DNA from: Candidatus Aminicenantota bacterium
Lineage (GTDB): Bacteria > Acidobacteriota > Aminicenantia > UBA2199
Direction of reading: 5' to 3'
DNA length: 42,504 nt
Assembly: GCA_023135565.1 (NCBI GenBank)
Contig: JAGLSW010000790.1
Span: 1 to 42,504 of the forward strand
Part shown: positions 1-42,504 of the stretch, in pieces
Numbering within the stretch: the first letter of the stretch is position 1
Layout of the letters: each line of letters opens with the position of its first letter
Translations under genes and position numbers: made by a program
Notes under the pieces: model-generated
The model's input: the letters and a program-made list of their open reading frames with translations, nothing else
Database searches by the model: none
Told to the model about the DNA's origin: nothing

Positions 1-293
1 CCATTAAGCCGCTGACCATCAATCATGATCCCAGGAAACCCTAAAATTCAAGAGTCGCCCTTCGGGACATTTTTTTTTGGATAGACCGGAAAAAAGTAAA
101 GCGCCGCCCCCGGTTTTCGAACCGGTAATATTTCTTATGCGGCAAATCTTGAAGGCATTACTGCATAATAGATATTGTTCAGAATTGGCTTTCCAAAGCA
201 AATAATATTTTTTACTTTGAGAGTTGGATTTATTAGACAAAGTTTCGATGACGTCCTTCCCTCGACAAAATTGGGTCGTTTCATTTTTTCCTG
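1..293. other. Gene-free left edge
   Basis: No coding frame in this stretch has a ribosome binding site or a recognisable product. A frame on the minus strand at 19-240 has low-complexity content and no recognisable family, so I treat it as chance. The stretch holds a terminator-like hairpin (54-79) and, just beyond it, the promoter of the next small gene. It probably contains the end of a transcription unit lying to the left of the window. Confidence 0.4.
54..79 (+). terminator. Possible rho-independent terminator
   Basis: A short GC-rich hairpin with a TTC loop (GTCGCCC TTC GGGAC, one unpaired G) is followed directly by a run of nine T. The stem is short, so this is tentative. It would end a rightward transcript entering from outside the window. 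Confidence 0.35.
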
Positions 294-322
294 TTGACTT
301 TTTTGTTGAGAAATGGCATATT
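294..322 (+). promoter_or_regulatory. Sigma-70-like promoter for the small gene at 354
   Basis: The -35 box TTGACT (294-299), a 17-base spacer and the -10-like CATATT (317-322) lie just upstream of the 56-aa gene. An alternative -10, TATTAT, would need a 19-base spacer. The start codon at 354 has a GGAG ribosome site seven bases upstream. Confidence 0.45.
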
Positions 323-353
323 ATAAAGGTAAATTAACTTTTGGAGTAAAATT

Positions 354-524
354 ATGGATGAAAGAAGTAAACGGTTAGCTGAAGAAGCCGGGAAATGGGT
401 GGCTTCTCCAGAGGGGAGGGAAGCGATAAAAAAAGCAATAATAGAAGCAAAAGAGAGCAGTAGAAGATTTAAAGAATCGCTCCAGGTTGATCCCAAAATT
501 ATGAAGGAACCTTTCACCATATAG
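354..524 (+). CDS. Small charged hypothetical protein (56 aa), antitoxin-like
   Basis: I do not recognise the family. The protein is short and highly charged: a predicted amphipathic helix begins around residue 5 (RLAEEAGKWV), followed by EGREAIKKAI and a Lys/Glu/Arg-rich stretch. That makes it look like a small antitoxin or DNA-binding partner. It has a good promoter (294-322) and a GGAG ribosome site, which supports real expression despite its length. The next frame starts 12 bases downstream and is a truncated protein of a type often seen next to small HEPN genes, and a HEPN remnant follows. It may therefore be the surviving first member of a decayed toxin-antitoxin-like group. The start is fixed by the ribosome site. 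Confidence 0.5.
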   Translation: MDERSKRLAEEAGKWVASPEGREAIKKAIIEAKESSRRFKESLQVDPKIMKEPFTI

Positions 525-536
525 AATTGAGACTGG

Positions 537-746
537 ATGGGAGCACCGTTTGAAATTCATTCATATAGCATTAATAAACTAATCGATATATTTTCTAATA
601 AATCGAATTCAAATCCGGAGTTTATCCGAATAAATATACATTCAATCTATTTTCGCGAATACTTCGAGCACTTAAATGCCAAAACCATACTCGTTGAGAA
701 CGATTATATCGACAGAGATTACCTGGAAGATTATCCGGTGGTTTAG
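537..746 (+). pseudogene. Truncated hypothetical protein (69 aa), N-terminal fragment
   Basis: The reading frame begins 12 bases after the preceding small gene and encodes an orderly N-terminus, then the motif ILVENDYIDRDYLEDYPV before an early stop. From memory, full-length relatives share the YIDRDYLEDY motif and run on for a few hundred residues with Tyr- and Cys-rich sequence. I cannot confirm this without a search. If it is right, the gene has lost its C-terminal three quarters by deletion. The deletion may be the same event that brought the HEPN C-terminus at 787-930 alongside. A short intact protein is the alternative. Confidence 0.45.
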
Positions 747-786
747 GGAAGAGTCCCATGGTTCCCGTTAAACAGGGTCAGGATGA

Positions 787-930
787 GAATTAACTATATA
801 TGCTGCTGAGATAAGGTACCCGGATGATTTTTACATGCCGACACTCGGCGAAACCCAGGAGAGTATCGACATTGCCGAAAAGGTAACAGATTTTGTAAAA
901 AAGAGATTGCAGGAAGATGGCTGCCGGTAA
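787..930 (+). pseudogene. HEPN-domain protein, C-terminal remnant
   Basis: An open frame without a start codon encodes a tail beginning ELTIYAAEIRYPDD and continuing with YMPTL and IAEKVTDFVKKRL. The pattern 'A-x-E-x-RYPDD-[FY] ... EA-x-x-x-I-x-IAEKV-x-x-FV' is characteristic of the end of small HEPN-domain proteins, which often pair with minimal nucleotidyltransferases (MNT). The N-terminal helices with the R-x4-H active site are absent, and an in-frame stop (784-786) lies directly upstream. It is therefore a decayed gene. No MNT partner is present in the window. Confidence 0.6.
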
Positions 931-1238
931 CCGAGCCACGTAAAATAGGATTTTCTCACAGCAGGCAAGTTGACTTGATTTTTTAAAAAAAAGTGTTGAA
1001 AAACATCCTTAAGTATGGTATATTCAAGCTTGATGGAACTTAAAATAAAATTTAGAAAGGTAGTAAAAGGAAAAGTAAGATACGCAATGACAGCAAGAAT
1101 TGTCTCGAAGTCAATGATGTGTGAAATGGTTAATCGATTTGCCCTGCATCAGCATCGCTCTAAAATCAGAAAAAAGAGTAAAAGAGTTTTTTTTGAAATG
1201 CTGTACCACTTAATATAAAAAATAAAGGAGATGAAAAA
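931..1238. other. Gap with promoter; no convincing gene
   Basis: The stretch holds the promoter at 996-1024 and about 200 bases of leader before the WYL-like gene. A 67-aa frame (1015-1218) would begin inside this promoter's -10 box, has no clear ribosome site and no recognisable family, so I do not call it. If translated at all, it would start at a later ATG such as 1033. Confidence 0.4.
996..1024 (+). promoter_or_regulatory. Sigma-70-like promoter for the WYL/OLD cluster
   Basis: TTGAAA (996-1001), an exact 17-base spacer and TATATT (1019-1024) form a near-consensus promoter. The predicted start of transcription, near 1031, gives a roughly 200-base leader before the gene at 1239. It probably drives the 1239-3644 gene group. 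Confidence 0.6.
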
Positions 1239-1553
1239 ATGTTTAAGGAATCTTTTATTCAAGCAATTCATGAACGAAGAAAAGTGAAGTTAACCTTTTT
1301 TTCAAAAGAAGATCGAGGTGAGCTTACAAGGGCTTGTGCCCCAATGGACTACGGCCCAAGTAGACATTCCTCAAAAAAAGATAATCGTTATCATTTATGG
1401 GACTACGATAGTGATTCTGGAAGTCACACATTAAGCTTGCCGAGTGAACAGATCAAAAACATTGAAATCCTTAAAGAACAGTTTCACCCTGCTGAATTTG
1501 TCACATGGCCCCCAAATTGGTTTGTCCAGCGGAATTGGGGAAAATTTTCTTGA
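1239..1553 (+). CDS. Short WYL-domain-like protein (104 aa)
   Basis: This small protein looks like a stand-alone WYL-type domain. The N-terminus carries AIHERRKVKLTFF, matching the 'AI-x-x-[RK]+-[VI]-x-[FI]-x-Y' opening strand of WYL domains. The middle has RYHLWDYDSD, and the end has 'LSLPSEQIKNIEIL', the usual closing 'R/drI-x-x-I-x-x-L' strand. No helix-turn-helix is present. WYL domains sense nucleic-acid or nucleotide ligands and often regulate or adjust phage-defence systems. An AAGGAG ribosome site precedes the ATG. An OLD-family nuclease follows about 60 bases downstream and a second short WYL-like gene comes after it, so the three probably form one unit. The fold assignment comes from the pattern and is not proven. 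Confidence 0.6.
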   Translation: MFKESFIQAIHERRKVKLTFFSKEDRGELTRACAPMDYGPSRHSSKKDNRYHLWDYDSDSGSHTLSLPSEQIKNIEILKEQFHPAEFVTWPPNWFVQRNWGKFS

Positions 1554-1610
1554 AGAGCCCAAAAGGTTATTCTTAACTAAGATAAAGAATTAGCAACAAG
1601 GAAAGTGAAA

Positions 1611-3458
1611 ATGAAATTATATAGTTTCAAAATACAAGGTTTTAGAAGAATAAGCGAAGCTGAGATTTTATTTGGAGATGCGACTTTCTTCATAGGAGAA
1701 AACAATGTTGGTAAGAGCTCGATATTGAAAGCTTTAGAAATTTTCTTCTCCGGGAAAGACAAACTTGAAGAACAAGATTACTTTTTCTGTCCAGATTCAG
1801 ATTATAGATCAGACACAATAACTTTGACAGCAAAATTCATCGAATTGCCAGTGGAAGCAAATGGATGGCGAGGGTTTAAAGGAAGAATATTTCACGAGAA
1901 GGTCGAAAAAAAGGATACCCGTGCTATCTATTATAGAAAAACTTATCCATTCAACGGAAAAGCGAAACGGGAAATGAAAAGCTATGAAAAAAAAATTAAG
2001 TCCCAATTCCAAGATTGTATAAATATTAATCAATTCATCTCTAATGGTGCTCCTTTAAGTGAGTTTGACGATGTTTTTACAGAACATTTTGACAATGACA
2101 AAAAATTGACGAAAAAGGAAAAAGAAAAATTAGAACTTATTTCAGAGTTGTGGGATATTAATAAAAGTAAAGAGTTATGGGTTCAGAATCCGGGAGGAAT
2201 AGATGGGAATATATTAATTAAAATACCAAGATTCCTTTTAGTACCTGCTGTTGATAAGACAGATGAAATTGAAGGCACAACTGGCAGTCTCCAAAAAACC
2301 ATGAAAGAACTTTTCGCGGAAGTTCGAGATGCGTCCGATCATTATAAGAATGCCCAAAAATATTTAAATCTTTTAGCCGATGAGTTAGACCCTAACGATG
2401 AGAGTAAGGAGTTTGGCAGAATGATGACCGAAATCAACGATATTGTTGGTGATATTTTCAAAGAATCTAAAATTCATGTTGAGACCAATCTAAGCGATCC
2501 ACAAACCGCTATCAAGCCATCTTTCGAAATTGAAATGTCCAGCAACATTAAGACTAAACCGGAAAGGCAGGGTATGGGAGCTATACGTTCAGCCGTTTTT
2601 GCTCTTTTAAGATATAGAGAAAAATTCATAGAAAAAAAGCTGCAAAGAGGCGATTACGTCAAAACATTGATAATTGGTTTTGAGGAACCGGAATTATATC
2701 TACACCCAAATGTAGCCGTGTTAATGAGAGAAAAGATTTATGAACTGGCAACTTCAACTAACACCAAATTGGTTTGCACTACTCATTCGCCATATATGAT
2801 TGATTTGAGTAAAAAGGTTGATTCTAAAGATTTCCCTTCTCAAGTTTTAAACTTGGTAAAAATAGAAAATAAAAATTCAATGAATAGGGAATCAACTTGT
2901 ATTTATTCATTTAACACTACGACGGCATATCTTAGTCTAATGGATGACGATAAACAATTTATTAAATTTATTCTTAAAATTGATGATTATGTCGCAAGAG
3001 TGTTTTTTGCAAAAAATATCATAATTGTCGAAGGTGACACTGAGGATATTGTTTTTAGAGAGACAATAAAACGACTACCAGAAAAAGTTAAAAAGAAAGT
3101 ATTAACCGATGTCCAAATCATAAAGGCGCGAGGAAAAGCAGCAATTATTCCATTAATAAAATATTTCAAAACAATGAATATCAACGCATTTGTTATTCAC
3201 GATAAAGACAAGGTGGATGGAGCGACAAAATTCAATAATGCTATCCTTAAGGCGTTGGACGGAAATGAAAATCGAAGGATTATGTTGGATTATTGTATAG
3301 AAGATATTCTTGGAAATGAGGAAAGCTCTTATGGGAAACCATATTCTGCGTTTAAGCATATTAACAAAAGTTGGGGTGAGGAGTGGGATGGAGTTCAAGA
3401 CAATTGGAGAGAATTGATAGAAGAAAGAATATTTAAGTCTTTTTTCATTGAGAAATAA
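1611..3458 (+). CDS. OLD-family ATP-dependent endonuclease (AAA ATPase + TOPRIM)
   Basis: The protein is about 615 aa and has an SMC/RecF-like ATPase followed by a TOPRIM nuclease domain, the class 1 OLD arrangement. The Walker A motif GENNVGKSS lies near residue 30. A signature-like segment 'QGMGAIRSAVFALL' is near 325, Walker B LIIGFEEPELYLHP near 355, and the H-loop CTTHSP near 390. The TOPRIM part has IIIVEGDTED near 470, a middle 'ARGKAA', and VIHDKDKVDG with the metal-binding D-x-D near 530. Both halves are intact, so it should be an active DNA endonuclease. I chose ATG 1611 over GTG 1605 because the AAGGA ribosome site is better spaced from it. OLD nucleases act in phage defence (P2 OLD; GajA in Gabija), but no UvrD-like helicase is adjacent, so this is not Gabija. 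Confidence 0.88.
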   Translation: MKLYSFKIQGFRRISEAEILFGDATFFIGENNVGKSSILKALEIFFSGKDKLEEQDYFFCPDSDYRSDTITLTAKFIELPVEANGWRGFKGRIFHEKVEKKDTRAIYYRKTYPFNGKAKREMKSYEKKIKSQFQDCININQFISNGAPLSEFDDVFTEHFDNDKKLTKKEKEKLELISELWDINKSKELWVQNPGGIDGNILIKIPRFLLVPAVDKTDEIEGTTGSLQKTMKELFAEVRDASDHYKNAQKYLNLLADELDPNDESKEFGRMMTEINDIVGDIFKESKIHVETNLSDPQTAIKPSFEIEMSSNIKTKPERQGMGAIRSAVFALLRYREKFIEKKLQRGDYVKTLIIGFEEPELYLHPNVAVLMREKIYELATSTNTKLVCTTHSPYMIDLSKKVDSKDFPSQVLNLVKIENKNSMNRESTCIYSFNTTTAYLSLMDDDKQFIKFILKIDDYVARVFFAKNIIIVEGDTEDIVFRETIKRLPEKVKKKVLTDVQIIKARGKAAIIPLIKYFKTMNINAFVIHDKDKVDGATKFNNAILKALDGNENRRIMLDYCIEDILGNEESSYGKPYSAFKHINKSWGEEWDGVQDNWRELIEERIFKSFFIEK

Positions 3459-3479
3459 TAAATATTAGGAGGTTTAGCA

Positions 3480-3644
3480 ATGTCTTCAAAAATCCAAAGA
3501 GCGATTAGAGAAAAGAAAGTCATCCGTTTCTATTATGAGAGTGGAAACCGAACTGTTGAACCTTTTTGTTTTGGTGTCAGTAGTGCCGGAAATAATTTGC
3601 TTCGAGGTTTTCAGATAGACGGATTTAGTAAATCCGGGGATTAA
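3480..3644 (+). pseudogene. Second short WYL-like gene, truncated by element insertion (54 aa left)
   Basis: The N-terminal half of another small WYL-like protein is intact: AIREKKVIRFYYESGNRTVE is the opening strand pair, followed by 'LLRGFQIDGFSKSG'. The expected closing strand ('W-x-x-F-x-V-x-x-I') is missing. The frame stops at TAA 3642-3644, and position 3642 is the first base of the 21-bp inverted repeat of the transposase element. The stop codon is therefore supplied by the element. The ribosome site is excellent (AGGAGG, seven bases before ATG). The missing half was not found beyond the right end of the element (after 4952), so insertion was probably accompanied or followed by loss. 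It sits 21 bases behind the OLD gene and was probably co-transcribed with it. Confidence 0.65.
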
Positions 3645-3662
3645 AGGGACAGGTAATTAATT
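3642..3662 (+). repeat. Left 21-bp terminal inverted repeat
   Basis: It is the exact reverse complement of 4932-4952. The core GGGACAGG is shared with the two 153-bp repeats near 28.3 and 31.5 kb. Confidence 0.85.
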
Positions 3663-3725
3663 TTAAATATGAAATATTGTAGCCAAAGAGTAAAAAAAAA
3701 AGAACGACAAAATCTTTGAATTAAA

Positions 3726-3844
3726 AATTACCTGATATTATCTAAGCAAATAGAAAGTTTATTAAAGTATACTCCCTCCAATCCAGGATAATCAAGATTT
3801 CTGAAAATTTATTCTAAGTTGATTTATTATTTTATCAGGTAATT
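3726..3844. repeat. Inner inverted repeat of the element
   Basis: The 12-bp sequence AATTACCTGATA (3726-3737) is exactly inverted at 3833-3844, 95 bases apart. Both arms hold the same TACCTG/CAGGTA core as the element's outer ends. A further hairpin, GTTCC...GGAAC, lies at 3862-3881. The non-coding segment 3663-3931 therefore looks like folded REP-type end DNA rather than a gene. Confidence 0.6.
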
Positions 3845-3931
3845 TCCAGTAAAACCCGAGTGTTCCGTTTTAAAAAGGAACGAGTGATTTATATTTAATG
3901 TAATTGTTTTAATTCTAATCCTAACCGGAAG

Positions 3932-4876
3932 TTAAGGCTTGAGCAAACCAAAAGGGTCGGCGGGATTGAAAGAGGTCAAACGACGGATTGAAAAAATACG
4001 CCCTCCTGTCACAGCCTCATGAACACGCCTCTCCTTCTTGAAAAAGATCTGCCCGGAAAACCGATCATAAGCATCACGAATAAATCCCTCTGAACCCAAG
4101 ACAAGACCATCTGAAAAAGAACGTAATCGTTTACGAAACACATCCCCACCGGGCAGCACGTAACCGCTTTTCGTCTCGGCGGCAAGAATGCTTTTATAGA
4201 TTCTTCCATGGTCCCGGGCTTCCTCTTCGATTCCTCCAGCCCGGTACACAAAACCACGGTACTGACGCAGTCGCGCAGCACTATCGGTTTCAAATATGCC
4301 GCCGAAATCCAGGAAGCCATCCCGGTTTTTAGTCTTCACCCGGTACCACAAGCTGCACCATCGGTAATCTTCCGGGCACCGCACAATTCCCGCCCGCACC
4401 GGGTTTAAATCGATGTAGCCCAGGCAGTTGAGAAGGCCTTCGCCTTTTTCTATCAACACACTTTTGAAACGTTCGCACCAGAAGTAGCCTTTCCTATTAT
4501 TCCGGCGATTATACCAGAAAGAAAAGGTTTGTTTGATACATTTTATGTATTCGGAAAGGTCTCGTAATTTATTTCTTATCCCGGTTAAATCTCCCAATTT
4601 AAGGTCTTTTTTTTCATAGAATTTTTTTAACCGCTCTATCACCTCCCGGTCTGAGCAGTTTTCCCCGGTTTCCATGCAAACCAGCAGGTGGAAATGGTTT
4701 GACATGATAGCAAAACCGATGACTTTGACAAAAAAAAGTTCCGAATATTTTTTGATGATATGGAAAAGTTTTTCTTTTTCGTTTTCTCCGAGGAGAAACT
4801 CCTGTCCCACGGTTCGAGAGATGATGTGGTAGCAAGCATTTTCATCTATCACTTTAAGTCTTGGTATTCGTGCCAT
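3932..4876 (-). CDS. REP-associated / IS200-like HUH transposase
   Basis: The protein is 314 aa and belongs to the Y1 transposase superfamily. Near residue 60 it has IMSNHFHLL, the H-x-H metal site of HUH single-strand endonucleases. The likely catalytic tyrosine lies in the helix 'EYIKCIKQTFSFWYNRR' around residues 108-124. This is followed by 'GYFWCERFKSVLIE' and 'YIDLNPVRAGIV', both typical of RAYT-family proteins. It is longer than IS200 TnpA (about 150 aa), with a C-terminal extension common in chromosomal RAYTs. Start ATG 4876 has a strong AAGGAGG site and a good promoter upstream, so the gene looks intact. It would cleave and move single-stranded REP-type ends, here the flanking 21-bp repeats. 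Confidence 0.85.
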   Translation of the reverse strand: MARIPRLKVIDENACYHIISRTVGQEFLLGENEKEKLFHIIKKYSELFFVKVIGFAIMSNHFHLLVCMETGENCSDREVIERLKKFYEKKDLKLGDLTGIRNKLRDLSEYIKCIKQTFSFWYNRRNNRKGYFWCERFKSVLIEKGEGLLNCLGYIDLNPVRAGIVRCPEDYRWCSLWYRVKTKNRDGFLDFGGIFETDSAARLRQYRGFVYRAGGIEEEARDHGRIYKSILAAETKSGYVLPGGDVFRKRLRSFSDGLVLGSEGFIRDAYDRFSGQIFFKKERRVHEAVTGGRIFSIRRLTSFNPADPFGLLKP

Positions 4877-4894
4877 TTATTATCCTCCTTTTTT

Positions 4895-4923
4895 TTTATA
4901 TGTTATTTTACCATTTTTATCAA
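4895..4923 (-). promoter_or_regulatory. Promoter of the transposase gene
   Basis: On the minus strand, TTGATA (4923-4918), a 17-base spacer and TATAAA (4900-4895) lie just inside the right inverted repeat, 19 bases before the transposase start. Confidence 0.6.
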
Positions 4924-4931
4924 GAGAAATC

Positions 4932-4952
4932 AATTAATTACCTGTCCCTTTA
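4932..4952 (-). repeat. Right 21-bp terminal inverted repeat
   Basis: This is an exact inverted copy of 3642-3662 and marks the right boundary of the transposase element. The DNA beyond it (4953-5019) is AT-rich at first and then holds only a small GGTTG/CAACC hairpin (4986-4997). Confidence 0.85.
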
Positions 4953-5019
4953 TTTTTAAAAAATTTTCGTAAAACAAAAGATACTGGTTGAGCAACCGGG
5001 AGATGTGCGGTACAAACAC

Positions 5020-6600
5020 TTATCCTGCTTTTTTCACCGGCAGCCTAATACGAAACTCGGCGCCTTTGCCCTTTTCGCTCTTCACCTCTATATTTCCTTT
5101 GTGCTCTTTGATGATGCCATAGGCTACAAACAACCCTAAACCGGTGCTTTTGGCCGCATCCTTAGTGGTGAAAAAGGGATCGAATATGTTCTTTAATTTC
5201 TCTTTTTCTATCCCCATTCCTGTGTCGGCAATAATAATTTCAACATCTTCGCTGTCAACAGCACGGGTTTGCACAGAGATTTTGCCGCTTTCGGGCATGG
5301 CTTCTAAGGCGTTGATTAACAGGGCAATCAGGGTTTGTTGTATTTGCTTGACATCGCAAAAAATAGCGGGGATATTTTCCTGGAGTTTTACATCTACGGC
5401 GATGTTTTGCAGCTTTATCTTATTTTCCAGCAGTTTGAGGCTGTTCTCGATGATGGTGTTCGCATTGGCTTCCTGGATGTCCAACCTGGACTGCCGGGAA
5501 AATACCAGCAGGTTCTTAACCATGCCGCCGCATCTTTCGATCTCGCCGCCCATTAATTGCAAATAACTTTTGAACTCCTCCAACCGCTCCTTCCCGACAT
5601 CTTCACCGGAAATCACTTTCAGCATCAACTTGATATAGGTGAGGATGCCCTGCAGCGGGTTGTTGATCTCATGGGCCACGGAAGAGGCCAATACTCCCAT
5701 CGAGGCCATCTTCTCCGACTGGAGCAAATGTTCCCTGGCCTGCTGCAGTTTCCGTGTGCGTTCCTCTACCTTTTTTTCCAATTCGATATTCCAGGATTGA
5801 ATTTTCTGTTCGGCTTTTTTCAGGTCCTGCACCATATGATTGAAGGCCATAGCCAGTTGGCCGATTTCATCCCCTGTCCTGACCTGGATTTCAACATCCA
5901 GGTTGCCGCCGGCAACTCTTTTTGTGGCATTTGCCAATTGCTTTACCGGTTTTGTGACCAGCCGGTGAATGAAGATAGCCAGTATCACGGATACAGATAA
6001 TATGGCAATCAATGTGAAAAATATAGATATTAAACGGTTGTTTCTCAGGTCATCATCCACATCGGCAAGAGACATGCCGATATCTAAAACCCCAAGCACT
6101 CTCTGTTCTTTCGAGTGCACATGACAGGTGGCGCTGTAGCAGCCCGGTTCATTGTAGATGGGGGTGATCATAGCCAGGATTCGATGATCCTTAGCCTGGA
6201 ATATCCGGCTTCTTTCCCGGGTGGATAAACGTTCGAGGGGCTCCTGGGCGGCATGGCAAATATAGCAGGCTTCAGCGTTTTTATCAACGTCATGATTCAT
6301 CTCTTTCTTGTCGGTGGAGAACATAATATTCCCCTCTTTGTTAAAAATCCTGACTACATCTATGCCCGGTTGATTTCCTATATTCTCGATCATGCGGTGT
6401 ACGCCTTCACGATTATCCATTAACATATCATACCTGGTGCTTCTTTTGACCGTATCGCTGAATATCCTGGCGCCGCGAATAATTTCCGCGATGAGCCGCT
6501 TTTCCTGGTGACTTATAGAGATATAAGAGAAGATAGCGCAGATCAATATGGTAGTAATGCCGATAAGAAGAATCAGTTTGTTATTAATTGTTTTCAGCAT
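5020..6600 (-). CDS. Membrane sensor histidine kinase with c-type haem sensor domain (copy 1)
   Basis: This is a membrane-bound sensor kinase of about 526 aa. A membrane segment near residues 10-28 and another near 190-212 frame an extracytoplasmic sensor. The sensor contains CYICH (C-x2-CH, near residue 112) and CYSATCH (C-x4-CH, near 156), so it should bind c-type haem covalently. A HAMP linker follows, then a coiled coil (IELEKKVEERT), HisKA with AHEINNPLQG near residue 308, and a full HATPase (ADTGMGIEKE and TGLGLFVAYGI). I prefer ATG 6600 over ATG 6609 because it aligns with the start of its tandem paralogue (MLKTINNKL / MFKTINAKL). It lies at the 3' end of the Rnf/Nuo gene run and probably reports haem redox state or a bound gas. 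No response regulator is adjacent. Confidence 0.85.
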   Translation of the reverse strand: MLKTINNKLILLIGITTILICAIFSYISISHQEKRLIAEIIRGARIFSDTVKRSTRYDMLMDNREGVHRMIENIGNQPGIDVVRIFNKEGNIMFSTDKKEMNHDVDKNAEACYICHAAQEPLERLSTRERSRIFQAKDHRILAMITPIYNEPGCYSATCHVHSKEQRVLGVLDIGMSLADVDDDLRNNRLISIFFTLIAILSVSVILAIFIHRLVTKPVKQLANATKRVAGGNLDVEIQVRTGDEIGQLAMAFNHMVQDLKKAEQKIQSWNIELEKKVEERTRKLQQAREHLLQSEKMASMGVLASSVAHEINNPLQGILTYIKLMLKVISGEDVGKERLEEFKSYLQLMGGEIERCGGMVKNLLVFSRQSRLDIQEANANTIIENSLKLLENKIKLQNIAVDVKLQENIPAIFCDVKQIQQTLIALLINALEAMPESGKISVQTRAVDSEDVEIIIADTGMGIEKEKLKNIFDPFFTTKDAAKSTGLGLFVAYGIIKEHKGNIEVKSEKGKGAEFRIRLPVKKAG

Positions 6601-6693
6601 TCTTAACATGGTAGTATTATATCATTAATATTCTTTAAATTCCAATATTTCCCAACTCCCCTGGGAGCGGGACAAAAAAAAACGATAATAATG

Positions 6694-8274
6694 TCACCCG
6701 GTTTTTTTCACCGGCAGCTTAATACGAAACTCAGCGCCTTTGCCCTTTTCGCTCTTTACCTTTATGGTTCCTTTGTGCTCTTTGATGATGCCATAGGCTA
6801 CGAATAATCCTAAGCCGGTACTTTTGGCCGATTCCTTGGTGGTAAAGAAGGGATCGAATATGTTTCTCATTTTCTCTTTTCCTATTCCCATTCCTGTGTC
6901 GGCAATAATAATTTCAACATTTTCGCTGTCGTCACTACGGGTTGCCACCGAAATTTTACCGCCTTCGGGCATGGCTTCTAAGGCATTTATTAATAGGGCA
7001 ATCAGGGTTTGCTGTACCTGTTTGACATCGCAAAAAATAAGAGGGATATTCTCCTGGAGTTTTATTTCTAAAGCGATGTTTTGCAGCTTGATCTTATTAT
7101 CCAGCAGCTTGAGGCTGTTATTAATGACGGCGTTCACATCGGCTTCCCGGATATCCAACCTGGACTGCCGGGAAAATACCAGCAGGTTTTTAACCATGCC
7201 GCCGCATCTTTCGATTTCATCCCCCATTAACTGCAAATAATTTTTGAATTCAGCGCGGCGTTTTTGGTCGATCTCTTCACCGGAAATCACTTTCAGCATC
7301 AATTTAATGTAGGTGAGGATGCCTTGCAGCGGGTTGTTGATCTCATGGGCCACGGAAGAGGCCAATACTCCCATAGATGCCATTTTTTCCGACTGGATCA
7401 ACTGTTCCCTGGCCTGGTTCAGTTTCTGGGTGCGTTCTTCTACTTTCTTTTCCAATTCGATATTCCAGGATTGAATTTCCTGGTGAGCTTTTTTTAATTC
7501 TTCCACCATAAGATTGAAGGCGACGGCCAGTTGGCCGATTTCATCCTCCCTTTTTACCGGGATTTTCTTGTCTAATTCGCCGCGGGATATTTGCTCGGTA
7601 GCCAGGACCAACCGCTTAACCGGTTTCGAAACGAGGCGGTGGATAAATAGGGCGATGATCAAAAAAAAGCATAGGATGGTGAAGACAATAAAAAAAATCA
7701 ATATAAGTTCAAGTCTTCCCGATTCTTTGTCTAAGTCGGCCAGCGACATGCCGATATCTAAGACGCCGAGCACTCTCAACTCTTTCGGGTGCGTATGGCA
7801 TGATGCGGTGTAGCAGGTGGGTTCGTTGTATATGGGGGTTATCATGGCCATGATGCGGTGCTCTTTGCCCTTGTAATAACGGGTGCGGTCCCGGGTGGGC
7901 AGGTGTTCTAAAGGTTTCTCCGAAGCGTGACATTTATTGCAGGATTCGGCGTCCCGGTCCACATATTTATCCACTTCATCTTTATTGGTGGAGAATATGA
8001 TCTTCCCTTCGTTATTAAACATTCTCACCGCCTCTATACCGGGATGGTTACCGATAATGCCCATCATGCGGTGGATACACTCGCGGTTTTCCCTGGGCAT
8101 ATTAAAATGTGTGGATCTGGTGATTAACTCACTGAAAATATTGACTTCACGAAAAAAATCGTTTTTCAGCAGCCCGGTCTGGTGGTCGATGAGGATGTAA
8201 CCGAACACACTGACGATGATTAAGGTGACAAAACCGATAGAAAGAAAAAGTTTGGCATTGATTGTTTTAAACAT
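6694..8274 (-). CDS. Membrane sensor histidine kinase with c-type haem sensor domain (copy 2)
   Basis: A 526-aa tandem paralogue of the kinase downstream. It has the same plan: membrane segment, sensor with CNKCH (near 112) and CYTASCH (near 155), second membrane segment, HAMP, coiled coil, HisKA with AHEINNPLQG, and HATPase. The kinase core is nearly identical to copy 1, including 'SEKMASMGVLASSVAHEINN', while sensor and HAMP regions have diverged more. That pattern suggests duplication followed by sensor specialisation. It follows the CBS-domain gene by 100 bases with the same orientation as the redox operon. Tetrapyrrole-binding extracytoplasmic kinases of this type are known from metal-reducing and other cytochrome-rich anaerobes; the signal sensed here is unknown. 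Confidence 0.85.
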   Translation of the reverse strand: MFKTINAKLFLSIGFVTLIIVSVFGYILIDHQTGLLKNDFFREVNIFSELITRSTHFNMPRENRECIHRMMGIIGNHPGIEAVRMFNNEGKIIFSTNKDEVDKYVDRDAESCNKCHASEKPLEHLPTRDRTRYYKGKEHRIMAMITPIYNEPTCYTASCHTHPKELRVLGVLDIGMSLADLDKESGRLELILIFFIVFTILCFFLIIALFIHRLVSKPVKRLVLATEQISRGELDKKIPVKREDEIGQLAVAFNLMVEELKKAHQEIQSWNIELEKKVEERTQKLNQAREQLIQSEKMASMGVLASSVAHEINNPLQGILTYIKLMLKVISGEEIDQKRRAEFKNYLQLMGDEIERCGGMVKNLLVFSRQSRLDIREADVNAVINNSLKLLDNKIKLQNIALEIKLQENIPLIFCDVKQVQQTLIALLINALEAMPEGGKISVATRSDDSENVEIIIADTGMGIGKEKMRNIFDPFFTTKESAKSTGLGLFVAYGIIKEHKGTIKVKSEKGKGAEFRIKLPVKKTG

Positions 8275-8374
8275 TTTTTTTGTAATTATCCCGGCAAGAG
8301 CTTCGGCAGCGCAGGGTCACCCTACCCGCTGCACCCGGGATATAACGCCCGGCACAAAGCTAAAGAAGCTTACT

Positions 8375-8812
8375 TCAATAAGCCAACTGGATGTATTCGT
8401 TCAGGTAGTGGATAGTGGCTTCCTGGTGCTTAAGCATTTTTCTTACCAGGTCGCCGATAGAGACCACGCCGGCTAATTTTTTGTCTTTTAAAACCGGTAA
8501 ATGACGGCAGGGCACCTGGTTCATGATAGCCAGACCTTCATTTAAAGGGGCATCACTGGTGACACAGGCTACGTCCCGGGTCATCACATCTTTAACCGGT
8601 GTTTTTTTCGATGAATGGCCCTGGAGAATAATTTTATTCATGTAGTCCCGTTCGGAAAATATTCCTACCGGTTTTTCCCCTTCGAGCACCAATATGGCGC
8701 CGATTTTGTGTTCAGCCATGATTTTGATGGCGTCGAATACGGTGGCTTTTAAACCTACCGAAATGACATCGCGCCCTTTTTCTTCCAAAACATCAGAAAT
8801 CTTAATTTCCAT
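8375..8812 (-). CDS. Tandem CBS-domain protein
   Basis: The protein is 145 aa and consists of two CBS motifs (a Bateman pair) and nothing else. The first has 'DAIKIMAEHKIGAILVLEG...VGIFSERDY' (about residues 27-65) and the second 'VKDVMTRDVACVTSD' through 'RHLPVLKDKKLAGVVSIGDL' (about 75-125). Such pairs bind adenine nucleotides (AMP, ATP, NADH-like ligands) and act as energy or redox-state sensors. It lies 91 bases downstream of nuoF and upstream of the haem kinases, on the same strand. CBS proteins of this size often accompany bifurcating hydrogenase/NuoF operons in anaerobes, so a role in tuning that complex by adenylate level is plausible but unproven. Confidence 0.85.
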   Translation of the reverse strand: MEIKISDVLEEKGRDVISVGLKATVFDAIKIMAEHKIGAILVLEGEKPVGIFSERDYMNKIILQGHSSKKTPVKDVMTRDVACVTSDAPLNEGLAIMNQVPCRHLPVLKDKKLAGVVSIGDLVRKMLKHQEATIHYLNEYIQLAY

Positions 8813-8857
8813 GATTCACCTCATTAAACATAATTTCAAAAGAGTAAGTCACCATTT

Positions 8858-8872
8858 GGGGGCGGTGCCCCC
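8858..8872. other. Perfect GC hairpin between nuoF and the CBS gene
   Basis: GGGGGC GGT GCCCCC forms a 6-bp stem with a 3-base loop in the 91-base gap. No T-run follows on either strand, so it is more likely an mRNA-stabilising or processing hairpin, or a repeat fragment, than a terminator. Confidence 0.4.
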
Positions 8873-8903
8873 ATCCTATATAATAACACAAATTATTTTT
8901 TTT

Positions 8904-11900
8904 TTAAAGGTCACATCTTAAACAGCGTTTGGCTTCATCCACACACATCTCTTCCGTGTAACCGGTTTCAACTTCGGCGAAACTCTTTTTCCTTTCGGCC
9001 ATTTTGATGCAGGGCATTTTTTTCCGTTTCAAACCTTCGCTCACTTCGTCCGGCACTTCGATCTGCGGTACCATTTTCTTTGGTATCACCGGCCTGTAGC
9101 GCCATTCTATCTTTTCTCCGTCGAAATACTTGACGATGGCTGCCGCCGAACGCTGACCGGCGGCAATGGCTTCGATGATGGTTGCCGGGCCGGTAACGGC
9201 GTCACCGGCGGCAAATACGCCGGGGATGTTGGTTTCGAGGGTGTTGGGATCAACTTCGAAGGTATTCCAGCGGGTGAGATTCAAACCGGTTTCCCGGGTC
9301 AAATCTTCTATTTCCGGGTCCTGGCTGATGGCCGGTACGATGATGTGGCAGGGAATAATAAATTCGGAACCTTCCATGGGAACAGGACGGCGGCGGCCGC
9401 TGGAATCAGGTTCTCCCAATTCGTTGCGAATACACTCTAAACCGGTAAGCTTGCCTTTTTCGCCGATAATGCGGGTGGGAGATACTAAATAATCGATTTT
9501 GACGCCTTCTTCTTCGGCTGCTTCGATCTCTTCTTCGAAAGCGGGCATTTCCCGGCGGGTGCGGCGGTAGGCGATGGTGACTTCTTTGGCGCCGAGGCGC
9601 GCCGCCACCCGGGCGGCGTCGATGGCTGAATTGCCGCCGCCGATTACCACTACTTTATCGCCGGGTTTCGTTTTATCGCCGAAGTTGACCTGGCGTAGGA
9701 AAGCGATACTGTCTACGCAGCCTTCGTACTTGTCTTCGCCGTGGATACCCAGGGTTTTCCCTTTATGAGCGCCCACTGCCGACAGTATGGCGTCGTAACC
9801 CTGTTCTTTTAAATCGTCGATGGTAAAATCCTTGCCGATGCGAACGCCGGTTTTTATTTCCACGCCCATGGCTGCGATGGCGTCGATCTCCGCCTGGATA
9901 ATATCCCGCGGTAGGCGGTATTCGGGTATGGCCGCCACTAACATGCCGCCGGCTTTGGGCAGGGCTTCGAAAACCGTCACGGCATAACCTTGCTGTATTA
10001 AGAAATAGGCTGCCGACAACCCGGCGGGGCCGGCGCCGATAACGGCGATTTTTTCCTTTTTGGTAATGGGCAGGGCCCGGATATTTTTGGCCCGTTCCTT
10101 TTCTAAGTCGGCCACATATCTCTTCAGGTACATGATGGCAATGGGTTTATCCACTTCGCCCCGCTTACATTCCGATTCGCAGGCGTGGGGACAGGCGCGT
10201 CCGCAGACCGAGGGGAAAGGATTGTCCTCTAAAATAATATCTAATGCATCTTTATACTGTTTGTTGGCGATATAAGCCACATAACTAGGTACGTCGATGC
10301 CGGCCGGACAGGCGCTCTGGCAGGGGCTGGGAGACAGCCGCTTACATACCCCGGCGGGACAGCGTTTTTCTAATATATGGGCTTCATATTCGTGCCTGAA
10401 ATATTTGAGGGTGGTTAAAACAGGATTAGGCGCGGTCTTGCCTAACCCGCACAAGGCTCCGTTGAGGATGGTTTCCGATAGGCGCAGCAGGGTATCGATG
10501 TCTTCCATTTTCCCTTTGCCTTCGCTGATCCGTTCCAGGATTTTTAACATCACCGTGGTGCCGACGCGGCAGGGGGTGCATTTGCCGCAGCTCTCTTCGG
10601 TGGTGAATTCTAAGAAAAAGCGGGCAATATCCACCATACAACTGGTTTCATCCATTACTACCATACCGCCGGAACCCATGATGGCGCCGGTTTTATTGAT
10701 GGATTCATAGTCGATGGGGATATCGAACTTCCACTCGGGGACACAGCCGCCGGAGGGGCCTCCCAACTGGGCGGCTTTAATCTGGTGGCCGACGATGGGG
10801 CCGCCGCCTACTTCGAAAATGGCTTTACGTAACGACATACCCATGGGCACTTCTATCAGGCCGGTATATTTGACTTTACCGGCCAGGGCAAAAACCTTGG
10901 TGCCTTTACTGCCTTCGGTTCCTATAGCGGCATACTTCTCAGCAGATTCGACGATGATCCAGGGCAAATTGGCCAGGGTTTCTACGTTATTGACCACCGT
11001 GGGACGTTGATAAAGACCTTTCACCGGTGGGAATGGCGGTTTTGGCCGGGGCATGCCGCGCTGGTCTTCGATGGAGGCGATAAGGGCTGTTTCTTCGCCG
11101 CAGACAAAGGCTCCGGCTCCTTCCCTGATGCTGACATCAAAGGAAAAATCGCTGCCCATAATATTTTGACCGAGATATTTCCTTTCCCGGGCGTCGGCTA
11201 TGGCTTTGTCTAAGGTTTTTAAGGCCAGCGGATACTCGGCGCGGCAGTAGATATAACCCTGGGTGGCGCCGATGGCATACGCGGCAATAATCATGCCTTC
11301 TAATACAGCATGGGGGTCGCCTTCCAACAGTGAACGGTCCATGAATGCGCCGGGGTCGCCTTCGTCGGCATTACATATGACATATTTTATATCGGATTTG
11401 GTATTTCTACAAAATGACCATTTACGCCCGGTGGGGAACCCGGCGCCGCCGCGGCCCCTTATGCCCGATTTGCTGACCTCTTCGATTACCTCTTCGGGGG
11501 TGATCTTCAATATCATGGCCGTGGCTTTATAACCGGCTTCGCGAATATAATCCTCGATGCTGAAGGGGTCGATGTTACCGCAATTCCTGAGGGCTATTTT
11601 TATTTGATCTTTTACCACTACATATTCATCATCGAAAGGCACTCCGGGATATGCTTCTTCTCCGTCGGATGGCTGGTACTGGAACAAAGCATGCTCCTTG
11701 ACGGGCTTGCCGTTTTTTATGGTCTGCTCAATGATTTCCGCCGCGGATTCGGGGGTTAGATTAGCATAGATCAAGCGTGTGCGCCCGGTTGTCTTTAACT
11801 CGGCTATGACCTCCTGGGAACACAGCCCGATACAGCCGGTGGCTTTTATTTCCACCGGTAGGCCCGTTTCTTCTATGACCCGGGTAAAGGCTTCATGCAC

Positions 11901-11969
11901 ATCCACTGCGCCTGCCGCACGGCCGCAGGTGGCCATTCCTATCGTTAAAATCGACGTTCTTTTATCCAT
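8904..11969 (-). CDS. NuoF-type NADH dehydrogenase subunit fused to a GltD/NfnB-like flavoprotein
   Basis: A 1021-aa fusion. Residues 1-100 form a thioredoxin-like [2Fe-2S] domain (C15, C46, C50 visible). Residues about 120-540 are NuoF: RGRGGAGFPTGRKW (171-184, FMN/NADH), GAGAFVCGEETAL, SLBB, ESCGKCTPCR near 463 and a fourth cluster Cys in ALCGLGKT. From about 550 the protein becomes a GltD/NfnB-like flavoprotein: CQSACPAGIDVP and VCGRACPHACESEC (two [4Fe-4S] sets), FAD site VIGAGPAGL near 646, NAD(P)H site VIGGGNSAIDAAR near 776 and 'GVFAAGDAVTGPA'. All nucleotide motifs are intact. It overlaps no neighbour and lies 2 bases behind nuoE. The architecture fits a flavin-based bifurcating transhydrogenase carrying both NADH and NADPH sites in one chain. 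Sporomusa-type Nfn (StnABC) is the closest described parallel I can name. Confidence 0.88.
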   Translation of the reverse strand: MDKRTSILTIGMATCGRAAGAVDVHEAFTRVIEETGLPVEIKATGCIGLCSQEVIAELKTTGRTRLIYANLTPESAAEIIEQTIKNGKPVKEHALFQYQPSDGEEAYPGVPFDDEYVVVKDQIKIALRNCGNIDPFSIEDYIREAGYKATAMILKITPEEVIEEVSKSGIRGRGGAGFPTGRKWSFCRNTKSDIKYVICNADEGDPGAFMDRSLLEGDPHAVLEGMIIAAYAIGATQGYIYCRAEYPLALKTLDKAIADARERKYLGQNIMGSDFSFDVSIREGAGAFVCGEETALIASIEDQRGMPRPKPPFPPVKGLYQRPTVVNNVETLANLPWIIVESAEKYAAIGTEGSKGTKVFALAGKVKYTGLIEVPMGMSLRKAIFEVGGGPIVGHQIKAAQLGGPSGGCVPEWKFDIPIDYESINKTGAIMGSGGMVVMDETSCMVDIARFFLEFTTEESCGKCTPCRVGTTVMLKILERISEGKGKMEDIDTLLRLSETILNGALCGLGKTAPNPVLTTLKYFRHEYEAHILEKRCPAGVCKRLSPSPCQSACPAGIDVPSYVAYIANKQYKDALDIILEDNPFPSVCGRACPHACESECKRGEVDKPIAIMYLKRYVADLEKERAKNIRALPITKKEKIAVIGAGPAGLSAAYFLIQQGYAVTVFEALPKAGGMLVAAIPEYRLPRDIIQAEIDAIAAMGVEIKTGVRIGKDFTIDDLKEQGYDAILSAVGAHKGKTLGIHGEDKYEGCVDSIAFLRQVNFGDKTKPGDKVVVIGGGNSAIDAARVAARLGAKEVTIAYRRTRREMPAFEEEIEAAEEEGVKIDYLVSPTRIIGEKGKLTGLECIRNELGEPDSSGRRRPVPMEGSEFIIPCHIIVPAISQDPEIEDLTRETGLNLTRWNTFEVDPNTLETNIPGVFAAGDAVTGPATIIEAIAAGQRSAAAIVKYFDGEKIEWRYRPVIPKKMVPQIEVPDEVSEGLKRKKMPCIKMAERKKSFAEVETGYTEEMCVDEAKRCLRCDL

Positions 11970-11971
11970 TT

Positions 11972-12481
11972 TTATACTTCCTCTGCCTCTGCGGCCCGGC
12001 GATACTCTTCGACGATCGCCTTGATTTTATCTACATCGATGCTGCCGTAGACTTTATCGTTCACCATAATGGCCGGCGCCAGGGCACAGCAGCCGAGACA
12101 GGCTACATCCTGCACGGTAAAGAGGCGGTCCTCGGTGGTAGGGTTCTCATGATCAACTTTCAGGATCGATCTCAATTTCTTGGTCAACACCTTAGAACCA
12201 CCTACATGACAGGCAGTGCCGTTGCACGTTTTGATTATATTTTTCCCTACGGGTTTTAAACTGAATTGGGAATAAAAGGTGATAACACCATAAATACGAC
12301 TCTCTGAGAAAAGAGTATTTTCCGCTATATATTTGATGGCATATCCGGGGACATAACCGAAAACCGCCTGGACTTGCTGGAGATATATCATCAGGGAATT
12401 CTCATGGGAAAAACGCTCGAAGACCTGTTCCAATGCGGTTAGGTCTTCCGGGGATGGAGTTAAGTTTTCTTGCTCCTGCAT
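11972..12481 (-). CDS. nuoE: NuoE-type [2Fe-2S] subunit
   Basis: The protein is 169 aa, the usual length of the 24-kDa NuoE/HydC family. The N-terminal helical bundle includes 'LMIYLQQVQAVFGYVPGYAI' and VITFYSQFSL. The C-terminal thioredoxin-like fold carries the [2Fe-2S] ligands: CNGTAC (C-x4-C) followed by CLGCC, giving the C-x3-C pair. It transfers electrons between NuoF's FMN and other clusters, or has a structural role in bifurcating complexes. An AAGGAGG site lies 11 bases before the ATG. It sits between the nuoG-like and nuoF genes with very short gaps, so the three subunits are surely co-translated. Confidence 0.9.
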   Translation of the reverse strand: MQEQENLTPSPEDLTALEQVFERFSHENSLMIYLQQVQAVFGYVPGYAIKYIAENTLFSESRIYGVITFYSQFSLKPVGKNIIKTCNGTACHVGGSKVLTKKLRSILKVDHENPTTEDRLFTVQDVACLGCCALAPAIMVNDKVYGSIDVDKIKAIVEEYRRAAEAEEV

Positions 12482-12497
12482 GGCTCAGATTTCCTCC

Positions 12498-14507
12498 TTA
12501 AAACAATTTCTTAAAAACATTTTCCATATCTTTACAGTGGGCGCATAACACTTTGTGACTGTCGATCCGATCGATGCCCGGGGGTAGTTTATCTGCTCCG
12601 CTAAAACTGAGCGGATGTCCTTTATCTATTTTTATTCCGTCGCCCTCTAATTTACTATAATCTATTTCTTTAAGATGCGGGTCTACCAGGGTGATCTCTT
12701 TCTCCCATATTTCCCGGCTGCCGGTGGATTCCCAGTTTTGGCCCATCCTTTTGGCCAGTTCTTTAAAAATCCAGGTGGTGGGTTTGGCTTCGCCGGGGGG
12801 ATCGACTGCTTTTCTTACCCGGTTTACCCGCAGGTCGGAGCTAATGTAGGTGCCTTCGCATTCAGCCCAAACGGCTGAAGGCAGCACCACATCGGCATCA
12901 GCGGAATATTCGGTGTCGAAAAGATCCTGCACCACTAAAAATTCCACCTTGTCCCGCTTCTTAAAATGCCGGCCTAAGGAATAGACAAACTTTTTCCCTG
13001 CCAGATCGAAATCCTCTCCGGATTTAATGCCCATAAGATAAGCGCCGATGGCGTTGTTTTCCCTGGTTAAAGAGAAAATGCGGGTGTTTCTCATTTTCTT
13101 CAACGGGGTAATATCGAATTCCGGGTGGTGGAAAACAATAATGTTGTCACCGTCTACTAACCGGTCTATGCCGGTAAAATCTTTTTGGTGAATTTTAGCA
13201 AATTTCGATATGTCGGTGTCCCGGGGGTCGATCACTACCAATTTCACGCCGTGGAGAACGGCCTGCTTGACATAAGAACCGGCTACGGGAGTTTCCCGGG
13301 TGATGTCCGCGCCCGCGATAACGATGGTGGAAGCCTTATCTAAATCTTCATAAACGATGCCGGGGAAAGTGGAATTCTCAAAATGAACCACATTATCCGC
13401 AGCGCCGAGAACAGCCTGGAAAAATTTCTTAACCGAAAAAAGGTCCTCGGTGGTATATTTGGTGGAGACGGTAGAGGCCACCTGGTCGGGGCCGTACTTT
13501 TCCTTTATTTCTTTTAACTTTGCGGCAATCAAATCTAAGGCTTCATCCCATTCAACTTCCTGGAGAGCGCCGTTTTTCCTGATTTGGGGTTTAGTTAGAC
13601 GTTTTTCAGAATAGAGGAAATCGAAAGCGAAACGGCCCCGGAAACAGAGACGGCCATCATGGTTGGGTTCTGCTTCTTCGATGCCTCTTACTTTGACGAT
13701 TTTGCCCTCTTCTTTGTGTACGTAAAGCTCCAATTGACAACCTACGCCGCAGTAGTGGCAGGTGGTGCGCACCGTGTCCACTTCCCAGATCCTGGAATTA
13801 AAACGGCCTTTCTTTTCAAACAGGGAGCCTACGGGACAAACCTGGATACATTCGCCGCAGTAAACACAATCGGATTCGGGGATAGTGGTGTCGCCTCTAA
13901 CCACAATTTTGGACTGCATGCCCCGGTAACCGTGAGAAATGGCCCGGTTAACCTGTATCTCGTTGCAGGCATACACACACTTGCCGCATAAAATACAGCG
14001 GGAAAAATCCCGGGCGATGAGGGGGTCTTCGAAGTCTAAGGGGTATTCGACGGGCAGGCTGTCAAAAGTCCTTTCGGTCACCATGTACTTATAGGCCAGA
14101 TCCTGGAGTTGACACCTGCCGTATGCGGTACAGATGTCCCCGGCCCGGTCATATTCTTCCACCATGGCCTGGAAATCGGTCCATTCCTGGGGCAGCACAT
14201 CGCGTACCGAACAATTGTGGTTGCCTGAGATGAGCATCAGTTCTAAAATGGTGCGCCGGGCATCGTGGATGCGTTTGGTGTCGGTGAACACTTCTAAGTT
14301 GGAGGCGGCGGGGGTGGAACAGGAAGAGATGAAACCGGGCACTTTTTTGGCTTCCACGATACAAATGCGACAGGCCCCGGTGGGGGTTGCTCCTTTCAGG
14401 TAACAAAGGGTGGGGATAAAAATGCCGTTCCGTTTGGCAACCTCTAAGATGGTCTCACCCTGTTCAAAACTGTACTTATGACCGTTTATGGTTATTATAT
14501 TATCCAT
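12498..14507 (-). CDS. NuoG/FdhA-like iron-sulfur subunit without a molybdenum catalytic residue
   Basis: The protein is 669 aa. The order is a [2Fe-2S] plant-type domain (C35, C46, C49, C63) and a NuoG His/Cys cluster region (NHNCSVRDV and CTAYGRC). Two [4Fe-4S] sites (CILCGKCVYAC, CVYCGECIQVCP) follow, then a molybdopterin-type [4Fe-4S] site (CHYCGVGC and GRLCFRGRF). The last part is a shortened molybdopterin-oxidoreductase fold. In formate dehydrogenases the catalytic Cys/Sec and His lie in a segment like H-C-A-R-x-[UC]-H. The corresponding segment here reads VVHFENSTFPG, with neither. The C-terminal dinucleotide-binding domain is also absent, and the chain ends with an extra CAHC motif. 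It is therefore probably an electron-conducting scaffold, as in complex I NuoG, and not a formate dehydrogenase. Confidence 0.82.
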   Translation of the reverse strand: MDNIITINGHKYSFEQGETILEVAKRNGIFIPTLCYLKGATPTGACRICIVEAKKVPGFISSCSTPAASNLEVFTDTKRIHDARRTILELMLISGNHNCSVRDVLPQEWTDFQAMVEEYDRAGDICTAYGRCQLQDLAYKYMVTERTFDSLPVEYPLDFEDPLIARDFSRCILCGKCVYACNEIQVNRAISHGYRGMQSKIVVRGDTTIPESDCVYCGECIQVCPVGSLFEKKGRFNSRIWEVDTVRTTCHYCGVGCQLELYVHKEEGKIVKVRGIEEAEPNHDGRLCFRGRFAFDFLYSEKRLTKPQIRKNGALQEVEWDEALDLIAAKLKEIKEKYGPDQVASTVSTKYTTEDLFSVKKFFQAVLGAADNVVHFENSTFPGIVYEDLDKASTIVIAGADITRETPVAGSYVKQAVLHGVKLVVIDPRDTDISKFAKIHQKDFTGIDRLVDGDNIIVFHHPEFDITPLKKMRNTRIFSLTRENNAIGAYLMGIKSGEDFDLAGKKFVYSLGRHFKKRDKVEFLVVQDLFDTEYSADADVVLPSAVWAECEGTYISSDLRVNRVRKAVDPPGEAKPTTWIFKELAKRMGQNWESTGSREIWEKEITLVDPHLKEIDYSKLEGDGIKIDKGHPLSFSGADKLPPGIDRIDSHKVLCAHCKDMENVFKKLF

Positions 14508-14533
14508 TTTTTTTAAAAATCCTTTTATTTTTT

Positions 14534-16549
14534 TTAAGTCGAACTTTTTTCTTGTTTTAATCCCGGTAAATCCAAATGTTTTTTATAACATATTAAACCG
14601 CAGTCAAGGCAGCGTCCGGCTTCGATCAACGTTTCTTCCGGGGTTAGATTGCTTAAATTATCTATATTTTTCCTGGGGTACGCGAGAGCATCCGTTTCCG
14701 CTACGATTTCGCGAACGTCCTGCAGCGCTGCTGCGGTGATAATGACCCCGGGTTCCGGCGCCACTTCTTCCCCGGACACATGGAGGTGAACCGCCCGCAC
14801 TACTTTCCTGCCTCGCCTGACAGCGGTTACCACGGCTGTCTGGTCGGTGGAACGCCCCATTTCGCCTACGTCGAAAATACCCATATCCGGTTCTCGCGGT
14901 AATACTTTAAAAATCTCTACTGTTTTCCATTTGTTTTCTTCTTCTTTTACGATCAGCATCTCCGGGAGACGGCCGGAACCGACAATGAGATGGTCTAAGG
15001 GGATGTCCTTTACCTCGCCGCTTTCGGTGCGGATGGAAATCCCGGTTAAACGGTCCGCTTCACCGCGCAGTTCCATGGGCACACTGGAATAATAGATATT
15101 CACACTGCCCCTTTTAATGACATTTAGATCGATGTCGTAGTAGTCGGTTTTTTCTTTAGAATAAGGATATACGATGGTTACCTCTTCCGCGCCGCTGTTG
15201 AGACACACTTCCGCGGCTTTAACGGTAGCTTTACCGCCGCCGACGATCACGACGTTTCCGGCTAAGTCCACTTTCTCGCCGTGGGCCGCGCCGATCAATA
15301 TGTCGAGGAGGAGACCGGTGCCGGGTATCATACTTTCACCCCACACTTTCCCCCTCATGATCTGGCGGCTGTCCCAACCGCCGGAGGTCAGCAGCACCAT
15401 ATCGAATTCTGCGCCGAAAAGAGAAGAGAGAGTAAAATCTTTTCCCATTTGCTTACCGGTTTCAACCGCCACGCCGATCTCTAATATGCCGTCGATGTCC
15501 CAATCGAGGACGTCCCGGGGCAGCCTCTCTTCGTCGATTACGTACCTGAGAATACCGCCCAATTTGCCGGTGGCTTCGAAAATCTTAGGCTGATACCCTA
15601 AGCGCCTCAAATAATAGGATGCAGTTAAACCTTCGACGCCGCCGCCTACCACGGCGATTTTCTTGCCGGCCGCGGGGGGCAAATAATTGGGCAGGGCGCG
15701 TTGACCTGTTTCCCTTTCATACCCGGCCACGAACTTCTTTAAAGCATTGATGGTGACCGGTTCGTCTACTAAATTACGGCGGCATTCGGTTTCACAGGGG
15801 GCGGGACATAAATGACCGCAGACTAAGGGGAAGGGGTTCTTCTCTTTTATCACCCGTACCGCTTCTAAATAATCGCCGTCGCTGATGTGGCGGATATAGG
15901 CGGGAATGTCGATCTCCGCCGGACAGGTGCGCTGGCAGGGGGCTGTGCATTCGTTCACTTTGTAGTCGGAAAGGATCCGTTTGGCGGCGGAGGTGACGGT
16001 GATGATGTCCTTGGGACACACCTCGGCACAAACGCCGCAGGAAGTACAGCGGTCTTTATTCACTACCGGCAGGTTGTCTTCTCCCATGGAGAGGGCGTCG
16101 AAAGGACAGGCCCTGACACAGGTGCTCAAACCGAGGCAGCCGATAACGCATTCTTTGCTGCCGCCGTACAAGAGCACTGCCGCACGGCAGTCGGGGACGC
16201 CGATATAGGAATATTTCAAATCGGCTTCCTGCACTCCGTAGCGGCAGCCGGGCTGCGATATTTCCGGTTCTTTTTCTGCCACGGCCATACCCATCACTGC
16301 GGCCACGGCCTGGGCAATATCAAAACCTCCGGCTATGCAGACGTCCGGTTTGGCTTTGCCGAACACCACCGCTTCAGCAGCGGCAGAGCAGCCGGCATAA
16401 CCGCAGCCGCCGCAGTTGGCGCCCAATAAGGCATCCTCTACTTGCTCGATGCGGGGATCTTCCCAGACGTAAAATACCTTCGACGCTATGGCCAGCATTA
16501 TCGCTGCCAACAGGCCCAAACCGGTTAGACTGAGTGTTGCAATCAACAT
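14534..16549 (-). CDS. rnfB: RnfB fused to a GltD/NfnB-like flavoprotein domain
   Basis: At 671 aa this is more than twice the usual RnfB. Residues 1-27 are the membrane anchor, followed by the [4Fe-4S] motif NCGGCGYAGC with C71. Next come two ferredoxin-like sites, CLGLSTCVRACP and CTSCGVCAEVCP (about 138-185). This is a complete RnfB, the ferredoxin-oxidising subunit. From about residue 200 a GltD/NfnB-like module is attached (CQRTCPAEIDIP, VCGHLCPAPCETEC, VVGGGVEGL, VIVGGGKATVKAAE) and the chain ends RCLDCGLIC. Compared with the homologous tail of NuoF, its dinucleotide motifs have drifted: G-G-G-V-E-G for G-A-G-P-A-G, and IFDVGEMG where FAAGDAV is expected. It may bind flavin weakly or act structurally. 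It starts 13 bases after rnfA. Confidence 0.88.
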   Translation of the reverse strand: MLIATLSLTGLGLLAAIMLAIASKVFYVWEDPRIEQVEDALLGANCGGCGYAGCSAAAEAVVFGKAKPDVCIAGGFDIAQAVAAVMGMAVAEKEPEISQPGCRYGVQEADLKYSYIGVPDCRAAVLLYGGSKECVIGCLGLSTCVRACPFDALSMGEDNLPVVNKDRCTSCGVCAEVCPKDIITVTSAAKRILSDYKVNECTAPCQRTCPAEIDIPAYIRHISDGDYLEAVRVIKEKNPFPLVCGHLCPAPCETECRRNLVDEPVTINALKKFVAGYERETGQRALPNYLPPAAGKKIAVVGGGVEGLTASYYLRRLGYQPKIFEATGKLGGILRYVIDEERLPRDVLDWDIDGILEIGVAVETGKQMGKDFTLSSLFGAEFDMVLLTSGGWDSRQIMRGKVWGESMIPGTGLLLDILIGAAHGEKVDLAGNVVIVGGGKATVKAAEVCLNSGAEEVTIVYPYSKEKTDYYDIDLNVIKRGSVNIYYSSVPMELRGEADRLTGISIRTESGEVKDIPLDHLIVGSGRLPEMLIVKEEENKWKTVEIFKVLPREPDMGIFDVGEMGRSTDQTAVVTAVRRGRKVVRAVHLHVSGEEVAPEPGVIITAAALQDVREIVAETDALAYPRKNIDNLSNLTPEETLIEAGRCLDCGLICYKKHLDLPGLKQEKSST

Positions 16550-16562
16550 AGTGCTTTTTCTC

Positions 16563-17162
16563 CTAATTCATAGTCAAGGCTTTCAGGGAACTGTCTATTC
16601 CCTGGAATCCGAAAAATGCCATGGCAATAAGTCCGGCTGTGACTAATGCAATGGCTGTGTCCCGGAAGGCTTTGGGAATATAAGATACCCGGAACCGCTC
16701 CCTGATGCCGGCAAATATTATAAGCGCCAGGGCAAATCCGGCTCCCGAAAATAGGGCGTAAAATAAACTTTCTACGAATCCGAAATCCTTGCGGATAACC
16801 AATACTGCTACGCCCAATATGGCGCAGTTGGTGGTGATCAATGGTAAGAATATGCCCAGGGCTTTGTAAAGCCCAGGCACTAACTTCTTTAAGAACATTT
16901 CGATCAACTGCACGAGAGCGGCAATAACAAAAATAAAGACGATGGTTTGCAGGTACTCGAGACCGAATGTGACCAGTACGTAATGATGCACAAACCAGGT
17001 GATAAAAGTAGCAAAGGTCATGACAAATACAACAGCCATGCCCATGCCCACGGCGGTGTCCATTTTTTTAGAGACGCCTAAAAACGGACAGTTGCCGAGA
17101 TACTGGGCCAACAAAATATTCTTGACCAAAATCGCATTAATTGCAAGAACAATATATTCCAT
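16563..17162 (-). CDS. rnfA: Rnf complex subunit A
   Basis: A 199-aa protein with six predicted membrane helices. The family motifs 'NCPFLGVSKKMDTAVGMG' (residues about 24-41) and 'PLITTNCAILGVA' are intact. In Rnf, RnfA and RnfE are inverted-topology homologues that together hold a [2Fe-2S] cluster between their conserved cysteines (NC in both motifs), passing electrons across the membrane. Length and both cysteines are normal. It lies 13 bases before rnfB but 149 bases after rnfE, the only wide gap in the rnf run, filled by a dispersed repeat. Confidence 0.93.
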   Translation of the reverse strand: MEYIVLAINAILVKNILLAQYLGNCPFLGVSKKMDTAVGMGMAVVFVMTFATFITWFVHHYVLVTFGLEYLQTIVFIFVIAALVQLIEMFLKKLVPGLYKALGIFLPLITTNCAILGVAVLVIRKDFGFVESLFYALFSGAGFALALIIFAGIRERFRVSYIPKAFRDTAIALVTAGLIAMAFFGFQGIDSSLKALTMN

Positions 17163-17311
17163 TTATTTGCTCCATAAACTTGCCTCCGGCAGCCCTGCCG
17201 GGGGCCAAACTTTTGAAAAAGTTTGAACAAAACTTCTGTTTAATCTGAAATCACACGCGCCCACTTGCTGCGAAGCGGCTCATTGGCTGGGGACGCCGTC
17301 CCCCCGCGGGG
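17163..17311. repeat. Dispersed repeat inserted between rnfE and rnfA
   Basis: The 149-base gap contains a variant of the window's palindromic repeat family: TTGCCTCCGGCAGCCCTGCC from 17180, then GAAAAAGTTTGAACAAAACT near 17215. A GC-rich part (17262-17310) resembles other repeat tails. Every other rnf junction is under 15 bases or overlapping, so this is best read as an insertion into the operon. No promoter or terminator is obvious in it. Confidence 0.6.
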
Positions 17312-17911
17312 CTAAGCGGTTTTTTTGGGAACCAGGTTGATAATCGCCAGCAGCATGCCGAGACAAATAAACGCTCCGGGCGCCTTTACCATAAAAGCAA
17401 AAGGCTCAAAACTTTCCCACATTACAGACATGCCGAAAAAAGCACCGCTGCCGAGAATCTCCCTGATGGCCGATACCAAAAAAAGAGACATGGTAAAACC
17501 GAGACCGATGCCGAGACCGTCAGCGGCTGATAAATATACCGGGTTCTTCGAAGCAAAGGCTTCAGCCCGGCCTAAGATAATACAGTTCACCACAATCAGG
17601 GGAATAAATAATCCCAACTTCTGCGAGATGGCAAAAAAGTAGGCTTTCATCAATAATTCGACAATAACAACAAAAGTAGCAATCACTACGATATATGATG
17701 CAATCCTGACTTTCTTGGGAATTATTTTCTTTATAGATGATATTATAATGTTGGAAAATAACAAAACAAAGGTGGTGGCCAATCCCATGCCCAGTCCATT
17801 CTCTACCGAGGTGGTGACGGCCAGGGTGGGACACAAACCCAATACCAACCTGAAAGGAGGCAGGACTTCCCAGAAGCCCTTAAAAAATTCATGCGTTATC
17901 GTTTTACTCAT
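17312..17911 (-). CDS. rnfE: Rnf complex subunit E
   Basis: A 199-aa membrane protein with six predicted helices. The family motifs 'LVLGLCPTLAVTTSVENGLGMG' (LC instead of RnfA's NC) and 'FIPLIVVNCIILGRAEAFASKN' are both present, with the two cysteines expected to share a [2Fe-2S] cluster with RnfA. Length is within the family range. It starts 13 bases after rnfG. This is the membrane electron conduit of the ion-pumping Rnf complex. Confidence 0.93.
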   Translation of the reverse strand: MSKTITHEFFKGFWEVLPPFRLVLGLCPTLAVTTSVENGLGMGLATTFVLLFSNIIISSIKKIIPKKVRIASYIVVIATFVVIVELLMKAYFFAISQKLGLFIPLIVVNCIILGRAEAFASKNPVYLSAADGLGIGLGFTMSLFLVSAIREILGSGAFFGMSVMWESFEPFAFMVKAPGAFICLGMLLAIINLVPKKTA

Positions 17912-17924
17912 CGGTTTTTTATCC

Positions 17925-18500
17925 TTATTGCTTCGCTGCTGCTTTTTCTTTAACAGCAGGATATATGGCGATACTTTTACTTACTGCTTCACAAACTCCG
18001 CGGGAAGAATTGGTGGCGCCGGATACGGCATCCACTTTGCCGCCATCTTTTTTTACTTTAAAAACGACTTTTATAGATTTATCTTTAAAATTATCGGTGA
18101 ACGCCGGTTCAGTGACACGGGAACCTAAGCCGGGAGTCTCCTGGTGAGTCAATATACCGATGCCGGTGAGGGTGTCTTTTGCTAAATCATAACCCACCAT
18201 AACCCCGATATCTCCGCCAAAACCGCCGCCTTTGCTCTCATAAGCGAGAGCCCAGGGTTGGCCGTCTTTCTTGCCGATAAAAAGAGTGTATACCTGGCCG
18301 TCTATAGTCACTTCCCGGCGGTCGGCAATCAAATCGTTAGTGGAAGTTTCCAGCACCCGCTTGACTGCGGGGCCTTTTACATTCACCATGATCTGTTCCT
18401 CGATGCGAGGCCCGGTGACATTCTTTACCGCGGCTAACAAAAAACCGCAAACAGCAGCAATAGCGGTTAACACTATAACCATTTTTAGATATTGTTTCAT
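17925..18500 (-). CDS. rnfG: Rnf complex subunit G, FMN-binding
   Basis: The protein is 191 aa with one N-terminal membrane anchor (about residues 5-25) and an extracytoplasmic FMN-binding domain. The flavinylation motif is intact: DAVSGATNSS near residue 160, where the threonine receives FMN through a phosphoester bond added by ApbE. 'LTGIGILTHQETPGLGSRV' is the usual preceding strand. RnfG sits on the outer face next to RnfD and would be the natural partner of the membrane-anchored octaheme cytochrome encoded first in this operon. No apbE gene is in the window. Confidence 0.92.
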   Translation of the reverse strand: MKQYLKMVIVLTAIAAVCGFLLAAVKNVTGPRIEEQIMVNVKGPAVKRVLETSTNDLIADRREVTIDGQVYTLFIGKKDGQPWALAYESKGGGFGGDIGVMVGYDLAKDTLTGIGILTHQETPGLGSRVTEPAFTDNFKDKSIKVVFKVKKDGGKVDAVSGATNSSRGVCEAVSKSIAIYPAVKEKAAAKQ

Positions 18501-18506
18501 GGTAAA

Positions 18507-19472
18507 TTACCTTTTTTCCATATAAGATACCTGCAGGGGCCGGGGCTGCTTCTTCAGCTTGTCCAACAGGGGAGTGAAAAGATTCATAATCAGTATGGCA
18601 AAGATTACGCCGTCGGGCTCGATACCCCAGGCTCTGAAAATAACCGTTAAAAAGCCGCAGCCGAGACCGAAAGCCACCATACTCCACTTGTTAAAAGGAG
18701 AACTGGAATAATCGGTGGATAAGAAAAATATCCCGATCATTACGTTGCCGGTTAACAGGTGAAACAGGGGGTTGGCATAAACTTCACTGTTCGCTGCCCA
18801 AAATATGCCGGACATGATCAATACCCCGGCGGCAAAGGAGAGGGGAATTTCCCAGGTGACCACGCGGCGCAATAACAGGTACAGACCGCCTGCCAATAAG
18901 AAAAGTACGGCTGCCGCGCCCATACCGCCTACCTGTTTACCCAAAAGAAGATCTATTAACCGGAAATCGGATACAAAACCAGCGCCCCCGTTTTTCAGCA
19001 TGATAAGGGGATATTGGAAATCGAGTCCTAAGTTGTAATGCGCCGTGCTCAGGCTAAAATTAACATAGGCGGGCCAGGAAATGGCGATGATGGTCCAACC
19101 CACTAAAACGGGGTTTAAGGGGCTGCTTCCTAATCCGCCGAAAATCTCTTTGCCGATAAAAATACATAAAAAAGCCCCGATTATCACCACCCAGTAAGGT
19201 ACGCCGGGAGGCATGAGCAGGCCGAAAAGAAGACCGATAAGCAGCGCGCTGCCGTCGGTAAAAGTGGCGGGTTTCCTGAATAACTTACGGATCAGGACAT
19301 CGCTGAGCAGGGCTGCGGCTGCGGCCAGGGAAATGACCCTGACTGCAAACATGCCGTAAGTATAAACGGCAAAAATAAGCGCCGGAAGTAAAGCGATAAT
19401 AAAATCGCGATGAATATTACTTTCCCTTAACTTTACGCGCCAATGGGGTGGACTCGAAACAACCAATTTCAT
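18507..19472 (-). CDS. rnfD: Rnf complex subunit D, lacking the usual FMN-attachment motif
   Basis: The protein is 321 aa with about nine or ten membrane helices. RnfD landmarks are present: SPPHWRVKLRESNIHRDF at the N-terminus, FGGLGSSPLNPVLVGW near residue 115, and 'LLLGKQVGGMGAAAVLFLLAGGLYLL'. Most RnfD/NqrB proteins have a D-x-[ST]-[GS]-A-T-P-L motif just before the last segment, whose Thr carries covalent FMN. Here that position reads 'LIMLKNGGAGFVSDFRLID' with no S-G-A-T. FMN may be bound non-covalently or be missing. The start ATG overlaps the end of rnfC by four bases, so the two are coupled. Confidence 0.9.
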   Translation of the reverse strand: MKLVVSSPPHWRVKLRESNIHRDFIIALLPALIFAVYTYGMFAVRVISLAAAAALLSDVLIRKLFRKPATFTDGSALLIGLLFGLLMPPGVPYWVVIIGAFLCIFIGKEIFGGLGSSPLNPVLVGWTIIAISWPAYVNFSLSTAHYNLGLDFQYPLIMLKNGGAGFVSDFRLIDLLLGKQVGGMGAAAVLFLLAGGLYLLLRRVVTWEIPLSFAAGVLIMSGIFWAANSEVYANPLFHLLTGNVMIGIFFLSTDYSSSPFNKWSMVAFGLGCGFLTVIFRAWGIEPDGVIFAILIMNLFTPLLDKLKKQPRPLQVSYMEKR

Positions 19473-20728
19473 GATAATCTTTCTCCATCTTTTTCTTCTT
19501 TGTTTTCTTCTTGTTTATCTTCCAAAACATTTACCGCCTCTTTTTCTAATTCCGACTCTAATTTTTCGCCTTCGCTTTTGGCCAACCGCAGGAGTTGGAC
19601 AAGAGAACGGCCCGAAGGACACACATAAGCACATAATCCGCATTCGATACAGTTTTTTAGATCCATTTCGAGACACTGGTCGAAGATGGCAAACTCGGCA
19701 TAACGGCCCAACAGGTTGACATCTAAATCGACGGGACAGGCTCTTACGCAGCGGCCGCAGTTCAGACACTGGTTATTATGAAAAAAAGCCACTTCATTCT
19801 CATCCTGAATATAGATGCAGTCTGTGGCGGCGGTGACGGGCATGCTTAGGTCGAAACAGGTGCTGCCCCTGAAAGGTCCGCCTATAATAACCTTATCGTT
19901 GTCCTTGATTCTGCGGTCTTTCAAAAGCTCTGCCAGCGGGGTGCCGATCCTGACCCGGTAATTTCCCGCTCCCTGTTTGTCTATCACTGTGACAACTTTA
20001 TGGGAGAAAGGTTTCCCGTCTGTAAGGGCTGCTGCGGCTGCCAGTAGTTTTTCCACATTTAAAAAAAGATGGCTGTCTACATTGTAAGCGGCGGCCATGT
20101 CTCTTATTAATATTTCCGGCAGGCCGTTGGGATAGCGGGGGACGACACTGTGAACCTCGATGCCATCGGCGGCTGCGCCGGACACAAACGAATAAAGCGG
20201 CTGCGGAACAGCTAATACTACTTTTTGGGCCGATGTTAGATGCTTGAGCAAACGCAGGCCGGCGAAAACTCTCTCTTTGTTTTCTCTTAAGAGCTGCCCG
20301 TAAACCATGATTAAGGGTTCTTCATCCACGGCGCTGACCACTACTGTGTCTACCGGCTGCAGTTCTTCGCAGAAACCTAAGTTGGCCCGGTTCAATTTTT
20401 CCAGTAATGCCTGGGGTTCCTGCTCTAAAAAATCAGGTTCGGCCTGCAGCAGGGGGTCGATCTCCTCACTATCGCTAACAGCAATGCGGAGATAGATAGG
20501 TTCCGCCACTGCCGGCGTTAACGGCCCGAACCCCTTGATTGTGCCGGTAACTGTAGAAAAGAAGCCCGGCTTTAACTGCTGGCCGGTTTTAACCGGTAAA
20601 TCTTCTTTTAATTTCTTCTTATCTTTTTTTATATCGAAGTCCCGCAGCGGCAGGAGAACCTCCGCGGGCTGCGGGGCATCCGCAATCTCTTTTGTTTCAC
20701 ATTTTAGTAATAATTCTTGTCCCTTCAT
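19469..20728 (-). CDS. rnfC: Rnf complex subunit C, divergent, without the glycine-rich NADH/FMN loop
   Basis: A 419-aa peripheral subunit. The N-terminal barrel has PAEVLLPLRDFD and 'STVTGTIKGF', followed by an SLBB-like region (RVRIGTPLAELL) and GPFRGST. Two [4Fe-4S] sites follow, CLNCGRCVRACP (near 322) and CIECGLCAYVCP (near 360). Where canonical RnfC has GLGGA-x-FPT (NADH/FMN pocket), this protein reads ANLGFCEELQPVDTVVVSA, and the usual NGAECEP reads SAVDEEP. It probably does not oxidise or reduce NADH. I place the start at ATG 20728 rather than the upstream frame start at 20887. The upstream start would overlap the cytochrome gene by 47 bases and add 53 residues unlike any RnfC. GGAG lies 11 bases before 20728. 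Confidence 0.85.
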   Translation of the reverse strand: MKGQELLLKCETKEIADAPQPAEVLLPLRDFDIKKDKKKLKEDLPVKTGQQLKPGFFSTVTGTIKGFGPLTPAVAEPIYLRIAVSDSEEIDPLLQAEPDFLEQEPQALLEKLNRANLGFCEELQPVDTVVVSAVDEEPLIMVYGQLLRENKERVFAGLRLLKHLTSAQKVVLAVPQPLYSFVSGAAADGIEVHSVVPRYPNGLPEILIRDMAAAYNVDSHLFLNVEKLLAAAAALTDGKPFSHKVVTVIDKQGAGNYRVRIGTPLAELLKDRRIKDNDKVIIGGPFRGSTCFDLSMPVTAATDCIYIQDENEVAFFHNNQCLNCGRCVRACPVDLDVNLLGRYAEFAIFDQCLEMDLKNCIECGLCAYVCPSGRSLVQLLRLAKSEGEKLESELEKEAVNVLEDKQEENKEEKDGERLS

Positions 20729-20840
20729 TATTTTTATCGCTCCAATAGGCCAATACATGGCGGTATTAAACGGCGCATTCGATATAGTCCAGGCCCACCG
20801 GCGGGTGAGATTTTTTCTCGAATAGAGCCAAATAAAACGC

Positions 20841-21539
20841 TTATTCTTCTTTGTGACATATTTCGCAATTCTCCACGCCGTCATCATGACAGTCTATACA
20901 GTTTTTACCGATGCACCTGACGTGAGTGTCTTCATTTTCGCAAAGACTTTCATACTTTGTGTTGTAGTGACAGCGGCGGCAGTTCAAAGCAAAACTTTTG
21001 TCCTCTTGCTTGTAACCGTGATGGCAGGTGTCGCACTCGATGCCGCAGCCGTCCTCGGAAGCATGCAGGAAATGATCGAAAACCACCGGGCCGCCGTCAG
21101 TGGCAAATTCCATCTTTTTAGGCTGCTCGATTTTTTTGAAGCTTTCGGCATTATGGCAAAAGTTACACTGGACAGTGCCCTGCACATGACAATCCATACA
21201 GTTTTTACCGATGCATCGTTTGTGTATGGCGGCGTCTGCGCAGGTTTCCGCATACTCTTTACTGTAGTGGCAGGCGCGGCATTTCATGTCGGTGAAAGAG
21301 GCGTCTTTTTCGCCTTCTTCGTAGTTATGGTGGCACTCCACGCACTTGCTGTCTTTCAGGGAAACGTGCAGTTGGTGATCGAAAAGGACACCGCCTCCTT
21401 TGGTGGCGAAAGACACCCGTACCGGGACTTTCTTCTTCTCGAAGGCGTAGCCTAAGAAGGCGACGATGACTAACAAAGCAATGAGCACCGCATAGTACAG
21501 CTTTTTCTTTTTTTCACTAAAATATTTGCTACTGTTCAT
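20841..21539 (-). CDS. Membrane-anchored octaheme c-type cytochrome (duplicated tetraheme unit)
   Basis: The protein is 232 aa with an uncleaved-looking membrane anchor (residues about 14-32) and eight CxxCH motifs at 66, 87, 114, 125, 169, 187, 214 and 225. The sequence is two copies of one tetraheme unit: each begins FDHxLH, ends 'RCIGKNC-x-DCH' plus a final CxxCH, and the haem spacings match (21/27/11 and 18/27/11). This is the class III (cytochrome c3/c7-like) pattern, expected on the outer face of the membrane. It is the first gene of the rnf operon. The Methanosarcina acetivorans Rnf cluster likewise begins with a multihaem cytochrome (MmcA) that takes electrons from Rnf. A similar role here is inferred. 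Confidence 0.9.
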   Translation of the reverse strand: MNSSKYFSEKKKKLYYAVLIALLVIVAFLGYAFEKKKVPVRVSFATKGGGVLFDHQLHVSLKDSKCVECHHNYEEGEKDASFTDMKCRACHYSKEYAETCADAAIHKRCIGKNCMDCHVQGTVQCNFCHNAESFKKIEQPKKMEFATDGGPVVFDHFLHASEDGCGIECDTCHHGYKQEDKSFALNCRRCHYNTKYESLCENEDTHVRCIGKNCIDCHDDGVENCEICHKEE

Positions 21540-21660
21540 AAAAGGTCTCTCTTACAAAAAATTTTTGGTGGGTATTTGAATAAAAAAACTCACCGTAAAG
21601 TTTAACATTTTTGCTTTTGCATACTTTCATAGTTTCTAAAACAACGACGGCGTAGACAAA

Positions 21661-21689
21661 AATTTACAACATTTTGCAGTTTTTGTCAA
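21661..21689 (-). promoter_or_regulatory. Promoter of the cytochrome-rnf-nuo operon
   Basis: On the minus strand TTGACA (21689-21684), a 17-base spacer and TAAATT (21666-21661) form a near-consensus sigma-70 promoter. The predicted leader is roughly 115 bases. No other good promoter was seen before nuoF, consistent with one long transcript. Confidence 0.65.
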
Positions 21690-21718
21690 GGGGAAAAATT
21701 TTTTTTTAACAAATCTTT

Positions 21719-21860
21719 GCCTCCGGCGGCCAAAACCCTTTTGAAAAAGGGTTCTGGACTCCCAAAACTTTTCATGAGCGATACGCTTTCCTGTTACTCG
21801 AAAGCCCCTTATAGGCTGCCCGCGCCGCGGGCTTGGAAAAGTTTGATCAAAACTTTTGCG
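21719..21860. repeat. Composite dispersed palindromic repeat (reference copy)
   Basis: The repeat starts GCCTCCGGCGGCCAAAACCC, then AACCCTTTTGAAAAAGGGTT (a hairpin), GGACTCCCAAAACTTTT, CGATACGCTTTCCTGTTACT, a GCCCGCGCCGCGGGC palindrome and finally AAAAGTTTGATCAAAACTTT. Partial or near-complete copies lie at 17180-17240, 24111-24155, 24703-24760, 36806-36844 and inside the coding sequence at 39661-41640. Confidence 0.8.
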
Positions 21861-21956
21861 TAATTTCGTTGTCTCCGAGCGAGGCTCGCATCATGATCGA
21901 CTGTCTAAGCCCCGGTCTATATCAGGTCGATCAGGCCGGTCTGCCGGGGAATTACC

Positions 21957-21976
21957 GGGACGCAAGTTTGCGTCCC
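21957..21976. repeat. Perfect hairpin
   Basis: GGGACGCAA GT TTGCGTCCC forms a 9-bp stem with a 2-base loop. A second one, AAGAGTTTTT CCCC AAAAACTCTT (10-bp stem), lies at 22048-22071 just before the Cys-rich peptide gene. Neither has a clear T-tail on the sense strand. Confidence 0.5.
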
Positions 21977-22080
21977 CTACCGGTATCGACCTCCGCGGGG
22001 GGGGACGGCAAGTAGTTTAATCAAGAATGTTTAAGATAAAGGGTTTTAAGAGTTTTTCCCCAAAAACTCTTGACAATACG

Positions 22081-22178
22081 TTCTTCGATTTAGGGAGGCT
22101 AAAATGAAGAAATTAAAATCAAATCTTAATTTGATCGTTTTCGTTTTTTTAATGGCTGCTCTAACCGCGGCTATAATG
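22081..22178 (+). repeat. 98-bp direct repeat A1 (propeller 3' end + peptide 5' end)
   Basis: This segment matches 23578-23675 with only a handful of differences. It includes the last codons of a propeller-like gene (TTCTTCGATTTA, then the GGAGG site) and the first 25 codons of the Cys-rich peptide. It shows that a propeller-peptide unit was duplicated here. Confidence 0.8.
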
Positions 22179-22334
22179 CAGCCAATCCTGGTAGCCGGGC
22201 CAACGCAGCCCGTCAAGTGTTCCTCATGGCCATGCACCTGCACTTGTAGGTATTATTGTACATGTTCGGCTGGAGCTGGAACCTGTTCGTGCACATGCGG
22301 CGATGCTACGATAAGCTGCTCATTTCAAGAATGA
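22104..22334 (+). CDS. Cys-rich secreted peptide (76 aa), candidate peptide precursor
   Basis: The peptide starts with a Lys-rich N-terminus and a hydrophobic signal segment (about residues 9-31, ending near LVAGPTQPVK). The mature part is extremely rich in Cys and Thr/Ser: PCTCTCRYYCTC and CSCTCG, ten cysteines in the last 40 residues. The GGAGG site is strong. A beta-propeller gene lies downstream and a truncated second copy sits directly behind it (23601-23690). The arrangement recalls Bacteroides NVEALM-type peptides, which are small, Cys-rich, signal-bearing and placed beside 6-bladed propellers; sequence homology to them is not claimed. It could be a metal-binding, disulfide-rich or modified secreted peptide. 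Confidence 0.7.
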   Translation: MKKLKSNLNLIVFVFLMAALTAAIMQPILVAGPTQPVKCSSWPCTCTCRYYCTCSAGAGTCSCTCGDATISCSFQE

Positions 22335-22483
22335 TGATAGGTAAACACATTAGTAAAATTTAAGCTGTACTGAAAAATCGCTTTTAGCATTACCGGTTAG
22401 TTCCGGGTTGTTTTTCTCTGTATTTTTCCGGTCGATGTCCCGGTCGGTGGGAGCTTAGGCGACAAAAAAAAATAAATATCTAC

Positions 22484-22512
22484 TTGATTTTTGTTGATAT
22501 TTGTATTACAAT
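22484..22512 (+). promoter_or_regulatory. Promoter of the propeller gene at 22660
   Basis: TTGATT (22484-22489), a 17-base spacer and TACAAT (22507-22512) give a good sigma-70 match, with a leader of about 140 bases. The rest of the gap 22335-22659 shows no gene, only a weak CCGG hairpin with a T-rich tail near 22395-22420 that might end the peptide transcript. Confidence 0.55.
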
Positions 22513-22626
22513 TTATTTTTATTTTAGATTAACAGTAAGTGAGAGGCAAAACGCGCGCGCTAAACAAAAATATCTAACGGCGGGACCGTGATTAGCTTTT
22601 ATAAAGGAGCACCCTATAATTATCGA

Positions 22627-22756
22627 CATAAAAAAAATTCTATATTCCAGGGAGGAAAAATGAAAAAAATATTGTTTTTGATGTTCCTGCTTTTTTTGAT
22701 TGCCTTTTCGTGGGGCGCGGAAAAAGTAGAAAAAATAGTTTTAACAGGCGGGGTGG
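22627..22756 (+). repeat. Direct repeat B1 (propeller 5' end)
   Basis: This is nearly identical to 24166-24294. It covers the leader ATTCTATAT-CCAGGGAGG and the first 32 codons of the propeller gene. It is the intact parent of the truncated copy at 24199-24297. Confidence 0.8.
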
Positions 22757-23604
22757 AGTTTTCCCAAAAAATGGTAGAGAACGATGTGTTCTTTAAATGG
22801 GTTCAAGACTTCGATGTAGATGATAAATACATTTACCTCGCAGATGCCACATATAAGGTGATATTTAAGATCGCTCTCGATTCCGGTAAACTCGAAAGAA
22901 CAATCTCATCAAAAGGGCAGGGTCCGGGCGAACTGGCGTTCCCGGTCAATATATGTGTCAAGAATAATAAAGTTTTTGTAATCGACAAAGGCTTCGGTGG
23001 GATCAAGATATTCGGAGTAGACGGCAGCACTATAAACGAGTTCAAAGTCAGTGGCGCTGTGGGGAGAAGGGGGATTGCCGTTGATGAAAAGGATAATATT
23101 TATATCGGCAATATAATGGACAATACCCTGGTTTCGGTTTACTCTTTAGCCGGTAAGCGGCTCAGGTCTCTTGTAAAGGCTACTGTGGATTTAAAAGATA
23201 AAGACAGCATCAAAAAACGAATATATTGGATTAAGATCGACAAACAAAAAAATATATACGTGCTGTATTTTGTAGCCAGGGAACTCGAGAAATACGATAA
23301 CCAGGGAAAAATGCTGTGGCGCGCCAAAATAGAAAATGATTTATTGGCGGAATACCCGCAGAGTAAAAATCCCGGTTACAGGAACATTTTCGATTTCCAT
23401 ATTTTGGACAATAACGACATTTTAATTGCTCATGCAAAAGGGGGGTGCATCCTGGATACTAACGGAAAATTAAAAAAAGTGATAGAACTTAAAACAGGCT
23501 TAGTTCATTCGTTCGGTTTCATTAAAACAGTGCGCAATAACTTGATAACTCTAAATTTAGCTGAAAAAAATGTGGTATTCTTCGATTTAAGGAGGCTAAA
23601 ATGA
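22660..23604 (+). CDS. Secreted 6-bladed beta-propeller protein
   Basis: The protein is 314 aa with an N-terminal signal peptide (MKKILFLMFLLFLIAFSWGA). The start is fixed by GGAGG five bases before ATG 22660, although the frame stays open to 22588. The body shows repeated propeller strands, 'DVDDKYIYLADATYKVIFKI', KGQGPGELAFPVNI (the G-x-GPGE hallmark of 6-bladed NHL/DUF5128-like propellers), 'KVFVIDKGFGGIKIFG' and 'NIYIGNIMDNTLVSVY'. No enzymatic residues are evident; such propellers usually bind ligands or proteins outside the cytoplasm. Its stop overlaps the ATG of the truncated peptide gene (ATGA), so propeller and peptide were originally coupled. Confidence 0.85.
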   Translation: MKKILFLMFLLFLIAFSWGAEKVEKIVLTGGVEFSQKMVENDVFFKWVQDFDVDDKYIYLADATYKVIFKIALDSGKLERTISSKGQGPGELAFPVNICVKNNKVFVIDKGFGGIKIFGVDGSTINEFKVSGAVGRRGIAVDEKDNIYIGNIMDNTLVSVYSLAGKRLRSLVKATVDLKDKDSIKKRIYWIKIDKQKNIYVLYFVARELEKYDNQGKMLWRAKIENDLLAEYPQSKNPGYRNIFDFHILDNNDILIAHAKGGCILDTNGKLKKVIELKTGLVHSFGFIKTVRNNLITLNLAEKNVVFFDLRRLK

Positions 23605-23675
23605 AGAAATTAAAATCAAATCTTAATTTGATAATTTTCGTTTTTTTGATGGCTGCTCTAACCGCAGCAATAATG
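23578..23675 (+). repeat. 98-bp direct repeat A2
   Basis: This second copy of repeat A1 joins the end of the intact propeller gene to a truncated copy of the Cys-rich peptide. The match stops abruptly after the codons for TAAIM. Confidence 0.8.
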
Positions 23676-23690
23676 GTATCGAGAAGATAA
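23601..23690 (+). pseudogene. Truncated second copy of the Cys-rich peptide
   Basis: It encodes 29 aa. The first 25 codons match the peptide at 22104 apart from one substitution (V to I), then the frame runs into VSRR and a stop. The entire Cys-rich part is missing. It overlaps the propeller stop by four bases. The junction lies one base before the convergent DUF104 gene's end, suggesting that insertion or deletion of that gene's DNA cut the peptide. Confidence 0.75.
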
Positions 23691-23912
23691 CTACCACTCA
23701 TTTCGTAACTGCTCCTGGTATTTCAACCCATCAGGAAAATTTTTCAATACGCCTTTATGCTTCATAATATCACGAAAACGAATCCCTACTTTTTCACCTT
23801 CTTCTATATCTTCCACTACAGTGACCAGTACCCTGGCCTTCTTAATGTCTAATTCATTAAATAACGGGGTAATTCTTCCATTTTCATAGATGGCTTCAAA
23901 GGTTCTCAACAT
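23691..23912 (-). CDS. DUF104-family antitoxin-like protein (73 aa)
   Basis: The N-terminus MLRTFEAIYENGRITPL followed by 'KARVLVTVVED' is the conserved core of the DUF104/AF2212-like family. These are small beta-strand proteins generally paired with PIN-domain (VapC-type) toxins. The C-terminal half, rich in Lys and Arg, would bind the toxin. ATG 23912 has a full AGGAGG site. No PIN-domain gene follows; downstream are the truncated peptide and the propeller on the opposite strand. It is therefore an orphan, perhaps left when its partner was deleted in the rearrangement seen here. Confidence 0.75.
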   Translation of the reverse strand: MLRTFEAIYENGRITPLFNELDIKKARVLVTVVEDIEEGEKVGIRFRDIMKHKGVLKNFPDGLKYQEQLRNEW

Positions 23913-24110
23913 TCTTATGCCTCCTTTACAACCCTATATTAAACATAAAAGCAAGTTTTGTCAACTTTTTTGCCTCCAACGGGAAGAGCGGGCATTCAGC
24001 AAACGGGCCTCGACGAACTCAAACAGCCTTGCCTTCGGCGACTCTGCCGATGTTTCGCGGGCCAAACCGAAAAGAATATCGAACACCCAATATCGAATAT
24101 CGAAGGAAAG

Positions 24111-24155
24111 AGTGACGCTTTCCTGTTACTCGAAAGCCCCTCATCGTCTGTCCCC
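24111..24155 (+). repeat. Partial dispersed repeat (CTTTCCTGTTACTCG module)
   Basis: GACGCTTTCCTGTTACTCGA and AAGCCCCTCAT match the middle module of the composite repeat at 21778-21820. Just before it (about 24075-24107) is the low-complexity string AATATCGAACACCCAATATC, another short-repeat type. Confidence 0.6.
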
Positions 24156-24165
24156 CTTTTTTCAA

Positions 24166-24294
24166 CATAAAAGAAATTCTATATACCAGGGAGGAAAAAT
24201 GAAAAAAATATTATTTTTGATGTTCCTGCTTTTTTTGATTGCCTTTTCGTGGGGCGCGGAAAAAGTAGAAAAAATAATTTTGACAGGTGGAGTG
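24166..24294 (+). repeat. Direct repeat B2 (propeller 5' end)
   Basis: This second copy of 22627-22756 breaks off exactly after the codons for TGGV. What follows is unrelated GC-richer DNA. Confidence 0.8.
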
Positions 24295-24297
24295 TAG
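24199..24297 (+). pseudogene. Truncated second copy of the propeller gene (signal peptide only)
   Basis: A 32-aa frame begins with the same signal peptide as the gene at 22660 and the same GGAGG site, then stops at TAG right after ILTGGV. Only one residue differs from the parent over the shared part. No further propeller sequence follows, so this is a break point of the duplication and not a gene. Confidence 0.8.
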
Positions 24298-24857
24298 GAA
24301 CTCCGGGGGCCGGGTCTTGCATGTTAACCTTTGCTTTTCATCTTTCGGAAACGGAAGCCGGGTGAGAGGAAACCGGTCGGCAGGCTGGCCGGGAACCGGC
24401 TCCGCGAAAGCCACGATCTAAATCAAAACTATCGCAGTACGAAAACAACCTATACATAACGTTTCCCCGAAACGCAGCCTAACTTTACAGGCGTTTTACA
24501 CAACCCCGGTTGTAGAAAACGGCATTTTTCCTGTTAGCAAAATATACAACCAGGGGTGTATTTTTTGCCGGTTTTTGAGGGACTAATTTTCTGATATAGC
24601 CTATAACAAAACATTTTTTACTTTTTGCAGTCGCGATCTACAGCAAACTGATCTGGCGGGGGAAACGAAATAGAAAAAAGAAAAAAAACACTAAAGGGCC
24701 TTGCCTCCGGCGGCCAGAAACCCTTTTGAAAAAGGGTTTCCGGACTTCACAAAACTTTTGATTAGGAAAGATTCAGGTGCATGTTTTTGGTCTCTCTATC
24801 ATTTTCAGGAGAGAGCCTTCATGATTTAAATGGGAAATTTAGGAAGTAATACAATAG
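24298..24857. other. Gene-free stretch with repeats and palindromes
   Basis: I see no gene. The stretch holds the palindrome ACAACCCCGGTTGT (24500-24513), a looser copy TACAACCAGGGGTGTA (24545-24560) and a repeat copy (24703-24760). It separates the broken duplication from the RiPP-like locus. Confidence 0.5.
24703..24760 (+). repeat. Dispersed palindromic repeat, partial copy
   Basis: GCCTCCGGCGGCCAGAAACC, AAACCCTTTTGAAAAAGGGT and ACAAAACTTTTG match the first module of the reference copy at 21719, in the same orientation, with small changes that keep the hairpin. Confidence 0.7.
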
Positions 24858-24886
24858 TTGACTTTTCATTTCAAATGAGCTATACT
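24858..24886 (+). promoter_or_regulatory. Strong promoter of the RiPP-like operon
   Basis: TTGACT (24858-24863), an exact 17-base spacer and TATACT (24881-24886) are close to the sigma-70 consensus. Transcription would start near 24893, about 20 bases before the precursor gene, which has its own AAGGAG site. Confidence 0.7.
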
Positions 24887-24915
24887 CAAATTTCCAACCT
24901 TAGTAAGGAGATAAA

Positions 24916-25080
24916 ATGCTAAAGAAATTAAATTGCGATAAAAGTGAAGAGATAAAAAAAGGAAAAACCGATATTTTGGGACCTATCCCCGGCTGTATGT
25001 GGGGATGCGCGCCTTATTGCAGTGACCCACATGCGGGCAGCGGTGAACTGAGTTTTGCATTTGGCGTTATGGAAAGGTAA
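24916..25080 (+). CDS. Candidate RiPP precursor peptide (54 aa, C-x3-C-x3-C core)
   Basis: This short gene lies between a strong promoter and a radical SAM/SPASM gene. A charged leader (MLKKLNCDKSEEIKKGKTD) is followed by ILGPIPG, then the core CMWGCAPYC with Cys 27, 31 and 35, and a Gly/Ser/Phe-rich end (AGSGELSFAFGVMER). There is no signal peptide. The stop is three bases before the maturase start, whose ribosome site lies within this gene's last codons, so the two are translationally coupled. Size, leader/core split and position are those of thioether-forming (sactipeptide/ranthipeptide-like) precursors. I know no family matching this core. Which residues are modified, and whether the leader is cut, cannot be told from sequence. 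Confidence 0.72.
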   Translation: MLKKLNCDKSEEIKKGKTDILGPIPGCMWGCAPYCSDPHAGSGELSFAFGVMER

Positions 25081-25083
25081 TTA

Positions 25084-27177
25084 TTGAATTCACCTATCGA
25101 CGCCGGCAATAACTATTCATATTTACCGGACTTCAATATAATTGTAAACAACGCATTCCTTGATATTTTCTTGAAGAATGCCGAAGATAGAGAAATAAAA
25201 ATAAAAGACACGGATATAAATATTGCCGGTCTAAAAAACAATGTAAAGGATATCAGCCAGGTTTTGTTTGAAGTCACACAGCATTGTAACCTGAAATGTA
25301 GATATTGTGTATATAATGGGGATTATTATTTTGCCCGAAATAAATCCAATTTAAGTTTAGAATTTGAGACAGCCAAAGGATGCTTAGATTATATCAATAA
25401 GTTAATCAGTGCAAGACAAAAAAAGGAACTGACGATTTCATTTTATGGTGGAGAACCGTTATTGAATTCCGATCTAATAAAACGAATAGTTAATTATTCA
25501 AAAGCTTTGTTCGGGAGCTGGAAACTATCATACGCTATTACTACAAATGGAACGAATTTTGATACAGAAATTATAGATTTTTTTATTTCAAATGATTTCC
25601 AGATTCTAATCAGTTTAGACGGTTCTCAAAAAAACCATGATGCAAAACGAATATATCCTGATGGTGAAGGAAGTTTTAAAGACACCTGGGCAAACATCCT
25701 CGAAATAAAAAGGATAAACGAAGAGTATTTCAATAATAAAGTATCTATTTCCGCGACATATTCTCATGATTTGTCTTTGAAAGAAAGCTTCGATTTTTTT
25801 TTGAACAACAAAGTTATTAATAAAAATTTTATCCGCTTCAGTAAAGTGGGGATACTCGATACCGATTATTTCAAGAAACATGATGTTTATCCTGGTAATG
25901 AAAGAGATTTAGATGAAATTTTTTCAAGAATAAAAGAAAAAGTTAAAACTAAAAAAGAGTTAGAAAACTCTATCGAGAACGTATTTTGTAACTTAGACAT
26001 AACAGAACTCGATTTCGATAGATATACAACATTGGCAGGATGCTGTAACTTTTCAAGTAAAGTCTTTATAGATGTGAAAGGACGCTTTCATATATGCGAG
26101 AAGATGAACGATAAGTTTTCTATAGGTAATGTTTATGACGGCTTTGATTTCGATAAGATGCAGGAAATAACGAGACGTTTTGTTTCTATATTTAAGAGGT
26201 ACTGCATGAAATGCGAAGTAAAATTTTTATGCAGTCCATGTTATGTGCCATTTGCCAAGGATGGTAGTTTAAAGTTCGACAGAAAGTTCTGCGAGGCGAG
26301 AAAAAGAACAATTTTTTCAAACTTGAAAGAATATGTAGAATTAAATTGTTTAGCTTTTGAAGCCAGGTGTTCTGTCGATTTATCGAGTGCAAAAAAATTC
26401 CACCAATTTGTAAAGGTTGAGAGAGGGCCGGTGAATACAGCGATTTTTGATTTTTTAAAGGGGAATGTTTTTCAAACAGAAAACAAAGTGATCGATGAAT
26501 TTAATAATTTTGCATACGATAGAATTCCCGATTTCATAAAATCAGCGGCGGAAGAAGAAATTATCATAGATGTTTACCGAAAAGCCTGGATTCCAAAATT
26601 GTACCAGGACGAATCATACCCGGCTTTTATCAATAACATAAATAAAAAAACGTCTTTCCGCTTAGAAATCGAGGCCGGGATAGATATAGGAATTGTAAAA
26701 GAAAAATTTAAAGGTTATGACATCACCCAGGTAATCTATTACGGTGTCAAAAATTCGGAACCGTTCTTTCCCGGCGTAGAAGTAAAGTGCTGCGAAAAAG
26801 ATTTCAGTAAATGCCTGGAGATGTCAAAAATTAACGGTAAATTTAATCGTATAGATCAGGAGCGCTATTATCTAAATAAAAAATTCAATTATTGCTGGGC
26901 ACACAAAGTAGCTGTTACCGGGGATATGAAAATAAGACCCTGTATTTATAGTGAGATCGTCGTGGGTGACTTGAAAGATGATGATATAGACCAACTGTTT
27001 AAGAAAATAAAAAAGCTATGGCATTTAACAAAAGATGAAGTTGAAAAATGTAAGGACTGCGAATTGAGATACTTATGTTTCGATTGCAGGGAACTTGCAA
27101 GAAGAGAGAGTAGTAACTTGTATGCGCCGAATCCTTACTGCAACTACGACCCTTTCACGGGAGTATGGTCGGAATGA
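25084..27177 (+). CDS. Radical SAM/SPASM peptide maturase with C-terminal GwsS-like SPASM domain
   Basis: A 697-aa protein. The radical SAM cluster motif C68-x3-C72-x2-C75 is in THQ-type context (TQHCNLKCRYCVYN), followed by FYGGEPLL and 'SLDGSQKNHD'. A first SPASM domain lies at about 318-420 (GCCNFSSKVFIDVKGRFHIC, then CMKCEVKFLCSPC). After a 150-residue middle part, a second SPASM-like domain (about 600-697) has KIRPCIYSEIVVGDL, KCKDCELRYLCFDCREL and CNYDPFTGVW. This last block closely resembles the SPASM protein of grasp-with-spasm systems (GwsS, TIGR04193). No ATP-grasp is present. The start is TTG 25084 with GGAAAGG eight bases upstream. It presumably crosslinks the Cys-rich precursor; the second half may bind the peptide. 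Confidence 0.87.
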   Translation: MNSPIDAGNNYSYLPDFNIIVNNAFLDIFLKNAEDREIKIKDTDINIAGLKNNVKDISQVLFEVTQHCNLKCRYCVYNGDYYFARNKSNLSLEFETAKGCLDYINKLISARQKKELTISFYGGEPLLNSDLIKRIVNYSKALFGSWKLSYAITTNGTNFDTEIIDFFISNDFQILISLDGSQKNHDAKRIYPDGEGSFKDTWANILEIKRINEEYFNNKVSISATYSHDLSLKESFDFFLNNKVINKNFIRFSKVGILDTDYFKKHDVYPGNERDLDEIFSRIKEKVKTKKELENSIENVFCNLDITELDFDRYTTLAGCCNFSSKVFIDVKGRFHICEKMNDKFSIGNVYDGFDFDKMQEITRRFVSIFKRYCMKCEVKFLCSPCYVPFAKDGSLKFDRKFCEARKRTIFSNLKEYVELNCLAFEARCSVDLSSAKKFHQFVKVERGPVNTAIFDFLKGNVFQTENKVIDEFNNFAYDRIPDFIKSAAEEEIIIDVYRKAWIPKLYQDESYPAFINNINKKTSFRLEIEAGIDIGIVKEKFKGYDITQVIYYGVKNSEPFFPGVEVKCCEKDFSKCLEMSKINGKFNRIDQERYYLNKKFNYCWAHKVAVTGDMKIRPCIYSEIVVGDLKDDDIDQLFKKIKKLWHLTKDEVEKCKDCELRYLCFDCRELARRESSNLYAPNPYCNYDPFTGVWSE

Positions 27178-27207
27178 AGTTAAATGATTTAGTAAAGGAG
27201 TCCTTCG

Positions 27208-28212
27208 ATGCGTAAAGTAATATTTCTTTGTTTGACACTTTTTTTTGTGAACTCATTAAATGCCGCTAAAATAGCCTCACTTCCAGGAATTTTAAAACCG
27301 GAAGAAATCAACGTGGATGAAAACCGGGTGTATATTTCTAACCAAAATGGAGTGTCGGTCTTTTCACCCGGTAAACTTAAGCTTACCGGGAAGATAGGGA
27401 AAAGAGGCGAAGGTCCTGGAGAATTTCTTTTCACGCCGCACGTGCAAATTTTAACCGGCACACTATTTCTTTACACATCCCGGAAATTTTCATTTTTTAA
27501 TAAGGCAGGAGAATTACAGGAGGAGAAATCATTATCTTTCCCCGTTTTAAACGCCAACTCTATCGGCAGTAACTACATAACAAATCAATGGACCTATGTC
27601 GATAACCGGGCTTTCTCCGAGATAATTTTGTACGACCGGGATCTAAAGAAGATTAAATCTCTTCATAAAAGCAAGAAAGAAGTAAATATAAAAAAAATCT
27701 TTGAAAAGATACCTTTTGTTTCTCATGTGTTAAAATTCCAGTGCTGGGGCAATAAAATATACTTCATGGACAGCAAAAAAGGATTTGTTATCGAAGTATA
27801 TGATGCGTCCGGGAATCATCTTTCGACCATTAGACGGGAATATGAAAAAATTAAGATCACCTCATCCGATAAGAAAAGAATAATAGAAGAATTCAAGAAC
27901 AAACCTTTCGTAAAAAACCGCTGGTCATTTCTTAAAAAATATGCCGACAAATTCGAGAGCATGTTCCCGGAATATTTCCCGGCAGTTGATGATTTCATTG
28001 TCACCGATGATAAAATTTATGTCAAAACTTATAAAAGCCAAAATAAAAAAGATGAATATATAATCCTTGGCCTTAATGGTGACATCGAGAAGAGGGTATT
28101 CCTTCCCTGGGTGGGGAATCGTTTATATTCGATTAAGAATGGCAGGTTCTATTATCTCCGGGAAAACGAAGAAGCGGAGTTATGGGAATTGCACAGTATG
28201 GATATTAAGTAA
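27208..28212 (+). CDS. Secreted 6-bladed beta-propeller protein, RiPP operon
   Basis: A 334-aa protein with a signal peptide (residues 1-19, VIFLCLTLFFVNSLNA) and the hallmark GKRGEGPGEF near residue 72. Propeller strands recur ('RVYISNQNGVSVFSPG', 'KIYFMDSKKGFVIEVYDASG', 'KIYVKTY'). It starts 30 bases after the maturase with an AAAGGAG site, so it belongs to the same operon. It lacks a lipobox, unlike the propeller at 30315. A role in binding or displaying the modified peptide outside the cytoplasm is conceivable, but rests only on position. Confidence 0.82.
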   Translation: MRKVIFLCLTLFFVNSLNAAKIASLPGILKPEEINVDENRVYISNQNGVSVFSPGKLKLTGKIGKRGEGPGEFLFTPHVQILTGTLFLYTSRKFSFFNKAGELQEEKSLSFPVLNANSIGSNYITNQWTYVDNRAFSEIILYDRDLKKIKSLHKSKKEVNIKKIFEKIPFVSHVLKFQCWGNKIYFMDSKKGFVIEVYDASGNHLSTIRREYEKIKITSSDKKRIIEEFKNKPFVKNRWSFLKKYADKFESMFPEYFPAVDDFIVTDDKIYVKTYKSQNKKDEYIILGLNGDIEKRVFLPWVGNRLYSIKNGRFYYLRENEEAELWELHSMDIK

Positions 28213-28300
28213 ACCCGGGTGGGATGAATGCTGGGGTTGGAGTAAAGGTTTCGTCATCACCACTGCCGAAAACTGATCCCACGGGAACTATTATCTACAA

Positions 28301-28453
28301 GAAATGGGGCGGTGCGTGCAAACGTGCAAATTTGCACAAAAAAGATCAGGGAAACGGGACAGGCTAAAAAAAACGACCCGGTGGTTCAGGTATAGAAAGT
28401 TCCAGGCTTACAGGTAAATACCGGGTCGAAAGTTTGAGTACCCGAACACCCTG
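28301..28453 (+). repeat. 153-bp repeat, copy 1 (left border of exporter cassette)
   Basis: GAAATGGGGCGGTGCGTGCA opens the repeat and CCCGAACACCCTG ends it. It has only four mismatches to 31501-31653 in the same orientation. Inside are the inverted pair CGACCCGGT/ACCGGGTCG (28374-28382 and 28420-28428) and GGGACAGG, the core of the RAYT element ends. The rest of the 28213-28566 gap shows no gene. Confidence 0.88.
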
Positions 28454-28566
28454 GATAATGGTCTTGCTTGTCAAGACCAACTTATAATTCAATGACTGGT
28501 GAAGTCCTTTCCCGTTAACGAAAATCGGTAACCTTCCCTGGTAATTTTGGGTCGAGAAAAGGTTAA

Positions 28567-30315
28567 CTAAACATTAAATTGATTATTAAAGAGTTGGGTG
28601 TAAAAATCCCCTTTATCCAATAATTCCCGGTGCGTCCCGGTTTCTATTATCTCGCCATCCTTCATCACTACTATTTCATCAGCGGCTAAAATCGTAGATA
28701 ACCGATGGGCGATCACCAACACTATCTTCCCTTTCTTGATCTTTTTAATGGTTTCCAGGATCAATTGTTCCGATTTGGAATCGATCGACGAAGTTGGCTC
28801 ATCGAGTATTAAAATAAGCGGTTTCTTTAACAAACAGCGGGCTACACCTATACGCTGTTTCTCGCCAACCGATAATTTAACTCCCCGTTCACCTACTCTC
28901 GTTTGATACTTTTCCGGTAGATTCGAGATAAAATTGTGCGCATTGGCTAATTTTGCCGCTTCATATATTTCTGCTTCACTGCTGTTTTTATTGCCAAACC
29001 CTATATTCTCCAGGATAGTATCATCGAACATAAAAGGCTCCTGCCCCACTATCCCGACTAAACGCCTCACGGATTTTAAATCTGAACAAGCAATGTCCCG
29101 ATTGTTTATTAATAACGTACCGTTTCGAGGCTCAAAAAAACGGGGGATCAGGTTGACTAGAGTTGTTTTTCCTACTCCGCTCGGTCCCACCAGGGCAGTG
29201 ATTTTCCCGTTTTCAACATCAAAATTTATATCCTTTAATACGTCTTTTTCACCATCATAGGAGAACGAAACGTTCTCAAACTTTATCACCGGGGGCTGAT
29301 ATGGGACTTCTACCGGTTCATTCGATATGTTCGCCTCCGGTTTAATTTCCAATAATTCATAGATTCTTTCTAAGGATGCCAACCCCCTCTGCACCGTCGT
29401 ATTGATATACAAGAAACGCCGGGCCGGGCCATACATGTACCCCAGGAAACTACTAAAAGCCACAAGACCACCCAGGCTAAGGTTGTTATTCATAACTTCG
29501 TAACCACCGTAACCTAAAACGGTAAGAGGCCCGAGAGCAGCAATAAGTAAATTTATCGTGTCCGCTTTGATCTGTAAAAAAGAAGACTTGATACTGGCTT
29601 CTTTTACTTCATCAAGCGAAGCGATGATTTTATTGTGCTGGAACTTTTCTTGCAGGAATGTTTTGATATAAAAAATTCCGCCGAAACTCTCCTGGAAATC
29701 TTTGGTGGTGACAGCGGATTTTTCTTGATAAATTTTCTGGTAGTTTCTTATTTTTTTATTGAACACTGTCAAAGACAGCACAAAAAAAGGGAAAATTACC
29801 AGGGACACAAGAGCTAATTTCCAGTGCAGAAAGAATATAACCACAATTCCCACTAAAAAGGTGAACACATCTCTCAGGACATTCAATATGGTATCTCCCA
29901 ACAAAGATTGAATCGCCCAGGTGTCATCCCTGATCCTGGCGGCTAAATAAGATGTTTGCGTGGAGTGAAAAAAAGTTAGAGGTAATTCCTGTACGTGTTT
30001 AAACAAGAGGGAGTTGATTTCTAATATGGCCTGTTCTTTGAAATAGATAAGGTAACGTGCTTGCATATAACTGGAAAATGTCTTTAAAATGTGTACCCCG
30101 AATAGACTCAGGATGATGACAAACAGCAGGTTAAATTTATTTGTAATAAAGACATCGTCGATTAAGTATTTGGTCACCAGGGGCAGGGGCAATTCCAGCA
30201 GCACCGAAACCATGAGAAAAATCCCGGCTTTAAAAATTTTATCTTTGAATTTGCTTATTAGCTGCCAGAATCTTTTTAAGTTGACAATATAGTATTTCAG
30301 GTTTATCTTGAACAT
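28567..30315 (-). CDS. ABC exporter (fused membrane and ATPase domains)
   Basis: A 582-aa half-transporter of the MsbA/peptide-exporter type. Six membrane helices lie within about residues 25-310, followed by a complete ATPase: GPSGVGKTT (Walker A), VGQEPFMFDD (Q-loop), LSVGEKQR, LILILDEPTSSID (Walker B) and IAHRLS (H-loop). The signature is LSVGE instead of LSGGQ, a change common in one half of asymmetric exporters. No peptidase C39 domain is present, so it would not cut a leader itself. Its ATG overlaps the stop of the propeller lipoprotein (TAATG), showing coupling. Being next to the RiPP operon, though on the opposite strand, it is the natural candidate for export of the peptide; lipid or drug export is possible. 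Confidence 0.85.
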   Translation of the reverse strand: MFKINLKYYIVNLKRFWQLISKFKDKIFKAGIFLMVSVLLELPLPLVTKYLIDDVFITNKFNLLFVIILSLFGVHILKTFSSYMQARYLIYFKEQAILEINSLLFKHVQELPLTFFHSTQTSYLAARIRDDTWAIQSLLGDTILNVLRDVFTFLVGIVVIFFLHWKLALVSLVIFPFFVLSLTVFNKKIRNYQKIYQEKSAVTTKDFQESFGGIFYIKTFLQEKFQHNKIIASLDEVKEASIKSSFLQIKADTINLLIAALGPLTVLGYGGYEVMNNNLSLGGLVAFSSFLGYMYGPARRFLYINTTVQRGLASLERIYELLEIKPEANISNEPVEVPYQPPVIKFENVSFSYDGEKDVLKDINFDVENGKITALVGPSGVGKTTLVNLIPRFFEPRNGTLLINNRDIACSDLKSVRRLVGIVGQEPFMFDDTILENIGFGNKNSSEAEIYEAAKLANAHNFISNLPEKYQTRVGERGVKLSVGEKQRIGVARCLLKKPLILILDEPTSSIDSKSEQLILETIKKIKKGKIVLVIAHRLSTILAADEIVVMKDGEIIETGTHRELLDKGDFYTQLFNNQFNV

Positions 30316-31340
30316 TATTCCCGCATCATTTTGAAACGGTAAACTTTCGGTTCATCCACAGGTTCTATAACGTAGAGGTTGTCACTATTATCTATAAAAT
30401 GACCCTGTGTGCCGTGCTGGGATATCGGTTTAACAGATGAAGAAAAATTGCCCAGCAGTTCCCCCCCGGGGCTGAACATATCGATCATGCAGCCGTTTTC
30501 AGACTCCCTATTACCCCACAGCACGTAAATGTTACCATAGCTGTCTGTTGTGATGTCCTGGGTGATAAGGTCGCCTTCGATTTTCATCCAATTAGGCTGC
30601 GGAGAGACAACCTTTATTTTTTGGGGTTTATACGGCAATTCACGAGACCACTGCGCGATTAATTCCCCATCCGTGTTGTATTTCAAGATTTTGTATTCAT
30701 AATCAAACGAAACAATTATATGGTCATTTCGCCCCACACAAAAAGAAAAACTATTCTTTGCGCTTCTTAAAAGGCTATTTTTTTCTTTTTTATCTCCTTC
30801 CAAAAAAGAATTTATCAATTTCCCTTCCGGGGAGTACTTGTGGAGCAAAAATTCCGTTGTACCTTCTAAAAAAGCCACATAGACAAAGTTTTGGGAATCG
30901 GTGGCGATATTTATGGGTGAACCGCCAGGGATTTTAAATTCATCCATGAACTTGCCTATAGCAGAGAAAATCATAATTTTTCGGGCGGTCTGGTCTGCGA
31001 CGAACACCCTACCGTCTTCACTTAAAGACAGATCAACGATGCGCTGGAACTCACCCGGCCCCTGTCCATGCTTATCTAATGCCCATAGAAACTTCCCGGA
31101 TTTGTCGAATTTTAATACTTTTTTTTGATCCAGCAAATATATACTGCCGTCTTTATCCACGTCGATCGATCTAATATAGGAAAAATTTTGGTGCTCATTT
31201 TCGTCCGATTCTTTTATTATCAAGTCTTTTCCAAGTTTGACATTAAATTTTCTTTCCTGCTGATTTGTGGAACAACCGACCAGGATGAATATTGTTAAAA
31301 AAAAGAAAAACAATTTTTTTAGTGTAACTTTTTTATTCAT
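30315..31340 (-). CDS. 6-bladed beta-propeller lipoprotein
   Basis: A 341-aa protein with a lipoprotein signal: Lys-rich start, hydrophobic stretch and lipobox LVGC with Cys near residue 23. The hallmark KHGQGPGEF appears near residue 93, with recurring strands 'IYLLDQKKVLKFDKSG', 'RVFVADQTARKIMIFS' and 'YVIEPVDEPKVYRF'. It is the first gene of a two-gene unit with the ABC exporter, coupled by a one-base stop/start overlap. This pairing suggests an extracytoplasmic partner of the exporter. It is the third intact propeller in 9 kb; all three share the G-x-GPGE motif. Confidence 0.85.
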   Translation of the reverse strand: MNKKVTLKKLFFFFLTIFILVGCSTNQQERKFNVKLGKDLIIKESDENEHQNFSYIRSIDVDKDGSIYLLDQKKVLKFDKSGKFLWALDKHGQGPGEFQRIVDLSLSEDGRVFVADQTARKIMIFSAIGKFMDEFKIPGGSPINIATDSQNFVYVAFLEGTTEFLLHKYSPEGKLINSFLEGDKKEKNSLLRSAKNSFSFCVGRNDHIIVSFDYEYKILKYNTDGELIAQWSRELPYKPQKIKVVSPQPNWMKIEGDLITQDITTDSYGNIYVLWGNRESENGCMIDMFSPGGELLGNFSSSVKPISQHGTQGHFIDNSDNLYVIEPVDEPKVYRFKMMRE

Positions 31341-31388
31341 TTTGTTTCCCTATTAAGTACTCATAATATCTAAATTTTTAGGAATTCA

Positions 31389-31417
31389 TGTATAACATAG
31401 GGAAAATAGAAAGTCAA
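31389..31417 (-). promoter_or_regulatory. Promoter of the propeller-exporter unit
   Basis: On the minus strand TTGACT (31417-31412), a 17-base spacer and TATACA (31394-31389) precede the lipoprotein gene by about 50 bases. The -35 and spacer length match the RiPP operon promoter (TTGACT-17-TATACT). Confidence 0.65.
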
Positions 31418-31500
31418 GCCCTTTTTCCAAAAAATACTCTGTTCCGGCAGGTTGGAAGTCTATCGGCAAAAAAGGAAGAAATGGGGCGGTGCGTGCAGAA

Positions 31501-31653
31501 GAAATGGGGCGGTGCGTGCAAACGTGCAAACTTGCACAAAAAAGATCAAGGAAAGGGGACAGGCTAAAAAAAACGACCCGGTGGTTCAGGTATAAAAAGT
31601 TCCAGGCTTACAGGTAAATACCGGGTCGAAAGTTTGAGTACCCGAACACCCTG
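31501..31653 (+). repeat. 153-bp repeat, copy 2 (right border of exporter cassette)
   Basis: It is a direct copy of 28301-28453 with four mismatches. An extra partial unit of the opening 20 bases (AGAAATGGGGCGGTGCGTGC) lies directly before it at about 31478-31497, as if replication slipped or two elements met. The CGACCCGGT/ACCGGGTCG inverted pair is conserved. Confidence 0.88.
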
Positions 31654-31898
31654 TAAGCATTTAATCCCGGCTTGCAGAAGCTTGAGATAGAACATGCCAC
31701 CAAAAATATAAATATGCCCTATTATAGGGCTTTTAAGAAATTTGGATTTTCATTTTTCCTACAAACCATACAACCCTGGTTGTACGCTGTGGTTCAGTTT
31801 CGGCTGGGCCGCGCTTCCGAAAAAGTTTGATCGAAACTTCTAATAATTGAGAATCAAAAACGCTGCCTGCCGCGAAGCGACTCCCCCCCTCCCCTATC
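31654..31898. other. Gene-free stretch with palindromes
   Basis: There is no gene. It contains the hairpin GCCCTATTATAGGGC with a short T-run (31716-31734, a possible terminator), the palindrome TACAACCCTGGTTGTA (31769-31784) and a repeat fragment AAAAAGTTTGATCGAAACTT (about 31812-31831). Confidence 0.45.
31769..31784. repeat. TACAACC palindrome
   Basis: TACAACC CT GGTTGTA is a perfect 7-bp-arm palindrome. Relatives at 24500-24513 and, less perfect, 24545-24560 lie on the other side of the RiPP/exporter island. It could be an operator or a repeat fragment. Confidence 0.45.
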
Positions 31899-34796
31899 TC
31901 ATCCCGGCTGGAAGCGGATGGTGAACTTTACCCCTTTCTCCCTGTTTTGATCTATATGCAGCGTACCGCGCAACTGCTTGCTTAAGGCTTTCACAATCTG
32001 CATGCCTAAGGTGTTGGAACTCTCGATATCGAAACCTTCCGGCAGACCGGCACCATCATCCGCCACACTGAGGGCAACTTCCCCGCCGGGGCCGGAGCTG
32101 CAGCCGACTACTATTTCGCCTTTGTTTCCGGCGGGAAAAGCGTATTTTAAGGAGTTGGTCACTAATTCGTTTACCAGGAGTGCACAAGGGATAGCTTTGT
32201 TTAATTTTATGAGTAGGCCGGTTACCTCTGTTTTTATCCTGACGGCGGATAAAGAGAGTGGAGACGACTGCAGCAGGTGCGACGTCAGGGTGCTTATATA
32301 TTCCCCGAAATTAATGTTGGCCAAGTCTGGAGAACGGTATATTTTTTCGTGGATAAGGGAAATGGAACTTATCCTGTTTTTTACTTCTTTCAATACGGCG
32401 GCGCTCTCTTTTTCCTTCAACCGCCGCAGTTGCAAACTCAAAAGACTGTCGATCAACTGGAGATTATTTTTGACACGGTGGTGGACTTCCTTGAGCAGCA
32501 CCTCTTTCTCCTTTAAGGACTCTTTCAACCGCTCTTCCGCCTGCTTGCGTTCGTGGATGAGCCGGGCCTGCTGGAGATTCTGCAAACCCAATAGGCCGAT
32601 CTGTTTGGCCAGCACATCGAGAAATTTTATGGCTTCTGCGAACTTCACCTGCCTGGCGGGAATTAAGGTTTTTTCGGCGGCCAGTAGTTCTTCTTCAGCG
32701 ATGCCGAATTCCCGGGCCTTTTTCTTGATCTCAGTAGTGTAGAGTTCCTCTTCGAATAATTGCCCGATGCTCCAATTAGCGATGTGCCTTCCCTGGATGA
32801 CGATAGGCACGGTGCCGGTTAAAATGTTCCTGAAGACGCAGCCGCAGCGGATGACGGGCGATTTTTTCTTGCCTAATTCCCTGGTTACTTCCTTATCGAA
32901 GGCTTCACAGGCGGCTCTGCCTGCCGGCGTCGAGTGGACCAGTTCGCAGAAACGGGTGTCCCGGCTCGGTTTGGTGATGGCTTTGCCGTCAACGCCGTAG
33001 ATGCCGGTGGGTACGCCATAAGAATCGGCAAAAGCGTCCTGTAGGGTTTGTAACATGTCGATCCCGACAATATCGGGAAGTTCTATATCGTCCAATTCCA
33101 CCCCCGGCTGGGTCAAGGCGATCAACTTGTGTTCTAAGGCTTCCCGGGCCCGTTTGCGTTCGGTGACGTCGCGGCCGTTAAAGACGATGCCTTTCACCCC
33201 GGGCACATGGAGCAAACAGGTGCCGATACCCTCTAAGTACATCCAGTCACCAGCCGCGGTTCTTGCCCGGAAAGCCTCTATAGCGATGGTTTCCCCGGGC
33301 CGGGCCAAAACTTCTTCTATGCGCGCCTGCACAGCCGGGAGGTCCCCGGGATGAACAAAATGGGTTAAGCTTTTGCCTGCTATCTGCGCCGGGGTATAAC
33401 CGTAAAGTTTTACCGCCGGGCTGACGTAGCGGTAGATGCCTTCTTCATCTAATATCACGGTAATATCGGTGGAGTGTTCCGTTACGACGCGGAAGCGTTC
33501 TTCGCTTTGCCGCAATTTCTCTTCGGCTTGCTTGCGTTCGATGACCCGGCCCAGGCGTTCGCAAATGGCGTTAAGCAGGATGCGCTCTTCCGCGAGGAAG
33601 GGGCCTTCAGCTTCGTTTGGTCTCTTTTCTAAATAAAAAACCTGCAATGTGCCGAATTTTTTACCTTTCACCAAAATATCGTCGTTTTGTTTCCAGGGAG
33701 AGCGTTTGAAATTAGCGGTATTATATTCCCGGTTAGCGACGATAATGCGGGCGCAGGTGATTTCCGGGTACTGCCAGCCGGGGGGGATGAGTTCGACCGT
33801 GCCCCGCAGTATCTCTTCCAGGCTCTCTTTCTCTTCCACTGAGGAAGAGATGCCGTAGAGACAGTTCAATTCCTTGACCCGTTCGCCTAAGTCGTGGGTC
33901 ATTTGTTCGAGTTTTTTTTCGGCTTGTTTACGTGCCGTCACATTCGAGACGATGATCCCCATACCGTCGGCAACTTTGAATGCCTTTACCTCGAAATATA
34001 CATCCCCGAATTGTTCGCCGGGCATGACGTCGTCGGAAGCATAGGGTTCTCCAGTTGTGATTACATTTTCATATATTTTTATCCTGCCTGTGTCTTTGAG
34101 ATTAGGGACCATTTCGGTGATATGTTTACCTAACAAATCCTTTTTTTTGGATCCGGGCCAGTAAACTAACCCGGCTTCATTGATTTCGATAAGGTTTAGC
34201 CGCGAATCAAAAATCGAGAAACTCTCGGAAGTTGAGTTCATAAAAGCGCTCAACATCTCTTTACTCTTTTTTAATTCTTCTTCGGTGCGCTTGCGCTCGC
34301 CGATGTGGCGAACGATCACTAAGTCGGCGGGACGGCCTTCATATCGAATCAAAGCGCCTAAGGTTTCACAGGGGAAAAGTCCGCCGTTTTTTCCCACTAC
34401 GTTGAGCTGGAACATTGTAGGCACTTCTTTTCCGGCTAAACGGTCCGCGTAACGGCGGATCACTTCGGGCCGGTTTTTTTCGTCTACGAAATCGAGAAAA
34501 TTTGTCTTCTTTTTTAATTCCCGGCGGGTGTAGCCGAAGGTTTTTTGGAAAGCAGAGTTAACGAACCGGAGCTGGCCGTCCTGCAGGATCACTACGGGTT
34601 CGGGGCTCAATTCGGCCAGGTTATGGAATATCTCTTCGCTCTCCCGGGGGGCTGTTTCGGGTGGGCCGTTTTCTACCGGGGGCATAGGCTGTTCAGCCTC
34701 CCGCGGCGGCGGCGTTTTCTTTTTGGTAGGCGTATCTTTCTTGCTGCTTTTATTTTGATTTCCCATATTCTTTCTGCTTTTACTTTGATCTCCCAT
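31899..34796 (-). CDS. Multi-PAS, PocR-domain sensor histidine kinase (HisKA_2)
   Basis: A 965-aa soluble kinase. After a Lys/Pro-rich N-terminus come PAS 1 (about 55-170, 'FVNSAFQKTFGYTRREL'), PAS 2 (about 190-300), a GAF-like domain (about 310-430) and PAS 3 (about 440-560, 'YGYTPAQIAGKSLTHFVHP'). A PocR ligand-binding domain follows (about 585-720, 'FCELVHSTPAGRAACEAFDK'; Cys-rich, as in redox or small-molecule sensors). The kinase core is of LytS/HisKA_2 type, with the His motif EVHHRVKNNLQLIDSLLSLQ near 772 and a HATPase ending in 'ADDGAGLPEGF'. No membrane segment is seen. It starts six bases after the hybrid kinase gene, so the two share a transcript. Confidence 0.87.
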   Translation of the reverse strand: MGDQSKSRKNMGNQNKSSKKDTPTKKKTPPPREAEQPMPPVENGPPETAPRESEEIFHNLAELSPEPVVILQDGQLRFVNSAFQKTFGYTRRELKKKTNFLDFVDEKNRPEVIRRYADRLAGKEVPTMFQLNVVGKNGGLFPCETLGALIRYEGRPADLVIVRHIGERKRTEEELKKSKEMLSAFMNSTSESFSIFDSRLNLIEINEAGLVYWPGSKKKDLLGKHITEMVPNLKDTGRIKIYENVITTGEPYASDDVMPGEQFGDVYFEVKAFKVADGMGIIVSNVTARKQAEKKLEQMTHDLGERVKELNCLYGISSSVEEKESLEEILRGTVELIPPGWQYPEITCARIIVANREYNTANFKRSPWKQNDDILVKGKKFGTLQVFYLEKRPNEAEGPFLAEERILLNAICERLGRVIERKQAEEKLRQSEERFRVVTEHSTDITVILDEEGIYRYVSPAVKLYGYTPAQIAGKSLTHFVHPGDLPAVQARIEEVLARPGETIAIEAFRARTAAGDWMYLEGIGTCLLHVPGVKGIVFNGRDVTERKRAREALEHKLIALTQPGVELDDIELPDIVGIDMLQTLQDAFADSYGVPTGIYGVDGKAITKPSRDTRFCELVHSTPAGRAACEAFDKEVTRELGKKKSPVIRCGCVFRNILTGTVPIVIQGRHIANWSIGQLFEEELYTTEIKKKAREFGIAEEELLAAEKTLIPARQVKFAEAIKFLDVLAKQIGLLGLQNLQQARLIHERKQAEERLKESLKEKEVLLKEVHHRVKNNLQLIDSLLSLQLRRLKEKESAAVLKEVKNRISSISLIHEKIYRSPDLANINFGEYISTLTSHLLQSSPLSLSAVRIKTEVTGLLIKLNKAIPCALLVNELVTNSLKYAFPAGNKGEIVVGCSSGPGGEVALSVADDGAGLPEGFDIESSNTLGMQIVKALSKQLRGTLHIDQNREKGVKFTIRFQPG

Positions 34797-34802
34797 TTTC
34801 TT

Positions 34803-36698
34803 CTACTTTTTCTTCCCTTTTCCCAATATTTGCTTGAGCACCCGGCCTAATTCCCTGGCTTTATAAGGTTTGGAAACGGCGGCGGCAAAGCCGTATTCTT
34901 CATGATTGGCCATAATGGCGTCGGTAGAATATCCGCTGGAAACTACGGCTTTCACATTGGGGTCTATTTTTTGGAGTTCCTGGATGGTCTCTTTGCCTCC
35001 CATGCCCCCGGGCACGATTAAATCTAAAATCACGGCATCGAAGGGACGTCCGCTCCGGCCGGCTTCTTTATAGGTGTCCAGCGCTGCTTCGCCGTCATAC
35101 ACAGTGACCACGGTGTAACCGAATTTGCGCAACAGGCGCCCGGTGCCTTCCAATATCATCTCTTCGTCGTCCATGAGCAGTATCCTCCCGGTGACGGTGG
35201 AAGTGGTATCATACCCGCTTTTCTCACTTTTGACAGTTCTCTCCCGGGATGAAGGTAAATAAACACAAAAAACCGTTCCTTTGCCCAATGTCGATTCCAC
35301 GGTAAGCAAACCGCTGTGGTTCTTTATGATGGAGTAAGCGGTGGAAAGTCCTAAACCGCTGCCTTTCTGTTTGGTGGTGAAAAAAGGATCGAAGATTTTA
35401 TCTAAGTGATCGGCGGGGATACCGATACCGTTGTCTGCGATGAATATTTTTATATATTTCCCTTCTTTTAGGGGGGGTATTTCGTCTTCCTCGAGGACTT
35501 CATTTTCCGCTTTGATGCTGATGGCTCCTCCTTCGGGCATGGCCTGTTCGGCATTCATGATCAGGTTCTGCATCACCTGGCTGACCTGGCCCCTGTCGAG
35601 CCTGGCGTCCCAGAGATTGGGCTGAAGGTTAAACTCGCACTTGACATTGGAACCGCTTAAAGCGAATTCCGCCGTATCCCTGAGTAATTCTTCGATGGAA
35701 GATAGACTCTTGATAGGCGCGCCGCCCATGGAGAAAGTAAGGAGCTGCTGGGTCAGGTTCTGGGCGCGGGACACTGCTTTCTCCGCATCTCGCAGCCTTT
35801 CTACGGCTTTCTCATCCTTTTCGGCATACATCCGGGCCAGGCTGATGTTAACCAGGATGGCAGCGAGGATGTTGTTGAAATCATGGGCTATGCCGCCGGC
35901 CAGGAGACCTAAAGATTCGAGTTTTTCCGTTTTCTGCATCTCTTCTTCCATTTTTTTGCGTTCGCTGATGTCTTCCACGATGCCGTCCAAATAGATCACC
36001 TTGCCGCCTTTGCCTTTTACGGCGCTGATATTTTCGGAACCCCAAAAAATCGAACCGTCCCGGTACTTCAACTGCACTTCGAAGCCGGTGACGACGCCTT
36101 TCTCTTTCAGCATGTCCATCAGGTCCTGCCGGTGCTCCGGGTCGAAATATAGGTCGGGGGCGGAAACGCCCAGCATTTCCTCCACATTGTCGAAGCCGAA
36201 CATATCGGCCAATGCCGGGTTGCCGGAGATGATTTTCCCTTCCGGGGTGGTGCGAAAAACGCCTAAGGGGATGTTTTCCTGCAGGGAGCGGTACCGCTCT
36301 TCGCTTTTGATCAGGTCCATTTCCAATTTATGTTTAGATGTGGCCATTTCGATAATAAATTTCAATTCCCATTCGTTATAGGGTTTTACTAAATAGGCAA
36401 AAGGTTCCGACAGTTTGGCCCGGTGCATGGTCTCCTCGTCGGTGAAAGCAGTGAGATAGACCACCGGGATATTAAAATCCCGGCGCACTTTGTCGGCGGT
36501 TTCGATACCGTCGAAATTCCCTTCGATGACGATATCCATCAAAACCAGATCGGGCCTGGTTTCCTTCACTTTGGCGATGGCCTGGTCGCCGGAATCGGCG
36601 ATGCCGGTAACGATGAAGCCCATTTTTTCCAGCTTCTCTTGTAAATCTAAAGCCATCAGTTGTTCATCTTCTACTATCAAAATTTTAATTTTGCTCAT
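34803..36698 (-). CDS. Hybrid histidine kinase with N- and C-terminal receiver domains
   Basis: A 631-aa protein ordered receiver - PAS - HisKA/HATPase - receiver. The first receiver (KIKILIVEDEQ, phospho-Asp in LVLMDIVIEG) is followed by PAS ('ALADMFGFDNVEEMLG'). The kinase has GGIAHDFNNILAAIL near residue 290 and 'KGSGLGLSTAYSII'. The final receiver begins RILLMDDEE, with AVILDLIVPGG. The frame is open to 36854, but the extra 52 residues are read through a GC-rich repeat. GAGGAAAAAATG supports ATG 36698. It is a cytoplasmic phosphorelay protein with no DNA-binding domain. It lies between two HisKA_2 kinases, whose phosphate its receivers might accept. Confidence 0.86.
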   Translation of the reverse strand: MSKIKILIVEDEQLMALDLQEKLEKMGFIVTGIADSGDQAIAKVKETRPDLVLMDIVIEGNFDGIETADKVRRDFNIPVVYLTAFTDEETMHRAKLSEPFAYLVKPYNEWELKFIIEMATSKHKLEMDLIKSEERYRSLQENIPLGVFRTTPEGKIISGNPALADMFGFDNVEEMLGVSAPDLYFDPEHRQDLMDMLKEKGVVTGFEVQLKYRDGSIFWGSENISAVKGKGGKVIYLDGIVEDISERKKMEEEMQKTEKLESLGLLAGGIAHDFNNILAAILVNISLARMYAEKDEKAVERLRDAEKAVSRAQNLTQQLLTFSMGGAPIKSLSSIEELLRDTAEFALSGSNVKCEFNLQPNLWDARLDRGQVSQVMQNLIMNAEQAMPEGGAISIKAENEVLEEDEIPPLKEGKYIKIFIADNGIGIPADHLDKIFDPFFTTKQKGSGLGLSTAYSIIKNHSGLLTVESTLGKGTVFCVYLPSSRERTVKSEKSGYDTTSTVTGRILLMDDEEMILEGTGRLLRKFGYTVVTVYDGEAALDTYKEAGRSGRPFDAVILDLIVPGGMGGKETIQELQKIDPNVKAVVSSGYSTDAIMANHEEYGFAAAVSKPYKARELGRVLKQILGKGKKK

Positions 36699-36805
36699 TT
36701 TTTCCTCTTTAGCCATTACATGGCGGTAATGAACAACATGTTCCACACATTTCAAGTTCCCACCGCCAGGTGGCTTTTTTTTAAGCTTAGTCTTGAAAAA
36801 ACAAA

Positions 36806-36844
36806 GCCCGCGGCGCGGGCACCCTATAAGCCGCTCCGCGGGGG
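36806..36844. repeat. GC-rich palindromic repeat module
   Basis: GCCCGCGGCGCGGGC followed by ACCCTATAAGCCGCTCCGCG matches a segment inside the glycosyltransferase gene (40701-40734) and, inverted, part of the composite repeat at 21807-21835. It lies in the gap between two kinase genes. Confidence 0.65.
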
Positions 36845-36861
36845 GTCGCCGCACCCCCGGG

Positions 36862-38745
36862 TCATTTTTGTTTTTTGTGCTGAAATTGTTTGAATTTTAT
36901 AGTAAAAGAGGCGCCGTTCCCGGTTTCGTAGTTAATCTTACCACGGAGTTGTTTTACCAGGGTATCCACCAGCACCATACCCAGGCTCTCGCTTTCCCGT
37001 AGGTCGAAACCTTCCGGGATACCTATACCGTTATCACCGATACGCAGCTCAAGATCATATTCTTTATCTTCGCTGTTTCCTAAGTAGATATGCAGTTCTC
37101 CTTTCCTGCCTCCCGGGAACGCATATTTCAGGGAGTTGGTGATCAGTTCATTTATAATCAACCCTAAGGGGATGGTGGTTTCGACGTCTAAAAAAACATC
37201 CTGGACTTTAACTTTTAACTGCACCTGCCCGGGATTCAAGGAATAAGAGTCGAACAAATGCTGGATCAAACGGTTGATATATTCACGAAAATCTATTTTG
37301 GATAAATCACGGGAACGATACAACTCTTCATGTACTAAAGCCATAGTCCTGACCCGTTCGCGGCTGTTTTTGAAAACCTGGAGCGCTTTTTCATCCTTGA
37401 TATACCCGGATTGGAGACTCAAAAGACTGGATACGATCTGCAGGTTATTTTTGACGCGGTGATGAATCTCTTTTAGGAGAACCTCTTTCTCTTCGAGCGA
37501 CGCTTTAATCTGCTTTTCCATCTTGATACGCTCGCTGATGTCTTCGGTTACGCATAAGATGCCATCCTTACCGTCAGGCATAACTATTTTTTTCTCATTC
37601 AAGTTCATATAACAGGTGCTGCCGTCTTTTTTTACACTTTTCTCAGTATGCTTCAAAACCTCCCCTGAAATGAGATGCCCGATGTTACCGCTTACCTGGT
37701 GAACAATATCGGGGTGAGTGAACATGTGGACTTTTTGACCGATTATCTCCTTCGTGCTATAGCCGAAAGATTCACAAAAAGCAGGGTTGGCATCGATTAT
37801 ATTTCCATCCATATCCTCCAATAAAATGCCGCTGGGAGAGAGGTCGAAAAGGGTGCGATAGCGCTTTTCTCTTTTGAAAATCTCTTCCTGGGCCCGTTTA
37901 CGTTCGCTTATTTCCTGTTGGAGTTCTTCGTTGGCCGCCCTTAACTCAGTAGTGCGTTCTTTCACCAATTCTTCTAAATGGTCACGGTATTTTCTTAATT
38001 CTTCCTCTGCCCGTTTGCGCTCGGTGATGTCACGGTCATAACCCAGCACACCGGAAAATTTCCCCTTTGCATCGGTTAATGGCATCTCTTTACGCCAGAT
38101 ATTAATAGTGCTACCGTTCCTCCTCATGACCTGGATTTCCCCTTCGGCGGGCTGCAGGCGCTGCAATTGCCGGAATTTTTCGTGGAAAAGGGGGATCGAA
38201 GAGGGGCGTATAAAACTGGTCATATGTTTGCCCACCATCTCTTCCCGGGTATACCCGTAGAGCCGGGTGGCGCTGCGATTGCACATAGTAATGGTTCCAC
38301 TTGTATCCAGGATACTAACACCGTCCGGGGCGGAATCGAATAACAGGCGGTACTGTTCTTTGCTCTGGCGCAGCGCTTCTTCCGCCCACCTGCGGCCGGT
38401 TATATCGAGTATATGCACAATGGCCCGGGCAGAATCTTCCTCTTCCACATAATTGGTTTTTATGTTGAAGAACATACCGTCTTTTGCCCCTAACTCGGCG
38501 GACTGCGGCGTTTTTAACCTGAATGTTTTCTCGACAATACCATCCGCACCATTTTTCTGTTCTAAGGCTAAAATATCGTAAGCCCGGCTCTTCCCTTCGA
38601 CAATCTCCGGCCACCACTTGATAGCTTCTGTATTGGCCAGGATAATAACGAGGTTTTCCGCTACTTCGAAAATAGGATTCGGTACCGTATCGAGTATATA
38701 ACGGTATGGTTGTTTCGATTGCTTTTTACTTTCGCCTTTACTCAT
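36862..38745 (-). CDS. Multi-PAS sensor histidine kinase (HisKA_2)
   Basis: A 627-aa soluble kinase with three PAS-like domains: about 15-125 ('TVPNPIFEVAENLVIILAN'), about 130-245 ('YGYTREEMVGKHMTSFIRP') and about 295-410 ('FGYSTKEIIGQKVHMFTHP'). A coiled coil (HLEELVKERTTELRAANEEL) lies between the second and third. The LytS-like core has EIHHRVKNNLQIVSSLLSLQ near residue 430 and HATPase motifs GDNGIGIPEGF and LGMVLVDTL. The core is clearly related to that of the 965-aa kinase downstream. It is first in the three-kinase unit and has its own promoter at 38860-38889. The signal is unknown. Confidence 0.87.
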   Translation of the reverse strand: MSKGESKKQSKQPYRYILDTVPNPIFEVAENLVIILANTEAIKWWPEIVEGKSRAYDILALEQKNGADGIVEKTFRLKTPQSAELGAKDGMFFNIKTNYVEEEDSARAIVHILDITGRRWAEEALRQSKEQYRLLFDSAPDGVSILDTSGTITMCNRSATRLYGYTREEMVGKHMTSFIRPSSIPLFHEKFRQLQRLQPAEGEIQVMRRNGSTINIWRKEMPLTDAKGKFSGVLGYDRDITERKRAEEELRKYRDHLEELVKERTTELRAANEELQQEISERKRAQEEIFKREKRYRTLFDLSPSGILLEDMDGNIIDANPAFCESFGYSTKEIIGQKVHMFTHPDIVHQVSGNIGHLISGEVLKHTEKSVKKDGSTCYMNLNEKKIVMPDGKDGILCVTEDISERIKMEKQIKASLEEKEVLLKEIHHRVKNNLQIVSSLLSLQSGYIKDEKALQVFKNSRERVRTMALVHEELYRSRDLSKIDFREYINRLIQHLFDSYSLNPGQVQLKVKVQDVFLDVETTIPLGLIINELITNSLKYAFPGGRKGELHIYLGNSEDKEYDLELRIGDNGIGIPEGFDLRESESLGMVLVDTLVKQLRGKINYETGNGASFTIKFKQFQHKKQK

Positions 38746-38859
38746 AACAGCTTAACCTACCTTACACCAAAAATTTTGCAAATGCCTTTTTTCCCATAAG
38801 GACATCAAAATTTAGCTGTCCTGTCAAACTTCCTTCTAATTCATCTTAACTGGCTTTTT

Positions 38860-38889
38860 ATTATACCACGAAAACATTAACATTATCAA
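38860..38889 (-). promoter_or_regulatory. Promoter of the three-kinase unit
   Basis: On the minus strand TTGATA (38889-38884), an 18-base spacer and the perfect -10 TATAAT (38865-38860) lie about 115 bases before the kinase gene. It is divergent from the plus-strand promoter at 38917. Confidence 0.6.
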
Positions 38890-38916
38890 TAATTAAGTGA
38901 TTAAAAATTAGTGGGG

Positions 38917-38945
38917 TTGATTGCCGGGCGTAGTTGTGATATAAA
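38917..38945 (+). promoter_or_regulatory. Promoter of the discoidin-like/glycosyltransferase unit
   Basis: TTGATT (38917-38922), a 17-base spacer and TATAAA (38940-38945) lie about 30 bases before the gene, which has a CAGGAG ribosome site. Confidence 0.6.
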
Positions 38946-38977
38946 AAGATTTAAAAAACAATCCAGGAGATTTAAAT

Positions 38978-39664
38978 ATGAGCAAACGTTTATCCTTAAC
39001 AATGTGTATAATCTATGTGCTGTGCCTTTTCCCGGGGGCAGCAGCAGCGCCGCAGCAAGCGCAGGAAAAAAAAGTAGTACTAAAACTGCAATTGCCGAAA
39101 CCGATGTTTATCGGCACTCCCAAAAATATCCGTACTGCCAACTTAGAAAAAATCACCGGCAAAAAACGGAGACCTTTCTACGTTCCCATGGGCACAACAA
39201 AAATTTCTCCGGGAAAACCTGTTACCGGCAGCGACAGCGAACCGGTAATCGGGGAAATGGACATGGTGACCGATGGGGAAAAATCCGGGGGAGAAGGATA
39301 TTTTGTCGAGTTTGGTCCGGGCGTCCAATATGTCCAGGTGGACCTGCAGGGGATTTTTTTCCTCCATGCCGTACTGGTCTGGCATTACCATACCCAGCCC
39401 CGGGTTTACCGTGATGTGGTGGTCCAGGTTTCCGCCGACCCCGATTTTGTCAAAGGCGTCAAAACCATTTTTAATAACGACCACGACAATTCCGCCGGTC
39501 TCGGCATCGGCAGGGACAAGGAGTATATCGAAGTCAACGAAGGAAGATTGATCGATTCGAAAGGGGTAAAGTGCCGCTATCTCCGTTTGTACAGTAACGG
39601 TAATACTTCCAATGATATGAACCACTATGTGGAAGTGGAAGTTTACGGCATCCCGGCCAAATGA
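38978..39664 (+). CDS. Secreted discoidin-like (F5/8 type C-like) protein
   Basis: The protein is 228 aa with a signal peptide (residues about 1-24, cut near GAAAA). The C-terminal two thirds read like a galactose-binding/discoidin jelly-roll: 'MVTDGEKSGGEGYFVEFGPG' (start of the fold, 'D-G' turn), YVQVDLQGIFFLHAVLVWHY, 'YRDVVVQVSADPDF', and the ending 'CRYLRLYSNGNTSNDMNHYVEVEVYG'. This fold generally binds carbohydrate outside the cell. It is co-transcribed with two glycosyltransferases; its stop overlaps the next start (ATGA). It may bind a surface glycan these make, but the ligand is a guess. Confidence 0.75.
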   Translation: MSKRLSLTMCIIYVLCLFPGAAAAPQQAQEKKVVLKLQLPKPMFIGTPKNIRTANLEKITGKKRRPFYVPMGTTKISPGKPVTGSDSEPVIGEMDMVTDGEKSGGEGYFVEFGPGVQYVQVDLQGIFFLHAVLVWHYHTQPRVYRDVVVQVSADPDFVKGVKTIFNNDHDNSAGLGIGRDKEYIEVNEGRLIDSKGVKCRYLRLYSNGNTSNDMNHYVEVEVYGIPAK

Positions 39665-41640
39665 AAAAACCTGTCTTCGGGTTACTCTTTTTATTCATTC
39701 TCACAACTGCGCTGCTGCTGCGGCTGTACCGCCTCGACCTGCGGCCTATGCACCACGACGAAGCCAACCAGGCGATGAAATTCGGGCGTCTGTTGGAAAA
39801 AGGCGAATACCGTTACGACCGCGTAGATCACCACGGGCCTACGCTTTATTATCTTTCACTTCCCCTAACGCGAATAATTAGCGGGCCAAAATTCGCCGCC
39901 GTCGATGAGTCCGGCCTGCGTTTAGTGCCGGTGTTGTTCGGTGTGGGGATCATTTTGCTGCTCCTGCTTCTCACCGACGCGCTGTCGAAAAGCGCGGTTT
40001 TTTTTGCTGCTATCTTTGCCGCCATATCTCCGCTGTTGGTCTTTTACAGCCGTTTTTATATCCAGGAGACGCTGCTGGTTTTTTTTACTGTAGGCGCTAT
40101 AAGCTCGGGTTGGCGTTATTACCGGCGCCCGCATCCGGGTTGGGCTGTGTTGGGCGGTTTTTTTTTAGGCATGATGTATGCTACCAAAGAGACCAGTTTG
40201 ATTATCTTTGCCGCTTTGGCCGGGGCGCTGCTGCTGACGCGCATCACCTTATCGTCCCCCCACTCTCGTAGGGAGCCTACAAGGGGCTTGGGTGTAACAG
40301 AAAAGCGTACCGCTCATAAAAAGTTTTGGGAGTCCAGAACCCTTTTTCAAAAGGGTTTTGGCCGCCGGAGGCAAAGTAATTTCATTGCAGACGAAAAATC
40401 ACTCTTGCCGAACAGCGGCTCGATGCTGCCCCACGCATGTTGGGCTACCGGGGCTTTTTTGTTGACCGCCGTGCTTTTTTATTCTTCATTTTTTACCAAT
40501 CCCGCCGGGCCGGTAGATTCGATCTTATCGTTCAAGACCTACTTCTCCAAGGCCGGGGACGCGGGTTTTCATGAACACCCCTGGTACTATTACCTCAAGA
40601 TGCTGGTTTATTCGAAATACGGCAGCGGGCCGGCCTGGAGTGAAGGGTTTGTCTTGATACTAGCTTTGATAGGCAGCGCCGCTGCATTCAAACCAAAGCA
40701 CGCGGCGCGTGCACCCTATAAGCCGCTGCGCGGCAAAAACAGCAGCGGCCGTGAAATCCGGCACCCGCAATTTGATGAAAAACCAAAATGGGTTGGCAAG
40801 TTTTCACCTGTATTTCTTCGTTTTCTTTTTTTCTACACGCTGTTGACAACGGCGATATTCTCGTTAATTCCTTACAAAACGCCCTGGAACATGTTGCCTT
40901 TTTACATAGGAATGGTGATGCTGGCCGGGGCGGGAGCCGCCGTGATGCTGCACGGATGTGCCGCGCACCCAGCCAATAAGGAACGCTTACCTGAGCAGAA
41001 AAGCGTATCGCTCAACAAAAGTTTTGGGAGTCCAGAACCCTTTTTCAAAAGGGTTTTGGCCGCCGGAGGCAAATCGCTGCTGGTTTTGCTTTTATCAGCG
41101 GGTGTTTTCAACCTGTGGCAGCAAAGCCTGCGGGCGAATTTCAAATACTATGCGGATAACCGCAATCCTTATGTTTATGCCCAGACGGTAAATGATTTTA
41201 AAAGGTTGGTTTCGCGGGTCGAAGCCATTGCCGCGCTGCACCCCCGGCATCACGATATGTTGATCAAAGTGATTACCGGCCCCTACGAAACCTGGCCCCT
41301 GCCCTGGTACCTGCGTGCTTTCAAGAGGGTGGGCTATTGGCGGGAACCGGCCCCTGCCCTACCCTTAGCGGGCGTACCGCTGATCGTGGCTTCCGTGGAT
41401 AAAGACGAAAAAATTCGCGCTAATCTGCCGGACAGCTACCAGGTGGAATATTATGGGCTGCGCCCGGGAGTACTATTAATAGTATATATAAGAGCAGATA
41501 TCTGGGAAGCTTTCTTGAAATCGATATCTCTTGCCTCCGGCGGTGAGGGGGGCTTTTTTGAAAAATCGCCCCCCTCAACCCCCCAAAAAACTTTTGTTAA
41601 TTTAGAAAATGTGCGGTGCACACCAGCGACGGCAACTTAA
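39661..41640 (+). CDS. TIGR03663-type (Agl23-like) membrane glycosyltransferase with in-frame repeat insertions
   Basis: A 659-aa GT-C membrane protein. The N-terminus is diagnostic of TIGR03663: LYRLDLRPMHHDEANQAMKF (with the catalytic-type Asp in HHDEA), 'LLEKGEYRYDRVDHHGPTLYYLSLP', then many membrane helices. Four segments do not belong to the family: residues about 205-237, 347-358, 445-470 and 624-646. They are encoded by dispersed repeats (40274-40372, 40701-40734, 40994-41070, 41531-41598) also found between genes in this window. All keep the frame open, two of the same repeat are read in different frames, and they fall mostly in loops. It uses a lipid-linked sugar donor, by family. 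The overlap with the discoidin-like gene is four bases. Confidence 0.85.
   Translation: MKKPVFGLLFLFILTTALLLRLYRLDLRPMHHDEANQAMKFGRLLEKGEYRYDRVDHHGPTLYYLSLPLTRIISGPKFAAVDESGLRLVPVLFGVGIILLLLLLTDALSKSAVFFAAIFAAISPLLVFYSRFYIQETLLVFFTVGAISSGWRYYRRPHPGWAVLGGFFLGMMYATKETSLIIFAALAGALLLTRITLSSPHSRREPTRGLGVTEKRTAHKKFWESRTLFQKGFGRRRQSNFIADEKSLLPNSGSMLPHACWATGAFLLTAVLFYSSFFTNPAGPVDSILSFKTYFSKAGDAGFHEHPWYYYLKMLVYSKYGSGPAWSEGFVLILALIGSAAAFKPKHAARAPYKPLRGKNSSGREIRHPQFDEKPKWVGKFSPVFLRFLFFYTLLTTAIFSLIPYKTPWNMLPFYIGMVMLAGAGAAVMLHGCAAHPANKERLPEQKSVSLNKSFGSPEPFFKRVLAAGGKSLLVLLLSAGVFNLWQQSLRANFKYYADNRNPYVYAQTVNDFKRLVSRVEAIAALHPRHHDMLIKVITGPYETWPLPWYLRAFKRVGYWREPAPALPLAGVPLIVASVDKDEKIRANLPDSYQVEYYGLRPGVLLIVYIRADIWEAFLKSISLASGGEGGFFEKSPPSTPQKTFVNLENVRCTPATAT
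40274..40372 (-). repeat. Composite repeat inside the Agl23-like gene (99 bp, copy 1)
   Basis: AGCCTACAAGGGGCTT through TTTTGGCCGCCGGAGGC matches the reverse complement of 21719-21817 almost base for base. Its length is exactly 33 codons. It encodes AHKKFWESRTLFQKGFGRRR. Confidence 0.85.
40701..40734 (+). repeat. GC-rich repeat module inside the Agl23-like gene (copy 2)
   Basis: CGCGGCGCGTGCACCCTATA, continuing AGCCGCTGCGCGGC, matches 36808-36842. It encodes AARAPYKPLRG. Confidence 0.75.
40994..41070 (-). repeat. Composite repeat inside the Agl23-like gene (copy 3)
   Basis: AGCAGAAAAGCGTATCGCTC to GGCCGCCGGAGGC matches copy 1 and the inverted reference copy but is read in another frame, giving SFGSPEPFFKRVLAAGGK. 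Confidence 0.85.
41531..41598 (+). repeat. Repeat variant at the end of the Agl23-like gene (copy 4)
   Basis: TTGCCTCCGGCGGTGAGGGG at the start and CCCCCCAAAAAACTTTTGTT at the end match the borders of the reference repeat in forward orientation, with a different GGGGGGC/GCCCCCC hairpin between them. It supplies part of the protein's last 40 residues. Confidence 0.65.
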
Positions 41641-41648
41641 AAAAAACT

Positions 41649-42377
41649 ATGAGCACTGATATTTCGATCGTTATACCGGCCTTTAACGAGGCAGCCAAAA
41701 TCGGGGCGGACGTCCGCGCCGCCGCCGCTTTTATCGCCGCCCAAAACATGAAAGGCGAAGTTATCGTGGTAGATGACGGCAGCACGGATGCTACCACAGA
41801 AACTGCCCGAAACGCAGAAATACCGGGAAAAGTGAAACGCACGGTGATCCGTTTAGACCAAAATTCCGGCAAAGGCGCAGCCGTAAAAACCGGAGTTCTA
41901 AAATCCAAAGGCGAAATCGTTCTTTTTGCCGACAGCGGGCTGTGTGTTCCTTTTTCCGACAGCCTGCCTATTTTAGACCGGGTACGCGGCGGTTTGTGCC
42001 ACATAGCGCTTGCTTCCCGCCTCCATAAAGACACGAAAATAAAAAAAAACCGTCCCCTAAAACGGCGTCTACTTTCCCGTTTGTTTCATATTGCCGCTGT
42101 ATTAATTACCGGCCTGCCCGCAAAAATCAAAGATTCCCAGTGCGGTTTCAAACTCTATAAAGGCGACATAGCCAGGGAGTTGTTTGCCCTGTGCGGGTCG
42201 AGCGGTTACCTGTTCGAGTTGGAGATTTTTTTGCGGGCATTGCGAAAGGGGTACAGGATCGAAGAATTCCCTATCCGCTGGACTTGTGATTTAGACACGC
42301 GGCTGCGGCCCGGCAGAGACGCCTGTGCTGTATTAAAGGAGTTATTTTTCCTGCGCCGCAGCGCGGGGAGCCAATGA
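41649..42377 (+). CDS. Family 2 glycosyltransferase, dolichyl/polyprenyl-phosphate sugar synthase-like
   Basis: The protein is 242 aa from ATG 41649. The start is chosen because the fold begins ISIVIPAFNEAAKIG directly after it; the frame is open from GTG 41616, overlapping the previous gene. GT-A motifs are in order: VVDDGSTDATTE near residue 42, 'NSGKGAAVKTG', 'FADSGL' (D-x-D-like metal site), and SQCGFKLYKG near 160. It belongs to the DPM1/DPG-synthase-like branch. It probably loads a sugar onto a polyprenyl phosphate, the donor type used by GT-C enzymes such as the Agl23-like protein just upstream. The pair with the discoidin-like protein suggests surface glycan or glycoprotein assembly. 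Confidence 0.87.
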   Translation: MSTDISIVIPAFNEAAKIGADVRAAAAFIAAQNMKGEVIVVDDGSTDATTETARNAEIPGKVKRTVIRLDQNSGKGAAVKTGVLKSKGEIVLFADSGLCVPFSDSLPILDRVRGGLCHIALASRLHKDTKIKKNRPLKRRLLSRLFHIAAVLITGLPAKIKDSQCGFKLYKGDIARELFALCGSSGYLFELEIFLRALRKGYRIEEFPIRWTCDLDTRLRPGRDACAVLKELFFLRRSAGSQ

Positions 42378-42380
42378 TGG

Positions 42381-42504
42381 GCTTCGCAGCAGGGGTGATG
42401 ACAGCGCTTCTAAATTATCAAAAATTTTGTTCAACCCCACATGCGTGGGGAAGCGTTTAGCTGCTTCGCAGCAGGGGTGATGATAGCACTTCTAAATTAT
42501 CAAA
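42381..42504 (+). repeat. Start of a tandem or dispersed repeat at the window edge
   Basis: A 42-bp unit (GCTTCGCAGCAGGGGTGATG through TAAATTATCAAA) occurs at 42381-42422 and again at 42463-42504 with two mismatches, running off the window. Between them is the hairpin CCCCAC ATGC GTGGGG (42435-42450). No gene is seen. Confidence 0.7.

Follow-up and report, generated by a model that had tools for sequence, protein, structure and literature searches.

The purpose of the second SPASM protein encoded at many RiPP loci is an open question, sharpened by the thuricin CD system, which needs its second enzyme but not the radical chemistry of that enzyme. A locus from a Candidatus Aminicenantota bacterium poses the same question in a compact form, with one short peptide gene directly ahead of one maturase gene. 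The DNA analysed, referred to here as the window, is 42,504 nucleotides long and lies on contig C1030 of an assembly of 7.6 Mb in 1,261 contigs; the genomes with which it was compared are fragmentary MAGs. A genome assigned to the same family as that of the window matches a contig of the named MAG 'Candidatus Aminicenantes bacterium Ww63' exactly over 1,353 bases, which places the host in Candidatus Aminicenantes. RiPP reports from Aminicenantes were also sought, and open-literature searches returned nothing relevant.

A peptide family coupled to the maturase

The core of the locus is an operon on the forward strand. It is preceded by a promoter-like site, TTGACT-N17-TATACT (24858–24886), which matches the consensus at 10 of 12 positions. 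The initial annotation called this a near-consensus promoter; the site is present as described, but promoter-type sites are not above chance in the region (13 found versus 12.3 expected from shuffled sequence), and because there is no such excess it counts by its position alone. A Shine-Dalgarno sequence, AAGGAG (24905–24910), lies 5 nt 5' of the ATG of a gene for a 54-aa peptide (24916–25080; MLKKLNCDKSEEIKKGKTDILGPIPGCMWGCAPYCSDPHAGSGELSFAFGVMER), which has a putative leader (residues 1–26), the motif C27-x3-C31-x3-C35 (24994–25020), and a 19-aa tail. The maturase gene (25084–27177; 697 aa) begins with a TTG codon 3 nt past the peptide stop codon, and after a gap of 30 nt it is followed by the gene for a secreted six-bladed beta-propeller (27208–28212; 334 aa, PF17170). 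These three reading frames, with their coordinates and both gaps, are as first reported.

With a profile of the N-terminal half of the maturase, nine of the 142 class genomes yielded a total of 21 family maturases, whose scores (401–655 bits) stand well clear of those of other radical SAM proteins (at most 327 bits). None was found outside the class in a sample of 396 genomes of the phylum; a search of named genomes covers the matches listed, and relatives outside the class may have been missed. Upstream of 18 of the 21 maturases is a peptide of 46–69 aa that starts with MLKKLT or a similar sequence and has its own Shine-Dalgarno sequence. The cysteine spacing is exactly CX3CX3C in 15 of these peptides, CX4CX3C in two, and CX3CX2C in one; the CX3CX3C pattern occurs in about 1% of background small ORFs (22 of 2,210). 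For the other three maturases the profile detected no upstream precursor, and one of these (L180) has a peptide beginning MLKKI with another cysteine pattern. The 21 seeds of the precursor profile were chosen by eye from upstream ORFs, a selection that leave-one-out scoring addresses: 18 seeds, that of the window included, were recovered at E≤1.8e-4, while two (L045 and L033) were not recovered and one (L031) was recovered weakly. In a set of about 10,400 small ORFs, the window peptide itself scored E=1.8e-4 against a profile from which it had been left out.

The leaders of these peptides are under purifying selection, and the cores vary apart from their cysteines. Leader dN/dS was about 0.07 (0.09/1.24) and about 0.23 (0.10/0.42) in two paralogue pairs, and 0 in a third pair with few changes (0/0.08); both TGC and TGT are used at each core cysteine. 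At one locus five precursors stand ahead of a single maturase (L177), and at another (L176) four precursors accompany three maturases. The nearest relative of the window peptide comes from another genus (L169; core CVWACLPQC) and shares with it GC[MV]W[GA]CxPxC and, past the core, GELS, with 12 of 22 identical residues encoded by a different codon. Both Trp and Pro stand between the cysteines in this relative as in the window peptide, where the initial annotation had pointed them out, but most of the 24 precursors have neither residue there. The window leader lacks the ERxA motif that many other leaders have near their end. Past the third cysteine, the tail has a median length of 19 aa (16–23 aa in 22 of 24 precursors) and begins polar and turn-prone before becoming more hydrophobic (33% versus 53%, permutation p=1e-4). 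In sactipeptides the donor cysteines precede the acceptors along the core, which gives nested hairpins; the order seen here, with the cysteine ladder first and the hydrophobic tail after it, is compatible with such hairpins without being proof of them, and the short tail, turn-prone and then hydrophobic, would fit them.

No NCBIfam or Pfam family matches the window precursor, and the 24-precursor family is unannotated by NCBIfam where tested. A short ORF of this kind could be a non-gene, or a chance ORF unrelated to the maturase, yet its recurrence with a Shine-Dalgarno sequence, a set cysteine spacing and similar leaders, together with the leave-one-out score and the selection on the leader, makes this so improbable that it was rejected. 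The pairing of a short precursor gene with a maturase gene, a conserved leader, and a variable core are the features expected of a RiPP, and they support the identification of the 54-aa peptide as a precursor that the adjacent enzyme would modify. The initial annotation had proposed the same role for the peptide, and had asked whether a leader and cysteine spacing are conserved ahead of homologous maturases, naming as evidence against it maturases that lack the peptide or a reading frame without purifying selection. On each of these points the upstream peptides at 18 of 21 maturases and the three dN/dS values bear the proposal out.

Two SPASM proteins in one chain

The maturase had been described as a radical SAM/SPASM protein, which is correct for its N-terminal half; a simple maturase it is not, and a fused second SPASM protein had been overlooked. 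The N half (25084–26370; residues 1 to about 425) contains the radical SAM motif CX3CX2C (residues 68–75) and a seven-cysteine SPASM domain (residues 321–403) with the spacing C-x11-G-x4-C-x35-C-x2-C-x5-C-x2-C-x16-C. The C half (26371–27177; residues about 435–697) has an RRE-like N-terminus and a second seven-cysteine SPASM domain (residues 604–686), in which CX2CX5C is present; CX3CX2C was not found in residues 435–697. Judged by its sequence, the 697-aa protein unites a canonical radical SAM/seven-cysteine SPASM maturase with a second SPASM protein. In 12 loci the halves are separate proteins of about 430 and 270 aa encoded by adjacent genes, six loci have the fused form, and the tree of the N halves requires at least two changes between the fused and separate states. 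It is this architecture that is the most unusual feature of the locus, whose mode of action looks like that of a two-enzyme sactipeptide system.

The C half finds its best NCBIfam match in the grasp-with-SPASM model TIGR04193 (76 bits, cut-off 175), which likewise describes a SPASM protein of a peptide maturation system, although one that by its name pairs with an ATP-grasp enzyme rather than a radical SAM maturase. In Firmicutes and methanogens the maturase gene is followed by that of a radical SAM/SPASM partner protein of 380–414 aa; the C half aligns to these partners over its full length (99.8% probability, E=2e-29), with their CX3CX2C stretch missing. It also matches the partner protein of a huazacin-type locus (L116; 97.7% over the SPASM region), a locus that encodes homologues of both halves and whose precursor scores over the huazacin family cut-off. 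When the C half was modelled alone with AlphaFold2, the SPASM part reached a pLDDT of about 80–87, but the model was poor outside the SPASM domain and the first strands (mean pLDDT 59). The model starts with three strands and a helix that resemble an RRE, and a fold search ranked CteB first with SuiB close behind, no match being significant.

The N half exceeds no NCBIfam cut-off, and its best matches all fall far short. It is best matched by the CcpM model TIGR04068 (219 bits), which spans the N half only and has a cut-off of 500, so that membership of that family was rejected, and it scores 187 bits against the GG_samocin model TIGR04148 (cut-off 300), 160 bits against PapB, and 156 bits against RumMC. 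The models for sactipeptide (RumMC), ranthipeptide (PapB) and CcpM enzymes lie at similar scores and do not tell the bond types apart. On the whole the probable product of the locus is a hairpin peptide with thioether crosslinks of the sactipeptide type, presumably from Cys sulfur to alpha-carbon, formed by a single-chain enzyme equivalent to TrnC plus a reduced TrnD. A different product of the same RiPP locus, with non-alpha thioethers as in ranthipeptides or with some other radical SAM crosslink, for example at the Trp of CMWGC, would accord with the PapB and CcpM scores that stand alongside that of RumMC, as several SPASM families that form different bonds give scores near one another. The precursors speak differently: the 24 sequences share CX3CX3C and have none of the regular CX3D/E repeats of PapB substrates, so a PapB-type ranthipeptide was rejected, as was SCIFF, which has six cysteines in about 45 residues where these peptides have mostly three in the core, and whose model TIGR03974 gives the maturase 102 bits against a cut-off of 425. 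With Trp in only a minority of cores, and with a cysteine ladder and short hydrophobic tail that fit nested alpha-thioether hairpins, a product of that other chemistry is unlikely, if a good deal less so than the remaining alternative considered below.

Propellers and export

The propeller encoded after the maturase passes the Pfam gathering cut-off for PF17170 narrowly (24.8 versus 22.9 bits), and its low-confidence model matches NHL propellers in a fold search (E=3e-8). A propeller directly follows the maturase in five of the six fused loci, with homologues of 35–39% identity after three other fused maturases and a more distant one after a fourth; about half of the family loci have no propeller adjoining the maturase. 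The propeller was originally thought to match no known family as a partner, but PF17170 (DUF5128) propellers also adjoin radical SAM RiPP loci in Bacteroidales (L105, L106, L108 and L118). The association between propellers and radical SAM loci therefore extends past the window locus, tying DUF5128 propellers to radical SAM peptide loci in two phyla; no paper on it was found in the open literature. A profile comparison of window-type propellers, the lipoproteins of non-fused loci, and the Bacteroidales propellers gave no support, and for that reason the lipoproteins of non-fused loci are not called propellers here.

The propeller would act after export of the peptide, in the periplasm or at the cell surface, and one guess is that it is a periplasmic binding, immunity or sensing protein. 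Convergent to the operon, on the reverse strand, is an ABC exporter without a C39 peptidase (28567–30315), a candidate for the peptide exporter, though these genomes encode many exporters like it. Upstream of the exporter gene, on the same strand, is a lipoprotein propeller (30315–31340; PF17170) whose membership in the system is uncertain.

A crosslinked small subunit paired with a propeller subunit is known from quinohemoprotein amine dehydrogenase (QhpC and QhpB; PMC8172795). By this precedent the peptide could be a structural subunit or a cofactor-bearing peptide of the propeller, with no secreted natural product, and both the score of the maturase against the QhpD model TIGR03906 (115 bits) and the position of the propeller in the fused loci are in keeping with it. 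Against such a role stand the strong variation of the cores beside conserved leaders, the locus with five precursors, and the many loci whose maturase has no adjoining propeller; moreover, there is no haem subunit, and the propeller family differs. A subunit of this kind is improbable, and a hairpin peptide of the sactipeptide kind continues to be the preferred reading of the locus.

Relation to two-enzyme sactipeptide systems

Among known systems, the Bacteroidales GG system (maturase TIGR04148, precursor TIGR04149, pseudo-rSAM TIGR04150) resembles the window locus in its maturase, as the 187-bit score indicates, in a radical SAM-like partner without CX3CX2C in several loci, and in a DUF5128 propeller that adjoins the maturase. 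It differs in its double-glycine leaders, its Gly/Cys-rich cores, and the C39 exporters of some loci, and its partner shows no clear relation to the C half of the window enzyme (27% probability). Membership was rejected, all scores being below the model cut-offs: the maturase falls short at 187 bits against 300, the window precursor gives no match, and a family precursor from another locus (L029) scores 17 bits against a cut-off of 25. Searches of the open literature for TIGR04148, pseudo-rSAM and NVEALA found no papers.

The thuricin Z/huazacin systems (ThzC and ThzD; NF037972 precursors) share with the window family a C-x3-C ladder, two radical SAM/SPASM genes, and ABC transporters. The thuricin Z hairpin is nested, with Cys4/8/12/16 paired with residues 38/34/30/26 (PMC8172795). 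These systems differ in having four cysteines, a partner with CX3CX2C, and enzymes, ThzC and ThzD, that are reportedly active independently of each other (PMC8172795).

The closest parallel is the antibiotic thuricin CD of Bacillus thuringiensis (TrnA/TrnB, TrnC and TrnD). The initial annotation held that C-x3-C-x3-C matched no known family, yet thuricin CD has CX3CX3C as its published signature (PMC3132745), and huazacin-type peptides, too, contain C-x3-C ladders. In thuricin CD linkage proceeds from donor C13 to C9 and then to C5, with the bonds C13-S21 and C9-T25 in TrnA (PMC12093266). Both TrnC and TrnD are needed, and they form a tight complex through their RRE regions. The radical chemistry of TrnC is essential, while the radical SAM cluster of TrnD is dispensable, and modelling places TrnD chiefly at the leader. 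Like the window locus, the system combines the CX3CX3C ladder with two SPASM-type proteins that work as one complex on the peptide, and the first SPASM domain of the window enzyme follows the TrnC motif Cx11Gx4Cx36Cx2Cx5Cx2Cx14C (PMC12093266) in the same order and at nearly the same spacing. Unlike TrnD, which has a three-cysteine twitch domain, the window partner has a full seven-cysteine SPASM domain and lacks a radical SAM core, and six loci of the window family have it fused to the main enzyme. The window family, which belongs to a different phylum, further has charged MLKKLT leaders and a propeller in the operon. In TrnD homologues CX3CX2C and CX2CX5C are both 100% conserved (PMC3132745), and the window partner has only the second of these; because CX3CX2C is absent from the partner, and because the bond type is a predicted one, the locus is not filed in the thuricin CD family.

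Read in the light of these systems, the 54-aa peptide would be the substrate of the enzyme and its cysteines, at i, i+4 and i+8, the sulfur donors. The acceptors are predicted at about residues 43–53, within the hydrophobic tail at the C-terminus, which would allow as many as three nested crosslinks. The enzyme of 697 aa would be a single-chain counterpart of the paired enzymes in complexes like TrnC/TrnD, with the radical chemistry carried out by the N half. The C half, which would have lost the radical SAM core and kept the RRE-like region and a complete SPASM domain, may hold the leader, support cluster chemistry, or both. It has been suggested here only tentatively, as a proposal that may well prove wrong, that a single polypeptide with one radical SAM domain and a pair of complete SPASM domains, with room for potentially five Fe-S clusters, represents a new maturase architecture. 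Under this proposal the catalytically dispensable member of a TrnC/TrnD-like pair was first stripped of its radical SAM core and afterwards joined, on at least two occasions, to the active enzyme, and the hairpin products act with dedicated periplasmic propellers in Candidatus Aminicenantes. The fused enzyme is seemingly a natural deletion, in which a partner that keeps its RRE-like and SPASM parts without a radical SAM core is joined to the active enzyme, so that a direct test of the partner's role needs just one gene and one peptide. In comparison with thuricin CD, the window enzyme looks like the end point of a TrnC/TrnD-like pair: an active enzyme together with its partner, minus the dispensable radical SAM core.

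A second peptide-propeller unit and flanking repeats

Besides the main locus, the window holds another peptide and propeller pair, without a radical SAM gene (22104-23604). It comprises a secreted, Cys-rich peptide of 76 amino acids (22104-22334), in which a signal peptide is followed by CSSWPCTCTCRYYCTCSAGAGTCSCTC, and a propeller gene (22588-23604); in a homologue search, clear homologues were limited to the window's own genome. Direct repeats are found at 22081-22178 and 23578-23675 (94%) and at 22620-22758 and 24159-24297 (93%), and mark a partly decayed tandem duplication of this peptide-propeller unit. The ABC exporter and the propeller on the minus strand are bracketed by direct repeats of 155 bp (28299-28453 and 31499-31653, 97% identity). 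A genome search showed complete copies of this repeat at the exporter-flanking sites only, with short fragments scattered through the genome.

Expanded loci and accessory genes in relatives

Among relatives' loci with homologous maturases, L177 (1839-4214) has one maturase pair preceded by five CX3CX3C precursors, among which lies a gene resembling class I glutamine amidotransferases. The 9 kb of L176 (4910-14153) hold three maturases, of which one is a fusion and the other two have their partners as separate proteins, together with four precursors and an additional partner gene. Immediately 3' of the SPASM partner gene in L180 (375-1427) and L181 (6582-7589) lie hexapeptide-repeat acyltransferase-like genes, possibly encoding tailoring enzymes.

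A possible GG-type locus, and propellers beside TIGR04148-like maturases

The window's own genome may also carry a GG-type locus, in L017: two peptides in tandem (795-1262), whose leaders are of the double-glycine type (KLALNKSTIAKLDPQDKIKIKGG), have a partial radical SAM match and a lipoprotein nearby. We found no discussion in the literature of an association between DUF5128 propellers and TIGR04148-like maturases; such propellers directly adjoin the TIGR04148-like maturases of the Bacteroidales loci L105, L106, L108, and L118.
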